Origin: Halobacteriovorax marinus SJ
GTDB lineage: Bacteria; Bdellovibrionota; Bacteriovoracia; Bacteriovoracales; Bacteriovoracaceae
NCBI RefSeq assembly: GCF_000210915.2
Contig: NC_016620.1
Span: 2,108,001-2,172,000 of the forward strand
Direction of reading: 5' to 3'
DNA: 64,000 nt
Part shown: positions 1 to 64,000 of the stretch, in pieces
How positions within the stretch are numbered: the first letter of the stretch is position 1
How the letters are laid out: each line of letters opens with the position of its first letter
The notes under the pieces: model-generated
Told to the model about the DNA's origin: nothing
Database searches by the model: none
The model's input: the letters and a program-made list of their open reading frames with translations, nothing else
Translations under genes and position numbers: made by a program

Positions 1-1932
1 AGTGGCATCTTTGATGGAAATACAACAATCATTGACATAAAAACAATTAACCCAACTAGTGTTTACAATGGAACTCAAATTGACTTCTCGTACGGCGGAT
101 CTACTTGTGCGACAAGTTCTTCTCACACAACTGCTCCACTAAGTATAACAATTAACTACTGTGATAATATTGACGCTGTTCCAACAATTACAACAACAGA
201 CGACATCGTTACTGAGCTAAATACTGCTCTAACAAATGCAGGGATAGTTTCAGATTTTGTTGTGACTAATATTACTCCTGGTGCCAATATTGCCTCTCCA
301 ATTGCAAGTAGTGTGATAGTTGACAATGGCTATGAGCCAGAATCACCTTGGAGAAGAAATACAGGACTCTACGGAGAGATCGCTGGAGCCTATCATGGTC
401 ACTTAGGAGCCATTCTTCATAGAGCAGGTTTTTTAACTTGTAGTGAAATTCCAACTTCTGGCTCACTTAATTATGACCTAGGTGAAGGTGATATTATTAC
501 TTTTCAATTCTCAACGGGAAAAATTCCAATGGCAGAGTGGATGAACTCAAGTGGAACTTATCCGGTAAAGACTATCTTTGAAAAGAGAGTCGCTTTTGTT
601 GAAGAAGGCGTCATGAGAGAATTCTATGAATTCAATTGCTCAGGAAATATTCTCGCGGGATTTTATAGATCTAATTACATCGATGGCGGAGAAGATCATA
701 GAGTCGAAGTCTACTGGGATGCTCAGGACAATGATAACCTTATCTTTGAATCAATAGTCTATGACAAGAGAAATGAGCCTGGAAATAATTACGAAAGAAA
801 AGAGTGGAACCTCTTAAAGAATGAAAATACCTCTCCTATTGTTGAGCTTTGGAGTGCTAGAAATTATAACGATATTACAAACTCAAATAATCAAGGTGAT
901 GTCTACTCTGCAAAGATCCAGTCTGGCTTCATTTATACATCAGCAAAGCATTATACTTCAGCACAACTTACAGTGGAGCCAATCGATTTTGTCACTGATA
1001 TTGATGTGAATACAAAATACGGTCTTGATGGAACAAACGCAGGAGCCACAGGACATCAAATCAATCCACCCTATGACCCGTCAACACTGGCCATTAATAA
1101 ATTACAATTTCCTAAAATCATGAGTGCTATTCCTGGAAACTTAGCACCTATGAGTTTAAATGACCCTAGACTATTTACTGGCTTTGGACCTAACGTAACT
1201 TACCAGGCCTATCAAAGAACTATGGACTTCTTTGACTATTGGAAGAACTTAGACTTTGGTAGTAATCAAGGTTGTATCTTTGATGGAACAGGTCTTAATG
1301 AAATCTTCCTAGAGCCAAGTTACTATATTTTTACAGGTTCTGAAAATTTAGCATATTCTCACTTAGGTCTTTCTATGATCTCTGATATCTCACTCTACTC
1401 TGATGCAGATGGATGTACAGGGATTACATGGGATACAAATTTTAATATGATTACTATTGATCCAGCTAGTATAAGTGATATTGCAGGGGGAGCTCCTATA
1501 TCCAATACTGAGCTACAACCTGGAACAACTTTTGACTTCGCTCTTTCAGGAAATATTTCTGGAACAAATTATCCGAGTTGGGCCAATACTTTAGTTGCAA
1601 CTAATGAAGATTTAACTGTTGTTAATAATGGTGGGATGAGGCTTGTGGGAGACCAGACTTATACACCTACTATGATCGACGGTGGATCAGTCCCAACAGT
1701 TACTGCTGGTCAAACTGCTGACTTCTTTATAAACGTTATTAACGCCTACCCTGGGACAACAGTTACAACGGGCACGACTGGTACAACCCCACCTGCATGT
1801 ATGCTTCATGCAGCTTCTGGACAAATTACCTGTACTCCTGATGGGTCTCAGGCAGCTTCTGATGTATATACCATTACGATTGATAATACTGATCTTGGAT
1901 ATTCAGACACTGTTACAATTACAATTCCATAG
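1..1932 (+). CDS. Large secreted/surface protein, 3' part only
   Basis: The frame is open from base 1 to the stop at 1930-1932, so the gene begins outside the window; the GTG at 262 lies inside an already open frame and is not a convincing start. The visible 643 residues are rich in Thr, Ser, Asn, Gly and Asp with few Lys, a composition typical of exported beta-rich proteins. The last 90 or so residues (PTVTAGQTADFFINV, then ACMLHAASGQITCTPDGS, ending DTVTITIP) read like a terminal Ig-like/cadherin-like module. No catalytic motif was recognised. It may be an adhesin or other cell-surface structure; this is inference from composition. A strong terminator follows. Confidence 0.75.
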   Translation, partial: SGIFDGNTTIIDIKTINPTSVYNGTQIDFSYGGSTCATSSSHTTAPLSITINYCDNIDAVPTITTTDDIVTELNTALTNAGIVSDFVVTNITPGANIASPIASSVIVDNGYEPESPWRRNTGLYGEIAGAYHGHLGAILHRAGFLTCSEIPTSGSLNYDLGEGDIITFQFSTGKIPMAEWMNSSGTYPVKTIFEKRVAFVEEGVMREFYEFNCSGNILAGFYRSNYIDGGEDHRVEVYWDAQDNDNLIFESIVYDKRNEPGNNYERKEWNLLKNENTSPIVELWSARNYNDITNSNNQGDVYSAKIQSGFIYTSAKHYTSAQLTVEPIDFVTDIDVNTKYGLDGTNAGATGHQINPPYDPSTLAINKLQFPKIMSAIPGNLAPMSLNDPRLFTGFGPNVTYQAYQRTMDFFDYWKNLDFGSNQGCIFDGTGLNEIFLEPSYYIFTGSENLAYSHLGLSMISDISLYSDADGCTGITWDTNFNMITIDPASISDIAGGAPISNTELQPGTTFDFALSGNISGTNYPSWANTLVATNEDLTVVNNGGMRLVGDQTYTPTMIDGGSVPTVTAGQTADFFINVINAYPGTTVTTGTTGTTPPACMLHAASGQITCTPDGSQAASDVYTITIDNTDLGYSDTVTITIP

Positions 1933-1961
1933 AGTCTTTAATTAAATTTAAAAGAAGAGAG

Positions 1962-1987
1962 AGGCACACTTAAGAGTGTGCCTTTTT
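1962..1987 (+). terminator. Intrinsic terminator
   Basis: A perfect 9-bp stem (AGGCACACT / AGTGTGCCT) with a TAAG loop is followed directly by a T-run. It sits 30 bases after the stop of the left-edge surface protein and immediately before the end of the convergent protease gene; the A-rich left flank may let it act in both directions. Confidence 0.9.
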
Positions 1988-1990
1988 GAT

Positions 1991-3286
1991 TTACTTAAGT
2001 GCTGTGGCCAAGTCAATGATTCCACCGGCCGCTGTTTTAGCAGAAAAGCTTCTACTCTTACTCACAGTATTCATAATAATAGTTTTAAGCTGAAGTGGAG
2101 AAAGCCCTGGATTTCTAGAAAGGATTTCAGCAGCAACGCCCGCAGTATTTGGAGAGGCCATTGAAGTTCCCGACATAGACGAATATCTATTTCCTGGCAC
2201 TGTTGAATAGATCGAAGACCCCGGCGCTACAACATCTACACTCTTTAATCCGTAGTTAGAAAAATATGACATACCTAATTTAGAATTCGATGCTACGACA
2301 AGTAGATTTTCAGAATCAAATGAAGCTGGATACGTGAGTTTCTTATCAATATCCTGGGAACTATTTCCAGCAGCAGCAACAACTAAGACACCATATTCTT
2401 TTCCAATATAGTCAATTGTCTCTTTTACTAGCATTCCACCTTCGTTGTGAGACTTTCCAAATGAGCAATTTATAATCTTTGCTCCATTTTTAGCGGCATA
2501 GAGAAAGGCCTCTGCAACATCTACGTCTGTTTCATCTGAATAATTAGGGACTGTTCTAATTCCCATAATCTCAACATTAGATGCCACACCAGCAATTCCA
2601 ATTCCATTATTTTGCTTGGCCGCAATTGTTCCAGAAACGTGAGTTCCATGACTATGACCATCCATTATATCCATTGTCGCATTCCCATCGCTATCTCTAA
2701 CCAAAGTGTTAATTCCATGAATATCGTCGATATAACCATTTCCATCATCATCAATTCCATTACCTGGAATCTCCCCAGAGTTTGTCCACATGACATCTCT
2801 TAAGTCTTCATGATTATAGTCAACTCCTGTATCCACTACAGCGACGATTACTTTCTCCGTTGTTGAAGGATCAAAGTTGTCATAAGCGGCGAAAATATTC
2901 ATTCCTTTTTTATTTGAAGGTCTAAAGCCCCAAAGCTTACTAACTTTTGGATCATTAAAGTACTCTGCATTTTTAAGTGCTCCGTGAGCAACTTTATGTG
3001 GATTGATGGCCTTTGGCATGGCCTCTCTCTTTGCGTAGAAATCTTTATTTACAGAGAGAATTGCACTTGAGTTTCTTAGTTCTTTTTCAAGATCAGAGAT
3101 ATTATGACTTCTAAGAACATAATTATTTTCAAAAAGATGCATTGAAGATTTAATTAATTCACTGCTTGGCAATTCATGGCCCTTATTTAATTTAACAATA
3201 AGTCTTCCCTGATGATAATCGGGAGTATTAGCAAATGAAGTTGCACTTAAAAATAGAGCGGCACTTAAGATAGATTTAGAGATCAA
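1991..3286 (-). CDS. Secreted subtilisin-like serine protease (S8)
   Basis: 431 residues. A signal peptide (about 1-19) is followed by a propeptide-like region (about 27-95, RLIVKLNKG) and a subtilase domain (about 140-430). The catalytic triad is complete: Asp152 in VVDTGVDYNHEDL, His213 in GHSHGTHVSGT, Ser375 in GTSMASPN; Asn308 in AAAGNS is the oxyanion residue. An acidic Gly/Asp/Asn-rich insert (about 176-205, GNGIDDDGNGYIDD) resembles a calcium-binding loop. Secreted subtilases degrade proteins outside the cell or in the periplasm; in a predator a role in prey digestion is plausible but is inference. It is transcribed alone, divergent from the solute-binding protein gene. Confidence 0.95.
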   Translation of the reverse strand: MISKSILSAALFLSATSFANTPDYHQGRLIVKLNKGHELPSSELIKSSMHLFENNYVLRSHNISDLEKELRNSSAILSVNKDFYAKREAMPKAINPHKVAHGALKNAEYFNDPKVSKLWGFRPSNKKGMNIFAAYDNFDPSTTEKVIVAVVDTGVDYNHEDLRDVMWTNSGEIPGNGIDDDGNGYIDDIHGINTLVRDSDGNATMDIMDGHSHGTHVSGTIAAKQNNGIGIAGVASNVEIMGIRTVPNYSDETDVDVAEAFLYAAKNGAKIINCSFGKSHNEGGMLVKETIDYIGKEYGVLVVAAAGNSSQDIDKKLTYPASFDSENLLVVASNSKLGMSYFSNYGLKSVDVVAPGSSIYSTVPGNRYSSMSGTSMASPNTAGVAAEILSRNPGLSPLQLKTIIMNTVSKSRSFSAKTAAGGIIDLATALK

Positions 3287-3481
3287 AACAATTCCTTTGT
3301 TTAAGATTGAATAGAATAATTGTAGAAATTTAAATTTTAAATGACATCATACAAATTCTGTCATCTCTATAATTAGACTATAATTAAAGTTAAACCCGAC
3401 TATTATTGACAGCTATAAACCTATTTCAAAATATAAGAGACATAAGTACAATATCTTTATTAAATATATTAGGAGATTTCT

Positions 3482-4231
3482 TTGAGAGCTCAAATTGCTT
3501 TTATTTTTCTTATCTTACTCTCTTCAAACTTAATGGCCAAAACTATTAGAATTGGAGGTTTAAAACATATCCCACCTTATTTTAATAAAATTGATGACAC
3601 AGGAATAGAGCTTGATATCTTAAAGGCTGCTTTTACTAAAATTGGATATGATTACACCCTCACAGTCTTTTCAAATGACAAGAGGGCCACTCAACTACTC
3701 AGAGATGATCATATAGACGCTATTGTGAGCAATACTCCCGATACCGTTTTTTCTAATGAGAAAACTCTTTATACATCAGATAATATTATAGACTTTGTAG
3801 ACTGTGCCATCACTCTTAGTAGTGCAGACTTCCAGGTCACAAACTTTAAAGATCTCGCAAGTAAATCAGTTTGGGCCTTTACTGGAGCTAGTAAGGCCTT
3901 AGGTAAAGAGTTTTATAAAATGTCACAGGACAACCCACTCTACAATGAAAGCGGAGATCAGCTAACTCAGCCCCGCGCACTTATGAAAAAGAGAATTGAT
4001 GTAGCGATTTCTGATATAAATATTTTCTTACTTCGTGCAAAACAGGATAATTATAAATTTTCTGATTTTAAAGTTTTCACTATTGCACCACTCACTCCGA
4101 GATCACTTCGTTTTAAGAGCAAGCAATTGAGAGATGACTTTAATAAAGGACTTAAAGTCATCCAAAAAAATGGGACCTATCAAGAGATTCTTAATAAGTA
4201 TAAGAACCTCTATAGGCCTAGTTGTAATTAA
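3482..4231 (+). CDS. Family 3 extracellular solute-binding protein
   Basis: 249 residues, starting at TTG with a well placed AGGAGA seven bases upstream. A signal peptide (about 1-19) precedes a single SBP family 3 domain: IRIGGLKHIPPYFN at the start, GIELDILKAAFTKIGYDYTL, then a second lobe with FKDLASKSVWAFTGAS and a C-terminal DDFNKGLKVIQKNGTYQEIL helix, all typical of periplasmic amino-acid-binding-like proteins. No permease or ATPase gene is adjacent, so it may be a stand-alone sensor or scavenging protein. Its stop shares the palindrome TTAA (4228-4231) with the stop of the convergent gene. Confidence 0.85.
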   Translation: MRAQIAFIFLILLSSNLMAKTIRIGGLKHIPPYFNKIDDTGIELDILKAAFTKIGYDYTLTVFSNDKRATQLLRDDHIDAIVSNTPDTVFSNEKTLYTSDNIIDFVDCAITLSSADFQVTNFKDLASKSVWAFTGASKALGKEFYKMSQDNPLYNESGDQLTQPRALMKKRIDVAISDINIFLLRAKQDNYKFSDFKVFTIAPLTPRSLRFKSKQLRDDFNKGLKVIQKNGTYQEILNKYKNLYRPSCN

Positions 4232-5163
4232 AGAGCAATATAGAGCTCTCCTAAATTTTCCTTAACAAGATCGATAACTTCGTTTTGTGAATTTCTTATT
4301 GGAGTAGATCTATACCAAGAGGCTTTTCTCTCGTTATTTAAAGTCATCTCCTCAGTCTGTCTCTCTTCCCAAACACCTGCCGCAGACTTCCAGTAATGAG
4401 AACCATTCACAATTCTTGAATAACCGCCATCGGCATCACGCTCTTGAAAGTACGGTGAGTTCTGGCCTGTCGCCACAACTGTTTGACAGCCAGACATCTT
4501 TGCAAAAGAGTCTGCAAAGTATGTTGAAACATTACAAGCATAGAATTGAGCTATACAACTAGAGCAGAATTTAATCTTTCCCTTCTTAATTTCTTTAATA
4601 AGATCATCTTTAAAAGTTCTTGAACCCGTCTTAGCAATTTTCTCAGGTCCATGTTCATAATCAACATAGATACCATTGAATCCAGACTTTCCAGAAAGTC
4701 CATGACCCTCTCCAGTTCTGCCCTCACTTCTCCAACCATGTGAAGTAGAAGTGATCTTTGGAATACAACCATTGTCTTTAGTGTAATCTTTTAGGGCCTT
4801 AATAAATTTCTTTCCATTCTTCCATGAGACCAATGAATTAAAATTATTCTTGGATAATATTAAGTCAAAGGCAGGTTCGTCTTCATTAGATTTTTTAACA
4901 AGACCAAGTCCTTTATTATTTCCAGTATAAAGAGTCATTCCATCTCTTTCGAGCGCCTCAATCCCCATTGTCTCCATGAAATGATTTCGATACTCCACGC
5001 CCTCGGATAACTCTCCTACCTTTAGTGGTAGTCCCTCACCGTGAGAACTTGAAAATACTTTTGTCATATACTTAGCAATGAAGTCATCAATTACACTAGC
5101 GGAAGTTGACGACACTGAAAGAGAAGACAATAAAAGTGTAGTGATTAAAACTTTGGAATTCAT
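4228..5163 (-). CDS. Secreted protein with possible clan CD-like His/Cys dyad
   Basis: 311 residues with a signal peptide (about 1-22); GGAGG lies seven bases before the ATG. I do not recognise the family by name. The middle part reads KITSTSHGW (His142) and, about 68 residues on, CIAQFYACNVS (Cys210). A hydrophobic strand ending in His-Gly followed by another ending in Ala-Cys is the arrangement of clan CD cysteine peptidases (caspase, gingipain, C80, CHAT) and related non-catalytic folds. Several other Cys residues (133, 200, 203, 226) could form disulfides after export. Function unknown; peptidase activity is only a hypothesis. Confidence 0.7.
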   Translation of the reverse strand: MNSKVLITTLLLSSLSVSSTSASVIDDFIAKYMTKVFSSSHGEGLPLKVGELSEGVEYRNHFMETMGIEALERDGMTLYTGNNKGLGLVKKSNEDEPAFDLILSKNNFNSLVSWKNGKKFIKALKDYTKDNGCIPKITSTSHGWRSEGRTGEGHGLSGKSGFNGIYVDYEHGPEKIAKTGSRTFKDDLIKEIKKGKIKFCSSCIAQFYACNVSTYFADSFAKMSGCQTVVATGQNSPYFQERDADGGYSRIVNGSHYWKSAAGVWEERQTEEMTLNNERKASWYRSTPIRNSQNEVIDLVKENLGELYIAL

Positions 5164-5204
5164 AAAACCTCCATCACATTTTTAAAGATAGAGGTTTATA
5201 TTAT

Positions 5205-5239
5205 TTATTTACATGCTACGCAATGCAGCATGTAAATAA
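5205..5239. repeat. 13-bp perfect inverted repeat
   Basis: TTATTTACATGCT (5205-5217) and its exact complement (5227-5239) flank a 9-base loop. It lies between two minus-strand genes: 31 bases after the stop of the transglycosylase-like gene and 42 bases upstream of the start of the secreted-protein gene. No T-run follows on either strand, so an operator or an RNA stem in the leader is more likely than a classical terminator. Confidence 0.6.
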
Positions 5240-5269
5240 TATTAGATGGTAAACATTTGAAATTAAAGG

Positions 5270-6424
5270 TTAGTCACTATTCACACAACTAATTAATTTA
5301 TTTAAATTAGATCCTGTTGAGTTCATCAATGGCCCAAAGTGATTGTAGGCATAACCGGAATAAATCCAAGGAGACACACAACGGTCTTGCTTTGCCCTTC
5401 CACTATTAAGTGGATGAGTTGCACTGGATTTAGAAGAATTCGTTTGGATAGAGAAAGTTTGAACAACTTTATTTACTCCACAAAATGCATTCATGGTTTG
5501 TAAGCTCGAGCCAAAAACTTCAATTAACTCTCTCTTAGAAGCTGACGTCGAAACGCTACAACTTGGATAGAGATCATTCCACGATTTTAGACATGGATTT
5601 ATATTTCCTCTACCGTTAGGGGTGAATTGAAAGAGCCCAATATTTAATTTAGACGCCTCATCTTGGTAAGGGTCTTCATAGAATTTAACCCCAGCGGGCT
5701 TTCTATAATTATCATGTTCATACTTAGCGGCAACTCTCCTACTACTACTTGTCTCAGACGAAGTCAGAGACTCCGTATACGCTAAACAAGAGAAGAACTT
5801 AGTCCAAGTCTTTACTAATTTCATTCTCGACTCTTCACTTCCCTCTAGCATTTCTTCACGCAAGAGATTCACCTTTGACTCAAAGGCATTGAGTTTAGCA
5901 ATGACAGCGCTTGAAGGAACTCGATTTGATTTCTTCAACGTCTTTACTAGAGACGATCTAGTGGAATGACATAGAGGTCTCTGGGCAAGTCCTGAGAGAA
6001 AGTAATCATTTTCATTTCTAGGAATAGAATAATAAGGAGCAAGAGCTGACAAGTGAGTTCGCGTATCTTCAAGTTGAGACTCTACAAAGTAAGCAATTCT
6101 CTCACTAAAATTATCGTAACTTTCTAAGTTAACTTCGCAGTAATCGCTATGTTTTTCAAAGAGGTCTTCCCTATCTTTTCTTAGCGCTTGATAGCTTCCA
6201 AAGTACTGGTCTACATCAGTACCAATTTGTGAAGCGACCTCTACAAAATCAGTTGGCACAGGCCTTGGATCAGGAGAGGGATCAGGTCTAGGAGTCTGGG
6301 CCGGTGGCTCAGACGGAGTTTGTACCGGCGGTTCTGGCTCCTTGGATCTAGATCTAAAAAGCCCCATGCCCATGGCCGATTCACATAGCAGAATAAAACT
6401 GAGTAAAGTAATCCCTTTTTTCAC
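5270..6424 (-). CDS. Secreted lytic-transglycosylase-like protein
   Basis: 384 residues: signal peptide (about 1-20), a Pro-rich linker (about 29-57, PEPPVQTPSEPPAQ), a helical middle (about 60-205) and a C-terminal domain. That domain contains CLAYTESLTSS (Glu218) and NIGLFQFTPNGRGNINPC (from residue 261), which echo the catalytic Glu and the GLMQI motif of SLT-type lytic transglycosylases; paired Cys residues (278, 289 and others) suggest disulfides. The expected action is cleavage of glycan strands in peptidoglycan. The match is by motif only. It is divergent from marC. Confidence 0.6.
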   Translation of the reverse strand: MKKGITLLSFILLCESAMGMGLFRSRSKEPEPPVQTPSEPPAQTPRPDPSPDPRPVPTDFVEVASQIGTDVDQYFGSYQALRKDREDLFEKHSDYCEVNLESYDNFSERIAYFVESQLEDTRTHLSALAPYYSIPRNENDYFLSGLAQRPLCHSTRSSLVKTLKKSNRVPSSAVIAKLNAFESKVNLLREEMLEGSEESRMKLVKTWTKFFSCLAYTESLTSSETSSSRRVAAKYEHDNYRKPAGVKFYEDPYQDEASKLNIGLFQFTPNGRGNINPCLKSWNDLYPSCSVSTSASKRELIEVFGSSLQTMNAFCGVNKVVQTFSIQTNSSKSSATHPLNSGRAKQDRCVSPWIYSGYAYNHFGPLMNSTGSNLNKLISCVNSD

Positions 6425-6544
6425 ACTACCTCCGAAATAAATTCTTCACCTTGTGAAACTATTCGGATGCGCCTATAAGAGAGTTAGAAGAAGATTTTAA
6501 ATAAGCTTAAAGAGAAAATAATTCTCCTAAGAAATAGGTCAAGT

Positions 6545-7186
6545 ATGTACCAAGCATTTGAAGATACATTGAAATTCTCCATTACACTGATTTCTATTTT
6601 AAATCCCATAGGAATTATTCCCATCTTTCTAAATTTAACTAAGGCCAATAGTGAGTCTCAAATAATTAAGATAGCCCACTCTTGCTCTTTAGCCGTCGTC
6701 ATAACTATCTTGGTAAGTTTAGTAGCGGGACAATATGTTCTTGAGTTCTTTGGAATTAGTATTGCTTCATTTACAATCGGTGGTGGAATACTCCTCTCTT
6801 CCATGGCCTTTAGTATGATCCAGGCCACTTCTTCCAATGCCAAAATCAACGACGACGAAATTGAGCAAATGCAAGACCTAAGAGAACTTGGAATTGTACC
6901 CCTAGCAATACCTCTACTCTCTGGACCAGGAGCAATTTCAACATCCATCATTCATGCTAAGGCCTTTGCAACTCCTCTTCACTGGGTGGGAGCAATTCTA
7001 GCTGTTATTCTCATTGGTATACTCGTAAGAAATGTCCTCGCCTACTCAAAGAGAATTGGTGAGAGACTGGGAACTATTGGACAGAACGTGATGACCAGAA
7101 TCATGGGTATTATCCTACTCGCCATTTCAATTGAGATGATTGTTGGCGGAGTAAAAGAGATTATTCCTATCCTAAAAGGTGCCTAA
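6545..7186 (+). CDS. MarC family inner-membrane protein
   Basis: 213 residues, about six transmembrane segments, with the family's opening pattern (FSITLISILNPIGIIPIFLNLT), the GGGILLSSMAFSMIQ segment and LREL..VPLAIPLLSGPGAI before the fourth helix. Length is normal for MarC/UPF0056 proteins. They are polytopic inner-membrane proteins of uncertain transport function; an early link to antibiotic resistance in E. coli has not held up, so no substrate is proposed. It stands alone, with a weak hairpin downstream. Confidence 0.93.
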   Translation: MYQAFEDTLKFSITLISILNPIGIIPIFLNLTKANSESQIIKIAHSCSLAVVITILVSLVAGQYVLEFFGISIASFTIGGGILLSSMAFSMIQATSSNAKINDDEIEQMQDLRELGIVPLAIPLLSGPGAISTSIIHAKAFATPLHWVGAILAVILIGILVRNVLAYSKRIGERLGTIGQNVMTRIMGIILLAISIEMIVGGVKEIIPILKGA

Positions 7187-7229
7187 GTAACTAATTTCTA
7201 TGAATTAGATCATCGGTAATTTTTATAAC

Positions 7230-7251
7230 GCATATTGTCATATGCTTTTAT
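7230..7251 (+). terminator. Weak terminator-like hairpin after marC
   Basis: A 6-bp inverted repeat (GCATAT/ATATGC, TGTC loop) is followed by TTTTATTT, 43 bases after the marC stop. The stem is short and AT-rich, so the call is tentative. Confidence 0.35.
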
Positions 7252-7291
7252 TTAGGCCATAAGTGCAGAGCTTTAACGAAAGGATCTGCAT

Positions 7292-8620
7292 ATGATGAAA
7301 CGTATTCTTCTATCTAGCTCTGTGCTCTTAGCACTAAGTACACCGGCGATGGCCAACTTAAAGAGTGACTGGGAAAAGATATTAAATAACTACAATATGT
7401 CACCTCAGTATCATTCATTTTGCTATAGCAATGAAGCTGGACAGGCCCAGGGATCTAATCCTCATATGAAAGTAAGACTTGCGTCTGTTTCAAAGTTAAT
7501 TACCAGCTACTGGGCAAGTGAATCACTTGGAGCTGATTATCAATATAAAAGCGAATTCTACCTAGATGGAAAACACCTACATATTGCTGGTGATAAAGAC
7601 CCTATCTACTCAAAGAGAAAGCTCTTCTTTCTCTTATCTCAGCTCAATAACCTTGGGATACATGAATTAGATAAAATTACTTTTGATAGCAACCTCATTG
7701 TCTTCTCTAAAGCAGAAGAGTACACAGGTGATATTCTACGTATGACTAGCGCTAGAACAGCGGCAAACCTAAAGGACTTCTTTCACACTCCAGATTGGAA
7801 TAAGTTGAAAGTGGCCTATAGAGATTTTATTAAATCTACGCCCAAAGAAGTTATCGATCACCTTCAAATTAGAGAAGAATTAGATGATTTAGATTTAAGT
7901 GTGAAGTCAGTGCAAGTTGTAAAAGAGAACCCGCTTAAAGATGTCTCCGAGGCAAAGAAGATGATTCACCTCTCACCAGAGATCATTAAGTACTTAAAGG
8001 CCATGAATATTCAATCAAATAACTTCATTGCTGACCAGGTCTTTAACAAGCTAGGTGGAGAGAGTGAGTTTGATAAATTTATCGCTCCAAAATTAAAAGA
8101 GTGGTTACCAAATCTCGATATTGATAGGGAGAACTTTTCAGCTAACGAGCTTAGTATAAAGCTCTACTCTGGTTCAGGACTGCCTGAGTATAAGAGCTCT
8201 CAGAGACTAGATAATTATGCAACTTGCTCAATCATTGTAAAAATCATTGAAGAGTTAGATAAGTCGCTCGATCTCGCCGGAAAGTCACTACAGCAAATGG
8301 TGGCGGTATCGGGAAGTGATATTGATAAGTCAGGGCCAACAAAGTCAACTATTAGAGCAAGGTTTCTCTCTCCTAAAGTTAAGAACTCGTTGGTCGTAAA
8401 AACAGGAACACTCTTTCACACTTCTACTCTAGCGGGGAAAGTCAGCACACAACAAGGTAGTAAGTACTTTGGTGTCTTCCACCAATTGAGAGGATGGAAG
8501 GGACATGCAAAGGCAAGCCAAGATGAGATCGTAAAAAAGATCGTTGACTCCTATGGTGGAGCTGAAAAGCTTGAGTATCAAAAAGAATTCTTCTTTCCTG
8601 CCCACGAGGTTTTGAGATAG
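7292..8620 (+). CDS. dacB: PBP4-type D-alanyl-D-alanine carboxypeptidase (S13)
   Basis: 442 residues with a signal peptide (about 1-21) and AAAGGA upstream. The three penicillin-binding motifs are in order: SVSK (Ser65-Lys68), SGSG (293-296) in the place of the SxN motif, followed by LP as in DacB proteins, and KTG (370-372). The long insert between the first two motifs is typical of class C PBPs (family S13). Such enzymes trim the terminal D-Ala of peptidoglycan peptides and may cut cross-links in the periplasm. In Bdellovibrio two PBP4-type enzymes round up prey cells; a similar use here is inference. The ankyrin gene follows after nine bases, so the two are probably co-transcribed. Confidence 0.88.
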   Translation: MMKRILLSSSVLLALSTPAMANLKSDWEKILNNYNMSPQYHSFCYSNEAGQAQGSNPHMKVRLASVSKLITSYWASESLGADYQYKSEFYLDGKHLHIAGDKDPIYSKRKLFFLLSQLNNLGIHELDKITFDSNLIVFSKAEEYTGDILRMTSARTAANLKDFFHTPDWNKLKVAYRDFIKSTPKEVIDHLQIREELDDLDLSVKSVQVVKENPLKDVSEAKKMIHLSPEIIKYLKAMNIQSNNFIADQVFNKLGGESEFDKFIAPKLKEWLPNLDIDRENFSANELSIKLYSGSGLPEYKSSQRLDNYATCSIIVKIIEELDKSLDLAGKSLQQMVAVSGSDIDKSGPTKSTIRARFLSPKVKNSLVVKTGTLFHTSTLAGKVSTQQGSKYFGVFHQLRGWKGHAKASQDEIVKKIVDSYGGAEKLEYQKEFFFPAHEVLR

Positions 8621-8629
8621 AATATATGA

Positions 8630-9520
8630 ATGAATATAAAGCACTTTAAAATTATTTTCATAGTGGCAACGCTCTGGTTAGTTGTTGTCACTATTAAGTT
8701 TACCTTCTTTCCAAAAACAGAACACAATCACCAACATCATTCACACGAAAATCCTCATCACGCTCCCCACACCCATGAAGAGCAGGTGGATCAAGTTGTC
8801 CAAGAAGTGAGCGAATCCACAAGCTTTGAGAGTCTTCCCTTTTCATTTCAAGTTGATCAATTAATTCAACGTGGAGACTTTGAAAACTTTAAGCGAATTC
8901 TATCGGCCAAAGAGAATGTAAAAGAAACAATAGACGCTATCTCTAGTGAAGATGGGAGAACTCTTCTCACTAGAGCGAGCTTTGGCGCTCCTCTGCCCTA
9001 TATCAAGTACCTAGTTGATGAGATGGGAGCAGATGTAAATAAGGCCGACAAAGAAGAGATTACGCCTCTCATGGAAGCAGCTGCTAGTGAGAATATTGAA
9101 GTTCTAAGCTACCTACTTGAAAGAGGGGCTAAAACTGGGGCAAAGAATAAGCTAGGTGCTGACGCCTTAACAATTGCACTCTCCTCTGGTGATGCGGCCA
9201 TGGCGAGACTTCTTCTTAAAAATGGAGCCGATCCCAATCACAAGTGGAATAAACATGGAGTCACCCATCTAATGAATGCTGCTAGAAATGGACACTTAGA
9301 CGCCCTAAAAGTCCTTCTAAGCTTTAAGGCCAATATCAATACCCAAGACCTTGAAGGCAATACGGCACTTCACTACGCCGCTTCTGAGGGCTTTAAGAGT
9401 ATTGTGAGTGAGCTTCTAAGAGAAAATGCGACTAAAACCATTAAGAACCAGCAGGGGAACTCTCCCTTAGAGCTTGCGCGGCAAAATAACTTCAAAGAGA
9501 TCGAGGACCTTCTAAAATAA
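8630..9520 (+). CDS. Membrane-anchored ankyrin-repeat protein with His-rich linker
   Basis: 296 residues. An N-terminal transmembrane anchor (about 7-25) is followed by a His-rich segment (about 34-52: HNHQHHSH, then HHAPHTH) that could bind metal, and about five ankyrin repeats from residue 70 to the end (GRTLLTRASFGAPLPYIKYL, TPLMEAAASENIEVLSYLLE, ADALTIALSSGDAAMARLLL, THLMNAARNGHLDALKVLL, TALHYAASEGFKSIVSELL). With no cleavage site evident the repeats probably face the periplasm. Ankyrin repeats mediate protein binding; given the PBP4-type gene upstream, it may be a partner or inhibitor of that enzyme, by analogy with the ankyrin self-protection protein paired with a secreted PBP in Bdellovibrio. 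Confidence 0.85.
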   Translation: MNIKHFKIIFIVATLWLVVVTIKFTFFPKTEHNHQHHSHENPHHAPHTHEEQVDQVVQEVSESTSFESLPFSFQVDQLIQRGDFENFKRILSAKENVKETIDAISSEDGRTLLTRASFGAPLPYIKYLVDEMGADVNKADKEEITPLMEAAASENIEVLSYLLERGAKTGAKNKLGADALTIALSSGDAAMARLLLKNGADPNHKWNKHGVTHLMNAARNGHLDALKVLLSFKANINTQDLEGNTALHYAASEGFKSIVSELLRENATKTIKNQQGNSPLELARQNNFKEIEDLLK

Positions 9521-9527
9521 AAAGGAG

Positions 9528-9658
9528 GGCCTTGATCAGAATTAAAATTGTAATTGTAAGGTAGGATTTTTGTAGTTTGTGATAAGGCCAATTCTGACCA
9601 TTATTATGAGGTTGGCTAAGGTAGGATTTAAGCAATTACGAGTTTGCTGATCAAGGCC
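9528..9658. ncRNA. Candidate structured RNA with duplicated internal motif
   Basis: This gene-free stretch folds by eye into nested stems. The outer stem pairs GGCCTTGATCAG (9528-9539) with its exact 12-base complement (9647-9658). A second stem pairs GTAATTG (9550-9556) with CAATTAC (9633-9639). An inner stem pairs GCCAA (9587-9591) with TTGGC (9612-9616). The same 13-base word TAAGGTAGGATTT occurs at 9557-9569 and at 9617-9629, one copy on each side of the internal loop. No coding frame with a ribosome site fits. The outer stem has no T-run, so it is not a simple terminator. Strand is unproven; plus is favoured because the flanking genes are plus. I do not recognise an RNA family. Confidence 0.6.
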
Positions 9659-9739
9659 ATCGGTACCAACCAGTTACATTTATATATAGCAAGGCGTGTG
9701 CCAACTTTTATCAAACTAATATCTACTACTTAGATGGTG

Positions 9740-9845
9740 TCACTATGGTTCACGGGACAAAAGAGTTCCGAAATGGAACCGGTCAAAACGAAACCGGCCT
9801 AAAGCACTCGGAAATATTTTCAAGGCAGATGCGCACTGCATCATT
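9740..9845 (+). ncRNA. Possible structured leader RNA (weak riboswitch resemblance)
   Basis: The remainder of the gene-free stretch holds several small hairpins: GTTCC/GGAAC (9765-9779, loop GAAAT), CCGGT/ACCGG (9779-9797) and GATGC/GCATC (9828-9842). The order GGGACAAAA, stem with GAAA in the loop, then CGAAACCGGCCTAAA is reminiscent of the c-di-GMP-I (GEMM-I) aptamer, a class that in Bdellovibrio gives an abundant stand-alone RNA. The third helix and closing stem of GEMM-I could not be found, so identity is unproven. Downstream is a small secreted protein gene at 9864 with no clear Shine-Dalgarno sequence. From 9659 to 9739 I see nothing definite. Confidence 0.3.
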
Positions 9846-9863
9846 GTGTGATAATAATCTTAT

Positions 9864-10094
9864 ATGCTTAAAGACTTTATAAAGATTCAAATTATTGCCC
9901 TACTCATCTTAGTAATGAATGCCGTTGCAACACAAGATTTTAAATTGATTGGAAAAGATGAATCCCATCGACAAGGGCCAATCCACAAAGTCACAAAGAA
10001 AAAAGAAGCTCCAAAGAAGGAGTCGACAACTCTTGCGGCTGCCCATTCTCCAAAAGAAATTCTTCTCGATGCCTTGAAGAAATCTCTTAATTAA
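9864..10094 (+). CDS. Small secreted or membrane-anchored protein
   Basis: 76 residues: a hydrophobic leader (about 7-22, IQIIALLILVMNAVAT) then a Lys-rich, polar tail (KVTKKKEAPKKES) and an amphipathic C-terminus. No family was recognised. No good ribosome-binding site is visible before the ATG; the upstream 100 bases are rich in hairpins, so initiation could be controlled by RNA structure. Coding status is moderately supported by the plausible leader and by the position after the RNA candidate. Confidence 0.5.
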   Translation: MLKDFIKIQIIALLILVMNAVATQDFKLIGKDESHRQGPIHKVTKKKEAPKKESTTLAAAHSPKEILLDALKKSLN

Positions 10095-10173
10095 ATCTTA
10101 AAGATTCTAATAGAAATGTAACGATACTTTTTTTTAGATTTGAATATACTTCTTAGTAATTTAAGGAGTTCAC

Positions 10174-10326
10174 ATGAAAATTTTAAAACGTATTCTTTCT
10201 TTTCTTTTTTCAAAAAATAAATCTTACGAAGAAGTTAATGACTATATAGAATTAGAGATGAGAAAAGTCTCAAATCTCGAAGAGAAAAACTTTACTGAAA
10301 AGTTATTAAAGAGAGTTAATTCTTAG
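10174..10326 (+). CDS. Small 50-residue hypothetical protein
   Basis: The frame runs from an ATG preceded by AAGGAG at six-base spacing to TAG at 10324-10326. The peptide begins MKILKRILSFLFSKNK and continues as a charged, helix-prone segment (EEVNDYIELEMRKV, then EEKNFTEKLLKRV). The strong ribosome site and the codon use support it despite its size. The basic amphipathic N-terminus could be membrane-binding. Its last 11 bases overlap the convergent gene. Function unknown. Confidence 0.55.
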   Translation: MKILKRILSFLFSKNKSYEEVNDYIELEMRKVSNLEEKNFTEKLLKRVNS

Positions 10327-10798
10327 TTAGATCTTTAATGATACTTGCGGCCTTGTCCTCTTTTGTAAGAGTATGAACACACTCGATTGTCTTCCACTTA
10401 TTTTTACAACTAAAGGCCGTAGTCTTCATGGGTTCACCTTCTTGAAAGGGACCGTCAGTATAATCAACTTGATTTAAATTTATATTCTCAACGCTAAAAC
10501 TATTTTTCTTTCTGACAGTATAAGGAACTTCATTCACATCATAGCTCACAACACCAGAATTGAACTTAGGACTGATAAAGACGAAACGACCATCCTTTCT
10601 CATCAAGACATGATCTTCCTTTGGACCTGTGGCGAATTTCTTCTTACCGTGGAACCAAACCTGTTTATTTAAAGTATAGACACCCCAGATCTTCTTAGAC
10701 CTCTTATAGGTTGTTTTAATATGAATACTATCCGCTTGTTTAGCATCAAGACTGATTCCCACTAATAGGGAAAAGGAAATTAAAAATATTTTCTTCAC
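10316..10798 (-). CDS. Hypothetical secreted protein
   Basis: 160 residues with a signal peptide (about 1-19, MKKIFLISFSLLVGISLDA). The mature part is Lys-rich and beta-prone (KIWGVYTLNKQVWFHGKKKF, DGRFVFISPKFNSGVVSY) and has two Cys residues in CKNKWKTIEC that could form a disulfide. No domain was recognised. It is transcribed alone, convergent with the 50-residue ORF. Confidence 0.65.
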   Translation of the reverse strand: MKKIFLISFSLLVGISLDAKQADSIHIKTTYKRSKKIWGVYTLNKQVWFHGKKKFATGPKEDHVLMRKDGRFVFISPKFNSGVVSYDVNEVPYTVRKKNSFSVENINLNQVDYTDGPFQEGEPMKTTAFSCKNKWKTIECVHTLTKEDKAASIIKDLTKN

Positions 10799-10959
10799 GC
10801 ATACACCTCGCCCACCTAATTAAGAGCAAGATTGAGTCCAGAAAGTCAATGTATTATTAGACACTTAAGCCACTCTCTCCTGTTCAAACTTTAGACATCC
10901 GACACAGGTCTGATCAGAAATACGCTATTTAAATTAGAGAAGTAAAAGTTTTATAAAAG

Positions 10960-11835
10960 TTAAATCCTATCATCTTCCATAGAATCTGAATGATACAACA
11001 GCCACCTAATACCTATAAAACCAGTAAAAGTATGCTTCTGCTTAAAAAGCGGACTGCTTTCATTTCTAGAGTTTTGGTAGTTTTGATATCCTGCTTGAAT
11101 AAATACCCCTAACCGCTTCCAGTCTCCAATGTAGCTTACAGCGGACTGTGTTCCCAAATAACCTCCAGCAGATTCGTACTCTGGCCTGTCTTGATTAGAG
11201 AACTCCCTTGATACATCAAAGAAAAACTTATGGTACTCCTTTGAAGCAAAATTAACATTCATCAATAGTTTCAATGAACCAAATGTACTTGGTAAACGAA
11301 TATGAAGATCAAAACCAGGAGAAAATACTATTCCTCTATAATGAATACTAGAGAAATCTGTTGATAGAGCTCCCCTTATAGGAAATAACAAACGAGCTTT
11401 AAGCTCTCCTGCTTGATGTGCTTTTAGATAAAACTGGGGTCCTATCTCTCCTAAAATATCCAAGTCGGGCATACCTGCTCTAGTAGTATTTTCACTTGAT
11501 GAAACAGGTAAGTTTCCAGCGCCGGTAAACTCTATTCCAAAACTAGGACTAGAAAGAACCCTCGCACGAACGCCATCTTCTTCATCAACTCTAAAAACTC
11601 TTCCTCTATAACGAAAAGTAGGAAGTATTAAACTTACAGTTTGACTTTGATCAGAGGCTGGATAATGAGGCATAAGAGCAGAACCCACCCCAACACCCAA
11701 TTCAAATAAAGGCTTTTCATCGTTAAGATTCCGCCCTTCTACTCCTTGAGGAGAATTTAAAATTATGAAAAATAAAACCCCACATAAGATAAATCTTAAA
11801 GAGTTTTGAAGATTTCTCTTAAGTTTCAATATCAT
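10960..11835 (-). CDS. MipA/OmpV family outer-membrane protein
   Basis: 291 residues: signal/hydrophobic leader (about 15-35) and a beta-barrel-like body with the MipA pattern near the start (FELGVGVGSALMPHYPASDQ, LILPTFRYRGRVFRVDEEDG) and the GMPDLDILGEIGPQF block that is characteristic of the family. MipA of E. coli scaffolds a lytic transglycosylase and a PBP at the outer membrane; other members are porin-like and respond to antibiotics. Last gene of the RND operon; its ATG shares one base with the stop of the preceding gene (TAATG), implying translational coupling. Confidence 0.8.
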   Translation of the reverse strand: MILKLKRNLQNSLRFILCGVLFFIILNSPQGVEGRNLNDEKPLFELGVGVGSALMPHYPASDQSQTVSLILPTFRYRGRVFRVDEEDGVRARVLSSPSFGIEFTGAGNLPVSSSENTTRAGMPDLDILGEIGPQFYLKAHQAGELKARLLFPIRGALSTDFSSIHYRGIVFSPGFDLHIRLPSTFGSLKLLMNVNFASKEYHKFFFDVSREFSNQDRPEYESAGGYLGTQSAVSYIGDWKRLGVFIQAGYQNYQNSRNESSPLFKQKHTFTGFIGIRWLLYHSDSMEDDRI

Positions 11836-12986
11836 TAAAAAATTACTTTAAAAAAGAAACGTGCATATAAACTTGAGTCAAATGTTCCCTCTCCACGATC
11901 TTTATTAAAGAGACCATCACCAAGATATAAAGACCGATCAAACGAGCTCCCAGTCTGAAATTCAATTAGTGAACCTTTTAGAATGGGCTGTCTTATACCT
12001 AACTCAAAAAATTTCTCTTCAAATGTCAATCGGTCATCTTCATTTGTTCTTTCACTGTACATATACCTCTGCTGCTTCATACCTGAAGCAATAAAAAACT
12101 GTCTTCTGTTGACGACGCCATAAGAAGACTCGGCCCTTAAGTTTGCACCAAAAAGAGAAAAAGAGAATGCCCACGGATTAACAGGGGTCCATTGTAAAGA
12201 AAGAACAGGGAATCCAAAGATTCCAGTAAAAGTAGAAGTTCTAGTGATATAGAAAAAGCCAGGAATAGGAATAAAGTTACCCAACTGACCGTTGTTAGAC
12301 ATAAGTAGCATTAGAACCCAACGATTCCCTCCCTCAGTAGGAAAAGAATAATTGGCCCTTAAACTAATATTTTGAGTTTCGGGACTAAAGTTATCCCCCT
12401 CATAACCAAATGATGAACTAAGCCCAAACATTTTCTTTCCATCAAGCCTTCTAGAATAATGAATTCCTACTTCTGAGCGATACCAATCACGATCAATGAC
12501 TGTTCCAGACCCTAAGGATACAGGGCTCTCTAAATTTAAATTCCCTCCCTTAAGGCTGAACGCTAATGAATTCTTATCTTTTTTATAAACAGGTAAAGAA
12601 ATACTCATATTACTTTCTAAAGACCTAGGAGTCTTTGAAGTGTCGTCACCTTCTTGTATAAATCTCCCTTCATACGATAGAAGAGGAAGCTGTATGCTTG
12701 GCCCTGCAATACCACCAATTGACGAAGCTGCTCCTCCTTGTCTCGGTCTTGTTTGACGGCGCGCCTGAGAGAACCTCATAACTTCCTGCTTGCAACTCTG
12801 AGATAATTTATCAATATTCACTTTTAAACAGTTTACTATTTGCCTAAAGTCTTTTGACTCTCCAGAATCAGAACAGAAGCTATGTATCTGAGATTTGCAT
12901 GACTTTATACTGTGAATATCTTCTTTATCTTTTGCATATACATCTCTAAATAATATAAAAAGTAGAGATAAAAAAATATACTTCAT
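11835..12986 (-). CDS. Predicted outer-membrane barrel protein with Cys-rich N-terminus
   Basis: 383 residues with a signal peptide (about 1-18). The first 50 mature residues carry five Cys (CKSQIHSFCSDSG, then NCLKVN, SCKQEVMRF), recalling Cys-rich GLG1-type repeats. The remainder has alternating hydrophobic/aromatic strands (ANYSFPTEGGNRWVLMLLM, GFFYITRTSTFTGIFGF) and ends in aromatic residues (LYARFFFKVIF), as outer-membrane barrels do. No named family was recognised. Its place between the RND pump and the MipA-like protein suggests an accessory envelope role in the same system. Confidence 0.7.
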   Translation of the reverse strand: MKYIFLSLLFILFRDVYAKDKEDIHSIKSCKSQIHSFCSDSGESKDFRQIVNCLKVNIDKLSQSCKQEVMRFSQARRQTRPRQGGAASSIGGIAGPSIQLPLLSYEGRFIQEGDDTSKTPRSLESNMSISLPVYKKDKNSLAFSLKGGNLNLESPVSLGSGTVIDRDWYRSEVGIHYSRRLDGKKMFGLSSSFGYEGDNFSPETQNISLRANYSFPTEGGNRWVLMLLMSNNGQLGNFIPIPGFFYITRTSTFTGIFGFPVLSLQWTPVNPWAFSFSLFGANLRAESSYGVVNRRQFFIASGMKQQRYMYSERTNEDDRLTFEEKFFELGIRQPILKGSLIEFQTGSSFDRSLYLGDGLFNKDRGEGTFDSSLYARFFFKVIF

Positions 12987-12998
12987 ATAAACCCTTGG

Positions 12999-15900
12999 TT
13001 ATTTTTTATTTAAAATAGTAAAGAAAGAAAGCAATGCAGGTAATGTTGTTATTGTTAACAAAGTTGCAACGAAAAGACCCCAACCGAGAACGAGTGCTAT
13101 AGGCTGTACAAACGCATCAACTCCACCAACACCATATATTGTAGGAAACAAACCTAGGAGCGTTGAAATAGTTGTCATAATTATAGGTCTAATTCGATTG
13201 ACAGAGGCTAAAACAATGGCCTTATCAAGAACTTCGCCAGATCTAATATTATCTTGAATGAATTTTAAATAAATGATCGACACATTTACAACAACTCCAC
13301 TCAAACCGACGAGCCCAATAATTCCCATTAAAGATAAGGATTTTCCATGTAAAACCAATGCCCATACGACACCACTTACCCCCATAGGTAGAGCAGTAAG
13401 AACTAAGAATGGATAAATTACGGAATCAAAAGTTAAACTTATTGCAATATAAATCAATAAGATTGCAATTGCGTAAAGTTTTAGCGTGTCAATTAATGCA
13501 CTAGCGCGATCTTTCTCTCCACCACCGATTATTATTTTCAGATTAGGGTACTTCTCTCTTAATTCTTCTAAGTAAGGAGCCAACTCCTGATTCACTTTCT
13601 TTCCAGAAGTGACTCTCTCATCCACCTCTCCAAAAAGCGTTAATGTACGAATTCCATTTAGTCTCTGAATAGAAGAAGGTCCTAGCTCTTCATATATTTT
13701 TACAAAGTTTCTAATTGGAACAGCTTGATTGTTTGAGTTTCTTACAGTCAAGTTAAGAATACTCTCAATCTCTTCACTTTTAACTAGATTCTTGTTCTTA
13801 AGATTAGAACCCTTTTCAAGCCCTACTAAGATATCTATTTTTTCACTATTTTTTAATATCTCACTTGAAACAAGGCCAGTTGAAGCAGCGAAAATTGTTC
13901 GTGAGATTTTAGATGGGTCGACACCCTGGGAAATCGTAAACTCATTGTCAATTCTAAACCTGTACTGAATTGAGTCCCCTGCAAAGTCAGTTTCTATAGA
14001 ATAAGTTCCACTAATCGATTGAAGTTTCTCTTTAATTTTCTTTATTATAGATATGCCAAAATCAAAATCCCTAGTCGCGATTTGTACTTGCACAGGTTTT
14101 CCAACAGGAGGACCTGGCAAATCGAGAGTGATAGTTGTTTTAACATTGAACTCACTTGAAAAATTCTCAACTTCTTTAGAAATTCTTTTAAGAACTTCTT
14201 TTTCTTTATGTATGAAACTAGGATCACTTGTAAAACTAATATTAATCATAGCGAGGTGTGTTCCGTTTTGGCGACTTCCCCCACTCCCTCCCGTGGTTAC
14301 TTGACCTAAGTCTGAATAAATATTGTCAAATGTTCCATCAGAGATATTTATTAATCTTCTAGATAAATTCTTAACTCGATCAGAAGTTGCACTTAATGGT
14401 GTGTTTTTATCTAATTCAAGACGTACGCTAAGTCCCTCTAAACCCTCGGATGGGACTAGAGAGAATTGATCAAATATTTTTTGGCCTTGAAAGAGTGAAA
14501 TAATAAAAAATAAAACTAGAGAACCCACAACAAAAGCTCTTTTACGTATACTCCATAAAACATACTTCTCATACAAAGATTCAACTTTCTGCATGATTCC
14601 TTTTTTACTCTTATTCTCCTGAGGCTTCATTAGCTCTTCACTATGTACAGGAATAACAAAGAATGCCTCTAAAACAGAAACAAAGAGGAGTGCTATAACA
14701 GTTATAGGAATAACCCTTAAAAACTGACCTATAACATCTCCCATAAAGGCAATAGGCAAAAAAGCAAAAACAGTTGTAGCAACAGATGACATCACTGGGG
14801 CAGCGACTTCTCTAGTTCCCTCTATTGCTGCTCGTGCAGGCGGCAGACCCTGTTCAATTTTCGAATAAATATTCTCACATACTACAATTGCATCATCAAC
14901 AAGCATACCTAAAACGATAATAACTCCAACTACAACTAATGAATTTAATGTAAACCCAAGAAGGAAAAGTATCAAAACTCCACCAAGAATTGAAACAGGA
15001 ATTCCCAAAGAAGTAATCAGCGCAGAACGCCAGTCCAAGAAAATAATAAGAATCACTAAAACTAGAAGAAGTCCGACAATAGCATTTCCTGTAACAATTT
15101 TTAACTTCGTTCGAATATTAATTGATTCATCTTTATATAATTTTAAATTAAGCCCGGAGGGAAGACTCTTTTTATATGAAGTAAGTTCTTTCTTTACACT
15201 ATCAACGGTTCGAATTGCATCAGCACTAGGTGATTTTGTTACAGTAAATAATACGGCAACTTGATCTTCAAAGAGATTACCTGTTTGATTCTCTTCTAAA
15301 TCATAAATAATATCAGCAACATCTTTTAACCTTATTTTTTTGCCTGAGTCATTACTCTGAACAATAAAATCTCCCACCTTCTCTAAACTATTTAAGTCTT
15401 CACCAATAGTCATACTAGCGACAAGCTCACTATTTTCGAATATGCCTCCAGGTTTTTGTTTTGACCAATTTGAAAGTTTTGTAAAGATTTCATCAATAGT
15501 TAAGTCAAACTTTGTAAGTTTAACTCTCTTTAATAAAACCTTTAATTGTAAGTTCGTTATTCCGGTATAACTTACATTTGTAACACCATCTTGCTGCTGT
15601 AAAAAATCTTTTAACTTCTCTGCTTGAAACTTTAAGTCGAAAGGTTTTGCATCTCCATAAAGAGCAAGGTTTAGCACCGGCATACTTTCAGCTTTTAACT
15701 CTGTAACAATAGGGTCATCTACCTCAACAGGGAGCCCATCGACTTCAGAAACCTTTCTTCTTACCTCATTAATTACTTCGTTTGGATCGGGGTAGTTTTC
15801 ATCAACGATGACTGATATAGAACCTGCTCCCATATATGAAACAGAACGATACTCTTCGATACCGTCAACCTCTGCAAGTTTATCCTCAATAGGATCAATC

Positions 15901-16088
15901 ACTAGCCCTTCAATATCTACAGGAGATGCCCCGGGGTAAGCCGCGGTAATATTAACTCTATTGAAATTAACATTGGGTCTCGTCTCTCTTTGTAAAAGGA
16001 AGAAAGAGCTAATACCTAATACAACTGTTACAATTGTTGCATAATGAACGAAGAGTTTATGGGACTGTAAAAAAGATAAAATTTTCAT
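12999..16088 (-). CDS. RND-family efflux transporter (AcrB/HAE1-like)
   Basis: 1029 residues, the usual size, with one N-terminal transmembrane helix, two large periplasmic loops and two groups of helices. The start (AYPGASPVDIEGLVIDPIED) and periplasmic porter repeats are typical of the AcrB superfamily. GMLVDDAIVVCENI in the fourth helix carries the paired Asp residues of the proton relay. Such pumps use the proton gradient to move drugs, lipids or detergents out of the periplasm. It follows the TolC-like gene by two bases. No membrane-fusion adaptor gene is present in the operon, which is unusual for this family. Confidence 0.95.
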   Translation of the reverse strand: MKILSFLQSHKLFVHYATIVTVVLGISSFFLLQRETRPNVNFNRVNITAAYPGASPVDIEGLVIDPIEDKLAEVDGIEEYRSVSYMGAGSISVIVDENYPDPNEVINEVRRKVSEVDGLPVEVDDPIVTELKAESMPVLNLALYGDAKPFDLKFQAEKLKDFLQQQDGVTNVSYTGITNLQLKVLLKRVKLTKFDLTIDEIFTKLSNWSKQKPGGIFENSELVASMTIGEDLNSLEKVGDFIVQSNDSGKKIRLKDVADIIYDLEENQTGNLFEDQVAVLFTVTKSPSADAIRTVDSVKKELTSYKKSLPSGLNLKLYKDESINIRTKLKIVTGNAIVGLLLVLVILIIFLDWRSALITSLGIPVSILGGVLILFLLGFTLNSLVVVGVIIVLGMLVDDAIVVCENIYSKIEQGLPPARAAIEGTREVAAPVMSSVATTVFAFLPIAFMGDVIGQFLRVIPITVIALLFVSVLEAFFVIPVHSEELMKPQENKSKKGIMQKVESLYEKYVLWSIRKRAFVVGSLVLFFIISLFQGQKIFDQFSLVPSEGLEGLSVRLELDKNTPLSATSDRVKNLSRRLINISDGTFDNIYSDLGQVTTGGSGGSRQNGTHLAMINISFTSDPSFIHKEKEVLKRISKEVENFSSEFNVKTTITLDLPGPPVGKPVQVQIATRDFDFGISIIKKIKEKLQSISGTYSIETDFAGDSIQYRFRIDNEFTISQGVDPSKISRTIFAASTGLVSSEILKNSEKIDILVGLEKGSNLKNKNLVKSEEIESILNLTVRNSNNQAVPIRNFVKIYEELGPSSIQRLNGIRTLTLFGEVDERVTSGKKVNQELAPYLEELREKYPNLKIIIGGGEKDRASALIDTLKLYAIAILLIYIAISLTFDSVIYPFLVLTALPMGVSGVVWALVLHGKSLSLMGIIGLVGLSGVVVNVSIIYLKFIQDNIRSGEVLDKAIVLASVNRIRPIIMTTISTLLGLFPTIYGVGGVDAFVQPIALVLGWGLFVATLLTITTLPALLSFFTILNKK

Positions 16089-16090
16089 AC

Positions 16091-17575
16091 TTATACCCCT
16101 TCTACATTTTTACTAACAATATAATTATCAAAAAAATTGTGATAATCTAAGAATTCAACAACCCTCAGCAGTAGACTTATTCTATGTGTTGAAATTTTCT
16201 TCTGATCTTCTATTAAACCCTTACTAAATTCAGACAGATCATTAAAATCAAGCCGTCCATTATTAAAGTCTTTTTTCGCTTCTTTATAAACGTCTTCAGA
16301 AAGACTAATTGTATTTAAATATTCGTCATAAATTTTAAAGTCTTTCTCAAGAATATCTTTCAATGTTTCATAACGTTTTAAAGCACGATTTCGTGCTAGC
16401 GTCTCTCTCTTATTTATTGCAGCGACTTTGTACTTTGTTGCAATAGCAGTCGCATTAATTGCACGATTTTTGATAGGAAGTTCAAGTTTTAGTGCTGCTG
16501 TAATATAAATCGATTGATCTTCTAGCAAATTTGAATAGACCTTACTATAGCTCTCATTAACACCGACACTGCCTGCTCGAATCTCTAAATCTAGGTTTGG
16601 TTTATTCTTCTCCATCAATTCCTGATAATCATACTGGGTCGCCTCAGATTCTAATGCCAATAGCTTCATTTCACTTGTCAGTATTTTATCTTGCTGCTTA
16701 AAAGTTTTATTTTTTCTAAAAGAGTCTTTAAGAGTTTTAAATAATTGATCCGCCTTAACTACACTAATTTCTTGTATATTAATATTATATGTAGCTAGAA
16801 ATGAATTCTCTAACTCAATAACTCTTTTTAAAATATTGCTAACGCTAACAGTACAAGTACTATTTTCTTTCATTCCCAAGAGGTATTCTCTCCTCGAAAT
16901 TGATCTTTTTTTATATTTACTATTTAATTTACGAACTTGTTGTCCAACTTCAGAGCATATCTTCTTTTGAAAGTTAAGCTCCTCCTGGGCTTCTAGTAAT
17001 TGAGCATACTCAGTTAAGGCTGTCACTAAAGTCAACTTTTGCTGATCTTCAGCTTTATAAGATATATAACGATTCTGAGCTTCATTTTTCTTTCGAAAAT
17101 AATCATATTCATGCCCTAACAAAGTTTGAAACAAACTAGTCTTAAACTTAAATTCGACTGTAGGTGAAATATAAGAGTACTCTGGCGGAGAAAAAGAGTT
17201 TGGGTAGTCAGTAGAGCTATCCAAAACTCCCGCAGATAATTCGGTTTCAAATCCATATTCCCAAATCTTTGATACTCCTAAAGTAGTTTTAAAAGCGGAT
17301 TGCCTAAGTGAAGAGACCGGAGAAAGAGGAGGAGTGTCTCTGCGTTCAAAACTTGTCTCAACAAAGCCTTTAGTTTCAAATAAAGTCAAATTACTTTCTA
17401 TTATATGCTCATTAGACTTCTTATCATCTTCATAGGCCTGAATTGATAATGACTTCTCTCTTACTTTACTTAAAAGATTATCTACAATTCCATTTTCTGC
17501 TGCTTCTAACTGAGGATTACAATTAAAAGCTACCAATAAAAGAAAAAAAATTAATAACTTTATCATCCTACTCAC
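16091..17575 (-). CDS. TolC-like outer-membrane efflux protein
   Basis: 494 residues with a signal peptide (about 1-25). Long helical, charged stretches (about 195-300 and 380-480) with the internal duplication typical of outer-membrane factors alternate with two beta-strand sections (FVETSFERRDTPPLSPV; KPNLDLEIRAGSVGVNES). It should form the trimeric exit duct for the RND pump encoded just downstream. The start lies two bases from the TetR stop, so the genes are coupled. Sequence match to TolC is structural rather than close, as is normal for the family. Confidence 0.85.
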   Translation of the reverse strand: MSRMIKLLIFFLLLVAFNCNPQLEAAENGIVDNLLSKVREKSLSIQAYEDDKKSNEHIIESNLTLFETKGFVETSFERRDTPPLSPVSSLRQSAFKTTLGVSKIWEYGFETELSAGVLDSSTDYPNSFSPPEYSYISPTVEFKFKTSLFQTLLGHEYDYFRKKNEAQNRYISYKAEDQQKLTLVTALTEYAQLLEAQEELNFQKKICSEVGQQVRKLNSKYKKRSISRREYLLGMKENSTCTVSVSNILKRVIELENSFLATYNINIQEISVVKADQLFKTLKDSFRKNKTFKQQDKILTSEMKLLALESEATQYDYQELMEKNKPNLDLEIRAGSVGVNESYSKVYSNLLEDQSIYITAALKLELPIKNRAINATAIATKYKVAAINKRETLARNRALKRYETLKDILEKDFKIYDEYLNTISLSEDVYKEAKKDFNNGRLDFNDLSEFSKGLIEDQKKISTHRISLLLRVVEFLDYHNFFDNYIVSKNVEGV

Positions 17576-17577
17576 CT

Positions 17578-18207
17578 TTATTTAAGTCTTATTCCTCTAA
17601 GGATCATTGATACTAATTGTGAGATATCTGAATCTGTTAACACTTCTGCCTCATAAGGGGCTAAGTCATCAAGATTATCTTGTTGAATGCGCTCCATTGC
17701 TGCAACCATAACGATAGGGCCTTTCATCGCTGAGTTACAAAATAATTCAATTTGTCGCACTGGTGTTTTTTCATCAATATATCCGTCCTTCTGACATTCG
17801 ATAATTAATTGCCTAAGAACCTCAAGCTGATCATTAGATTTCTTCAAAACCATTTCAGATACATCTGGATCTTGATTTAAAATATCTTTAAATAAAGAGA
17901 GTACTAGCTTTCTTTGATCTCTAAATGTTTTTGCCATGAAGAATAAAAACTTCTGAAATTTTTCAATTGAGGTATCTGTATCAGAAAAAGTAAAGCCTAC
18001 AGCACCCTGAGCATCTTCCCTAATTGATCTTAATACCTGCTGAATAAAGTTTGCTTTTGTTTTAAAGTGATAACTGAACATTCCAAGGTTAACTCCTGCT
18101 TCATCAGCTACCCTTTGTATACTCATCCCACTAACACCTAGCTCTGGAAGTAGTTTCTTACCTGCTTCGATTAATAGCTTGTCTTGATTTCTAGATGGTC
18201 TAGTCAT
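17578..18207 (-). CDS. TetR family transcriptional regulator
   Basis: 209 residues. The N-terminal helix-turn-helix (about 10-52) reads MSIQRVADEAGVNLGMFSYHFKTKANFI, close to the TetR consensus; the C-terminal 150 residues are the helical ligand/dimer domain. It overlaps the MBL-fold gene upstream by eight bases and precedes tolC by two. As second gene of the pump operon it is the obvious regulator of that operon, probably repressing its own promoter through the palindrome at 19321-19364 until a pump substrate binds (inference). Confidence 0.93.
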   Translation of the reverse strand: MTRPSRNQDKLLIEAGKKLLPELGVSGMSIQRVADEAGVNLGMFSYHFKTKANFIQQVLRSIREDAQGAVGFTFSDTDTSIEKFQKFLFFMAKTFRDQRKLVLSLFKDILNQDPDVSEMVLKKSNDQLEVLRQLIIECQKDGYIDEKTPVRQIELFCNSAMKGPIVMVAAMERIQQDNLDDLAPYEAEVLTDSDISQLVSMILRGIRLK

Positions 18208-19246
18208 TTATTAAATCTCCGTATATTCTTGTTTCACCTTCATGTAATGTGACAAAATCATCTGACGATACATTCTCTCTAATCAAAGCCTTCTCTAAGT
18301 CTTTTAAAGGCTCATCAATCCCCTCAGAAGAAAGCTGAAAAGTTCCATAATGCATTCCTATACTCAGCTTTGCTTCTAAGTCCTTATGGGCAATTACAGC
18401 CTCTAAAGGATTCATATGTATCGACTTCATAAACCAACGAGGGTTATATGCACCGATCCCCAGTAGAGCTATTTCTGGAGCTCCAAGTCGTTCCCTTGTT
18501 TCCTTAAAATACTTTGAATAGCCAGCATCACCACCAAAATAAATACTTCGACTTTTATTTTTAATATAGAAACTCCCCCAAAGGCTTTTATCTCTATCAA
18601 ATACTCCTCGAGCAGATCCGTGCTGAGTAGGTGTAAAGGTAATTTGAATATCCTCAGAAATCCTTACCTCTTCCCACCAGTCAAGTTCATGGACGTCTTT
18701 TATTCCAATTGACTCGATCAACGACTTATCACCGAGCGGCACAATCACTTTAAATGGAGAAAGATCATTTAAAGTTTTTAGAGTTTTTACATCTAAATGA
18801 TCATAGTGATTGTGACTAATGATAACTAAATCAATCTTAGGTAAGTCTTCAATTTTTACCCCTGGCTCTCTAACCCTGTTTGGGCCAATCCAACTAAATG
18901 GACTCGCCCTTTTCGACCAAATTGGATCAGTAAGAATATTAAAGCCTCTAAATTGAATGAGAAAAGTTGCATGATTAACAAAAGTAATACTAACTTCATT
19001 TGGGCCAAGACTCTCATTAATTCGAGGTGTTCCTCTATTTTCATTATTCTCTGGCCAAGCTTCTCTTCCCTCTCGTATTAAACTTAAAGCATCCATGAAG
19101 CTCGGTTTTGACTTTCCCTTCAATGTAGGATTAAAAAATTTCTTTCCATCATAATGATCTGACACTTTATACTCCTTGGTTTGAGCACAAGCGGTGATTG
19201 GTAGTAAAAATAAAGAAACAAATATTACTCTAAGAAAAATGCTCAC
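18200..19246 (-). CDS. MBL-fold metallohydrolase lipoprotein (NAPE-PLD/UlaG-like)
   Basis: 348 residues. The leader ends in a lipobox (ITAC, Cys20), predicting a lipid-anchored exported protein. The metallo-beta-lactamase motif SHNHYDHLD gives His145, His147, Asp149 and His150; later ligands appear in FTPTQHGSARG, FGGDAGYSK and IGMHYGTF. The wide spacing and the VNHATFLIQFRGFNILTDPIW start match the NAPE-PLD/UlaG-like branch, which includes phospholipase D-type lipid hydrolases. First gene of the pump operon. A lipid or lipid-like substrate handled together with the RND pump is an attractive but unproven idea. Confidence 0.87.
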   Translation of the reverse strand: MSIFLRVIFVSLFLLPITACAQTKEYKVSDHYDGKKFFNPTLKGKSKPSFMDALSLIREGREAWPENNENRGTPRINESLGPNEVSITFVNHATFLIQFRGFNILTDPIWSKRASPFSWIGPNRVREPGVKIEDLPKIDLVIISHNHYDHLDVKTLKTLNDLSPFKVIVPLGDKSLIESIGIKDVHELDWWEEVRISEDIQITFTPTQHGSARGVFDRDKSLWGSFYIKNKSRSIYFGGDAGYSKYFKETRERLGAPEIALLGIGAYNPRWFMKSIHMNPLEAVIAHKDLEAKLSIGMHYGTFQLSSEGIDEPLKDLEKALIRENVSSDDFVTLHEGETRIYGDLIND

Positions 19247-19320
19247 TACTTACTCCAAATCTACGACTTTACTTCACTTAATAAATATTATTCACAAGTA
19301 AAGAGAACACTCCCATTACT

Positions 19321-19364
19321 AGTTGTGCTTATAATTATAAACACAACTAATTATAAACACAACT
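19321..19364. promoter_or_regulatory. Probable TetR operator of the RND operon
   Basis: A 28-bp palindrome with one mismatch (half-sites AGTTGTGCTTATAA and TTATAAACACAACT, 19321-19348) is followed at once by a second copy of the 16-base half-site unit (19349-19364). It lies 75 bases upstream of the first gene of the pump operon and overlaps its best promoter. A long palindrome plus an extra direct half-site next to a TetR-containing operon is the usual architecture of a TetR-family operator. Binding has not been shown. Confidence 0.75.
19334..19362 (-). promoter_or_regulatory. sigma70-type promoter of the RND operon
   Basis: On the minus strand TTGTGT (complement of 19357-19362) and a perfect TATAAT (complement of 19334-19339) are separated by exactly 17 bases. 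The -35 lies in one copy of the repeat and the -10 in the other, so a protein bound to the palindrome would block RNA polymerase. The expected transcription start is about 80 bases before the MBL-fold gene. Confidence 0.7.
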
Positions 19365-19542
19365 AAAAACTAACTCACTACATCAAAAGTTATCCGCCCT
19401 CACACAAGCTATTGAAAATATTAGCTTTTCACTTACCTTCTAATAACTATAGGTGTCTACGGTTAGAAGTTATATTCAAAGGGGTCTCATCAGCAACACT
19501 CTGCAAAATGCAAGATACAGATTAAGACCATAGACTTTAAGT

Positions 19543-20586
19543 ATGAAATATTTCTTCTTAATTACACTTCTTTGCTCCCTACAAAGTGCTCACGCTAAGC
19601 GCGAAATTATAAAAATCTCTAACCTCAATATCACGACTCAGAAAAAAGATGGTGCTACTACAGGACAACTATCGGCCACAGAGCTTGATGTGGACTTTGG
19701 AGGAAATAAGTTTAAGGCAAGAGATGGTGGCAAGATCCTCAATGGAAGTGTCGAGATTAAAGATAATAAATTTAAGGCAAAGGTCTCCTTTGTTACCTAT
19801 GATACAGAGTTGGCACCGGATAATCCTCTCGTAACCCTAGATCAACTCTTTGTAGAAAACGCTCAGATCAACTTTGATAAAGAAGAGATGTTCTTTACAA
19901 CAAAGTCCATTAAGACTGGAACGAGGGAAACTAGCGTTTCGGCCATTGCACTCCAAGGAAGTTGTGACCCAAAGGGAGACGCCTCTACAGATATTGATAT
20001 TGTGTGTTTGAATCACGGAGATTTAGAGGCCCAACAGGCACAGCTTAAAAGCCCTACCACAAATATTCTAACCCATAACTTTCGAGCTTTTATCTCTCCA
20101 GATACAATTGCTCTAGACTCAAATAAACTCATCTTTTCTTCCAATAATGACCAAACGGGAGTTGAGAGACTCAAGGCCAATTGTAATAACGGTATTAAGA
20201 AGAGATTTAGTATTGATGATTTCATTGCAGGTTGTATTGAGCAGTCTCATATTTTCTTAGACGAATTTTCTGAAGTGAAGAAGATCTCTAAAGTTCAATT
20301 ACCCAATAAGGCACTGGTTGATTTAGAAGATATAAAGTACTTAAAGTTTGATATTAATAATGGAAACTTTGACCTGCGCTCTAAGATAAAAATCTTCTTT
20401 CGACTCAATCTAAAAGTCCTAGGAACAATTGAGCACTTAGTTGAGGAGCATATTATCAAATTAAATATTGATAAGGCCTCTATTGCAGGAATTCCGGCCA
20501 AGACTTTGACCTTGATGATTTTAAAATTATTTATGGAAGAGGATTCTATAAGAATTGAGGGCGATACAATCTATATCGCCCTATAG
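19543..20586 (+). CDS. Hypothetical secreted protein, paralogue A
   Basis: 347 residues with a signal peptide (about 1-18, ending AHA). The body is beta-rich with repeated charged strands and two conserved Cys pairs (GSCDP...DIVCL; KANCNNGIKK...AGCIEQ). It is collinear from end to end with the protein at 21492-22526: both have AKRE after the leader, a C-terminal AGIPAK and EEDSIRI before the stop. No known domain was recognised. A periplasmic or outer-membrane location is inferred. The two copies flank an unrelated minus-strand gene, suggesting duplication followed by insertion or rearrangement. Confidence 0.75.
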   Translation: MKYFFLITLLCSLQSAHAKREIIKISNLNITTQKKDGATTGQLSATELDVDFGGNKFKARDGGKILNGSVEIKDNKFKAKVSFVTYDTELAPDNPLVTLDQLFVENAQINFDKEEMFFTTKSIKTGTRETSVSAIALQGSCDPKGDASTDIDIVCLNHGDLEAQQAQLKSPTTNILTHNFRAFISPDTIALDSNKLIFSSNNDQTGVERLKANCNNGIKKRFSIDDFIAGCIEQSHIFLDEFSEVKKISKVQLPNKALVDLEDIKYLKFDINNGNFDLRSKIKIFFRLNLKVLGTIEHLVEEHIIKLNIDKASIAGIPAKTLTLMILKLFMEEDSIRIEGDTIYIAL

Positions 20587-20592
20587 TTTAGA

Positions 20593-21288
20593 TTAAAGAG
20601 CGTTTTCAAAGTCTACTAGGATATCTCTAGCAACTTCTTTCTCTTTTTCAGTAAATTGGTCGTTATCAATAATATCGCTTACAGATAAATAAATTCCTTC
20701 ATAGCGAGTTGCTCTAAGTGCAACCTTATTAAAGAAGTTCACCTTAGGATTTTGATTATAGGCCCTAGTAAATGCCAGTACAGATAGGTCTAAGTTAAAA
20801 GCAATATTATCTCTAGATGTTCTATAGAGATCTAATCCTCTACTCATTGGAGGGTTTAACTCATTCCAAAATCTCTGCGCCGTAAGCATAATTAATTGCT
20901 CAACTTCTACAACCCTAACTCTTGGATACTTATCTAATTGATAGCGCTTGTGCATAACCATGCTGGCCATTCCTTGAACCATGATCCAAGAAAGGTATTC
21001 ATTTGAAGCACTGTGAAGGTCTGGGTGAATAACAAGAAGATTTTCAAGTCTCTTAAACGCCTTATCATGTGGACAAGGATATTGATTAATATTTCCAGTT
21101 GGACAACCAATAACGTAATTAAAGAAAGGATAGAATTTATTCACTGCCCTCTCAACTTCTTGTCCAATTTTTTGCTGAAGAATATAATTATTCATTGTAA
21201 TTGTGAGCTTATGTCTAGGGTTTGGATTTCTGGCCGAAATATTGAAACTAGTAAGCGTAAGAAGAGTTATCATCAATAGTGTTTTCAT
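20593..21288 (-). CDS. Hypothetical secreted protein
   Basis: 231 residues from the ATG at 21288, chosen because AAAGGA lies eight bases upstream and the protein then opens with a normal signal peptide (MKTLLMITLLTLTSFNISA); the longer reading from 21354 adds 22 residues without a leader. The mature part is helical (QQKIGQEVERAVNKFYPFF, MLTAQRFWNELNPPMSRG) with one Cys pair near residue 70. No family was recognised. Its stop is six bases from the end of the convergent paralogue A. Confidence 0.7.
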   Translation of the reverse strand: MKTLLMITLLTLTSFNISARNPNPRHKLTITMNNYILQQKIGQEVERAVNKFYPFFNYVIGCPTGNINQYPCPHDKAFKRLENLLVIHPDLHSASNEYLSWIMVQGMASMVMHKRYQLDKYPRVRVVEVEQLIMLTAQRFWNELNPPMSRGLDLYRTSRDNIAFNLDLSVLAFTRAYNQNPKVNFFNKVALRATRYEGIYLSVSDIIDNDQFTEKEKEVARDILVDFENAL

Positions 21289-21491
21289 TGATATATCCTT
21301 TAAAAGTGTGAAATGTGTAGGCAAATATCTATAAAGATTCACACATCTAGTCAACGCTTTTCATTGAAACATAGCTTTAAAGCAGAACAAATTCGGAAAT
21401 GTTTCAAAAATGGAACACCTAAGTCACTGTTATCTCATTTTTAAAATTGGTCTCATCCTTGCTTTATTTAAGTCATTAATTAGGAGTCAAT

Positions 21492-22526
21492 ATGAAGATC
21501 AAAACTTATTTACTGACGCTAATCCTCCTGTGCTCAAATTCATGGGCCAAGAGAGAAACAATTATTGCAAAGAATTTGGATATTTCATCTAGTAAGAGTG
21601 GAGATAAAGTCACTGGCGAGATTTCTGCTAACTTCTTGGATGTGGACTATGAAGAACATAACTTCAAGGCCTATGATGATGATATGGCCATGAGTGGAAC
21701 TTTTGAAATCGAGAAGCAAAATTTAAAAACGAAGGTCTCATTCATTGAGTTCTCCACAAAATTAGAGGAGGATAATCCTCTTGCACAGCTAGATCGTCTA
21801 GAACTTGTAGATACTGAGCTTAAATTTAATAGAGAGAGCATGCTCTTTAACTCTCCCTCTCTGCTACTACAGTCTAGAGGAGATTCTGTTACAGCACTCA
21901 ACCTTAGAGGAGAATGTGACCCATTGGGTGACTCAACCACAGATGTAGATATTGTTTGCCTTAAGAATGGAAAATTGAATTCAAGTGATGTTCATATTCA
22001 AAATCCATCTATTAATTTAAGAATGAAGAATTTAAATACAACGATCACTCCAAGCGATATCTCTTTAAAGACTAACCAAGCTGAATTTAGATCAAATGGT
22101 GAAGTTACAATCGTAAAAGATTTCAAACTTAGATGTAAAAACCTTATCAAGAGAAGATTTAAAGAAGACGAAGTCGTTGCAGGTTGTTTAAAAAGTTCAA
22201 ATATTGATCTGGACAGATTTGATGAGAGAAAAGTTAAATCTATTGAAAAGGGAATAGTAGATCTTGAAGATATCAGAAATTTAAGAATTGAGATCAGAGA
22301 TAGCTCTTTGGTTTTAAAATCTAAAATCAAGATCCTTTTTAAAATTAGTCTTAGAGTTTATGGAAAGATCCACTACATACCAGAGCAGAAATTAATTAGA
22401 TTAGATATAACGAAAGCGCGCTTTGCAGGTATACCGGCCAAGAAATTAACCATGATGATAATGAAATTATTTATTGAAGAGGACTCTATTCGAATTGATG
22501 ACGATACAATTTTTATTAAAGTATAA
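21492..22526 (+). CDS. Hypothetical secreted protein, paralogue B
   Basis: 344 residues, ATG preceded by AGGAG at a normal distance, signal peptide about 1-19 (CSNSWA). It is the evident paralogue of the protein at 19543-20586: the same Cys positions (GECDP, DIVCL, LRCKN, AGCLK), the same LDVD segment near residue 50 and the same C-terminus (AGIPAKKLTMMIMKLFIEED). Both proteins look like extended beta-structures lacking catalytic motifs. Function unknown. Confidence 0.75.
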   Translation: MKIKTYLLTLILLCSNSWAKRETIIAKNLDISSSKSGDKVTGEISANFLDVDYEEHNFKAYDDDMAMSGTFEIEKQNLKTKVSFIEFSTKLEEDNPLAQLDRLELVDTELKFNRESMLFNSPSLLLQSRGDSVTALNLRGECDPLGDSTTDVDIVCLKNGKLNSSDVHIQNPSINLRMKNLNTTITPSDISLKTNQAEFRSNGEVTIVKDFKLRCKNLIKRRFKEDEVVAGCLKSSNIDLDRFDERKVKSIEKGIVDLEDIRNLRIEIRDSSLVLKSKIKILFKISLRVYGKIHYIPEQKLIRLDITKARFAGIPAKKLTMMIMKLFIEEDSIRIDDDTIFIKV

Positions 22527-22532
22527 AAAAGG

Positions 22533-22560
22533 TAAAAAAAAGGGCCAATTAAATGGCCCT
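22533..22560 (-). terminator. Intrinsic terminator of the HU gene
   Basis: Read on the minus strand, a 7-bp stem (AGGGCCA/TGGCCCT, complement of 22541-22560) is followed by a run of eight T (complement of 22533-22540). It lies about 30 bases after the HU stop. A second small hairpin (TTTGGT/ACCAAA, 22574-22589) lies between. Confidence 0.85.
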
Positions 22561-22590
22561 CCATATTCTAAAGTTTGGTAAAAACCAAAA

Positions 22591-22869
22591 TTAGAACATA
22601 TCTTTCCAAGCTTTACCTGGCTTGAACTTTGGAAGATTCTTAGCTTTGATTTTAATCTTCTCACCAGTCGCTGGGTTAACACCTGCTCTAGCAGCTCTTC
22701 TTACTTTAGAGAAAGAACCAAAACCGATTAGAGAAACATCTTCACCTTTCTTAACAGTTTTCTTGATTGTATCAATAGTAGTGTTAAGGAAAAGCTCAGC
22801 GTCTTTCTTAGTCATGTGGTTAAGTTCTTTGTTCTTAAGAATTGTTTCTAATAGTTCTTTTTTGTTCAT
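22591..22869 (-). CDS. hup: HU-family nucleoid DNA-binding protein
   Basis: 92 residues from the ATG at 22869; the earlier ATG at 22881 overlaps GGAGG, which is better read as the ribosome site for the later start. Signature features are MNKKELLETI, the beta-arm segment GFGSFSKVRRAARAGVNPATGEKI and the C-terminal FKPGKAWKDMF. Dimers of HU bend and coat DNA in the nucleoid. It is transcribed alone with its own terminator. Whether it is the HU or IHF type cannot be settled by eye; length and arm fit HU. Confidence 0.95.
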   Translation of the reverse strand: MNKKELLETILKNKELNHMTKKDAELFLNTTIDTIKKTVKKGEDVSLIGFGSFSKVRRAARAGVNPATGEKIKIKAKNLPKFKPGKAWKDMF

Positions 22870-22940
22870 AAATGCCTCCATACATTGGGTTGATAAATAT
22901 AATGGTGACGGATTTATTTTAACTTGGCAATACCTTTAAC

Positions 22941-22970
22941 ACCTTTATTTAAAGGTTTTTTTATTTTTTT
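22941..22970 (+). terminator. Orphan plus-strand terminator-like hairpin
   Basis: ACCTTT (22941-22946), loop ATTT, AAAGGT (22951-22956) and a long T-rich tail form a plus-strand terminator shape. No plus-strand gene lies upstream: it sits in the promoter region of the minus-strand HU gene. It could end an antisense transcript or be fortuitous in AT-rich DNA. Confidence 0.4.
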
Positions 22971-23047
22971 TTACTCTAACACCCCTACAGCAAAGGCCTA
23001 AGAAAATGTCAATATTGAAATAGCAATTATAGTGGTCTTTTAGACGA

Positions 23048-24214
23048 TTATAAGAATCTTTTTAGAACAGTAATTATTTTTTCAGAATACTCTTTACTTT
23101 CTTCCAAACTTAGATCATAGGCAAAGGAAAACCTAAGTGCAGACTTAGCATCTTCTTCGTTTACTCCCATCGCCTGTAGTACACGACTTGGAAGAACTGC
23201 TCCAGAAGAACAAGCAGAACCAGAACTCACATCCATTCTAGCTAAGTCAAAGGCAGTAATAAGAATATCAGCTTTCTTTCCAGGTATAACGAGATAGATT
23301 GTATTTGCATTTCGAGACTTCGCATTCTTAGAAACAATAAACGCCTTAGAGTCTAAGACTTTTTCAATCTCACTTTCGATAAAAGTTTTTGCTTCATTTA
23401 GCTTAGAAAAATTCTCTCTCTCGCATAACTCTTCTAATGCCAACTTCAGAGAGTAGATACCATTTGTATTCTCAGTTCCTGAGCGCATTCCCTCTTGTTG
23501 TCCTCCTCCACGAATTAGAGAACAGAAAGGAAAATCTTCTTTAACAAAAGAGAAACCTATTCCTTTCATAGCACCAAACTTATGTCCTGAAAAAGTATAG
23601 GCATCAGCAATTAAATTAAGCTTCTTCCACTCTTCAATTTTTCCAATTGATTGAACGGCGTCCACATGAATATAACAATTAGTTTCTTTTTTAATTCTCG
23701 AGAGGTCTTCTAAATTCCAAACCACTCCATTTTCATTATTCACCCAAGTAAAATTTAATAGAGTTGGAGCACTAGATTTATTAATTAAAGAGATCACCTC
23801 TTCAATGTCATACTCACCATTAGCATCAACTCCAAACCTAGAAACTTCATGGCCATAGAGTTCAAGCTCGTCTTTTAAATTAAAAACACAACTATGATCA
23901 ACGTGAGAATGAATGAAGTGAACTTTCTTATTTGCAGCAAATGACTTTTGAGCAAAACCTTTAACTAAAGAGTTCACCCCCTCAGAAGCTCCTGAGTGAA
24001 AGAATATTCTAAAAGTTGAATCTAGTGAAAAGAGTTTTTCAAGATACTTCTTAGTTTCATTGATAAAGCGTTTTGATTTCTTTCCAGAACTGTGAATTGA
24101 AGAAGGGTTTGCAAAAAGCAAATCCCCGTTAGGGAACCAGTCTTTGACTGAATCCGCTAACGGGGACGTTGCATTATAATCGAAATAATATCTGTTATTG
24201 ATTAATCTCGCCAA
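23048..24214 (-). CDS. Cysteine desulfurase (NifS/IscS-like)
   Basis: 388 residues. PLP-enzyme fold type I with YFDYNATSPL at the start, the catalytic His region HSHVDHSCVFN, HVDAVQSIGKI, the PLP-lysine motif FSGHKFGAMKG and the catalytic Cys loop SSGSACSSGAVLPSRVL. It takes sulfur from L-cysteine as an enzyme-bound persulfide for Fe-S clusters or tRNA thiolation. It starts within the last 20 bases of the Rrf2-type regulator gene, so the pair is an iscRS-like unit, but no iscU, iscA or hscBA gene follows, so a NifS-like or tRNA-thiolation role is possible. Confidence 0.92.
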   Translation of the reverse strand: MARLINNRYYFDYNATSPLADSVKDWFPNGDLLFANPSSIHSSGKKSKRFINETKKYLEKLFSLDSTFRIFFHSGASEGVNSLVKGFAQKSFAANKKVHFIHSHVDHSCVFNLKDELELYGHEVSRFGVDANGEYDIEEVISLINKSSAPTLLNFTWVNNENGVVWNLEDLSRIKKETNCYIHVDAVQSIGKIEEWKKLNLIADAYTFSGHKFGAMKGIGFSFVKEDFPFCSLIRGGGQQEGMRSGTENTNGIYSLKLALEELCERENFSKLNEAKTFIESEIEKVLDSKAFIVSKNAKSRNANTIYLVIPGKKADILITAFDLARMDVSSGSACSSGAVLPSRVLQAMGVNEEDAKSALRFSFAYDLSLEESKEYSEKIITVLKRFL

Positions 24215-24734
24215 TTGGATTCCTGATTGCGGAAGTCATTCCAATTGTATTTTCAAGTGAAGATGTATTTGTTACTTCAGCTTGATTATTAGTTTCTTCC
24301 GTCTTAGTTTCAATTTCAATCTCATTAGATTTACGCATTAAATCACCAAGAGATGTCGTTGACAAGTAATCTCTCATGATCACGCCTAGATTTTGAAAAT
24401 AGTTCTTAGACAGGTGAAATTCTACTGTAGAAGCTTGCTCAGCCTCTGTACCAAGAATATCCTTAGCTGGGTTGATATTTTCACCCACACACTCAAGAAT
24501 ATCCTTAACAGTGATTTGGTCCATGCTTCTAGCAAGTACATAACCACCACCTGGTCCTCTTACAGACTTAACAGCTTGCCCATTTCTAAGCTTTCTGAAA
24601 AGTTGCTCTAAGTAGTGAAGTGAAATGTTTTGTCTTTGAGAAATTTCTTGAAGTCTAACAGGGTTCCCGTTTGAGTGGGTAGTTAGGTCAAGCATTGCTC
24701 TTACTGCGTAACGTCCTTTAGAAGTGAGTCTCAT
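24195..24734 (-). CDS. Rrf2 family regulator (IscR-like, cluster ligands absent)
   Basis: 179 residues. The winged helix is very well conserved (MRLTSKGRYAVRAMLDL; ISLHYLEQLFRKLRNGQAVKSVRGPGGGYVLAR). IscR then holds three Cys and a His for a [2Fe-2S] cluster; here only Cys82 remains, and the corresponding loop (about 88-105) has none. The end (about 140-179) is a polar Asn/Thr/Glu-rich tail. It overlaps the cysteine desulfurase gene by 20 bases and probably controls it. It is either a cluster-free Rrf2 regulator or one that senses by other means. Confidence 0.88.
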   Translation of the reverse strand: MRLTSKGRYAVRAMLDLTTHSNGNPVRLQEISQRQNISLHYLEQLFRKLRNGQAVKSVRGPGGGYVLARSMDQITVKDILECVGENINPAKDILGTEAEQASTVEFHLSKNYFQNLGVIMRDYLSTTSLGDLMRKSNEIEIETKTEETNNQAEVTNTSSLENTIGMTSAIRNPIGEINQ

Positions 24735-25142
24735 TGGTCTTCCTCCATAAATCCAATTAAAAGCTTAATAGCTCGGTGTAGTTGCATAATACAAGTTCTG
24801 TGTCTTTACTTGCGTGTTGCTCTCTTGTTGGGTTCGCTTCCAGTGCTACCCAAAAAATTGATTCAATCCAAATCAATCTTCGCTAAATAGTATGACAAGT
24901 TCAGGTGTCCAAAGTCAACTTGATTTCGGTGTATTTACTAAGCTTTTTTTCTTTATTTTTAAAATTAAGAAATACTTGAGTTTTCTTTTTCAAATTGCCC
25001 AATAAATCTAGAGAGTTAGACTGTTTTTCTCAAGAACTTAATAATTTCTTAAGATTAAAAGTCAGACTTTATTGGAAATAAACCGTGTTTTTAGCTCGGA
25101 AATATTTTCCACTAGAAGCCTCAAGTACTTAAAAAATATTGA
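24735..25142. other. Gene-free stretch upstream of the Rrf2 gene
   Basis: 408 bases with no plausible coding frame. The right part is AT-rich; the left part is the leader of the minus-strand Rrf2 gene. On the minus strand TTGACT (complement of 24913-24918) and CATACT (complement of 24889-24894) are 18 bases apart and could be its promoter, giving a leader of about 150 bases. The regulator's own site should lie here, but no clean palindrome was found. No clear terminator for tsaE is visible either. Confidence 0.45.
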
Positions 25143-25598
25143 TTAAAAATGCTTAAAAAGTTGGATTTTTCTTGAAGAAATATTGTCTGAATTAGAAAGT
25201 TGTGAATTTATTTCAAACTTTAACTCGAATATCTCCCATTGTTCATCTAGGTTTCGAGAGATCTCTTTTAAAAAAGGCGCGCCCCATTCAATTAAAAAGT
25301 AGTCTTTATCTTCTAAGTACAGACCTAGCTCGAGGTGAATAACCTCCTCGCTATCTTTTAAACGATAGAAATCAGCGTGAGCGCAATTTCCATTTTCATT
25401 AATGACGGAGTAAGTTGGCGAGCAGACCTCATCCCCTTCATCACTATCAATAAATGACTTAGTAAAAGTTGTCTTCCCTGCACCCACAGCTCCAGTAAGA
25501 ATAATGGCACTTTCAAGGGGAATGATACTTTTAATCTCTTCAGAAAGACTTTCTAAGTTCTCTTCAAAAATACCATCCCACTCTTTAATTAATTCCAC
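25143..25598 (-). CDS. tsaE: tRNA threonylcarbamoyladenosine biosynthesis ATPase TsaE
   Basis: 151 residues, normal for the family. The P-loop is TGAVGAGKTTFTKSFI, followed by SPTYSVINEN and the HADFYRL motif (acidic residue after His), then FLIEWG, all diagnostic. TsaE is the ATPase subunit that works with TsaB and TsaD to make t6A at position 37 of ANN-decoding tRNAs. Last gene of the cdaA operon, seven bases after the nnr gene; the nnr-tsaE order is common in bacteria. Confidence 0.95.
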   Translation of the reverse strand: MELIKEWDGIFEENLESLSEEIKSIIPLESAIILTGAVGAGKTTFTKSFIDSDEGDEVCSPTYSVINENGNCAHADFYRLKDSEEVIHLELGLYLEDKDYFLIEWGAPFLKEISRNLDEQWEIFELKFEINSQLSNSDNISSRKIQLFKHF

Positions 25599-25605
25599 TC
25601 TGGCC

Positions 25606-27201
25606 TCAGTAAATATCGTCTTCGTTCAACTCTTGAAAAGCGTCGCTTAAGTGCTCAATGATTGAAGTTGCTGTCATGGCCCTAACACCGTATTTCTTGG
25701 CCGCTATTTTACCTGCCACAGTGTGAGCTCCAACTCCAAGACATATTGCTTGATAGAGCATTGTCTTATCCATGAAGATTCCACTTTGATTTCGGTCTAA
25801 TGGATTTTGAGCGAGCAGCCCCCCTAAAATTCCGGCGAGAACATCACCTGAACCACCAGTGGCCATCCCATCATTTGGATAATAATTGATAAAGACATTA
25901 CCATTTGGAAAGCCAAGAAAAGAACATGGTCCCTTCATAATAAAACAAGAATTTGTTCTATCAACGACTTCCTTTAAGTAATCAATAGGTCTTTGTAGAA
26001 CTTCATCAACGCTGGCTCCAGTGAATTTTGCAAACTCACCCATATGAGGAGTGAAGATTGTTGGATACTTTCTCGTATGGAGAAGTTCTGAATCTTTACT
26101 TAAATCAAGAACCTTAATAGCGTCTGCATCGACAACAACTGGTCCAGCAAATTGGCTTAAGAGTTCGATGACAATATCTCTAGATGTTTCATTCACACCT
26201 AGTCCAGGACCAATTACAACAGCGTCGTAGCGGTCCAATTCATTTATAATACTTTCCTTATCTTTAGCACTTGAAGGAATCAGACCAGTCATCACCTCTG
26301 GAAGAGATCTTCCAGTAAGCTCATAGTAACTCTCTTTCCAAGTAGCAGCAGTCACAAGACCTGTTCCCACTTTTAGCGCACCATTAGAGGCCATTATACA
26401 GGCTCCTGTAAGCCCTGGAGAACCACCTACTACAAGAGTGTGACCAAAAGTATTCTTGTGAGCAAATTTATTTCTAGCTCCAAAAGTGTGACCAATAACA
26501 TCTGAAGTTAAGAGAGCTTTATCTCCTCCAGAGATTAAGGCCTTTGGAAAACCAACGTCTAACGTTAGAACTTGTCCTGAGTGGCGGGCACCCTCATCAA
26601 TATAATGACCTGTTTTTGGTAGTCCGATAGCGAGAGTAAAGTCAGCAGAGATGGCCACAGAACTCTTCGCTCCAATATTTGCCGTAATTCCCGAAGGAAT
26701 ATCAACAGCGATAGTAATACTCTTAGAGTTATTTACACAGTTGAATAATTCAAAGAGGTACTGAGAAAGAGGTAATTTAAATCCCGTTCCAAGAACTGCA
26801 TCAATAACTACATAGCTATCTTGAGTCTCTTCAAAATAACTTTGAACCTGATTGATATTTTTTACTTCGTTAATACGTACACCGTAAGATTTAGCGAGGT
26901 GAACTTGTTTTTGTTGCTCTTCACTAGATTGATCGTCGTCAGGAAAGAGAATAAAAGCTCTCACACGATGACCACGGTTAACTAAATTTCTAGATATGGC
27001 CAAACCGTCGGCAGCGTTATTTCCTCTACCTACAAGTAGAACGATTTCCCCAACATAGTCTAATTCTTCTAAGATTGAATCTTCAATAAAGTCAGCACCT
27101 CTAGTACCAACATTTTCAATAATAAGAGACTCAGTAAAACCATATTCTTCGATGGCTACCTTCTCAATTTCTTTCATCTCATTAATATCAACAACTCTCA
27201 T
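25606..27201 (-). CDS. nnr: Bifunctional NAD(P)H-hydrate epimerase/dehydratase
   Basis: 531 residues. The N-terminal YjeF_N domain (about 1-220) has LLVGRGNNAADGLAISRNL and VVIDAVLGTGFKLPLS. The C-terminal carbohydrate-kinase-like dehydratase domain (about 235-525) has HTLVVGGSPGLTGA, VIGPGLGVNE and GGSGDVLAGILGGLLAQ. Together they repair hydrated NADH and NADPH: the epimerase interconverts R and S forms and the dehydratase removes water at the expense of ADP or ATP. It sits between pdxJ and tsaE with three- and seven-base gaps. Confidence 0.95.
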   Translation of the reverse strand: MRVVDINEMKEIEKVAIEEYGFTESLIIENVGTRGADFIEDSILEELDYVGEIVLLVGRGNNAADGLAISRNLVNRGHRVRAFILFPDDDQSSEEQQKQVHLAKSYGVRINEVKNINQVQSYFEETQDSYVVIDAVLGTGFKLPLSQYLFELFNCVNNSKSITIAVDIPSGITANIGAKSSVAISADFTLAIGLPKTGHYIDEGARHSGQVLTLDVGFPKALISGGDKALLTSDVIGHTFGARNKFAHKNTFGHTLVVGGSPGLTGACIMASNGALKVGTGLVTAATWKESYYELTGRSLPEVMTGLIPSSAKDKESIINELDRYDAVVIGPGLGVNETSRDIVIELLSQFAGPVVVDADAIKVLDLSKDSELLHTRKYPTIFTPHMGEFAKFTGASVDEVLQRPIDYLKEVVDRTNSCFIMKGPCSFLGFPNGNVFINYYPNDGMATGGSGDVLAGILGGLLAQNPLDRNQSGIFMDKTMLYQAICLGVGAHTVAGKIAAKKYGVRAMTATSIIEHLSDAFQELNEDDIY

Positions 27202-27204
27202 AAT

Positions 27205-27969
27205 CTAATCCTTTAGAGTGTAGGGATATTCACTCATTGATGTAACCATATCTTTGACAACCTTTGAAAGTCCATCAAATACGGCCTGGCAAATAATCCA
27301 ATGCCCGATATTATATTCTTCAAATAAATTATTTTCTAATAATGGCAATAAGCTTTGAGAAGTAAGTCCATGACCTGCATGACATCCAATTTTCTTGCTT
27401 ACAAGGAAAATCTTAGCATCTTTGTACTGAGCTAAGAATTTCTCATAGTCTTCATCATTTAGATGCGCTCTAGCGTAGTCACCCGTATGAATTTCAACTG
27501 CGTCGATTGGCATTTCACTAGCAAGAGTCAATGTCTCTAAATCGGCCTCGAGAAAGAGAGAAATTTTAACTCCCTCTATTTTTGACTTTAAATACTTACA
27601 TGTAGAGAGAACTTTGTCGTAGTTAGACTTAGTCTTTAGATCAAGCCCTCCCTCAGTAGTCTTTTCTTCGCGCTTTTCAGGAACGAGGCAGATCCAAGAT
27701 GGTGCTGTAGCAACGGCTATCTCGACGATCTCATCATTACACCCCATTTCAAGGTTGAGAGGCTTTCCAAATTTCTTAGTCACTAAATGTACTGCTTCAA
27801 CATCAGTGTCTTGAATATGTCTTCTATCTTCGCGCAGATGAATAGTGATCTGATCAGCCCCATCTCTTAGCACAGTGCTGGCAGCATCGACGATACTTGG
27901 ATAGTTCTCGCCACGCGCCTGTCTCAAAGTTGCAACGTGATCAATATTAACACCTAATCTTGCTTTCAT
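27205..27969 (-). CDS. pdxJ: Pyridoxine 5'-phosphate synthase
   Basis: 254 residues, typical length. Conserved elements: RLGVNIDHVATLRQARG, ADQITIHLREDRRHIQD, NLEMG, VSLFLE-type strand and HAGHGLT near the C-terminus. PdxJ condenses 1-deoxy-D-xylulose 5-phosphate with 3-amino-2-oxopropyl phosphate to give pyridoxine 5'-phosphate in the DXP-dependent vitamin B6 pathway. Many PLP enzymes occur in this window (SpeA, cysteine desulfurase). It lies nine bases after glmM. Confidence 0.97.
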   Translation of the reverse strand: MKARLGVNIDHVATLRQARGENYPSIVDAASTVLRDGADQITIHLREDRRHIQDTDVEAVHLVTKKFGKPLNLEMGCNDEIVEIAVATAPSWICLVPEKREEKTTEGGLDLKTKSNYDKVLSTCKYLKSKIEGVKISLFLEADLETLTLASEMPIDAVEIHTGDYARAHLNDEDYEKFLAQYKDAKIFLVSKKIGCHAGHGLTSQSLLPLLENNLFEEYNIGHWIICQAVFDGLSKVVKDMVTSMSEYPYTLKD

Positions 27970-27978
27970 TATAGCTCC

Positions 27979-29343
27979 CTAGCTACCAATTTCTTTTGAA
28001 AGAGTTTTTACTAAATTCTCACAAATTGTATGCACATCTTCCAGCTTCTCTCCCTCGACCATCACTCTGGCCAAAGGCTCTGTTCCCGAGTAGCGAACAA
28101 GAACTCTCCCCTTGTCGCCAAGTTTCTTTTCAGCTGCTTTTAATTCTTTTTGAAAGACAGGAATTTCCTTAAAAGGAACCTTTTCCTTAACTACTTTATT
28201 CATAAGTAATTGAGGGTAGAGACTTACCTCTCTCACTAAATCTCTAATCGACTTATCATAGAACTTCATTGCCTCAATGGCCTTTAGGGCCGCAAGGCAA
28301 CCATCACCAGTTGTTGCGTACTCACCAAAGATAACGTGTCCAGAAGGCTCGCCTCCTAGAATGCACTTGTGATCGCGCATATACTCTACAATATAGCGGT
28401 CTCCTACTTTAGTGCGGTGAAATTTTAATCCTAGAGATTTAATATAATTTTCTAGTCCTAAATTAGACATAACAGTTCCAACGACCGTGTCACCTTTTTT
28501 TAACTTTCCAGTATCCAGTAGAAATTTAGCGAAGAGACCAATCAGAGCATCACCGTTAACGACTTCTCCCTCATGATCAATCACAGTCAATCTATCAGCA
28601 TCACCATCAAGGCAGATACCAATATCGGCACGATATTTCTTTACGTGATCACAAGCTAGTTCTGGATGAAGTGAGCCACAATTGGAATTAATATTTTGTC
28701 CGTTGGGATTAACCCCAAGTGAAATCACTTCAGCACCAAGTTCGTCAAACATCATTGGAGCAACTTTATAACCTGCTCCATTGGCGCAATCTAGAACCAC
28801 GCGCATATTATCTAGCTTACAGCTATTATCTAGAGTTGATTTTACATTAACTAAGTAGCGCCCAAAGACTTCTTTAAGCCTTTTTGCATTTCCTAATTCA
28901 CCACCAATTTTAACAGGCATTAATTGAAGATTTAAAACTAACTCTTCAAGTTCTAGCTCTACTTCATCAGGAAGTTTATTACCTACAGAATCAAAGATTT
29001 TAATTCCGTTATCAGAGTAAGCATTGTGAGAAGCACTGATCATAACACCAGCATCAGCACGCATAGACTCAGTTACAAAGGCAACACCTGGAGTTGGTAA
29101 TGGTCCAGTGAGGATAACTTCTCCACCCTGTGAACAAACACCGGCCGCGAAGGCCTGCTCGAACATATAACAACTTAATCTAGTATCTTTACCCACGATG
29201 ATAAGTGGTTTCTTTCTCTTAGTGTGGCCTTGAAAATAATGAGTCACTGCTCTTCCAAGGGCGGTAGCAATTTCTGGTGTCATTGGATAGATATTGGCCT
29301 TTCCACGAATTCCATCTGTCCCAAAAAGTTTTCTCTCTGACAT
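27979..29343 (-). CDS. glmM: Phosphoglucosamine mutase
   Basis: 454 residues. KLFGTDGIRGKAN at the start, the catalytic serine loop VMISASHNAYSDNGIK (phospho-Ser105), the metal loop DGDADRLTVIDHEG, the sugar-binding loop GGEPSGHVIF and the C-terminal phosphate loop RYSGTEPLARVM. It converts glucosamine 6-phosphate to glucosamine 1-phosphate for UDP-GlcNAc, hence peptidoglycan and LPS. Directly downstream of cdaA-cdaR; in Firmicutes GlmM binds and restrains the diadenylate cyclase, so the same control may apply. Confidence 0.97.
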   Translation of the reverse strand: MSERKLFGTDGIRGKANIYPMTPEIATALGRAVTHYFQGHTKRKKPLIIVGKDTRLSCYMFEQAFAAGVCSQGGEVILTGPLPTPGVAFVTESMRADAGVMISASHNAYSDNGIKIFDSVGNKLPDEVELELEELVLNLQLMPVKIGGELGNAKRLKEVFGRYLVNVKSTLDNSCKLDNMRVVLDCANGAGYKVAPMMFDELGAEVISLGVNPNGQNINSNCGSLHPELACDHVKKYRADIGICLDGDADRLTVIDHEGEVVNGDALIGLFAKFLLDTGKLKKGDTVVGTVMSNLGLENYIKSLGLKFHRTKVGDRYIVEYMRDHKCILGGEPSGHVIFGEYATTGDGCLAALKAIEAMKFYDKSIRDLVREVSLYPQLLMNKVVKEKVPFKEIPVFQKELKAAEKKLGDKGRVLVRYSGTEPLARVMVEGEKLEDVHTICENLVKTLSKEIGS

Positions 29344-29402
29344 ACTTTCCTCTTAATTCAACACTCTGGTGTGATTAAATATATTTTGGAGATAAATCCA
29401 TA

Positions 29403-30329
29403 TTATCGATTGCTTACATTAATAGATTGGGGGTTGATTTGCAAAAGATGAATGCCTTCAGGCAGCTTTGCACGCAACTTAACACTATGCACCCCTCGCT
29501 CATCTGGCACATCGGCAATGACCTGCACACTTGATGCTGTGAGACGTACGCCCTCAGGAGCGAGAACATCTAGAGAGACAAAGCGTGTCTTAGAGGAAAT
29601 TCGATTAGAACTAGATAGAAATCTAATCTTTACTTTCTTTAGAGTTAAGTTCGCTTTTCTTGGCTTAACGACATAGGCAAAATCCAATGGAGTGACTCGC
29701 TTGGATTCAATACGTGGATCAATATCACTGAGAGAAATTTTCAACTCTCCACTTCCCTCGAGTGTCGTCAAATCTATGGGGGCCGTTGTTACACGAGAGA
29801 TTTTTCTCATGACCTCTATGGGCCCGGAGATAAGAACTTCAGATGGTTCGATCTTTGTCTCCATTAATTTTAAATCACTAGGTAAGGCCCCAACCAGATT
29901 CACTTTAACAGGAACATTTTTTCGAATTTCCTTCTGTAATTCAACTTTGAATTTATCCGGTTTTACATCTATGACCTGTATACCAAATGGAACGGGAATA
30001 TCCTCTGGAGAGAGAAAGATATTGAAGCCACCCTTTTTTTGATAAGGATAATTTTGAAGCTTTAAATATACACTCTCTTCTCGCTCAACCATCGTTCTAA
30101 TAAAGGCCCTAGAACCTTTTATTTTAACACTTAATTTCTCTGGCGTTAGATTAGAAACACTAAGGCCTTTGGGTGAAACTAAGTGAAGAGTCATATTATG
30201 TGTAACCTCTTGAGGTTCAGAGTTTAGAACGTAGAACCAAATAACAACTGCAAAAAGAGCACTTACAACTTTTAAGAGGTGTCTTGAATATTCGTGATTC
30301 TTTTTTAAAACCTTTTGCCAGCCTTTCAT
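29403..30329 (-). CDS. cdaR: YbbR-domain regulator of diadenylate cyclase
   Basis: 308 residues: short cytoplasmic start, one transmembrane helix (about 19-36, LLKVVSALFAVVIWFYVL) and three or so YbbR repeats outside the membrane (LHLVSPKGLSVSNLTPEKLSV; KVNLVGALPSDLKL; RFLSSSNRISSKTRFVSLDV). The conserved order cdaA-cdaR-glmM gives the assignment; CdaR modulates CdaA from the periplasmic side. One base separates it from cdaA. Confidence 0.9.
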   Translation of the reverse strand: MKGWQKVLKKNHEYSRHLLKVVSALFAVVIWFYVLNSEPQEVTHNMTLHLVSPKGLSVSNLTPEKLSVKIKGSRAFIRTMVEREESVYLKLQNYPYQKKGGFNIFLSPEDIPVPFGIQVIDVKPDKFKVELQKEIRKNVPVKVNLVGALPSDLKLMETKIEPSEVLISGPIEVMRKISRVTTAPIDLTTLEGSGELKISLSDIDPRIESKRVTPLDFAYVVKPRKANLTLKKVKIRFLSSSNRISSKTRFVSLDVLAPEGVRLTASSVQVIADVPDERGVHSVKLRAKLPEGIHLLQINPQSINVSNR

Positions 30330-30330
30330 T

Positions 30331-31137
30331 CTAGTCCTTCAACTTTATAGGTTTTAACTTCTCATCCAACTTCTCATTGGACCAAACGTGCTTGAGGTAT
30401 TGACGCAATTGATTTTCATTTCCACAAGAATAGAATGTTCCATCAATACAGAGATTAATTCTTCCTGTCTCTTCACTCACTGTCACAACTATGGCATCAG
30501 AGATTTCAGATATCCCTAGTGCTGCTCTATGACGAGTCCCAAGGTGGCGATCAATTTCAATATTATTTGAAAGCGGAAGAAAACATCCCGCCGCTGCAAT
30601 CTTTCCATCTTGAATTAAAATGGCACCGTCGTGAAGTGGAGATGATGGTTGAAAGAGTGAATAGATTAAGTCGGAGTGTATCTCTGCACCTAATCTTGTC
30701 CCAGTTCCAACTATATTTTCAAGTCCATGCCTTCTTTCAAAAACAATGAGGGCACCAATCTGCTCTCGACTTAAAACACCTGCCGCCTCTACGACTTCTT
30801 CAATTTCTAGATACTCAGATTTATTATTGAAGATTCCAAAAACTTTTCTTCCTGTCCCCACATTGGCAAGGGCCGAACGCAATTGATCTTGAAAGAGAAT
30901 AATAAAAATAATCACAAAGTAATCAAAGAAGTGAGTAAGAATCCAATTCAGTGAATAAAGCTTATAATAAAGGGATACACCATAGAGTCCAAGAACGAGA
31001 ACCAGACCAAGCATAACTTGTAGGGCCCGTGTCCCCTGCACGATTCTTAGAATTTGATAAAGAATAATAGATACTATTGCAATATCCATTACATCTTTAA
31101 TACCAATCTGTTGGTAGAGAATTTCAATAATTCCCAA
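30331..31137 (-). CDS. cdaA: Diadenylate cyclase CdaA
   Basis: 268 residues: three N-terminal transmembrane helices (about 15-85) and a DAC domain with the catalytic DGA (Asp170-Ala172 in SSPLHDGAILIQDG) and RHR (202-204 in LGTRHRAALGIS) motifs. It condenses two ATP to c-di-AMP. First gene of a six-gene operon (cdaA-cdaR-glmM-pdxJ-nnr-tsaE). c-di-AMP usually governs potassium and osmotic balance and cell-wall stability; it is less widespread in Gram-negative bacteria than in Firmicutes, so its presence is informative. Confidence 0.96.
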   Translation of the reverse strand: MGIIEILYQQIGIKDVMDIAIVSIILYQILRIVQGTRALQVMLGLVLVLGLYGVSLYYKLYSLNWILTHFFDYFVIIFIILFQDQLRSALANVGTGRKVFGIFNNKSEYLEIEEVVEAAGVLSREQIGALIVFERRHGLENIVGTGTRLGAEIHSDLIYSLFQPSSPLHDGAILIQDGKIAAAGCFLPLSNNIEIDRHLGTRHRAALGISEISDAIVVTVSEETGRINLCIDGTFYSCGNENQLRQYLKHVWSNEKLDEKLKPIKLKD

Positions 31138-31228
31138 AGGGGCTCCAATTTTAAATTACTATAATCAACTATCGACATTTTGCGACTAAATATTGAGAAT
31201 ATTGTGATAAATTAACTAAAGGAAGGCA

Positions 31229-31648
31229 ATTGAATTATTCAACAATCAAGTTAAACACTCGTGGGAGAGATTCTACAATATCACTGATGAAGTCCAAAAA
31301 GAGCTTTTAAAGCTCAATTCTAAGAATGAAAGCGGCATCGCTTATCTCTTTATCACTCATACAAGCTGTGGACTAACAATTAATGAATCCTACGACCCGA
31401 GTGCTAGAGAGGACCTTGAGAGTTTCCTAGATCATATTGCTCCTAGAAATCTTCCTTTTATAAAGCACACAGACGAAGGTGAAGATGACTCTCCCTCTCA
31501 CATGAAAACAATGCTCGTAAATCAAAGTATGTCATTTATTGTTGATAGAGGGGAACTTATTCTTGGAACTTGGCAAGGGATCTATCTCTGTGAATTTAGA
31601 GATAGTCCCAAGCAAAGAAATATTTTGATAAAATTTGTGGCCGATTAA
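31229..31648 (+). CDS. yjbQ: YjbQ/UPF0047 family protein with ATT start codon
   Basis: An uninterrupted 139-codon frame encodes a full YjbQ protein: HSWERFYNITDEV near the start, ITHTSCGLTINESYDP, IKHTDEGEDDSPSHM and LGTWQGIYLCEFRDS near the end. No ATG, GTG, TTG or CTG exists before the conserved region. Between the in-frame stop at 31217-31219 and the first conserved residues the only start-like codon is ATT at 31229, five bases after AAGGA. Family members bind metal through conserved His; some have thiamine phosphate synthase activity in vitro and their physiological role is unclear. It is divergent from cdaA and convergent with the AAA+ regulator, sharing TTAA at the stops. Confidence 0.85.
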   Translation: MELFNNQVKHSWERFYNITDEVQKELLKLNSKNESGIAYLFITHTSCGLTINESYDPSAREDLESFLDHIAPRNLPFIKHTDEGEDDSPSHMKTMLVNQSMSFIVDRGELILGTWQGIYLCEFRDSPKQRNILIKFVAD

Positions 31649-33585
31649 GCTGCTTTCTTTTCTTCTGTAACTGTCTCCTCTTGAATTCCCTCAAGGACGT
31701 TACTAGATTGAAGAAGTTTCTTTCTTAAGGCCTCTCTAGAGATTCCCATCTCTTTTGCGGCCTTAGACTTATTGCCATTATTTCTCTTAATTTCGGCCAT
31801 GATCATCTCTCTTTCAATGAGGGCCACTCTATCTTTAAGAGGAAGTTTATAATCAGCAACATGAGGTACATTGCCAAACATTCTTCTCTTACTACCTGTA
31901 TCTAGTAATGGAGAAGCATTATTTTCTAGGGCAACCTCTGTAATAATATGGGCCTTTGGATTGTAAAGTACTGCGCGCTCAACACACTTCTTAACTTCAG
32001 CAACGTTTCCAGGCCAATCGTAGTCTTTTAATTTATCAAGGGCCTTCGGAGAGAAGTTCTTAAGCAGAAGACCTTGTTTCTTACACTCTACTTTTAAGAA
32101 GAAATCTACGAGTAAATCAACGTCTTCGATTCTTCTTCTAAGAGGTTCCATATAAATATATGCACTCGATAGATACTCATAAAGATCTCTATCAAACTCT
32201 CCCTTATCGACTAGCTCTGCGAGATCCTTCGTAGAAGTGGCGATCACGCGGGCATCGATAGACATAAATGTCCCAGGAATTTTTCTCTCGTTAAATACAC
32301 TCATTAACTTTCTCTGCTCTTTAATAGAGAGAGAACAAATATCGTGAAGAACAACTGTTCCACCCTTTACTTTGGCAAAGACATTCTTATCCTCTGCTCC
32401 CCAGAGTTCTTCATAGAGATTATCTCTAATAGGCTCTTCACAGCGAATCATTTCAAATCCCTTTAGTCCTCTACATCCTTCGTGGTGAAGAATTTTAGCA
32501 AAGAGAGTTTTCCCCACACCTTTTTCACCATGAACAAGCAGAGGTGAATCTAGATCTTTTGTTTTTATGATGGCACTTCTAAGAGAGGCCACATGAGGCG
32601 TCTTACCAATGAGAGCATGCTTTCTATCAAACGGAGTCGAAAATCTTCTGATCTGACTAGACTCAGACATTGGATTATAGTTATGAAATACTGAAGAGAA
32701 AACAAGTGCGAGAACTTTCATCGTCTTCTCATCTTCAACAGTAAATCTGTCTTCATTTCTCTTATTGAGAATTTGAATAACACCTATAATTTTATCTTCA
32801 CGGTTATGGATTGGATGACAAATGATTGACTTTGTCTCATAACCAAACTGTAAATCGAATTGATCGTTGAATCGGCTCTTATCATCTTGAATATCAATAT
32901 TAAGAGCAACACCAGTAGTAAAAACTGATCCAGCAATTCCTAATCTATAATCAAATTTTAATTTATCTTTATCTACACCGAGTGCTCCAACCGCCTCAAG
33001 TTCATTACTCTCAGGATTGATCAAAAAGATTGATGCTCTCTGCGCATTTAGAATACGGATAACTTCTTCTAGCATTGTATCTAAGAAGCCTTCTTTGTCT
33101 CCAAAGAAAGTAATATCTTTAAATAGTGATAGTAGTAGAGAGAACATTTCAAAACCATCACTGGCCTTAGTGTACTTCTCTTTAAGAGCTGAATCGATGA
33201 GGCACTCTTTTAATCTATCTGTAGAAAAGCTCATTACATATTGCTGTAAGAACTTACTCAGTTCGCGGTCCGCCTCTAGCTCAATTCCATAAATAATATG
33301 TTCATCTTCGATTGAATCTGAAAAGGCCCTAACTACAGTTCCTGTAATATCCAAATGATGACGCTTGAATTGCATTGAAATTGTAAGCTCGTCACCTACA
33401 CTAATTCTCTGCCTGGTAGAAAAACCAAGACCCGTCACACTAATGTCGATAAGTTTGGCGTCATCGATATACTTTCTCTTACCTAACTCATCTTCTTCCT
33501 CAACCAGGAATCTTAAATCATCAGCGTCCTCTACCGGAATTCTAAATGATTGGTAGAATTTAAACTCTGAAAAGCTAGCAAGCAT
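31645..33585 (-). CDS. PilZ-GAF-AAA+ regulator, degenerate sigma54-activator type
   Basis: 646 residues. Domains: PilZ-like (about 10-118, with LIDISVTGLGF as the D/NxSxxG part), GAF (about 160-305), AAA+ (about 325-545) and a Fis-type helix-turn-helix (about 588-626, GNKSKAAKEMGISREALRKKLL). Walker A is intact (GEKGVGKT, 353-360). The sigma54-contact GAFTGA loop is missing: ELWGAEDKNVF runs straight into VKGGTVVLHDI. Walker B reads LHD where LDE is usual, the FRxDLYYRL segment reads FDRDLYEYL, and the WPGNVREL Arg is Ala. It probably regulates transcription without opening sigma54 promoters. c-di-GMP binding by the PilZ part is possible; the RxxxR motif is not clear. Confidence 0.88.
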   Translation of the reverse strand: MLASFSEFKFYQSFRIPVEDADDLRFLVEEEDELGKRKYIDDAKLIDISVTGLGFSTRQRISVGDELTISMQFKRHHLDITGTVVRAFSDSIEDEHIIYGIELEADRELSKFLQQYVMSFSTDRLKECLIDSALKEKYTKASDGFEMFSLLLSLFKDITFFGDKEGFLDTMLEEVIRILNAQRASIFLINPESNELEAVGALGVDKDKLKFDYRLGIAGSVFTTGVALNIDIQDDKSRFNDQFDLQFGYETKSIICHPIHNREDKIIGVIQILNKRNEDRFTVEDEKTMKVLALVFSSVFHNYNPMSESSQIRRFSTPFDRKHALIGKTPHVASLRSAIIKTKDLDSPLLVHGEKGVGKTLFAKILHHEGCRGLKGFEMIRCEEPIRDNLYEELWGAEDKNVFAKVKGGTVVLHDICSLSIKEQRKLMSVFNERKIPGTFMSIDARVIATSTKDLAELVDKGEFDRDLYEYLSSAYIYMEPLRRRIEDVDLLVDFFLKVECKKQGLLLKNFSPKALDKLKDYDWPGNVAEVKKCVERAVLYNPKAHIITEVALENNASPLLDTGSKRRMFGNVPHVADYKLPLKDRVALIEREMIMAEIKRNNGNKSKAAKEMGISREALRKKLLQSSNVLEGIQEETVTEEKKAA

Positions 33586-33637
33586 AATATCTCCTAATGG
33601 ATGTCTAATCCTCTTGGATTACGTGAATTATCTCTAA

Positions 33638-33655
33638 CTATTTCGGAAAATAGAG
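33638..33655. promoter_or_regulatory. Putative operator, copy 1
   Basis: CTATTTCGGAAAATAGAG, a short palindrome (CTATT, six bases, AATAG), repeated with one substitution pattern at 33740-33757. It lies in the 247-base divergent region between the AAA+ regulator and the AdoMet decarboxylase, 53 bases upstream of the regulator's start. Confidence 0.45.
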
Positions 33656-33737
33656 GAAAATACTTAAGCAATATGCCTAAAAATTGTGGCAATATTCGTA
33701 ATTTCAATAAATTAGCATAGATAAATGCTCTTTTTTA

Positions 33738-33757
33738 CTCTATTCGGGAAAATAGAG
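33738..33757. promoter_or_regulatory. Putative operator, copy 2
   Basis: CTCTATTCGGGAAAATAGAG forms a 7-bp inverted repeat (CTCTATT/AATAGAG) around CGGGAA and repeats the sequence at 33638-33655 about 102 bases away. It is about 75 bases upstream of the decarboxylase start. Paired sites suggest one regulator controls both divergent genes; the Fis-type HTH protein encoded next door is a candidate. Confidence 0.45.
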
Positions 33758-33832
33758 TTACGAAAATATCTAAAAAATGATATTTAGGGCCTTATATATA
33801 TATTTGATTTTTTTACATTTAAGGAGTGGGCC

Positions 33833-34771
33833 TTGTTCTTTGAAGGATCTGAAAAGAAGGCAGAAGTTATTGTTAATCTCGAGGGAAAATCTCTTCGTGA
33901 AATCGATCAAGACTTCTGGTCTAAGTTAGTTGCAAAGTGTGAAGCGACTATTTTATCTAAAATTTCTAATGAAAAATGTGACGCCTATTTATTAAGTGAA
34001 TCTAGTCTCTTTGTTTTTGACGATAGATTTACGATTCTCACTTGCGGTCAAACTATTTTAATAAACTCAATTCTCTACTTCTTAGAAAATCACGATAGAG
34101 ATTCTATTGCACAAATAATTTTCCAAAGAAAGAATGAGTACTTCTCTCACCTTCAAAAAACTCACTTCCTTGATGACGTTAAGAAGATCCAGGAATTCTT
34201 TGAAGGGAGTTCACTTCGCTTTGGACATATGGACGCTCATCACAACTACCTCTTTCACCTTGATAAAGAGTATAAACCACAAAGTGATGATAAGACCTAT
34301 GAGCTACTTGTCTACCATATTGCAAGTGACGTAAGTAAAAACCTTACAAGTGGTAAGTTAAATGCAACTGAGATAAGAGAATTATTGAAACTCGATCAGA
34401 TTATACCTGGTTTTGAAATCGATGACTTCGTCTTCCAACCTTTCGGTTATAGCTTAAATGCTATCAATAAGGATGGTGAGTACTTAACTATTCATGTGAC
34501 TCCGCAGGAAGAGTCAAGTTATGTAAGTTTTGAGTCTTCAATTAATCTTGTAGAGAAGGCGCCAATTATCCTTGAAACTCTGCGCCCACACGCTTTTGAT
34601 TTAATGACTTTTAATCCACAAGGATATGAGAATAGCTTTGAATCAATTCCTGCAATTTATCAAAACCAAACATTAGTAAGAGAAAGTATTAGCTGTGGCT
34701 ATAATGTAGAATTCGCACATTTTTCTAAGAATGAGCGCGAAGTCTTTGCCGCATATAAAATGGAGATATAA
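33833..34771 (+). CDS. S-adenosylmethionine decarboxylase proenzyme, eukaryotic type
   Basis: 312 residues, TTG start with AAGGAG six bases upstream. It matches the animal/plant AMD1 family, not bacterial SpeD. FFEGSEKKAEV carries the two N-terminal Glu residues; AYLLSESSLFV is the self-cleavage site, so Ser57 should become the pyruvoyl group; TCGQT gives the catalytic Cys71; PGFEIDDFVFQPFGYSLNAI and GEYLTIHVTPQEESSYVSFE contain the Ser and His needed for processing. The product, decarboxylated S-adenosylmethionine, is the aminopropyl donor used by spermidine synthase, encoded three bases downstream. A horizontal origin from a eukaryote or an early bacterial branch is possible. Confidence 0.93.
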   Translation: MFFEGSEKKAEVIVNLEGKSLREIDQDFWSKLVAKCEATILSKISNEKCDAYLLSESSLFVFDDRFTILTCGQTILINSILYFLENHDRDSIAQIIFQRKNEYFSHLQKTHFLDDVKKIQEFFEGSSLRFGHMDAHHNYLFHLDKEYKPQSDDKTYELLVYHIASDVSKNLTSGKLNATEIRELLKLDQIIPGFEIDDFVFQPFGYSLNAINKDGEYLTIHVTPQEESSYVSFESSINLVEKAPIILETLRPHAFDLMTFNPQGYENSFESIPAIYQNQTLVRESISCGYNVEFAHFSKNEREVFAAYKMEI

Positions 34772-34774
34772 GAA

Positions 34775-35635
34775 ATGAAATCTAGTCTATGGATCGAAGA
34801 ATTTCAAAGCGATCACTCATCATATAAATTTGAAATTGAAAAAACTCTCTTTTCGGGACAAAGTGAATTCCAAGCTGTCGACGTTGTTCAAACGAAGGGA
34901 CATGGAAAAATGCTCTTAAATGATGGACTTATCATGGTCACAGAAAGAGATGAATTCGCTTACCACGATATGATCGCTCACGTACCTCTCTTCGTTCACC
35001 CTAATCCAAAGAACGTACTCGTTATTGGCGGTGGTGATGGCGGAACAGCTAGAGAAGTCATCAGACATCCAGGCGTTGAAAAGTGTACAATGGTAGAAAT
35101 AGATAAAATGGTTGTGGACGCTTGTATTGAGTTTATTCCACAAACGTCTAAAGACCTTACTGGTGATAGAGTCAATCTTATCATTGGAGATGGTGTTAAA
35201 TTTGTAAAAGAAACGAAAGAGAAATTTGACGTTATATTAGTAGATTCAACAGATCCAATTGGTCCGGCGACTCCTCTCTTTGGAACTGAGTTCTACGAAG
35301 ATCTAAAGAATTGTTTAAGTGACGATGGAATCGTTGTTTCTCAGGGCGAGTCTCCTTGGTATCAAACTGATATTCAAAAGGGACTCATTAAGATACTAGA
35401 CGGTGTTTTTAATGACGTATTCCTCTATACTTTTTCAAACCTCACTTACCCTGGTTCACTTTGGTCATTTACTTTTGCTACAAAGAAGTACCATCCAGTG
35501 AAAGATTTTAATCCTAATAGAGTTACAGAGTCTGGATTAGATTTTGACTACTATAATAAAGGGATTCATAGTGCGGCCTTTGCTCTACCTAGCTTCATCA
35601 GAAAGAATCTAGAAGGACTCATCAAGAATGACTAA
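34775..35635 (+). CDS. speE: Spermidine synthase
   Basis: 286 residues. LWIEEFQSDHSSYKFEIEKTLFSGQSEFQ start region, the nucleotide-binding motif VLVIGGGDGGTAREV (85-90) and the catalytic Asp segment ILVDSTDPIGPATPLF are diagnostic. It transfers the aminopropyl group of decarboxylated AdoMet to putrescine. Three bases follow the decarboxylase stop, so the two are translated together; the arginine decarboxylase and agmatinase that supply putrescine lie 2-5 kb downstream on the other strand. Confidence 0.96.
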   Translation: MKSSLWIEEFQSDHSSYKFEIEKTLFSGQSEFQAVDVVQTKGHGKMLLNDGLIMVTERDEFAYHDMIAHVPLFVHPNPKNVLVIGGGDGGTAREVIRHPGVEKCTMVEIDKMVVDACIEFIPQTSKDLTGDRVNLIIGDGVKFVKETKEKFDVILVDSTDPIGPATPLFGTEFYEDLKNCLSDDGIVVSQGESPWYQTDIQKGLIKILDGVFNDVFLYTFSNLTYPGSLWSFTFATKKYHPVKDFNPNRVTESGLDFDYYNKGIHSAAFALPSFIRKNLEGLIKND

Positions 35636-36098
35636 GAAGTATTGGCTCATGAAAACTGAGCCCGATACATTCTCGATTGACGACTTAAAGTCTAGGCCAA
35701 ATAAAACTGAAAGTTGGGATGGTGTGAGAAATTATCAGGCCAGAAACTTCATGCGCGACGAGATGAAAAAGGGAGATTTAATTCTTATCTATCATTCAAG
35801 TTGCAAGATTCCAGGAATTGCTGGAATAGCAGAGGTCGCCAAAGAGTCTCACCCTGATCACACCTGCTTTGATAAAACATCTAAATATTATGATCCAAAA
35901 TCTAGCGAGGAAAACCCTCGCTGGTTCATGGTATCAGTTAAGTTTAAAAAGAAATTTAAAAACTTTCTTCCACTCAATGAGCTCAAAGAGCAAAAGAAAT
36001 TAAAAGATATGCTCCTTCTTCAAAAAGGAAGCAGGCTCTCTATTCAGCCTGTGACTAAGAAAGAATATGACTTCATAACTCAAGAACTCGCAAAATAA
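35628..36098 (+). CDS. EVE-domain protein
   Basis: 156 residues, nearly all one EVE (PUA-like) domain: YWLMKTEPDTFSIDDL, WDGVRNYQARNFMRDEMKKGD, LIYHSSCKIPGIAGIAEV and the C-terminal QPVTKKEYDFI. EVE proteins resemble human THYN1 and related readers of modified DNA or RNA bases. It overlaps the end of speE by eight bases, which ties its expression to polyamine synthesis, although a functional link is not obvious. Terminator follows. Confidence 0.92.
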   Translation: MTKKYWLMKTEPDTFSIDDLKSRPNKTESWDGVRNYQARNFMRDEMKKGDLILIYHSSCKIPGIAGIAEVAKESHPDHTCFDKTSKYYDPKSSEENPRWFMVSVKFKKKFKNFLPLNELKEQKKLKDMLLLQKGSRLSIQPVTKKEYDFITQELAK

Positions 36099-36107
36099 TA
36101 TTTACAT

Positions 36108-36139
36108 AGAACTAAAATCTTTAGATGTTCTTTAGTTCT
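36108..36139 (+). other. 9-bp hairpin between EVE gene and terminator
   Basis: AGAACTAAA (36108-36116) and its exact complement (36131-36139) enclose a 14-base loop, ten bases after the EVE stop and just before the terminator. It may protect the 3' end of the mRNA or assist termination. Confidence 0.5.
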
Positions 36140-36150
36140 CCAATATAAAT

Positions 36151-36182
36151 AGGCCTAGACAGAATAATAGGCCTTTTTTTTA
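36151..36182 (+). terminator. Intrinsic terminator of the speE operon
   Basis: AGGCCT (36151-36156) and AGGCCT (36169-36174), itself palindromic, form a 6-bp stem followed by a run of eight or more T. It ends the decarboxylase-speE-EVE transcript before the histidine kinase gene. Confidence 0.85.
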
Positions 36183-36222
36183 TTCTATCTATAAGCTCAA
36201 GAAATCTTTATAATAAGTAGGC

Positions 36223-37938
36223 ATGGAAACAAAGAAGAAGCTCCAATATATTTACATTCTCACACTTACACTTGTTATTGGGACTCTAATCTTCTTTGCA
36301 CGCTATCTATTCTATTCTCAATTTGAAAACCTCGAATATAAGAAGATAAGTATTAATAACGATCTCGTTCGAAATGAAATTCTAAAAAACCTTGGTGAGA
36401 TCAATTTCAAAAATAAAGAATGGTCCAGTAGACAAACAATCTATGAGCTCATGGAGAAGAAAGACTATAGAACTCTTGAGAAGAACCTCAACCTCTCTGC
36501 ACTAAGAAATTTAAATATCGATTTAATTCTCTATGGTGACGAAAGAGAATATATCAATGGATATAATCTAAGTTATGATCACGATTTCTCTTCAATAGGA
36601 CTACAGCAAGTACCTACTGAACTAATTAAGAAAATCAACTATGATGAGTATTTAAAAAAGAACGAAGAAATTTTAGAAATCTATGACCTAAAAGATTTTG
36701 GAGTCTGGCTTATCTCTGAGATACCTATTACAAAGAGATACCAAGTCAATTCAGTTGGAAAATTACTAATGGCAAAGAAAATAGATGCCAGCTACTTTAG
36801 ACGCCTTAGTCAAAACCTTGCAGTTAAAGTCTATTTCAAAGGTGTTGAGAATGAGAAGGCCGACAGTACCTACCAACTAGATAATTTCTTAGTGAGCGAC
36901 AATTCACTTGAGCTCGCAAATAATAAATTCTTTGTCTACTCCATCTTTCATACTCCAGAAATACTTATCGCAGGAAAGAGAAGTTTCTCTCTCTTTCTAG
37001 TTACTTCGTCTCTAATGATCATTATTATTCTAGGACTTACTTACTACGTCTTAAATAGAAGTCTCTTTAATCCAATTCTAAACTTACAAAGAGAAGTTTC
37101 TAAACTCGACTTAGATAAATTAAAAGAAATAAAACAACTTAGTCACGACAAAGAAATAAGTGAATTAACTCAGACAATCAACTCACTGATTAAGAGAGTA
37201 AAGGAAGATTACGAGCTTCTAGTACAAAAAGGTAAGCTCGAGTCCCTTGGTCTAATGGCAGGGGGAATTGCCCATGAAATTAATAATCCCCTAACTATAC
37301 TCAAGACAAACTCTTCTATTATGCTTAGACACTTAAAAGAGAGTAATGACCTAGCTAATCAAAATATAACCACTAAAGTTGAAAAGAATTTAAAAACAAT
37401 TGATCGAATCGCTGATATTATAAGTGGGTTGCAGAGAATTTCTCGTCACTCTTCAGAGGACGAACTTATCACTGTTGAAGCAAAGAATATTATTAGAAAT
37501 ATCGAAAACCTTCATACAAGTATTGTAGAAGATAGAAATATTGTAGTTGAGTACATCATCTCAGAACATAGTCTCAAGTTTAAAGGTCTCGAGCAACAAA
37601 TCACACAGATTCTTATCAACCTCATAATGAATTCAACTCACGCCATTAAAGATATGGATGAAAGATGGATCAGAGTGGAATTACTTAGAAGAGATCATCT
37701 TGTCATCTATAGAGTGATTGACTCAGGACATGGAATTGATAGTGAAATAAAAGATAAAGTTATGGAGCCATTCTTTACAACTAAAGAGATAGGCAGAGGT
37801 ACTGGCCTAGGTCTAAGTATCTGTAAGAAAATTGCACATTATCACGGTGGAGATCTCAAGTGTCTTGAGGGCGAAGCCAATACAACCTTTGAGCTCTCAA
37901 TTCCAATTCTAACAGAGAGCTCAACGAGTGCAGCTTAG
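36223..37938 (+). CDS. Membrane sensor histidine kinase
   Basis: 571 residues: transmembrane helix (about 9-28), a periplasmic sensor of about 225 residues without recognisable fold, a second helix (about 256-278), a linker, then HisKA with the H-box [14 protein letters not shown] (His351) and a HATPase domain with N-box [13 protein letters not shown]1 IDSGHGI, F-box [15 protein letters not shown]. No response-regulator gene is adjacent, so it is an orphan; the CheY-like protein at 50777-51169 is also orphan but distant. Its stop lies one base from the end of speA on the other strand. Confidence 0.94.
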
Positions 37939-37939
37939 T

Positions 37940-39847
37940 TTAAGATTCTAAGTAAGTATAACTTCTAAGACAGTCTTCATAGAAATCAACTAACTTCACA
38001 CCTCTTCTTGGTTGAATCTTTCCTCTTGCAACTTCTCTATCCACAACCTTCTTTAAAGAGTAGGCCATATACTGTGGATTGTACTGCATTGTTGAGAGGA
38101 CTTTCGCACAAGACTGTCCCTTTATAACTTCTTCAATATAGAAACCACTTTCATCTTCTTCATCTTTAAAGACGTGAACTTCATTGAGTCTTCCAAAGAG
38201 ATTGTGCATATCCCCCATCACGTCTTGGTAAGCTCCAGTTAAAAAGATTCCTAAGTAATAATCCTCTTCACCTAATTCATGGACCGGAAAAGTCGTACGA
38301 TGGCCAGTTTCATCAATAAACTTATCAATCTTACCGTCACTATCACATGTGATATCAGCAATTGAGCAATTCACCGTCGGCTTCTCATGCAGTCTAGTAA
38401 TCGGAACAACAGGGAGAACTTGCCCAATGGCCCAGCTATCCGCGGCCGATTGAAAGACAGAGAAGTTACATAGATACTTTGCAGAGGTATCATCAACTAA
38501 GGACTGCAGCTCCTCTGGAACTTTATCTGAGTCAATAAGCTTTGAAGTAATATAATTTAAAACTCTTGTATAAATTGTTTCAATCTTTGCTCTTTCCTCT
38601 AGAGAAAGAATCCCTAGCTTAAAAGCATTGAGAGCACTTTCTTTTAATTGAATAACATCATTATAAGTTTCTTGTAGTCTCTCATTATTGTGAAGATCTT
38701 CTTCTAGCTCTCGCATATTGCTAACAAAGATATGCTCTCCCGTAACTTTCTTCGTATTAAAATCTGAAGTAGCGTCAATCTTACCAATTACATTTGTTAC
38801 AACACATGAATGGTGAGCTGTTACTGCACGACCAGACTCAGTTACAATATTTGGGTGAGTCACGCCTTCTAAGTCACAAATTTGTTTTAAACTATAGATC
38901 ACATCAGCAACGTATTCACTTAGAGAGTAATTCGTAGATGAATCATTAATCGTTCTCGTTCCATCATAATCAACACCGAGACCACCACCAATATCAAAGT
39001 ACTCAAGAGGAACACCGGCCTGAACAAGCTTAGCGTAAATTCTTCCGCCCTCACTGATCGCCTCTTTAAAAGATCTGATCTCAGGAATCTGTGAACCTAT
39101 ATGAAAGTGAAAGAGCTTAATGCAATCACCAAGACCGTTTGCCCTAAAGAGCTCAACAGCTTGAAGCATTTCTGAAACAGAGAGACCAAATTTGGCCCTC
39201 TCACCAGAGGAGCCAGACCATCTTCCACAGCCTGGAACACTCATCTTTCCACGAAGACCAATAAGTGGCTCTACACCAACTTCTTTACTGAGGCGAATAA
39301 TCTTCTTTATCTCTGAAAATTTCTCAATCACGATGATAATCTTTCTTCCCACTTCTCTTCCAAGAAGAGCAAGCTTCATATAATCATCATCTTTATATCC
39401 ATTTAAAATAGTCAGGGCCTTTTTACTGTCGTTCATAGCAAGTACTGCTAGTAACTCAGGCTTACTTCCTGCCTCAAGGCCGTAATCATACTTAAGACCA
39501 GCGTCGATAATCTCTTCAACGACCTCACGCATTTGATTCACTTTAATTGGGTAAACACCGTAGTAGCGACCTTCATAATCATATTCTTCAATCGTTTCTC
39601 TAAAGACTTTATTAATGAGTCTAACTCTTGAGCGAAGAATATCGTGGAAGCGAATAACTGCAGGAAATTTTACTCCCTGCTCTTTCATCTCTTTGATGAC
39701 TGAGGCAATATCAAACTCTCCAGACTTCTTAGACTCTGTTCTAACAGTTAAATTACCAAGAGAATTTACAGAGAAGTAACCTTCACCCCATTGATTAATC
39801 TTATATAATTTCTTTGAATCATTTATAGTCCACTTACTCATGGTCAT
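37940..39847 (-). CDS. speA: Biosynthetic arginine decarboxylase
   Basis: 635 residues, the size of SpeA-type fold III enzymes. PLP-lysine motif YYGVYPIKVNQ (Lys102), GLEAGSKPELLA, FHIGSQIP, the EYFDIGGGLGVDYDG loop and the C-terminal catalytic Cys/Asp region (FLTGAYQDVMGDMHNLFGR). It converts arginine to agmatine and CO2. Agmatinase (speB) lies just upstream with a two-base gap, so agmatine passes to putrescine, and the decarboxylase/speE pair nearby makes spermidine. Confidence 0.96.
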   Translation of the reverse strand: MTMSKWTINDSKKLYKINQWGEGYFSVNSLGNLTVRTESKKSGEFDIASVIKEMKEQGVKFPAVIRFHDILRSRVRLINKVFRETIEEYDYEGRYYGVYPIKVNQMREVVEEIIDAGLKYDYGLEAGSKPELLAVLAMNDSKKALTILNGYKDDDYMKLALLGREVGRKIIIVIEKFSEIKKIIRLSKEVGVEPLIGLRGKMSVPGCGRWSGSSGERAKFGLSVSEMLQAVELFRANGLGDCIKLFHFHIGSQIPEIRSFKEAISEGGRIYAKLVQAGVPLEYFDIGGGLGVDYDGTRTINDSSTNYSLSEYVADVIYSLKQICDLEGVTHPNIVTESGRAVTAHHSCVVTNVIGKIDATSDFNTKKVTGEHIFVSNMRELEEDLHNNERLQETYNDVIQLKESALNAFKLGILSLEERAKIETIYTRVLNYITSKLIDSDKVPEELQSLVDDTSAKYLCNFSVFQSAADSWAIGQVLPVVPITRLHEKPTVNCSIADITCDSDGKIDKFIDETGHRTTFPVHELGEEDYYLGIFLTGAYQDVMGDMHNLFGRLNEVHVFKDEEDESGFYIEEVIKGQSCAKVLSTMQYNPQYMAYSLKKVVDREVARGKIQPRRGVKLVDFYEDCLRSYTYLES

Positions 39848-39849
39848 TC

Positions 39850-40785
39850 CTAATTTAGTGCAATTAATAATTCTCGTACAACCTTGGCCGCAAAGACATC
39901 ACTATTTCCTGTCGGATCAATAACGGGAGATAATTCCACCACATCACAACCAACAAAATTCTTATTCATCAAGATCTTAACAAAGGATATGAATGAATGG
40001 AAATCTTCTCCACCCGGCTCCGGTGTTCCCGTACCAGGAAAGAAGCTAGGGTCAAAGTAATCGAGATCAAAAGTTAAATAGATTGGTCTATCGTTAGCAA
40101 TAGAGCTTACCGCTTCTAAAAAATCAGCACGAGAAGTTTTAATTGTTCCATGCTCGTGCATCCAATTAAATTCATCTTTAGTACCAGAGCGAATTCCATA
40201 CTGAATCAATTCATGTCCATCTTTAAAATGGTCAAGTGCTCTTCTAATAATAGAGGCATGAGAGTAATGATGTCCCAAGTAGCCGTCTCGAAGGTCTGCG
40301 TGAGCATCGAGGTGAATGACCACCAGATCATCATATTGATCTAAGTACGTTTTTAGAGGAGCGAAACTAATTGAATGCTCTCCACCAAGAGTGAGAGTTT
40401 TGATTCCACTCTCTTTTAGATCTACATCACTGAAGATCTCTAAGAACTCATCTGTTGCCTGCTTCCAATTAGCGTCGGCATCATCACTCGTTCCCACATT
40501 TAAATTTCCAAGGTCGTAGAACTTACGAATTTCATCGGTACCACTTTTTAAGTAGGGAGAATAATCTTCGATTCCATCACTGATGATTCTAAGAGCATCG
40601 GGTCCGTCTTTTGTTCCCTTTCTAAAACATGCCGTTCCATCAAAACCAAAACCAATCAAATGGGTAGCATTTGCATGAAGCTTATCAGTCCAATGAGAGT
40701 TCAAATAAACTTCTTCAGGTCTTTGCAACTTAGGTAGAGAATCTTTAATAATTTCAGTGCTCAAGCGGCGAACTCCTCTCGTCAT
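39850..40785 (-). CDS. speB: Agmatinase (ureohydrolase family)
   Basis: 311 residues. All manganese-ligand motifs of the arginase/agmatinase fold are present: GGEHSISF, VIHLDAHADLRDGY and YLTFDLDYFDPSFFPGTGTPEPGG. Substrate assignment as agmatine rests on the tight operon with arginine decarboxylase (two-base gap); the product is putrescine plus urea. The first 40 residues are an extension before the fold and may be a regulatory segment. A 109-base gap with a possible promoter separates it from the M14 peptidase gene upstream. Confidence 0.9.
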   Translation of the reverse strand: MTRGVRRLSTEIIKDSLPKLQRPEEVYLNSHWTDKLHANATHLIGFGFDGTACFRKGTKDGPDALRIISDGIEDYSPYLKSGTDEIRKFYDLGNLNVGTSDDADANWKQATDEFLEIFSDVDLKESGIKTLTLGGEHSISFAPLKTYLDQYDDLVVIHLDAHADLRDGYLGHHYSHASIIRRALDHFKDGHELIQYGIRSGTKDEFNWMHEHGTIKTSRADFLEAVSSIANDRPIYLTFDLDYFDPSFFPGTGTPEPGGEDFHSFISFVKILMNKNFVGCDVVELSPVIDPTGNSDVFAAKVVRELLIALN

Positions 40786-40894
40786 TTTAAATGTATTGTC
40801 TTAATTTCTTTGATTAATTCACCTTGTAACTTACGTCAAGGGAAATAGCCGAAGTCGTTAAAAATACAGATAATTCTTACGAATAGGTTAAAAT

Positions 40895-42025
40895 CTAATT
40901 TGTTGAGACATCATCTTCATCTGGAAGAGTCGCCACCTCAACTTCCTTCTTCATGTCGTGAAGAATCGCCGAGTGAATGGCATCTTTAAATGTGGCCCAA
41001 TACTTCTTGTGCTTTCTATTATCTGATGTAGGAAGCTCCAACGTATAGGTAGGAATATTTCTCTCATTTCCAGCATAATTTCCAAGACTACCTGGAAAGA
41101 AAGGATAGTTTTTTATCTTATATCCATTGGCCATTTTACTCATCTGTATGAGGAGCTCTTGGGCATTGGGAACAACAATCTGTGCGCCATCGTGATTGTG
41201 GGAGTGAAACTCTGGTCCATCATAGTCGAGAATTGAAAGTGGAGCATGAACCGTAATAATCTTTGATGGGTTATATCTTTTGATAAGGTTAACTTGAAAA
41301 ATGGTCTCTTGTTCACTAAGAGGTCTCTCACCTGGGTAGCGGCGCTTGTCACTTCTATATCTTGTCTTCCATAGTCTTAGTGCGTCCCTATTCCAGTCCT
41401 TAGTAGGAAAGTTTCTATTTACATCAACACCCCTAGCGTTTGTTCTCGTAGGACGTCTCTTAAAGAAAGAGTCTGGTGTTACAATTGGGGCCACAACAAC
41501 AAGCTTATCTTCTAATTCTTCATGGCCTGGTAAGTGACCGTTTACGACTTTTTCTAAGTGGTGAATAATATCGAAGCAGAATTTAATTGGCGTAATCTCA
41601 TCACCGTGAACTCCACAAAGAATGAGAGTCATATCTTTAGGGTTAGATGACTTTTGAAGTTCTTCACTTCCATAGACTGTCCAAATCAAAGGATCACCTA
41701 AGTGGGACTTTCTCACATTATTCCACTTAATATTCATGCAGCGGCTATAACCCCAGCCCCAGTGACGAAATTTCTTCTCTATTTTCTTACAGTAATTTGA
41801 AACCACTTGGTTTTGAGGAAGCTTCTTATCCCAAAGAGGCTTCTTTACAACTTTCTGGACTTTTACAGGTTCAGCAACAGGAGCCTCTTTAGCTTCAGTA
41901 GTGCTGATCTTCTTAGACTGTGCACTCGTATTTGAGTCATCTTTATCAAGAGTCATAAAGTCTGTAATACTGGAACATCCGTATAGTAAACTCAATAATA
42001 TTAGACTGATATAAACTCTTGTCAT
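40895..42025 (-). CDS. M14-family metallopeptidase lipoprotein (MpaA-like)
   Basis: 376 residues. The lipobox LLYGCSS (Cys17) predicts lipid anchoring after export; a charged linker (about 25-75) follows. The M14 fold shows zinc ligands HGDE (in LILCGVHGDEITPIKF) and His in IITVHAPLS, substrate-binding Asn-Arg in DVNRNFPTKDW, and the catalytic Glu in TYTLELPTS. MpaA-like members cut the gamma-D-Glu-meso-DAP bond of muropeptides. MpaA of E. coli is cytoplasmic, so a lipoprotein version would act on the wall itself or on prey muropeptides. It shares an 84-base divergent promoter region with the ATP-grasp gene. Confidence 0.85.
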   Translation of the reverse strand: MTRVYISLILLSLLYGCSSITDFMTLDKDDSNTSAQSKKISTTEAKEAPVAEPVKVQKVVKKPLWDKKLPQNQVVSNYCKKIEKKFRHWGWGYSRCMNIKWNNVRKSHLGDPLIWTVYGSEELQKSSNPKDMTLILCGVHGDEITPIKFCFDIIHHLEKVVNGHLPGHEELEDKLVVVAPIVTPDSFFKRRPTRTNARGVDVNRNFPTKDWNRDALRLWKTRYRSDKRRYPGERPLSEQETIFQVNLIKRYNPSKIITVHAPLSILDYDGPEFHSHNHDGAQIVVPNAQELLIQMSKMANGYKIKNYPFFPGSLGNYAGNERNIPTYTLELPTSDNRKHKKYWATFKDAIHSAILHDMKKEVEVATLPDEDDVSTN

Positions 42026-42109
42026 TTTCTACTCGATTCTTGTGTTAAAATATATCCGTATTATAACCTTTTAATAACACTAAAAACACCCTTTTTGAGG
42101 GACTTAACT

Positions 42110-42991
42110 ATGAAAATACTCGTAATTTCTAAGAATAGTCAACTCTACTCCAGCGCTAGATTGCTGGCAGAAGCCCAATCATTGGGCCTTGAGTCGAAAC
42201 ACCAAGATATTTACCAATCAAGTCACTGGAGAGAGAATGAGCGCAGTTCTTCCACTGTGGTCTTTAATCGCTACTCAGGAATTCTCTTCGACGACTACGA
42301 TCTACAACTGTGCCAATCTTGGAAGAATAAGGGCTCACTTATTTTAAACCCAATTGAAGAGTTGCAAATTTTTCGAGACAAACTTTCCTCCCATATCTTC
42401 TTAAATAATCTCGAACTTAGTTGCATTCCCACTAGGGCCATTAGAGGAGCGCTCTCTCGTGAGGAGATCGAAGAGGTCATAGACTTTAACGATATCCCGG
42501 GCCAGTGCCCAAATGAATATATTATTAAACCCACTAGAAGTAATAAAGGCCTAGGCATGAGTTTATGCCGTGGTATAGACTCTCTCTACACTCAACTAGA
42601 GAGCTACTACCACTTTGGTGACCAGCGATTTATTATTCAGCCTAGGATGAGAGGTATTAGAGAGTACCGCCTCTTTTTCATTGAAGATCAAATTATTGGG
42701 GCCTTTGAAAAACACGCTAAGAGACAGGATGAATTCAGACTCAATGCCCAGCGCAGTGAGTGCTTTGCAATAGAGCCCGAAAATTTAAGTGAAGAACTTA
42801 TCAGTTTCTTTCAAACAATCAGACGAAATACTCACCTCTTCTACGGTGGTATTGATATTCTTGAAACCGAGAATCAATTCTTTATTTTAGAAGTTAATCC
42901 GTGTCCAGGCTTTGAGACATTGGAAGAAGTTTGTAAGGTGAATGTTGCAAAAGAGCTCATCTCTAGAGTCCACCAGAGTATGGTTAACTAG
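42110..42991 (+). CDS. RimK-like ATP-grasp ligase
   Basis: 293 residues from the ATG at 42110, nine bases after GAGG; the TTG at 42095 overlaps that site and is rejected. N-terminal ILVISKNSQLYSSARLLAEA, then FRDKLSSHIFL, YIIKPTRSNKGLGMSLCRG (nucleotide loop), and GGIDILETENQFFILEVNPCPGFE with the metal-binding Glu and Asn. RimK enzymes join glutamate or other amino acids to carboxyl groups of proteins or small molecules using ATP. The substrate cannot be read from sequence; the divergent M14 peptidase is a suggestive neighbour, since amino-acid ligases and peptidases often pair. Confidence 0.85.
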   Translation: MKILVISKNSQLYSSARLLAEAQSLGLESKHQDIYQSSHWRENERSSSTVVFNRYSGILFDDYDLQLCQSWKNKGSLILNPIEELQIFRDKLSSHIFLNNLELSCIPTRAIRGALSREEIEEVIDFNDIPGQCPNEYIIKPTRSNKGLGMSLCRGIDSLYTQLESYYHFGDQRFIIQPRMRGIREYRLFFIEDQIIGAFEKHAKRQDEFRLNAQRSECFAIEPENLSEELISFFQTIRRNTHLFYGGIDILETENQFFILEVNPCPGFETLEEVCKVNVAKELISRVHQSMVN

Positions 42992-44496
42992 AGCATGAAA
43001 TCAAAGAGATTTGATGGTCCTTTGAGAAGATAGTAGAGAACTTTCTTTCCAAAGCCTACTCTGTGAAAGAGTCTCTCATCAATTGAATCAGGATCCTCTT
43101 CAAGATCTTTCTTAGTAATGAGAATTGAATCTCTCTCTCTTTGCTCAATATCAAAGCGAAGAGAATCAGCAAGAGGTCTATTTCCATCACAGAAGAAGGC
43201 CAATTCAGCGGAGAAGTTATAACTTCTTGGATCAAAGTTAAATGAGCCAATCATAATAGAGCTGTAGTCAAAAACTACTGACTTGGCATGTGTTCCCCAG
43301 CGCGAATACTGAACTTCATGATTAATGGTTTGATAATCAGTCTGAGTATCTCCACCGTAGAGGAAAATATCCATCCCAGTATCTAACCACTCGTTGGCAA
43401 TAGAATTAAAAGCCGCGGAAACATAAATAGCATCAGTACTGTAGAGATAATTTGTAAGTAGAGTTGTCTTAACTCCCCTTTTAAGTGCATTCTTTAGAGT
43501 TGTCTCTGTTTCATCATTAACAATAAAGTATGGACTCTCAATTTGAAGAGAACTCTTAGATTCGTTAATTCTCTTATAAATTTCTTTCTTTAATATTCTC
43601 TTAGTCTTACCTGTATCGTGTGAAAGTGGTCTATCAGAAACAAAGCTTGCATTAGTACACTCACCATAGAATTGCCCGTGAGCATGTAAGATAGAGAGGT
43701 TTCTAATTTTCTCTCTCAGATCAACTCTCTCATTATCTAGAGAAACAAAGCTCTTGGCGAAGTCCTCTTTCTTAGTCCACGCTCTTAAATCACTCTTATA
43801 CTTTGCGCGTCCTCTTGCCGTGCGAGAATTTCTTCTATATTGAATGTCGTTCTTCTCTGGCATCTTCTTTCTCTTAACCGCCACAGACTCTTTTGATGTC
43901 CAGATACTTTCAAAACTAAGCTCTACGGCATCGACTAAGTCACCTTCAATCCATACATCGCGATCAACAAAGTTATACTCCGGACTTAAGTCAAAGTACT
44001 CATCACCAATATTTCTTCCACCAATGATTGTTTCTTTACTATCGATCGTGAGGGACTTCTTGTGATTTCTCCACTGAGCTTCAACAACTCTAAAGAGTGG
44101 AGTTGGGTTGTAGTATCTAACTTCAATCCCCTCTTTTCTAAGCTCGTGAGCGATGAACTCAGTATAGTCCTTTGCCCCAACGAAGTTATCAATGAGAAGT
44201 CTTATTTTTACGCCCTTTCTCGCTTTTTTAATAAGTGCGTGAGTGAGCATCTGACCTGAGTCATCGGCCCTCCAGATGAAGGTTTCTAGATCAATAGTCT
44301 TAGTAGCCTTTTCAATTAGCTCTAATCTCTTTTCAAGAGCGCTATATCCGTCATTTAGAATGAGAACTTTTTGGGGATTTTCAGATCTAACATCAAAGTC
44401 ACTGTCACTTCTATCTAAACCCCCATTGCTTGCATGGGAGAATTGAAGCCCTAGAACTAGGAAAAAGAATGTTATTAGAAGTGGCGATCTAAACAT
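42988..44496 (-). CDS. Phospholipase D-like/cardiolipin synthase-type enzyme
   Basis: 502 residues with a signal peptide (about 1-22). Two HKD motifs mark the phospholipase D superfamily: WRNHKKSLTIDSKETIIGGRN and WGTHAKSVVFDYSSIMIGSFN, each followed by the GG/GS-x-N element. The layout resembles the secreted PLDc family rather than membrane-bound ClsA, as no transmembrane pair is seen. It may make or break phospholipids at the inner or outer membrane. Its stop overlaps that of the ATP-grasp gene in the palindrome CTAG. Confidence 0.88.
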   Translation of the reverse strand: MFRSPLLITFFFLVLGLQFSHASNGGLDRSDSDFDVRSENPQKVLILNDGYSALEKRLELIEKATKTIDLETFIWRADDSGQMLTHALIKKARKGVKIRLLIDNFVGAKDYTEFIAHELRKEGIEVRYYNPTPLFRVVEAQWRNHKKSLTIDSKETIIGGRNIGDEYFDLSPEYNFVDRDVWIEGDLVDAVELSFESIWTSKESVAVKRKKMPEKNDIQYRRNSRTARGRAKYKSDLRAWTKKEDFAKSFVSLDNERVDLREKIRNLSILHAHGQFYGECTNASFVSDRPLSHDTGKTKRILKKEIYKRINESKSSLQIESPYFIVNDETETTLKNALKRGVKTTLLTNYLYSTDAIYVSAAFNSIANEWLDTGMDIFLYGGDTQTDYQTINHEVQYSRWGTHAKSVVFDYSSIMIGSFNFDPRSYNFSAELAFFCDGNRPLADSLRFDIEQRERDSILITKKDLEEDPDSIDERLFHRVGFGKKVLYYLLKGPSNLFDFML

Positions 44497-44598
44497 AATA
44501 GGTATTTATAACGGCCACATGCGCGCCGCACAACTCACAATGAAAAGCTTACATAGTAGAAGCAATGCAAAATCAGCTATTTATTCAACGCTCAAAAT

Positions 44599-44633
44599 AA
44601 AGTTTGACCAGGCAAACTTTTACATAGTATTAT
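44599..44633 (+). promoter_or_regulatory. Promoter and palindrome upstream of bfd
   Basis: TTGACC (44604-44609) and TATTAT (44628-44633), 18 bases apart, make a reasonable sigma70 promoter about 65 bases before bfd. A perfect 8-bp inverted repeat AAAGTTTG (44599-44606) / CAAACTTT (44613-44620) overlaps the -35 and may be an operator. It does not resemble the Fur box. Confidence 0.5.
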
Positions 44634-44699
44634 TAACAAGTGTTAAGCTAATTAAAGTTATGTCCGATTAGCTAACAGGAATTTAACTGGTAGAAAACT

Positions 44700-44888
44700 A
44701 TGTACATCTGCATCTGCAAAGGCATTACAGAAGAACAGCTCGAACAAGCGATCAAGCCTGACGCAAAGCCAACTGACGTTTTAAAGGACCTTGGAGTTGG
44801 TGATAGCTGTGGAATTTGTCTAATCGATGCAATCGAGAAGATGACATTAGCAAAATCAGTGGCCCATCAAGAAAAGAAAAAGAAATAA
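44700..44888 (+). CDS. bfd: Bacterioferritin-associated ferredoxin
   Basis: 62 residues, a single BFD [2Fe-2S] domain with ligands Cys4, Cys6, Cys37 and Cys40 (MYICICKGITEEQ; GDSCGIC). Bfd passes electrons to bacterioferritin so that stored ferric iron is released as ferrous iron. The bacterioferritin gene follows after 75 bases, confirming the role. The Lys-rich C-terminus (EKKKKK) is slightly unusual. Confidence 0.95.
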   Translation: MYICICKGITEEQLEQAIKPDAKPTDVLKDLGVGDSCGICLIDAIEKMTLAKSVAHQEKKKK

Positions 44889-44963
44889 CTTCATTGCTCC
44901 TCTAGCACCCATTCTCTATAATAATTCTAATTATTAAATCAATAAATTTTGAAAGGATCTTTT

Positions 44964-45434
44964 ATGAAAGGTGATAAAGAAATTATCGAGGCCTTAAATA
45001 ACGTTTTGGCCAATGAACTCACGGCCATTAACCAATACTTTCTCCACGCCAGAATGCTAGATGACTGGGGACTTGAGAAGCTTGGTAAGCTTGAGTACGA
45101 CGCTTCTATTGATGAGATGAAGCACGCAGATGAGATTATTAAGCGTATTCTCTTCTTAGAGGGGCTTCCTAACCTTCAAAAGCTTAATAGACTTAAAATT
45201 GGTCAAAATATCGAAGAGCTTATCGCTGCCGACCTAGAGGTTGAGTACAAGGCCGTTCCTGAACTAAGAGAGTATATTTCTCTTTGTGAAAAGAAGCAGG
45301 ACTATATAACAAGAGATATCTTAAAGAGAATCTTAGATAGCGAAGAAGAGCATATCGATTGGCTAGAAACTCAGCAGAGCTTAATTAAGCAAGTTGGAAT
45401 CCAGAATTTTATTCAATCACAAATTTCTGAATAA
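44964..45434 (+). CDS. bfr: Bacterioferritin
   Basis: 156 residues from the ATG at 44964, which follows AAAGGA; with this start the ferroxidase ligands fall at the classic positions Glu18, Glu51, His54, Glu94, Glu127 and His130, and the haem-binding Met is Met52. The TTG at 44949 is therefore rejected. Twenty-four subunits form a shell that oxidises ferrous iron with oxygen or peroxide and stores it. It is paired with bfd. A nearly perfect hairpin terminator follows. Confidence 0.97.
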   Translation: MKGDKEIIEALNNVLANELTAINQYFLHARMLDDWGLEKLGKLEYDASIDEMKHADEIIKRILFLEGLPNLQKLNRLKIGQNIEELIAADLEVEYKAVPELREYISLCEKKQDYITRDILKRILDSEEEHIDWLETQQSLIKQVGIQNFIQSQISE

Positions 45435-45442
45435 TTGCGAAA

Positions 45443-45486
45443 AAGTAGATGTGCTAGATCCCTAACACATCTACTTCTCTTCTTTA
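45443..45486. terminator. Bidirectional terminator
   Basis: A perfect 11-bp stem (AAGTAGATGTG, 45443-45453; complement at 45466-45476) with a 12-base loop lies between the convergent bfr and 45490-45897 genes. A T-rich tail follows on the plus strand and TTTTT follows on the minus strand, so it can serve both. Confidence 0.88.
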
Positions 45487-45489
45487 GAA

Positions 45490-45897
45490 CTAGTACTCTA
45501 GTTCAAATGTAGTGTGGAGCACTTCTGTTTTCGCATCAATAAATGAACCATTAACATCAAAGAAAATTGAAGTAATAGAAGTTTTCTTCTTTCCAATTCT
45601 AATTGCGTTGGCCGGAAATTGGTCGTTTTCAGACGTGTATAAGTAAATATAATTAGTATTAATACTTTCAAGAGCATGAGTTTGAAGCTCTCCATCCTCT
45701 AAGAAAGTTGTGAAAACTTTCACCGTTTCTGCGTTTGGATGGGCATTAAACTTGTAAGTTTCTAGGCTACATCCACCACCATGACCAGGAATAATACATG
45801 AGAATTGAATGTTAACATCTGCCGTAATCTGTTGATTTGACATTGAAAAAGCAGAAATTGAACTTAAAAATAAAAAGATTGCGATTAGATTTTTCAT
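45490..45897 (-). CDS. Hypothetical secreted protein
   Basis: 135 residues with a signal peptide (about 1-18, ending SAFS). The mature part is beta-prone: QQITADVNIQFSCIIPGHGG, a Cys pair (33 and 43), and alternating strands to the end (VLHTTFELEY). No known family was recognised. It is alone on its transcript. Confidence 0.65.
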   Translation of the reverse strand: MKNLIAIFLFLSSISAFSMSNQQITADVNIQFSCIIPGHGGGCSLETYKFNAHPNAETVKVFTTFLEDGELQTHALESINTNYIYLYTSENDQFPANAIRIGKKKTSITSIFFDVNGSFIDAKTEVLHTTFELEY

Positions 45898-46020
45898 CTA
45901 GAACTCCAAGTGTTAATTTTCACAAAAACTTGGATCTCTTCATAGCTTATCCTACAAACTGTGTAAAGTAAGAGCTGCTAAATAAAAACCATTAACAGCT
46001 CTGAGATTATATAGAAAAAA

Positions 46021-48474
46021 CTAGATGGCCTCGTTTGGCTTCTTCAACATTGAAATGAGAATTATTGGAATAATTAAAAAAGCCGAACCAAGAAAGTATG
46101 GTGAGCTTGATCCAAACTTCCAATAAATGATTGAAGCAATGATCGGACCGATAACCCTAGATAGTGCTCCAAGAGATCTGAAAATCCCAATACTGTGCCC
46201 CTGCTCTGCTGCTGGAGTATAGAGAGAAACCAGAGAAGTTAAACAAGGGATGGCCATACTCGAACCTACGGCCAAAAAGAAAAGTCCTACGTAGAGCAAG
46301 AAGCTTGATGTTGAAAGTCCAATCGAAATAAGCCCAGGAATAAGACAAATAAGTCCCATGAGCGCGACTTTCTTCTCCCCTATTTGACCGGCCTTTCTTC
46401 TGACAAAGCCACCTTGAACCATTGCTATAATAAAGCCGATAAAAATGAACATATAGGCATTATCCATAGAAGAGTAATTCATTCTCTCTACAGCTAGGAA
46501 AGTTAGAGTAAACTCCATTCCACTAAAGGCCATTAAAAATAAGAAGTGACCAAAGTTTGTAAGGTTAACTCCCTCATAAGGAAGTGGTTTAAAGAGTTGT
46601 AGTGGATTAAATGTTCTCTCGCTAGAGTGAGCATTTCCTCTTTTCTCTTCCGGTAAAGACTCCTTGAAGTTTCTATAGAGGAAGAAGAGATTAAATGCAC
46701 TTAAAATAAATGCGATCCCAGCGGCCATTGAGAAAGGATTCACACCATAGGCTGCAAGCTCAGGAAAGCTCTTCGTTAAATCGATCAAAGACATAATCCC
46801 ACCCATAGCAGGACCTATGATGAATCCAAGGGCAAAGGCAATTCCAATAGTCGCCATTCCCTTTGATCTATTTCCTTTAGACGTAACATCGGCAACGACG
46901 GCAGTAGCAGTAGAAATATTTCCCCCCATGATTCCTCCAATAAACCTCGCGATGATTAGAGTTGTAAATGAACCAGAGAAGAACCACAGGACATAACTAA
47001 GGGCCAGACCAAAAACTGAAACAAGTAACACTGGCTTTCTACCAATGCGATCAGAGATTCTTCCCCAAACTGGAGCGGCAATAAATTGAAGGAAAGAATA
47101 GAGCGCTCCAAGGGCCCCTCCAAAGAGAACAATAGAAGAGAGTTTACCGGCACCACCTGTCGCAGTGAGGGTTTCAATTCCATTGAAGATGAGATTTAAA
47201 AAGAAGTTATCCCCATCAACACTTATGTAGTGTTTTGCAAGAGCAGGAAAGAGAGGGAAGATAATTGAAAATCCTACTAAGTCTAAGAATAGTGTTAAGA
47301 AAACGATCTTTAGTGAACTCTTTGCATTTGCTGATAAGGGTTCTGATTTCATTGAAGGTTTTTCCATCTGCTTGTAATCCTCTTTTTGCATATAATAAAA
47401 ATCTTGGGCCTTAGTTTCTCCACTGCCCTCACATTGATTTTCAACAAAGTGTGAAAAGTCCTCACACCACTTCTTGTCGTCATTTAAACACTCTATAAAT
47501 TGAATTTCTCCACCTAGCTCTTTTGCTTCTTCAGCAAGCTCAGTGGCAATTTCATCAGTTGTCTCTAAACAATCGGCGACGAAACTAGGACAGTAGACAG
47601 CAATATTCTTCGCCCCTTCGTCTATCAGCTCCTCCATCACATCTTCTGTGTACGGAGTAAGCCACTCCTCAGAACCAAAGCGAGATTGAAAAGTGATAAC
47701 AATATCTCTTGCATCAATATTTTTCACTCTACTCTTAATGAGAAAGTACGTTTCAAAACAATGCTTATAGTAAATATCATTCTTATAAAGAACTCTTCTC
47801 TTTGGAATGCCATGAAAAGAGATAATGAGCTTATCGCTCTTCTTTCCATCTCTCTCAAAGCGCTCTAGGAAATTATCAATTTGTACAACTGAGTTATCAA
47901 TAAAGGCCTTACTTCTATGGAAGTTAGTTAGAAATTTAAAAGGAGGTATTTGCACCCTCGTCTTTAAAACACTGAAGAAGCCGTCCATTCCTGAGGCCAC
48001 TGTACTCTCGGAGTACTGAGGAAACATTGGAATGATAAGAAGCTCAGTTGCCGCAGTCTCAGGGGAGCTAGAAACTTCTCTCTCCCATCTATCCCACACT
48101 TCATCTACTCTAGGAGATGAAAGAAGAAAGGCATACTCAACTTCAACCTTATCGCTCTTAAGAAATGAAGAGACTTTGTCACTAAAGCTCTTTGTATTAT
48201 CAATGAGCGGAAAGCTCTCTCCATTCCAGATTCTTGAATAGAGCTTGGCCGATCTCGCCGGTCTAAATGGAATTACAAAGAGGTTTAAGATAATTTTCCA
48301 AAGAGTTGGATTTATATCTACAACTCGTGGGTCTCCAAGAAACTCTTTTAAAAACGTTCTTACATCACTCACTTTCGGTGACTTGGGAGAGCCTAATTGG
48401 ACAAAGACAACTTTTGTTTTTCGGTGTCCAAGTGAATCATAGACACCTAAGAAATTTTCATTTTGATCTGTCAT
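46021..48474 (-). CDS. hemH: Ferrochelatase fused to an MFS transporter
   Basis: 817 residues in one frame. Residues 20-345 are a ferrochelatase: VVFVQLGSPKSPKVSDVRTF, FLGDPRVVD, IPMFPQYSESTVAS, the catalytic His221 in LIISFHGIPKRR and Glu304 in YCPSFVADCLETTDEI. After a charged linker (about 347-387) residues 388-817 are a twelve-helix MFS transporter of the TetA-like drug/proton antiporter kind, with motif A GRISDRIGRKPVLL. Ferrochelatase inserts ferrous iron into protoporphyrin IX or coproporphyrin III as the last or near-last step of haem synthesis. The fusion suggests coupling of haem synthesis to transport of haem, porphyrin or a related compound; direction and substrate are unknown. 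Confidence 0.92.
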   Translation of the reverse strand: MTDQNENFLGVYDSLGHRKTKVVFVQLGSPKSPKVSDVRTFLKEFLGDPRVVDINPTLWKIILNLFVIPFRPARSAKLYSRIWNGESFPLIDNTKSFSDKVSSFLKSDKVEVEYAFLLSSPRVDEVWDRWEREVSSSPETAATELLIIPMFPQYSESTVASGMDGFFSVLKTRVQIPPFKFLTNFHRSKAFIDNSVVQIDNFLERFERDGKKSDKLIISFHGIPKRRVLYKNDIYYKHCFETYFLIKSRVKNIDARDIVITFQSRFGSEEWLTPYTEDVMEELIDEGAKNIAVYCPSFVADCLETTDEIATELAEEAKELGGEIQFIECLNDDKKWCEDFSHFVENQCEGSGETKAQDFYYMQKEDYKQMEKPSMKSEPLSANAKSSLKIVFLTLFLDLVGFSIIFPLFPALAKHYISVDGDNFFLNLIFNGIETLTATGGAGKLSSIVLFGGALGALYSFLQFIAAPVWGRISDRIGRKPVLLVSVFGLALSYVLWFFSGSFTTLIIARFIGGIMGGNISTATAVVADVTSKGNRSKGMATIGIAFALGFIIGPAMGGIMSLIDLTKSFPELAAYGVNPFSMAAGIAFILSAFNLFFLYRNFKESLPEEKRGNAHSSERTFNPLQLFKPLPYEGVNLTNFGHFLFLMAFSGMEFTLTFLAVERMNYSSMDNAYMFIFIGFIIAMVQGGFVRRKAGQIGEKKVALMGLICLIPGLISIGLSTSSFLLYVGLFFLAVGSSMAIPCLTSLVSLYTPAAEQGHSIGIFRSLGALSRVIGPIIASIIYWKFGSSSPYFLGSAFLIIPIILISMLKKPNEAI

Positions 48475-48542
48475 ATTTTCACATCTTTTTGACTATTTAG
48501 AGCGCATAATGTACCTGATTTATATAATAAGGGGAAGAGCTG

Positions 48543-49088
48543 ATGGCAAAAGTTAAGACAAAGAAGAAGAAGACTGGAACAGGTGCAAAGGGACGCAACG
48601 CAAAAGAACTTGCGAGCTTCACACTTGGAGAGGCCGAGACTAAGTACTCTATGACATACTCTCCCGAAGTCCTAGAGGCCTTTGATAATAAGAATCCTAA
48701 TAGTGATGCATGGACTACTTTCCTATGTACAGAGTTCACAAGCCTCTGCCCGAAGACGTCTCAGCCAGACTTTGCCAGAATTTATATAAATTATATTGCG
48801 GATAAGAAGATGGTAGAGAGTAAATCTCTTAAATTATACCTCTTTAGCTTCCGTAACCACGGTGACTTTCACGAAGATTGCATACAGAAAATCTGTGATG
48901 ACCTAGCGAAACTCATGAAACCGAAGTATATTGAAGTTATAGGAGAATTTACTCCTAGAGGTGGTATAGCTATTTATCCATACTCTAGTTATTCAAATAG
49001 TAAGGCCCTCTACAAAAGTATTAAGGCCAAGAGATTTGCAGAGTATTCTCCAGGTAAGTACACAATGGATATGTCTAAGATCTATTAG
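48543..49088 (+). CDS. queF: NADPH-dependent 7-cyano-7-deazaguanine reductase
   Basis: 181 residues, the short (unimodular) QueF form with a Lys-rich extension (KVKTKKKKTG, about 3-20). The T-fold core has CTEFTSLCPKTSQPDFA with the nucleophile Cys69 and Asp76, VESKSLKLYLFSFRNHGDFHE with Glu92 and His110, and FTPRGGIAIYPY. It reduces preQ0 to preQ1 in queuosine synthesis. The basic tail could help RNA or DNA binding but is not part of the family core. tatA follows after 15 bases. Confidence 0.94.
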   Translation: MAKVKTKKKKTGTGAKGRNAKELASFTLGEAETKYSMTYSPEVLEAFDNKNPNSDAWTTFLCTEFTSLCPKTSQPDFARIYINYIADKKMVESKSLKLYLFSFRNHGDFHEDCIQKICDDLAKLMKPKYIEVIGEFTPRGGIAIYPYSSYSNSKALYKSIKAKRFAEYSPGKYTMDMSKIY

Positions 49089-49103
49089 ACTAAGGATGAA
49101 AAT

Positions 49104-49286
49104 ATGGGATTTGGAATTGGTGAGAGTTTAGTCGTTCTAGCAATTGTTGTTCTACTCTTCGGAGGTAAGAAGCTACCACAACTTGGAAGTTCACTAGGAA
49201 AGGCCATTCAGAACTTTAAAAAAGGTCTTGGAGAAGAAGACGAACAAAGCACTGATAAAGACGACGACAAGAAAAGCTTAAAATAA
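49104..49286 (+). CDS. tatA: Twin-arginine translocase subunit TatA
   Basis: 60 residues: one N-terminal helix ([22 protein letters not shown]), the [23 protein letters not shown] amphipathic helix and a short acidic, disordered tail. It forms the variable pore of the Tat pathway with TatBC, which are not in this window. Length is at the short end for TatA/E. Its stop is one base from the end of the convergent SIS-domain gene. Confidence 0.93.
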
Positions 49287-49287
49287 T

Positions 49288-50793
49288 TTAAATAAGGCCC
49301 TCTAAAGTTTTAAGAACAAGAGGGTCATCTTTACTTGCTCCTTCCATAGCTTCAAATAATTTTTCACATATCTGCTCGTAACTTCTTTCAATATTTCTCT
49401 CACGCAAAAGTATATCCACATAGCGGATCGTTCGATCAATCAACTTATTATTACTTGGCCTAACCCATGTCATGATATTACTTTCATAACGACCAAGTCT
49501 TCCCATAACGAGAGTTGAGTGAGTATTTAATAAGATTTTTGTAATAATATGAACGCTTAAAAGATCAAATCCAGAGAAGTCAATTTCACACTCCCTAGAG
49601 TCGAGAGCAATATTTAATTTTTCTTCATTCAATTCTAGAGAAAAGATGTATTGCTCACCTTTGCAATAACTTCTTCTTTTATTAATCAATTCACTCGATA
49701 TATCGAATCGGTATAGGCGATCAACAGCGGCCAGTCCCTTTATTTCATCCCACTCTAGCGTCCTAGGATCTCTTGAGAGTAAACTCTTCCAAGCATCTTC
49801 AATACGACTCTCTCCTAAAAGTGAGAGATAACATAGAGAGTGATGGGAAATCGCTGAACTAGAATTTTCTTCAAAAGGCAGTAAACTAAATGTTGGTGAT
49901 CTTTCAGTCGTGTCTGTAAGAACACTAATTCCTAACTTTGAATCACAATTATAGATGATTCCTCCACCCTCTTTATATATCTCAGACTCCCTCTCTATAA
50001 AGGGAGTGAGTAGCGACGAAGAAAGCTCTTCAAACTTCTTCATTAAATTTAGAGGCCAATCCTTATTGTAGTTAAATAGGGCCATGCCAGTGACCAGCAT
50101 TTGTATCGTACTTGCCTGCATTCGCGTGCTGCCGGCCAAGACCATTTCTCCGGTAGTGAGATTAAGCTTCTTAATGGACTTATTTTCAATCACTCTTCTT
50201 GAGCGCTCCACTGTCTCACAAAGAATATCGTCTGGATTGCAGTAAAGAAAATATGGGTTTCTCTTTGAGGTTCTTTGGGCCGTCTCTGCTGCACCTATAA
50301 CAAAGGGTGTTTCACCTCCCTCAGTTATAGCAACGAGAAGATCGTTATCGCTAAAACCAAGATCAAGTAATTGTCTCTCACCGTACTCTGGGTGATCTTC
50401 AAAATTTTCTATCGAATGAATTAGCGCCACATCCCCACCGGCCATAAAAGAGATAACCCTTCCCTTTTCATTGCCTGACTGATTCCATATGGTCTCTAGA
50501 GCGAGTGATAATCTTCCTGTCGCCCCACAGCCACACAGAAAAATTCTTCCTCCACATTCTAGAGTTTCTTGAACATCTCTTTGAAAGAGCTCTATCTCAC
50601 TTTGTTTTTCTAAAACTGTAGAAAATAGAGATAGATCTATCTCCTTTATGGCCTTTAAGGCCCTCTCTAAGTCACTATTGGCCCATTCAGAGAGACCAAT
50701 TGTCTTAGGATGAGACTTCTCTGTAGTTAAGCGCCCAAGCTTAAAGCTCTCAGCTATTTTTAAAAAATCATTTGATTTACTTTGATACGACAT
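49288..50793 (-). CDS. SIS-domain protein of the MurQ/GCKR type
   Basis: 501 residues. The first SIS domain (about 75-230) carries IFLCGCGATGRLSLALETI, SIENFEDHPEYG and LLVAITEGGETPFV, and then the MurQ-like signature LAGSTRMQASTIQML. The second half is weaker and looks like a second SIS module (ISVLTDTTERSPTFSLLPFE), as in eukaryotic glucokinase regulatory protein. MurQ splits D-lactate from N-acetylmuramate 6-phosphate in wall recycling; at 501 residues this is longer than MurQ (about 300). A role in handling muramic acid or another sugar phosphate is likely, but the exact reaction is not established. Confidence 0.8.
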   Translation of the reverse strand: MSYQSKSNDFLKIAESFKLGRLTTEKSHPKTIGLSEWANSDLERALKAIKEIDLSLFSTVLEKQSEIELFQRDVQETLECGGRIFLCGCGATGRLSLALETIWNQSGNEKGRVISFMAGGDVALIHSIENFEDHPEYGERQLLDLGFSDNDLLVAITEGGETPFVIGAAETAQRTSKRNPYFLYCNPDDILCETVERSRRVIENKSIKKLNLTTGEMVLAGSTRMQASTIQMLVTGMALFNYNKDWPLNLMKKFEELSSSLLTPFIERESEIYKEGGGIIYNCDSKLGISVLTDTTERSPTFSLLPFEENSSSAISHHSLCYLSLLGESRIEDAWKSLLSRDPRTLEWDEIKGLAAVDRLYRFDISSELINKRRSYCKGEQYIFSLELNEEKLNIALDSRECEIDFSGFDLLSVHIITKILLNTHSTLVMGRLGRYESNIMTWVRPSNNKLIDRTIRYVDILLRERNIERSYEQICEKLFEAMEGASKDDPLVLKTLEGLI

Positions 50794-51169
50794 AGTCTCT
50801 TTCTTCTATAGAATTTATTACTGTTTGAAGTATCTCATCAAGACCAAAGGGTTTCGAGATGAGAGCAGTTGCCCCCTTCTCTTTTACTTGCTCATCTGTT
50901 AGAAAAATATCCCCAGAAAATAGAAAAAAGAGTGGTGACTTTTCGGCCATGCTTCTCACTTCTCTCAAAAGTTCCAGCCCACTTAGTCCCGGCATACCTG
51001 AGTCGGAGATAATGATATCAATACTCTCACTCTTAAAGATTTCAAGAGCTCGAAGTCCATCGTTTGAACCATAGACCTTAAAACCTTTCATTTGAAAAGC
51101 TTCCAAGCAAAGTTCTAATAAATCTTCGTCATCCTCAGCAATGAGAATACTATAGTCACTAAAATTCAT
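50777..51169 (-). CDS. Single-domain response regulator (CheY-like)
   Basis: 130 residues, a receiver domain only: acidic pocket in ILIAEDDEDLLEL, phosphoacceptor Asp56 in IIISDSGMPGLSG, the Ser/Thr position in FFLFSGD and Lys in LISKPFG. No output domain. It overlaps the SIS gene by 17 bases, which implies coupled expression. No histidine kinase lies beside it. It could act as a phosphate sink or a protein-binding switch. Confidence 0.92.
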   Translation of the reverse strand: MNFSDYSILIAEDDEDLLELCLEAFQMKGFKVYGSNDGLRALEIFKSESIDIIISDSGMPGLSGLELLREVRSMAEKSPLFFLFSGDIFLTDEQVKEKGATALISKPFGLDEILQTVINSIEERDYVVSK

Positions 51170-51210
51170 AGAGATATGATAGGAGAAAAAAAAGAATTAA
51201 GAAAGTTTAG

Positions 51211-51238
51211 AAAAAAAAACCTCACTGAAAGTGAGGTT
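51211..51238 (-). terminator. Intrinsic terminator after khpA
   Basis: AACCTCACT (51218-51226) and AGTGAGGTT (51230-51238) form a perfect 9-bp stem with a three-base loop; the minus strand then runs into nine T (complement of 51211-51219). It ends the rpsP-khpA transcript before the promoter of the receiver gene. Confidence 0.9.
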
Positions 51239-51264
51239 TAAAGATTGCGTCTTTTAGTTTTAGT

Positions 51265-51504
51265 CTATTCGATAATTTCTAGAACAGATCTCTTCTTAAG
51301 CTTTGTTGATGCAGCATTAAGAATTGTTCTAAGGGCTCTGGCCGTACGACCTTGCTTACCGATAACTTTACCTAAATCTGTCTTATCAACTTTAAGTTCG
51401 ATAACTGTAGTTTGTTCTCCTACAATCTCGTTTACTTCTACCGCATCTGGCATGTCGACTAGTGATTTAGAAACGTAATGGATTAGATCTTTCAATTCGC
51501 TCAT
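51265..51504 (-). CDS. khpA: KH-domain RNA-binding protein KhpA
   Basis: 79 residues with a single KH domain: [20 protein letters not shown] and the GxxG loop in [19 protein letters not shown]. KhpA/YlqC proteins bind RNA, often with KhpB/Jag, and affect cell shape and division. The gene follows rpsP by 109 bases containing small hairpins; the order rpsP-khpA is common in bacteria. Confidence 0.94.
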
Positions 51505-51525
51505 TTAGTACTCTCGCTTTCTACA

Positions 51526-51593
51526 GGTATCCACTAGGAATACCTTTTCCATTAACATTGTTTCGCCAAAGGCGACCCTCTTTCTAACGAAAG
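51526..51593 (-). other. Row of small hairpins between rpsP and khpA
   Basis: The 109-base spacer holds three short inverted repeats: GGTAT/ATACC (51526-51544), TCGCC/GGCGA (51563-51575, loop AAA) and CTTTC/GAAAG (51580-51593). None has a T-run. They may stabilise or attenuate the transcript so that S16 and KhpA are made in different amounts. Confidence 0.4.
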
Positions 51594-51613
51594 CTAAAAA
51601 GAGGAGAAAAAAC

Positions 51614-51862
51614 TTAACCTAATTGGATCTTGTTTTTCTTTAAAAGAGTTCTAACTGTATCTGACATAGTAGCTCCACTCTTAACTAGAGCAGCAATTCT
51701 TTCAGCTTTTACGTCGATAAGTTGTGAACCTTCGATATGTGGATTGTATTGACCTAATCTTTCAAGGAACTTTCCGTCTCTTGGATTTCTTGAGTCTGTG
51801 GCAACAATAGTGTAAATAGGCATATGAACTCTACCACCGCGTTGCATTCTGATTGTTAGCAT
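51614..51862 (-). CDS. rpsP: 30S ribosomal protein S16
   Basis: 82 residues: MLTIRMQRGGRVHMPIYTIV, DSRNPRDGKFLERLGQYNP and the C-terminal VRTLLKKNKI are typical of bS16. The usual partners rimM, trmD and rplS are not downstream here; khpA is. Confidence 0.97.
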   Translation of the reverse strand: MLTIRMQRGGRVHMPIYTIVATDSRNPRDGKFLERLGQYNPHIEGSQLIDVKAERIAALVKSGATMSDTVRTLLKKNKIQLG

Positions 51863-51959
51863 GTATTAACTCCTACAATAACTCTTTATTACACTTGTAA
51901 ATAGGCTATATTAATTAATTCATGACCCGTTAGATGTCAATGTTTTAAGTAATTAATTC

Positions 51960-52364
51960 TTATAAGTCACCGCATTTAATACGATTAAATAATGAGCTGA
52001 ATTCATTAGAGATACTCTGAAGAATTCTTGGCTTAACCTCAGTCTGGTTTCCTGTAAGCACTGAGAGAACCTTAATTTCCTTTCTAAGAGTCTTATATCT
52101 CTTCTTATAAGCCTGAACACAATTCTTATTTCTTGGACTCTCTACGGCCATACAAATCGCTCTAACGGTTGATACCTTAGTTGAGATTTCAGCAACTTGG
52201 GCAGAGAATTGGAACTTATCGCTATAACCTTGGTTAAAGTCAAGTGAAGCGCTCACAAGATCTTCAAAGGCATTATTATAGACATCTCTACACTCAGCAT
52301 CTGAAAGTGCATAAGCTGAATTTAGACAAAGTAGTGACATTAAGATTAGTAGACCCTTTTTCAT
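51960..52364 (-). CDS. Hypothetical secreted helical protein
   Basis: 134 residues with a signal peptide (about 1-19, ending AYA). The mature part is all-helical with four Cys (CRDVY, AICMA, NCVQAY, IKCGDL) that could form two disulfides. No family was recognised. Its Shine-Dalgarno sequence lies in a short hairpin (52372-52390). Confidence 0.65.
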   Translation of the reverse strand: MKKGLLILMSLLCLNSAYALSDAECRDVYNNAFEDLVSASLDFNQGYSDKFQFSAQVAEISTKVSTVRAICMAVESPRNKNCVQAYKKRYKTLRKEIKVLSVLTGNQTEVKPRILQSISNEFSSLFNRIKCGDL

Positions 52365-52371
52365 AGTAACT

Positions 52372-52390
52372 CCTAAATTAAAAATTTAGG
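52372..52390 (-). promoter_or_regulatory. Hairpin overlapping a ribosome-binding site
   Basis: CCTAAATT (52372-52379) and AATTTAGG (52383-52390) form an 8-bp inverted repeat directly before the ATG at 52364. On the minus strand the TTAGGAG ribosome site is half inside the stem, so folding could limit translation. Confidence 0.4.
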
Positions 52391-52444
52391 TGAATTTATC
52401 AATAAATTAAAAATCAAACAATGCATCGCGTCATTTTTACATAT

Positions 52445-52470
52445 AAAAAAGGGAGTCTCTACTGACCTCC
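52445..52470 (-). terminator. Terminator-like hairpin after the NADAR gene
   Basis: On the minus strand GGAGGTC (complement of 52464-52470) can pair imperfectly with GACTCCC (complement of 52451-52457) and is followed by six T (complement of 52445-52450). It lies seven bases after the NADAR gene's stop. Confidence 0.5.
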
Positions 52471-52476
52471 AAACTT

Positions 52477-53130
52477 TTACTGAGCTTGCTCTCTAAATTC
52501 TTTTCGAAGCTCCATCCAAATCTTATTGTAGAACCACGCAGGAGGAGCATCTCCCATAATATGATCAGGAAGAAGTTTCAGATCTCCAGTGGAGAGAAGA
52601 ATCTCCATCACCTTTGGATTCTGAATGGCCTTTGTTCTCAGAGCATCTTTAATCAGACGGTAATGAACACCTTTAGATACTGTCCAAAACTTGATTTTCT
52701 TTCCTTGGAAAGTCACCCAGTCAATTCCCATCTCTCTCATATTTGCATTGGCATAACCGCCGGCCTTCTTGGCCAGAAAGCCTGTCATCAATTCAACTTC
52801 GGCCCTTGAATATGGCCACTCTATTCCCTCGAAAGTCGCTCTCATGTCATCTTGCGACTCAGGATACTTTAGCGACTGCCAGAAACCTTCAACTGACTTG
52901 TACAGAGTTCCTTTGTAAACAAAGTCTGTGGCCGCAAAATTTGAAAGAATTCCAAGTTCATTACGCTTTGAAAGAATGACTTCTCCCTCTTTAGCGTCCT
53001 GTGGAAGAACTTCCCAGCCTGGAGCTGTTTGACGATCTACCTCTTGCCACCAATGGGCAGGGTAATCAGCGTTGGCCGCAAATGTTAATGTCGAAAATAA
53101 AAAAAGGATGTGTAGTGCGAGATTTTTCAT
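52477..53130 (-). CDS. Secreted NADAR-family protein
   Basis: 217 residues from the ATG at 53130, which gives a signal peptide (MKNLALHILFLFSTLTFAAN); a longer reading from 53205 has no ribosome site. The mature domain is NADAR/YbiA-like: LGILSNFAATDFVYKGTLYKSVEGFWQSLKYP, GGYANANMREMG and LLSTGDLKLL. Known members remove ADP-ribose from guanine bases of DNA or cleave riboflavin intermediates in the cytosol. An exported NADAR is unexpected and may act in the periplasm, outside the cell or within prey. No partner toxin gene (DarT-like) was seen. Confidence 0.75.
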   Translation of the reverse strand: MKNLALHILFLFSTLTFAANADYPAHWWQEVDRQTAPGWEVLPQDAKEGEVILSKRNELGILSNFAATDFVYKGTLYKSVEGFWQSLKYPESQDDMRATFEGIEWPYSRAEVELMTGFLAKKAGGYANANMREMGIDWVTFQGKKIKFWTVSKGVHYRLIKDALRTKAIQNPKVMEILLSTGDLKLLPDHIMGDAPPAWFYNKIWMELRKEFREQAQ

Positions 53131-53318
53131 AACGGTATTAAATAAGTTGGATCGGACTATGTCATGACCCAAAGCAAAGTCTCCTAAGGCATGAAAAGTA
53201 GTCAATTTGAAGTTTTCAAGATCCAGTTAGAAAATATAAATAGCTGAAATTTCGTAAACAAAATCTAACACTAGAAAATCATTTAAACTAAAAAAGACAA
53301 ATATCCGAGAAGATTACT

Positions 53319-54854
53319 ATGTTTAACGAGTTTAGAAATTATCTCATAAAGACTGCGGCCCTAATGGGAGCTGCTGCTTCGCTCGTCTACTTCGTACCGA
53401 GGGTCAGTGAGAAGTTTGAGGAACCAAAAAAAGAGAAGTCTTCCAAAGAAATAGCCCTCACTGATAGCGATGGCCTAAGTAAATATGATCGCAGGGCGAG
53501 AAGACCTGCCTCAGTTTCTCTTGATCTTAATGAAGAAGAAAGCGCGATACTCATAGAAGAAGACTCTAATAAAGAAATTGAAGAAGACTTTAGGGCCGAC
53601 GAAGATCCCGCCTTAAAGGCACTTGTCAACGCAAACTTTAATAATGCAAGTGAAGACGAGACGTCTACTCCTAGTAGCACTCAAGATGCAGTAATCAACT
53701 ATGGAGACACTTCTCCTTCTGGGGGCGCCAGCGAAGCAAATGGTCCAAGAGTCAGTAGACGTGAACCATCCCAAGAAAGTCAAAGTAGCTCTAGCAATGA
53801 TAGTAGCGAACAAAGTGACTTTAAGTCTGTCGCTGACTTAGATAGTGCGGATTCTAGTGACGACAATCTCTATGGCATTTCAAATTGTACGACAAATTGT
53901 AACTCTAGTGATGTGAGCGATAACTCAAGTAGCGCAGACTCTAGTGGTTCACAAGTGGGTGGAAGCTCTGATACAACTGATTCAAGTAGTGATGTTGCTC
54001 CTACAGTAACTGCAGATATTGGGTCGGGAAACTTTTCATCCAATCCAAATGTAACTCTAAGCTCTGCTCAATCTGGAGATATTTATTATTGTGTTGCCAA
54101 TGGTAGCTGTTGTGATCCAAATCCTAGTGCAGGGGGAACTCTTTATAGCTCTACCTTAAATATTGGTAGTGGTGATGGAAATTACTGCTTAAGCTATGTA
54201 GGGATTAGCCCTAGTGGAATTCTAGGAGAGAGCGCAAATCAAACTTACCTCGTAGATCAAACTCTCCCCGATATGGATTCAATTGTAGATATTCAATATC
54301 TTCAAACAACACAGCAGTCGAGCATCGCCATTGACTCTGATAATTTTGGAGAAAGTGGATATGATTATGGACTCTATGGCCTAAGTTCAGATCCTTCTGC
54401 GCTCAACTGTAAGCAAGTTGAAGAGAACTTTCTTCACGGAACTTATGGTGTAGACTTTGATGGAAACTCTACTCCGGACCTATTCGATCTAAGTTCAATT
54501 TTCACAACGATTACAACTCCACTAAGACCAGATATTATGCAATATGGTAGTGCTGGAAATTTCTTTGTCTCTATTCTCTCAAATAGAAACCCTACTGATG
54601 AGGCCAAAAGAACTTGTGTAACCCATAGAGTGATTCTACAAGACTTTGACTACTTTGCCTTTGCACCTACGACGACTTCTGCTCCTGCTGTAAATGGGTC
54701 GGGACATATGGAAGTCAGTGGAAGCTTTAATAGTTTTGGAATCTTCAGAGAGCCTGCGGCCATTGGGGACAATTCTATCACCAGTGGAAGCTCAAAGTAT
54801 GAACTCGACTCAAGCAATATTCTTGAATCTTCAAAAGAAGAAATTATTTACTAA
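53319..54854 (+). CDS. Secreted Ser-rich surface protein
   Basis: 511 residues: an N-terminal hydrophobic anchor or leader (about 9-27, IKTAALMGAAASLVYFV), an acidic, Ser-rich and probably disordered region (about 45-225, SSSSNDSSEQSDFKSVADLD), and from about 228 a small Ig-like module (PTVTADIGSGNFSSNPNVTL, GDIYYCVANGSCC), similar to chitobiase C-terminal-like beta repeats. The remainder has no recognised domain. Likely exported to the cell surface. It opens the right-hand surface-protein cluster. Confidence 0.75.
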   Translation: MFNEFRNYLIKTAALMGAAASLVYFVPRVSEKFEEPKKEKSSKEIALTDSDGLSKYDRRARRPASVSLDLNEEESAILIEEDSNKEIEEDFRADEDPALKALVNANFNNASEDETSTPSSTQDAVINYGDTSPSGGASEANGPRVSRREPSQESQSSSSNDSSEQSDFKSVADLDSADSSDDNLYGISNCTTNCNSSDVSDNSSSADSSGSQVGGSSDTTDSSSDVAPTVTADIGSGNFSSNPNVTLSSAQSGDIYYCVANGSCCDPNPSAGGTLYSSTLNIGSGDGNYCLSYVGISPSGILGESANQTYLVDQTLPDMDSIVDIQYLQTTQQSSIAIDSDNFGESGYDYGLYGLSSDPSALNCKQVEENFLHGTYGVDFDGNSTPDLFDLSSIFTTITTPLRPDIMQYGSAGNFFVSILSNRNPTDEAKRTCVTHRVILQDFDYFAFAPTTTSAPAVNGSGHMEVSGSFNSFGIFREPAAIGDNSITSGSSKYELDSSNILESSKEEIIY

Positions 54855-54969
54855 TTCCCCCCTACACTGTCTAAATATAATTGTTACAGTCCTTTGATTA
54901 ATTTATTTTTAATAAAAATCTTTATTGCTATAGCTATTTATTCGAATCAAAAATGAAGGATAGAAATAG

Positions 54970-55440
54970 ATGAAGATGAAATTAATAGCGATCTTGGCCC
55001 TCCTTACAACTTCAATTCACATTAGTGCCGCTGTTGGATTTGATGATGTTAAAGAGATGTTTGTAAAAGGAAGCCCTCTTACTAAGAAAGAAATTCTTGA
55101 TGACGCCAGCAATAGAGTTTGGAATGGTCGATGCTTTCAACCACAGGCAGTGAATGAAAAGTTGGGAAGTATTCTTTTTCTTAGAAAAGCAAGTAAGAGA
55201 AATTCATATGAACTCTTAACAGTCATCTCAAATTATATAGACTATCTTGATAGCATGAGTGAGTTTCAAATTATGGATACTCATGGGGATTCTTTTACTA
55301 AGGCCGTTATCAAAAAAGATTTCTATACTCCTCACGCAAATGGACAAAGAACTATTTATAGATATTCCAATCAATATATTATTTCTAAATCTCAAAACTT
55401 TAACGGAGCAATGAGGTACTGCCTCTTCTTTGAAAGATAA
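54970..55440 (+). CDS. Hypothetical secreted protein
   Basis: 156 residues with a signal peptide (about 1-20, ending ISAA). Mature part mixed alpha/beta: VGFDDVKEMFVKGSPLTKKE, WNGRCFQP, YSNQYIISKSQNFNGAMRYC. Two Cys residues (about 59 and 151) could pair. No family was recognised. A hairpin follows the gene. Confidence 0.65.
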   Translation: MKMKLIAILALLTTSIHISAAVGFDDVKEMFVKGSPLTKKEILDDASNRVWNGRCFQPQAVNEKLGSILFLRKASKRNSYELLTVISNYIDYLDSMSEFQIMDTHGDSFTKAVIKKDFYTPHANGQRTIYRYSNQYIISKSQNFNGAMRYCLFFER

Positions 55441-55464
55441 GAATTCCAAAGTATTAAAGATAGA

Positions 55465-55520
55465 AGAAAGGGTAATTGCCAAGTTTTATACTCAGGTTCT
55501 ATTATCCTTTCTATATTTTA
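55465..55520 (+). terminator. Terminator-like long hairpin
   Basis: AGAAAGGGTAAT (55465-55476) pairs with ATTATCCTTTCT (55501-55512) over 12 positions with one G-U pair; a 24-base loop lies between and ATATTTTA follows. It comes 24 bases after the preceding gene. The loop is large, so efficiency is uncertain. Confidence 0.4.
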
Positions 55521-55645
55521 CCTAAAGGTTCCCTCCCTAAACTATCGAATTAATTCACCCACAAGTTTTCTTAATAAAATTAACCATCTACCGAATAGAA
55601 TAGTATGAAAGACCTACTACTTTCAGCTACTTTGTGGAACGTTTG

Positions 55646-58600
55646 ATGAATAATATGCTGCTAAAAATTTTCTTACTTTTTCTAAGCACAAGTATAACTT
55701 TTGCTTCTGAGAAAATTTCTTACTCAGGAAGGCTCACTAGCGCTAACGGTGCACCTATTTCTGGGCCAGTAAGTATTACCTTAGACATTGTAACTTCTAC
55801 ACCTACAACTCTATGTTCAATCACTGACACTTCTGTTCCACTCTCCAATGGGGTTTTCCATTTAGAAGTAGACTACGGAACAACTTGTGATAGCTCTAGA
55901 TCGTTGAAACAAATTATTTCAGATGCTGTAAATGCGTCAGAAGAATTATTTATAAGAGTGACGGATAATACTCATACAAAAGTTTATCCGGCCCAGGCCA
56001 TCACATCCACACCTCTAGCGACTTTTGCCCTAGAAGCGGCTTCTGTTAGAGAGGGATCAATTGTTAATACAGACTTAAAAGGTGTTGCGGCCAATTGTGC
56101 TAATAATGAAGTTATTGCTGGAGATGGTTCTGGTAACTTTAAATGTATTTCAGCAAGTACTGGTTCAGTAACTTCTATTACAGCAGGAACTGGGCTTACA
56201 GGTGGAACGATCACTTCGTCAGGAACAATAGCTGTTGACGTAGGAGCCGGTGCTGGAAATATTCCACAACTTGATGGTTCAGGAAAACTTGTAACTTCTG
56301 TTGAAACTGACCCTAATGTACTGGCCTTTGCCAAAAGCTCACTTCCAACTTGTAATGCGGGAGAAGTTCTAAAATCTGATGGTACTAATTTTTCATGTGT
56401 AACAGATGATGTTGGAACAGACTCAGATACGACTTACACAGCGGGAACAGGGATTGATCTCACAGCAGGTCAATTCTCAATTGATGCCAGTGCATGTCCA
56501 GCTGGACAGAGAATGATTTTTGGAGCTCCAGGTTTTGGATGTGAAGATGCCGATGCTATTTCTCTTCAAGGTAATGATGTTGATAATGCAGCTCCAAACG
56601 ACAACGATGTTTTGACATGGAATAATGCCACATCTAAATGGGAACCGAGAGCAACAGCTGCGACAGTTACAAACTTAGACGATCTCTCTGATGCTGCAAC
56701 AACAACGGATAACTTATTCCTTGGTCATAGTAATACAATGGGAACTTCAAATACAGGAGTTGGTATTACTTCACTCGACGCTTTAACTACAGGTAACTTT
56801 AATACGTCTATTGGTGATGGCTCACTTACTGCTAATCAAAGTGGATCAAATAATGTGGCCATTGGTTACAACGCTGGTGCCAGCAATATTTCAGGAAGTG
56901 GAAATGTCTTCATAGGAAATGCCGCTGGAGAAAATGAAACAGGATCAAATAAGCTCTATATTGATAATTCAAATACTGCGACTCCACTTATCCAAGGTGA
57001 CTTCTCTACTGATATCGTTACGATAAATGGAAAGTTAAAAATTGTTGATGGTACTGAGGGTGCTACAAAAGTTCTTACGTCCTCCGCGGATGGAACAGCA
57101 AGTTGGACTTCTCTCTCTGGTGCCGGAAGTGTGACAAGTGTTGATGTAACTGCTCCTCTGGTAAAAGGTGGTACAGCATCAGATGTCGATCTCTCAATTC
57201 CTGCGGCGACAACAACTGCTGACGGTTACTTAAGTTCAACGGACTGGAATATTTTTAATATGAAGCAGGACGCTCTACCTAGTGGTGGAACGACTGGACA
57301 ATACCTTCGAGGCGATTTAACTCTTTCAACTTTTGTAGATGATGTTCTAGCTAGTGTCCTAACAGGATATAGTGCAGGTGCAAATACTCCCCTAGCTGCA
57401 ACAGATAATGTTGTAGGAGCTTTCTCTAAAGTGCAGGGACAAATAAATGCCAATCAAACTTCAATCTCAACTAACGCATCTGATATCGCTACTAATACAA
57501 CAGATATTGCTTCAAAAGTTGACAAGACTACAACTGTTAACGGAGTCGCCCTCTCTTCAAATATTGTACTAGACACTGACGATGTTGCCGAAGGTTCTAC
57601 AAATCTTTACTTCCAAGACTCTCGCGCAAAAGCAGCGGCAGTAATTAATGCAACAACAGGAAGTGAAACAGATAGGGCCCCTTCAGTACAAGCAATAAAG
57701 AATTATATTACAGCAAATACTGGAACTGGTGACTTCATGGCCGATGGCTCAGTTCCAATGACATCTCAGCTTAAACTGGCCGATGGAACATCTTTTGCGC
57801 CGGCACTTTCATTTAACAACGATCCAAATACAGGTCTCTTTTCATCTGGTGCTGACGCTATTGGATTTGCGACTGGAAGTATAGAAAAGATGACACTCGC
57901 TTCAAACGGAAATTTAGGTATTGGAACACCTTCTCCGTCTTCAGGTCTTAACCTACACGAAAAGAATAGAATTCAAATAACAAATTCAACAACAGGTAAT
58001 GCAAACTTCTTAGATGGTATTTCAATTGCCCTACTTAGCAGTAAGGATATGGAAATTAGAGCTTCAGAGTCAGGTGCAAAGATTGATATGATTGCTGATG
58101 ACTTTATTAAATTTAATACGAGTGGCTCTAACGAGAGAATGAGAATTATTCAAAATGGTAATGTTGGGATTGGTGTCACTGATCCAGATGCAAAGCTAGA
58201 AGTTGCAGGACAAGTTAAAATCACAGGCGGAACACCAGGCGTTGGTAAAGTACTAACTTCAGATGCAGATGGTCTCGCCTCTTGGACAACTCCAACTTCT
58301 GGAACAGTTAGCTCAGTTTCGGCGACAGCTCCTCTATCTGTTACAAACCCTACGACAACTCCTTCACTCTCTATCTCTCAAGCGAATACATCTACTAATG
58401 GTTACCTTAGTTCAACTGATTGGAATACATTTAATAATAAACAGAGTGCTCTTCCAACAGGAGGAACAACTTCACAGTACCTAAGAGGAGATTACACTCT
58501 TTCAACTTTTGTCGATGATGTGCTAGCAAGCGTACTTACGGGTTACACTGTAGGCGCAGATACACCTCTTGCGGCAACAGACTCAGTTCTCGGGGCATTT

Positions 58601-61402
58601 TCAAAAGTTCAGGGACAGATCAATGATAACAATACTGATATCAGCACCAATGCAACAAATATTGGAACGAATACGACAAATATAAGTAATAATGCCAGTG
58701 CAATTTCAACTAACACTGGAAATATCTCAAGCAATGCAACAGATATAGCAACTAATGCTTCAAATATAGCAAGTAATGATACAGATATCGCTCAGAATGC
58801 CAGTGATATTGCAGCAATAAATGAATCGCAGTGGACAACAACAGGTTCAGACATTTATTACAACACTGGAAATATTGGGATGGGTACCCCTACTCCTAGA
58901 ACAAAACTTCATCTATTTGGATCAGCAGGAGCAGCGGCATCAGACTTTTTAACTATTGAAGGCGCAGGTAATGCTGGAGTAGGAAGAGGAGTTGGAGTTT
59001 TAATGAAAGTTCCAGCAGGCAGTGGAACAACTGTAGATGGTGCCCGAATCGTAGCGACTCAAAGATCAGGAACTTCAACAGATATTGCTTTTGAACTAGG
59101 TACAACTGGAACACTAAGTGAAAGGATGAGATTTACTCATACTGGAAAAGTAGGTGTTGGAGTTAGTAACCCTATTTCATCTTTAGACTTAAATAATGAA
59201 GGCAAGATAAAATACAACAATTTTAAATTAAATGGACAATCGCAAACTGAAGATAGTCAAGGTGCAAGCTATATTATACTCCATCAAGCATACGATGGTG
59301 CATTAATGAGTGACCATAGAGTAGAAGGTAGAATTACGGCAAGAAGAGGAAATACAACATCGTCAAATAAGTCGATTAATTGTCTAATTTCGTCTTCTAC
59401 CGCTTATAACACAGATCAAGCGACCCTCTCTTGTTTAAGAGAAAATGTTAGATTAGTTTATGTTGATGTAGCTTCCGTGAAGTATATTGCACTTAAGCTC
59501 TTGAATACCTCTACAAGATATGACTTTAGATTTGATGGATATGCATCTGTGCCTAATGGCGAAGAGTTTTTAAAACTACTATATGATCAACAAGTATCTA
59601 ATGAAACCGCTTTTACCTCTAAAGCAAGTAATATTATAGATGGTAAGTTACTTGTATCTGAAAATATAATTGGAGAAAAGAATATTGCGATCTCCACAGG
59701 TAGTAGCATTAAGTTAAAGGGTGAATCAGACAGTACTCATAGAATCTACCATCAAACTGCAACTGATAGTGATGTCATAGAGATTTCTGCAAACTTTAAG
59801 ATTGACGACTACAATTCTGGAACGCCTCAGACAAGGTTCAGAATATTAGCAGGATCAGGTAATGTTGGTATTGGATTAGGAGAAACCGCTCCTACAGAAA
59901 GACTAGAGGTTTCAGGAAATGTGAAGGCCACTGCTTTCTACGGTGATGGTTCCGGCTTAACAGGAATTACTGCTGATAGTTCAAGTAATAATGTAAACGC
60001 AATTATTAATGCTGATGCCGACTCAAACTCAAGTGGTGAGATCCTTCTACAAACTGCTGGAACAACAAGAGCAAGTATTTCTAATACGGGAGATATGACT
60101 CTAGGAAGTGCTGTTAATTCAGGTACAGGAGTAACGAGCTTTAGTGTTGGCTCTGCTACTGAGCCAAGTGTAATCTCTCTAGGTGAAGATGCTAGCAATA
60201 ACTCCGCCATCACATGGAATAATACAAGTAACTATGTCTCTATTGGTACTACTAATGCCAGTACGGCTTACAATGAAACTCTCGTAGTTAGAAATGGTAA
60301 AGTCGGAATCGGGACAAACAACCCTGTTGATAAGCTCACAGTTAAAGGTGATACATCATCTCTAAGACTCGAATCTACAACTGCAAATATAAATAACTCA
60401 AGTAGTATCGTCTTTGCTGAAAATGCCACTGATGATCACTTCATACTTAGATATGACGGTTCAGACTCTGTTGAAGGAAGTGGTGCTCTAACCTTTAGTG
60501 GAATGAGCTCCGGAGATATTTTATCTCTTAATAGAGGTGGTAAAGTTGGAATTGGAACAACTGCACCGTCAGTTAAATTTCAAGTTCAAACTGAGAGTTT
60601 AGGTACAGGTTGGAAAGCTGTGAACGACAATTTTGCCTTCCTCTCACAAGATGCGTGGCAAACACTCGTCTCTACATCAGCGGACACTTGGGGTTCTTCG
60701 ATTATGCTCAAACAAGTTGATCATGCGACAAAAGCATACGAAAATAGTTGGGCCATCTCAAGACAGACAAACTCTAATGGGACTGGTGACGGATCTCTAA
60801 GATTTACTTACGGTACAGATGTCTCACCTACTGAGAATCCGGCCATGGTAACTTTTGAAACTAATGGACGTGTCGGTATTGGAACAGTTGATCCAAGCGA
60901 GCAACTAGAAGTTAATGGTAATGTAAAGGCCGCGTCTTATCTCTATACATCAGATAAGAGATTTAAAAAGAATATAACTCTAGTTGAAGCGCCACTTGCT
61001 AAAGTTGATGCCCTTAGAGGTGTTCTCTTTGATTGGAGAAATGATGAGTACAATGATTTAAACCTTCCTGAAGGAAGAGATTACGGTTTCATCGCTCAAG
61101 AAGTTGAAGAAGTTGCACCAGAGTTAGTACACACAGATGACTTTGGTTATAAGTCTGTTAAGTACGCCAATATCACATCTATCTTAGTGGAGGCAGTTAA
61201 GTCGCTCAAAGACAAATTCAATAAGTACTTTGAAGATAATGATAAGGAAGTAAAAGAATTAGGAAGAAAGGTTGCCTCACTAGAAGAGGAGAATAAAGAA
61301 TTAAAGAAGAAGTCTCTTGAAAATGAAAGAAGAATTGAAGAGATGGAGAAGAACTTAAAAGAAATATTAAAGACAATGAATTCTAATAATAAGAATAACT
61401 AA
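55646..61402 (+). CDS. Giant fibre protein with C-terminal S74 chaperone domain
   Basis: 1918 residues from the ATG at 55646 (a GTG at 55634 would add four). Signal peptide to about residue 20 (LLFLSTSITFA). The body is made of beta-helix/fibre-like repeats with recurring VGIGTxxP segments and a duplicated block of about 120 residues. Near residue 1770 YTSDKRFKKNI begins a peptidase S74/intramolecular chaperone domain (GVLFDWRNDEYND, YGFIAQEVEEVAPELV); the last 60 residues are a coiled coil. S74 domains trimerise phage tail fibres and often cleave themselves off. It resembles the mosaic trimeric adhesins of Bdellovibrio, suggesting a prey-binding surface fibre. The fibrinogen-module gene follows after 11 bases. 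Confidence 0.9.
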   Translation: MNNMLLKIFLLFLSTSITFASEKISYSGRLTSANGAPISGPVSITLDIVTSTPTTLCSITDTSVPLSNGVFHLEVDYGTTCDSSRSLKQIISDAVNASEELFIRVTDNTHTKVYPAQAITSTPLATFALEAASVREGSIVNTDLKGVAANCANNEVIAGDGSGNFKCISASTGSVTSITAGTGLTGGTITSSGTIAVDVGAGAGNIPQLDGSGKLVTSVETDPNVLAFAKSSLPTCNAGEVLKSDGTNFSCVTDDVGTDSDTTYTAGTGIDLTAGQFSIDASACPAGQRMIFGAPGFGCEDADAISLQGNDVDNAAPNDNDVLTWNNATSKWEPRATAATVTNLDDLSDAATTTDNLFLGHSNTMGTSNTGVGITSLDALTTGNFNTSIGDGSLTANQSGSNNVAIGYNAGASNISGSGNVFIGNAAGENETGSNKLYIDNSNTATPLIQGDFSTDIVTINGKLKIVDGTEGATKVLTSSADGTASWTSLSGAGSVTSVDVTAPLVKGGTASDVDLSIPAATTTADGYLSSTDWNIFNMKQDALPSGGTTGQYLRGDLTLSTFVDDVLASVLTGYSAGANTPLAATDNVVGAFSKVQGQINANQTSISTNASDIATNTTDIASKVDKTTTVNGVALSSNIVLDTDDVAEGSTNLYFQDSRAKAAAVINATTGSETDRAPSVQAIKNYITANTGTGDFMADGSVPMTSQLKLADGTSFAPALSFNNDPNTGLFSSGADAIGFATGSIEKMTLASNGNLGIGTPSPSSGLNLHEKNRIQITNSTTGNANFLDGISIALLSSKDMEIRASESGAKIDMIADDFIKFNTSGSNERMRIIQNGNVGIGVTDPDAKLEVAGQVKITGGTPGVGKVLTSDADGLASWTTPTSGTVSSVSATAPLSVTNPTTTPSLSISQANTSTNGYLSSTDWNTFNNKQSALPTGGTTSQYLRGDYTLSTFVDDVLASVLTGYTVGADTPLAATDSVLGAFSKVQGQINDNNTDISTNATNIGTNTTNISNNASAISTNTGNISSNATDIATNASNIASNDTDIAQNASDIAAINESQWTTTGSDIYYNTGNIGMGTPTPRTKLHLFGSAGAAASDFLTIEGAGNAGVGRGVGVLMKVPAGSGTTVDGARIVATQRSGTSTDIAFELGTTGTLSERMRFTHTGKVGVGVSNPISSLDLNNEGKIKYNNFKLNGQSQTEDSQGASYIILHQAYDGALMSDHRVEGRITARRGNTTSSNKSINCLISSSTAYNTDQATLSCLRENVRLVYVDVASVKYIALKLLNTSTRYDFRFDGYASVPNGEEFLKLLYDQQVSNETAFTSKASNIIDGKLLVSENIIGEKNIAISTGSSIKLKGESDSTHRIYHQTATDSDVIEISANFKIDDYNSGTPQTRFRILAGSGNVGIGLGETAPTERLEVSGNVKATAFYGDGSGLTGITADSSSNNVNAIINADADSNSSGEILLQTAGTTRASISNTGDMTLGSAVNSGTGVTSFSVGSATEPSVISLGEDASNNSAITWNNTSNYVSIGTTNASTAYNETLVVRNGKVGIGTNNPVDKLTVKGDTSSLRLESTTANINNSSSIVFAENATDDHFILRYDGSDSVEGSGALTFSGMSSGDILSLNRGGKVGIGTTAPSVKFQVQTESLGTGWKAVNDNFAFLSQDAWQTLVSTSADTWGSSIMLKQVDHATKAYENSWAISRQTNSNGTGDGSLRFTYGTDVSPTENPAMVTFETNGRVGIGTVDPSEQLEVNGNVKAASYLYTSDKRFKKNITLVEAPLAKVDALRGVLFDWRNDEYNDLNLPEGRDYGFIAQEVEEVAPELVHTDDFGYKSVKYANITSILVEAVKSLKDKFNKYFEDNDKEVKELGRKVASLEEENKELKKKSLENERRIEEMEKNLKEILKTMNSNNKNN
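57130..57500 (+). repeat. Internal duplicated block, copy 1
   Basis: About 370 bases that encode the same order of motifs as 58306-58676: APL, DGYLSSTDWN, YLRGD, LSTFVDDVLASVLTGY, AFSKVQGQIN. The offset between copies is 1176 bases (392 codons), so the duplication is in frame and adds a repeating fibre segment. Confidence 0.75.
58306..58676 (+). repeat. Internal duplicated block, copy 2
   Basis: Second copy of the fibre segment at 57130-57500; protein conservation is strong (NGYLSSTDWN, YLRGD, FVDDVLASVLTGY, AFSKVQGQIN), while DNA has drifted at third codon positions. It is followed by an Asn/Thr/Ile-rich heptad-like stretch (ISTNATNIGTNTTNI) that suggests trimeric coiled-coil structure. Confidence 0.75.
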
Positions 61403-61413
61403 GAGAGAATGAA

Positions 61414-64000
61414 ATGAGATATAGCTTAGCTCTATTCATGACTCTCTTAAGCCTTGAAACCTTTGCAATTAATACAGTTGCAACAGGCTTTCAACTTGCT
61501 CCTGACAATTTAAAAACAATAGTCGCGCACGGTATCTGTAAAAAGGTTTGGAATACTGGAAGTGAAAGCCACTTTGTTGCAACCAACTCAAGCCCTGAGT
61601 GGCTTAACTTTATCGCCAATCACCCAAGTGATCTCACGGTTAGATCCTGCCAAGCAAACTGCTCTAACCTTCAGGCCATGGGAATAACAACTTCTGGTGT
61701 CTATAATTTAGATATAGATGAATCAGGACCAATTCCCGCACTTGATATGTACTGTGATATGACAAACGATGGCGGTGGATGGACGCGAGTCTTTAAGCAC
61801 AATACAGTTGGAGGCTACTTTACAGACCTAGACGACGCTAAGTTAAAAAATCAAGCGACACCAACTGCAGACCTCTACTCTATCTTACAATACATAGAAA
61901 ACCTTAAAAGCTCCCATGGGCTTACCTTTAAGTATAGGGATACAACTAACTCTCTTCAAAATATCTGGTTTCAAAGAAGTAACCCACTCTACGACACTAG
62001 TGTCATGGGTTATAGACCCATTGAAATTGCCTACTCAAGTAACTACTGGGGAGGACTTGAAAATGGAAATAGAGATAGTTCAGGACGAAAGAATGCAGAC
62101 AAGTCTCTCTTTGACGGCTCGGTTGAACACCCTAATTGGTGGTATAGTGTTGGAGCAACAACTGATCACAATGGAAATATTCCAAGCTTTAATAATTTAA
62201 GTACAGATGAAGTAGAACTCTGGGTTCATACGGCGGGCTTAAAACCCATGAGTTGTTCTCACATTGTTCAGATGGGAGATCATAAAGGAGATGGAATCTA
62301 CACGATCTATCCAGATCAAATCAATGCCACAAATGTCTACTGTGATATGAGTACTCTTGGTGGTGGCTGGACTCTCTTCTATGCTAACGCTGCAGCGAGT
62401 ACGATACCGGTGAAGAAATCATGGAATGAGTTTAGAGATGAAAAGTATGGTTTAGATGTTTCGACACTTGGCTACTCTTCTCCTAGTACAGTAGGAATGT
62501 TAGATGTCACAAGATTTACAACTGCGACTCAGGTCATGGCAAAAGATATTGGTAATTGGGCCGCCACAGATTACTCAGTTATTAGTTTTCATGAGAATCA
62601 GTCGCTACAAGATATGGTGACTCTTAAAATCGTGAACGAAAATGGCAATTGCTACAATATGCCAGGTGGCCAATCTTTTCATTTTCAAAATAGTAATACT
62701 GCTGACTACTACTTTGATAAAGTGAACGGTTGGTCTACAGGAAAAGTTAGTTTTGGTTGGATGGATTGCTTTACTGGCTCTGATGCTCAAACACCTGAGC
62801 CAGATGTACAGAACCACCCTAGGCACTTCATGTACAATACAAATAGTGCTGCCGATGGGACTCGAGTTAGAGGTATCGGAGGCTTTAATAGTGGTGATGC
62901 TAACGCTGTTGCAAGATTTTTCATAAAAGATAAATTAGATCGTCCTCAAAGTTGTATGGATATTCTTCTTAGTGGTGAATCAAAAGGAAGTGGAACTTAT
63001 ACAATCTACCCAAGAGGAAGTGCCATCAGTGTTGAATGTGATATGACAACTCATGGTGGTGGATGGACAAAAGTTTGGCACGGATATCCTACAGAGGCCT
63101 ACGCAAACTCAACTGCCAATGAAGTATACTCACGCTCTAATAAAATTCCTTTTAATCAAATGATGATGAAAGGTGAAAATACAGGGGAAACAGTCGTCGA
63201 TCAGACAACGGAAACCGCCTATCTTGACGACACGATTGTTGCCTACTACCAAAGTGTTATCTCTCAAGCAGACGCGGCTTTTCCCACAGTGAGCTTTCAT
63301 GACTTTGAAGGGAATCAAGATGTAAAGTTAGTGGCCGGAAATTTTATGAGAGGCTATGGAAATAATTGGAGATACTTCTGGACATGTATTAATGTAAGTT
63401 CATCAACAAGAATATTTACTGGCGGAAGCTATGCTCCTGGTTGTCAAACAAGACCAAGTTTTAATACAGCTTCAATTTCAACCTGTACTGGATCAAATAG
63501 TGACTACTGTGAAGATGCCTTTACCAGTACAGAGATAGACACAGGACTTGGATTAACTCTTAAACAATATCAAGAAACTTCCACATGGGTTAGATCTCTT
63601 CCAAGTATGACTTCTTGTAGAGATATTCTCGATCACAATTATTCTCACGGTAGTGATGTGTATCAGATTGATCCAGATGGACCTAATGGAGAAAACCCTC
63701 CATTTAAAACTTATTGTAATATGACAACAGACGGTGGAGGTTGGACACTGACGTGGTCAAATACAAGAGAGGGAACAAATAAACCTGTGACTGGTATCTC
63801 CTACTCTGATGCTGTTAACACTCTACCAAGATGTTCAAAGCCAGCTGCAGCAAATGCTCTGGATTCATCAGGTGATTGCTCATACTTATCTCTTCCAACA
63901 ATGCCTTATAGTGATTCAAAATACGTTAATTACTTCCTTGGACTTAAGCATTGGAATAATATTGCTAAGGACGATGACTTCGAGCTCCTTTATGAATGGG
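61414..64000 (+). CDS. Secreted protein with at least four fibrinogen-like modules (right edge)
   Basis: Open from the ATG at 61414 to the window end (at least 862 codons), no stop seen. Signal peptide (about 1-18, LFMTLLSLETFA). Four modules share the fibrinogen C-terminal N-subdomain pattern: a Cys, then SGVYNLDIDESGP or GIYTIYPDQI, then CDM or CNM, then GGGW. The key Trp residues fall at 123, 319, 551 and 777, about 200-230 residues apart. In animals such domains bind glycans and acetylated sugars. The preceding fibre gene is 11 bases upstream, so the two are probably made together and may act jointly on the surface of the cell or of prey. Confidence 0.9.
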   Translation, partial: MRYSLALFMTLLSLETFAINTVATGFQLAPDNLKTIVAHGICKKVWNTGSESHFVATNSSPEWLNFIANHPSDLTVRSCQANCSNLQAMGITTSGVYNLDIDESGPIPALDMYCDMTNDGGGWTRVFKHNTVGGYFTDLDDAKLKNQATPTADLYSILQYIENLKSSHGLTFKYRDTTNSLQNIWFQRSNPLYDTSVMGYRPIEIAYSSNYWGGLENGNRDSSGRKNADKSLFDGSVEHPNWWYSVGATTDHNGNIPSFNNLSTDEVELWVHTAGLKPMSCSHIVQMGDHKGDGIYTIYPDQINATNVYCDMSTLGGGWTLFYANAAASTIPVKKSWNEFRDEKYGLDVSTLGYSSPSTVGMLDVTRFTTATQVMAKDIGNWAATDYSVISFHENQSLQDMVTLKIVNENGNCYNMPGGQSFHFQNSNTADYYFDKVNGWSTGKVSFGWMDCFTGSDAQTPEPDVQNHPRHFMYNTNSAADGTRVRGIGGFNSGDANAVARFFIKDKLDRPQSCMDILLSGESKGSGTYTIYPRGSAISVECDMTTHGGGWTKVWHGYPTEAYANSTANEVYSRSNKIPFNQMMMKGENTGETVVDQTTETAYLDDTIVAYYQSVISQADAAFPTVSFHDFEGNQDVKLVAGNFMRGYGNNWRYFWTCINVSSSTRIFTGGSYAPGCQTRPSFNTASISTCTGSNSDYCEDAFTSTEIDTGLGLTLKQYQETSTWVRSLPSMTSCRDILDHNYSHGSDVYQIDPDGPNGENPPFKTYCNMTTDGGGWTLTWSNTREGTNKPVTGISYSDAVNTLPRCSKPAAANALDSSGDCSYLSLPTMPYSDSKYVNYFLGLKHWNNIAKDDDFELLYEW

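Follow-up and report, generated by a model that had tools for sequence, protein, structure and literature searches.

At the sequence level, eukaryotic S-adenosylmethionine decarboxylase (AdoMetDC) hardly resembles bacterial SpeD, and its evolutionary origin is debated. Class 1b SpeD has one domain, of about 120 aa, and works as a dimer. The 2019 work on bacterial class 2 AdoMetDCs is said in its abstract to conclude that these enzymes occur in bacteria and work, and it reportedly describes one beside a membrane spermidine-synthase fusion in some genomes. As cited in PMC10407285, functional class 2 AdoMetDCs have already been reported in bacteria, with a eukaryotic donor proposed (Li et al. 2019, Biochem J 476:2579). 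A fusion ancestor of eukaryotic AdoMetDC has been proposed and not yet found (PMC10407285). Like the bacterial enzymes of Li et al., as the citing article presents them, the gene analyzed here, speD2 of Halobacteriovorax marinus SJ, encodes a class 2 enzyme in a bacterial genome; bacterial class 2 AdoMetDCs are thus already known, and speD2 adds one more (Li et al. 2019, cited in PMC10407285). What we add is the class 2 share of a phylum, its exclusion of class 1, the nested Pseudomonadota copies, and co-transfer with speE.

speD2 lies in a 64,000-nt stretch of contig NC_016620.1 (positions 2,108,001 to 2,172,000, forward strand), hereafter the window. Human AMD1 (1JL0, 1MSV), potato (1MHM), and T. 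brucei (5TVF) AdoMetDCs belong to the same PF01536 family and match the predicted fold of the speD2 product over its full length. The self-cleavage motif, catalytic Cys, processing Ser and His, and putrescine-site acids are common to the eukaryotic class 2 enzymes and the speD2 product, which is about 29-32% identical to them and has shorter loops. Unlike eukaryotic class 2 genes, speD2 shares a bacterial operon with speE, which is of bacterial type (Table 1). Class 1b SpeD (T. maritima 1TLU, A. aeolicus 2III) is of the same superfamily, but a sequence match to the speD2 product is absent.

Table 1. Features of the speD2 region, in window coordinates.
Feature	Position	Strand	Evidence or remark
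Candidate operator-like dyad CTATTTCGGAAAATAG	33638..33653	.	speD2 upstream region
Second, imperfect dyad copy CTATTCGGGAAAATAG	33740..33755	.	102 bp downstream of first dyad
AAGGAG Shine-Dalgarno	33821..33826	+	Sequence; 6 nt ahead of TTG start
speD2, class 2 (eukaryote-type) S-adenosylmethionine decarboxylase proenzyme (by sequence and predicted fold)	33833..34771	+	312 aa, TTG start; PF01536, PDB, fold
Glu56-Ser57 codons, predicted self-cleavage bond	33998..34003	+	Aligned with human Glu67-Ser68
speE, spermidine synthase (bacterial type)	34775..35635	+	PF01564 1.7e-64; TIGR00417 and NF002010 over cut-off
EVE-domain protein	35628..36098	+	PF01878 1e-59; overlaps speE end
speA, biosynthetic arginine decarboxylase	37940..39847	-	Convergent; TIGR01273 and NF003763 over cut-off
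speB, agmatinase	39850..40785	-	2 nt upstream of speA; TIGR01230 210.7 bits (cut-off 174.3); PF00491

The preliminary description had called this ORF a eukaryotic-type AdoMetDC, quite unlike bacterial SpeD, on the strength of motifs that are all present in the product: FFEGSEKK (residues 2-9), LLSESS (53-58), TCG (70-72), GYSLN (205-209), and IHVTPQEE (220-227). The assignment held up. In a Pfam search, PF01536 matched with E 1.7e-58 and 198.8 bits (curated cut-off, 22.2 bits) over profile positions 3-314 of 343, and the PDB sequence match was human AMD1 (4e-31). The contrary outcome raised in that description, a database placement with class 1 SpeD, was looked at as well; the class 1 profile PF02675 had zero matches to the protein in the Pfam search. 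The NCBIfam equivalog TIGR00535 (SAM_DCase) aligned over positions 1-306 of 334 with 140.4 bits, under its cut-off of 233 bits; the class 2 copies of Colwellia and Shewanella also score below it. We therefore assign speD2 to a bacterial class 2 branch outside that equivalog. Judged by its sequence, Halobacteriovorax speD2 is a class 2 (eukaryote-type) AdoMetDC and not a class 1 SpeD.

TTG is the only in-frame start codon upstream of the conserved N-terminus. Weak starts recur in this gene: across 111 loci with speE adjacent or near, speD2 begins with TTG in 45, GTG in 25, ATG in 39, and another codon in 2, and speE with TTG in 2, GTG in 10, and ATG in 99, a count that includes duplicate loci and compares speD2 with its neighbor rather than with the genome background. 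Weak speD2 start codons may hold AdoMetDC translation down. Both dyads fall within the 247-bp gap that separates speD2 from a divergent regulator-like gene. Three sites in the genome match the dyad at no more than one mismatch, two of them upstream of speD2, and the first dyad is exact in one same-genus genome and partial in another. The divergent neighbor (31645-33585, minus strand) encodes a single protein with PilZ, GAF, sigma-54-activator AAA+, and Fis-type HTH domains, a candidate regulator. An Rfam search over the whole window returned nothing above threshold, and thus no known riboswitch upstream of speD2.

We take the roles of the AMD1 residues (E67 and S68 in cleavage, Cys82, Ser229 and His243 in processing, and the putrescine site) to be those derived from AMD1 structures. 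Human F7, E8, E11, K12, and L65-S66-E67-S68-S69 are kept in the aligned speD2 product, and human C82, F223, S229, and H243 correspond to C71, F201, S207, and H221. The putrescine-site acids D174, E178, and E256 are D153, E157, and E234; T176 and F285 are kept too. Invariant across 20 Bdellovibrionota proteins and human AMD1 are F3, E4, G5, E7, K8, and L54, S55, E56, S57, S58 (speD2 numbering), and further T70, C71, G72, F201, S207, H221, and E234. Three human residues are changed in the speD2 product: K80 to L69, C226 to F204, and E247 to Q225. The K80 position is I or L in all 20 aligned Bdellovibrionota proteins, and the C226 position is variable among them. At the E247 position, 12 of the 20 have Q and 8 have E; because Q is common there in the bacterial set, the change to Q225 probably does not eliminate activity. 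Given the residue changes, substrate affinity of the speD2 product may differ from that of the human enzyme.

An AlphaFold2 model of the speD2 product, built from 37 sequences, reached a pLDDT of 92.8 and a pTM of 0.91. Foldseek ranked human AMD1 at the top (E 3.6e-26), and VIA-align 2 superposed the model on human AMD1 1jl0 with Z 36.0 and 2.1 A over 294 residues. The T. maritima class 1b SpeD covers model residues 150-289 (Z 9.2, 107 residues), which fits a class 2 architecture of two class 1b-like domains joined in one chain. At 312 aa, the speD2 product also has the length of such single-chain enzymes, about 310-370 aa.

The view that eukaryotic-type enzymes are rare in bacteria, taken in the preliminary description, proved too strong. 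PF01536 was matched in 91 of 369 Bdellovibrionota genomes, one of them by chance (G057), leaving about 90, and occurs in eight families (f1, f4, f6, f8, f9, f10, f11, and f22). Among 398 evenly drawn Pseudomonadota genomes, 10 carry class 2 (about 2.5%, one being the seed), and a scan of 85k species genomes confirmed 350 stretches as relatives. Two weak PF01536 matches, G057:C115 and G039:C2, were rejected as class 2, lying inside OpuC-like ABC ATPase frames. A locus ranked under Myxococcota (L093) was likewise rejected as a third phylum, its class 1 match falling at the contig position and number of G076 (f1). Collections of phage, plasmid, and viral contigs yielded no relative, and so a mobile vector was not found.

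The class 1 profile PF02675 was matched in 159 of the 369 Bdellovibrionota genomes. Both classes occur together in 9 genomes, whereas the totals would predict about 39 (Fisher p 1e-14, only indicative because the genomes are related). Class 2 largely excludes class 1 across Bdellovibrionota, usually replacing it. The class 1 matches in the nine double genomes are mostly ORFs of 350-386 aa, and one that we looked at joins a class 1 domain to a hydrophobic, membrane-like stretch. The named loci are the best 80 of the 350 relatives, picked by similarity to the window gene; 12 of the 15 genomes reached through such loci are without a class 1 match.

Some other frames were recorded in passing. L162:1259-2335 (minus strand) encodes 358 aa, of which an N-terminal PF02675 domain is followed by a long hydrophobic stretch; class 2 is present in the same genome. 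In Bdellovibrionota family f3 (G130-G194), nearly all PF02675 matches are in frames of 427-496 aa, a length that could accommodate SpeD-SpeE fusions. L158:1955-2875 (plus strand) is a very divergent class 2 homolog that lacks both the FFEGSEKK start and a neighboring speE. L157:1487-2287 (minus strand, family f8) is a degenerate 266-aa class 2-like protein that keeps VLSEST and TCG; as a query, it gave weak matches only, to ordinary class 2 genes. Its gene overlaps L157:2268-4283 (minus strand), whose hydrophobic product of 671 aa matches Spermine_synth weakly, and by sequence the pair is possibly a polyamine-independent system.

We built a careful, unrooted tree of 78 rows, leaving out three long-branched rows and some near-duplicates of 88. 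All Bacteriovoracaceae (f1) and all Pseudomonadota fell in one set (100/98), with two Pseudomonadota clades nested inside Bacteriovoracaceae, partly on moderately supported branches. Clade one (Colwelliaceae, Psychrosphaera, Kangiella, and Kordiimonas; 100/100) is sister to the window speD2 (99/92), and clade two comprises Ferrimonas, Marinomonas, Pokkaliibacter, Shewanella, and Endozoicomonas (95/92). Enforcing a single Pseudomonadota clade costs 41.7 log-likelihood units at p-AU 0.043, a modest rejection of a group that was named after the tree was seen. The similarity-based choice of the 80 loci could bias the tree; the even Pseudomonadota sample is free of that bias, and nine of its ten sequences (one being the seed) join clade one or clade two, and the remaining sequence is a long branch. 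In the SpeE tree, Colwellia-type SpeE is nearest the window SpeE, with up to 75% identity and 93 SH-aLRT, and clade two carries an unrelated SpeE on a long branch. Most of clade one has speA-speB divergent from speD2-speE, and several members of clade two have the order speE-speA-speD2-speB. Together, the SpeE tree and gene order indicate that speD2 and speE moved jointly into clade one and that speD2 alone moved into clade two. Since each clade has Bacteriovoracaceae as its outgroup, movement from Bdellovibrionota to Pseudomonadota is the simplest direction, and marine Pseudomonadota apparently received class 2 from Bacteriovoracaceae on at least two occasions.

Three eukaryotic rows (human, potato, and T. 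brucei), checked against PDB chains, entered the trees; yeast and other eukaryotes were left out. Holding the eukaryotes as one side of a branch gave a better likelihood than the free search (p-AU 0.82), and a quick tree with the even Pseudomonadota sample placed them on one side with SH-aLRT 98. The free careful tree set T. brucei apart, its branch measuring 3.06, a placement probably due to branch length. The closest bacterial proteins score 160 bits to human and 159 to T. brucei; among eukaryotes, human-potato scores 171 and human-T. brucei 126. These comparisons are compatible with bacterial class 2 forming one clan apart from the three eukaryotes, and they suggest one ancient inter-domain transfer, to which the unrooted tree gives no direction. 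The preliminary description had posed lateral transfer or relict as the choice and proposed a phylogeny including Bdellovibrionota. The trees bear out lateral movement in one respect, the onward transfer from Bdellovibrionota to marine Pseudomonadota seen in the nested clades, and fit either direction of exchange between eukaryotes and bacteria, the relict reading included. Taken whole, the explanation in which we have high confidence is that speD2 encodes a functional pyruvoyl class 2 AdoMetDC, that bacteria and eukaryotes exchanged the gene once, in ancient times, and that at least two onward transfers followed.

Compatible with this explanation, and settling the direction it leaves open, would be a eukaryotic invention of class 2, with a Bdellovibrionota ancestor acquiring the gene, replacing class 1 with it, and spreading it; we regard this as fairly probable. 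Class 2 AdoMetDC is broadly present in eukaryotes, and in bacteria it was seen here in two phyla only, among the best 80 of 350 relatives listed. Its distribution inside Bdellovibrionota is patchy, and the neighboring SpeE is bacterial in type, which fits a swap of the decarboxylase alone. Acquisition from a eukaryote is also the published position, as PMC10407285 gives it in citing Li et al. 2019. The bacterial sequences nevertheless lie outside any sampled eukaryotic group, one-sided eukaryotes being unrejected and better in likelihood; T. brucei is nearer some bacterial proteins (159 bits) than human or potato (119 and 129), and eukaryotic sampling amounts to three sequences.

The opposite course, in which two class 1b domains fused in bacteria, diversified in Bdellovibrionota, and were acquired by the ancestor of eukaryotes, seems to us doubtful. 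It draws on the deep class 2 diversity over eight Bdellovibrionota families, on the existence of degenerate class 2 relatives there, and on unrooted trees in which the eukaryotic stem joins among deep Bdellovibrionota lineages. That tree is unrooted, however, the attachment point is unreliable because the eukaryotic branches are long, eukaryotes number three in the trees, and the patchy distribution fits acquisition as well. We hold it correspondingly unlikely that class 2 is not a eukaryotic invention and that it arose in the Bdellovibrionota line, survived there as a working, usually sole AdoMetDC, and was acquired by the eukaryote ancestor.

On the preferred reading, that of a functional class 2 AdoMetDC, the speD2 proenzyme would cut itself between Glu56 and Ser57, and Ser57 would become the pyruvoyl group that decarboxylates AdoMet. 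SpeE would then transfer the aminopropyl group onto putrescine to form spermidine, with putrescine supplied from arginine via SpeA and SpeB, encoded 3-6 kb away. As the preliminary description stated, speE directly follows speD2, starting 3 nt past its stop, and the best PDB matches of its product are the B. subtilis-type 1iy9 and T. maritima 1inl SpeE. speE follows speD2 in 83 of 89 Bdellovibrionota loci, some of them duplicates, and a contig end cuts three of the other six. The EVE-domain gene adjoins speE in many Bacteriovoracaceae. Genes for all four steps (SpeA-SpeB-SpeD-SpeE) are present, and the genome has no match to PF04371, the alternative agmatine route. PF02675 had no match anywhere in the genome, in a search that was positive in eight control genomes; with no class 1 SpeD recognizable, the speD2 product would stand in its place. 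The simplest reading of the gene content is a route from arginine through agmatine and putrescine to spermidine, with the class 2 enzyme as the sole recognizable AdoMetDC. We infer self-processing, catalysis, putrescine stimulation, and spermidine production by the Halobacteriovorax speD2 system. That the product instead decarboxylates a different substrate from AdoMet or works in a pathway independent of polyamines is very improbable: such a role has been put forward for AdoMetDCs associated with membrane-bound spermidine-synthase fusions, a linkage of this kind is seen in one Bdellovibrionota genome (L157, with its degenerate class 2 protein and 671-aa neighbor), and class 1b SpeD relatives that decarboxylate ornithine or arginine exist (PMC10407285), but the partner here is a stand-alone, full-score SpeE, SpeA and SpeB are nearby, and a second AdoMetDC is absent from the genome.

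On the preferred explanation, class 2 speD is a settled part of the gene repertoire of Bacteriovoracaceae and of further Bdellovibrionota. In this phylum of predatory bacteria and their kin, class 2 occurs widely and mostly stands as the sole AdoMetDC, which offers sampling that could help root the family. Its trees also suggest a eukaryotic-type enzyme handed from a predator's relatives to marine bacteria, apparently once together with its partner enzyme.
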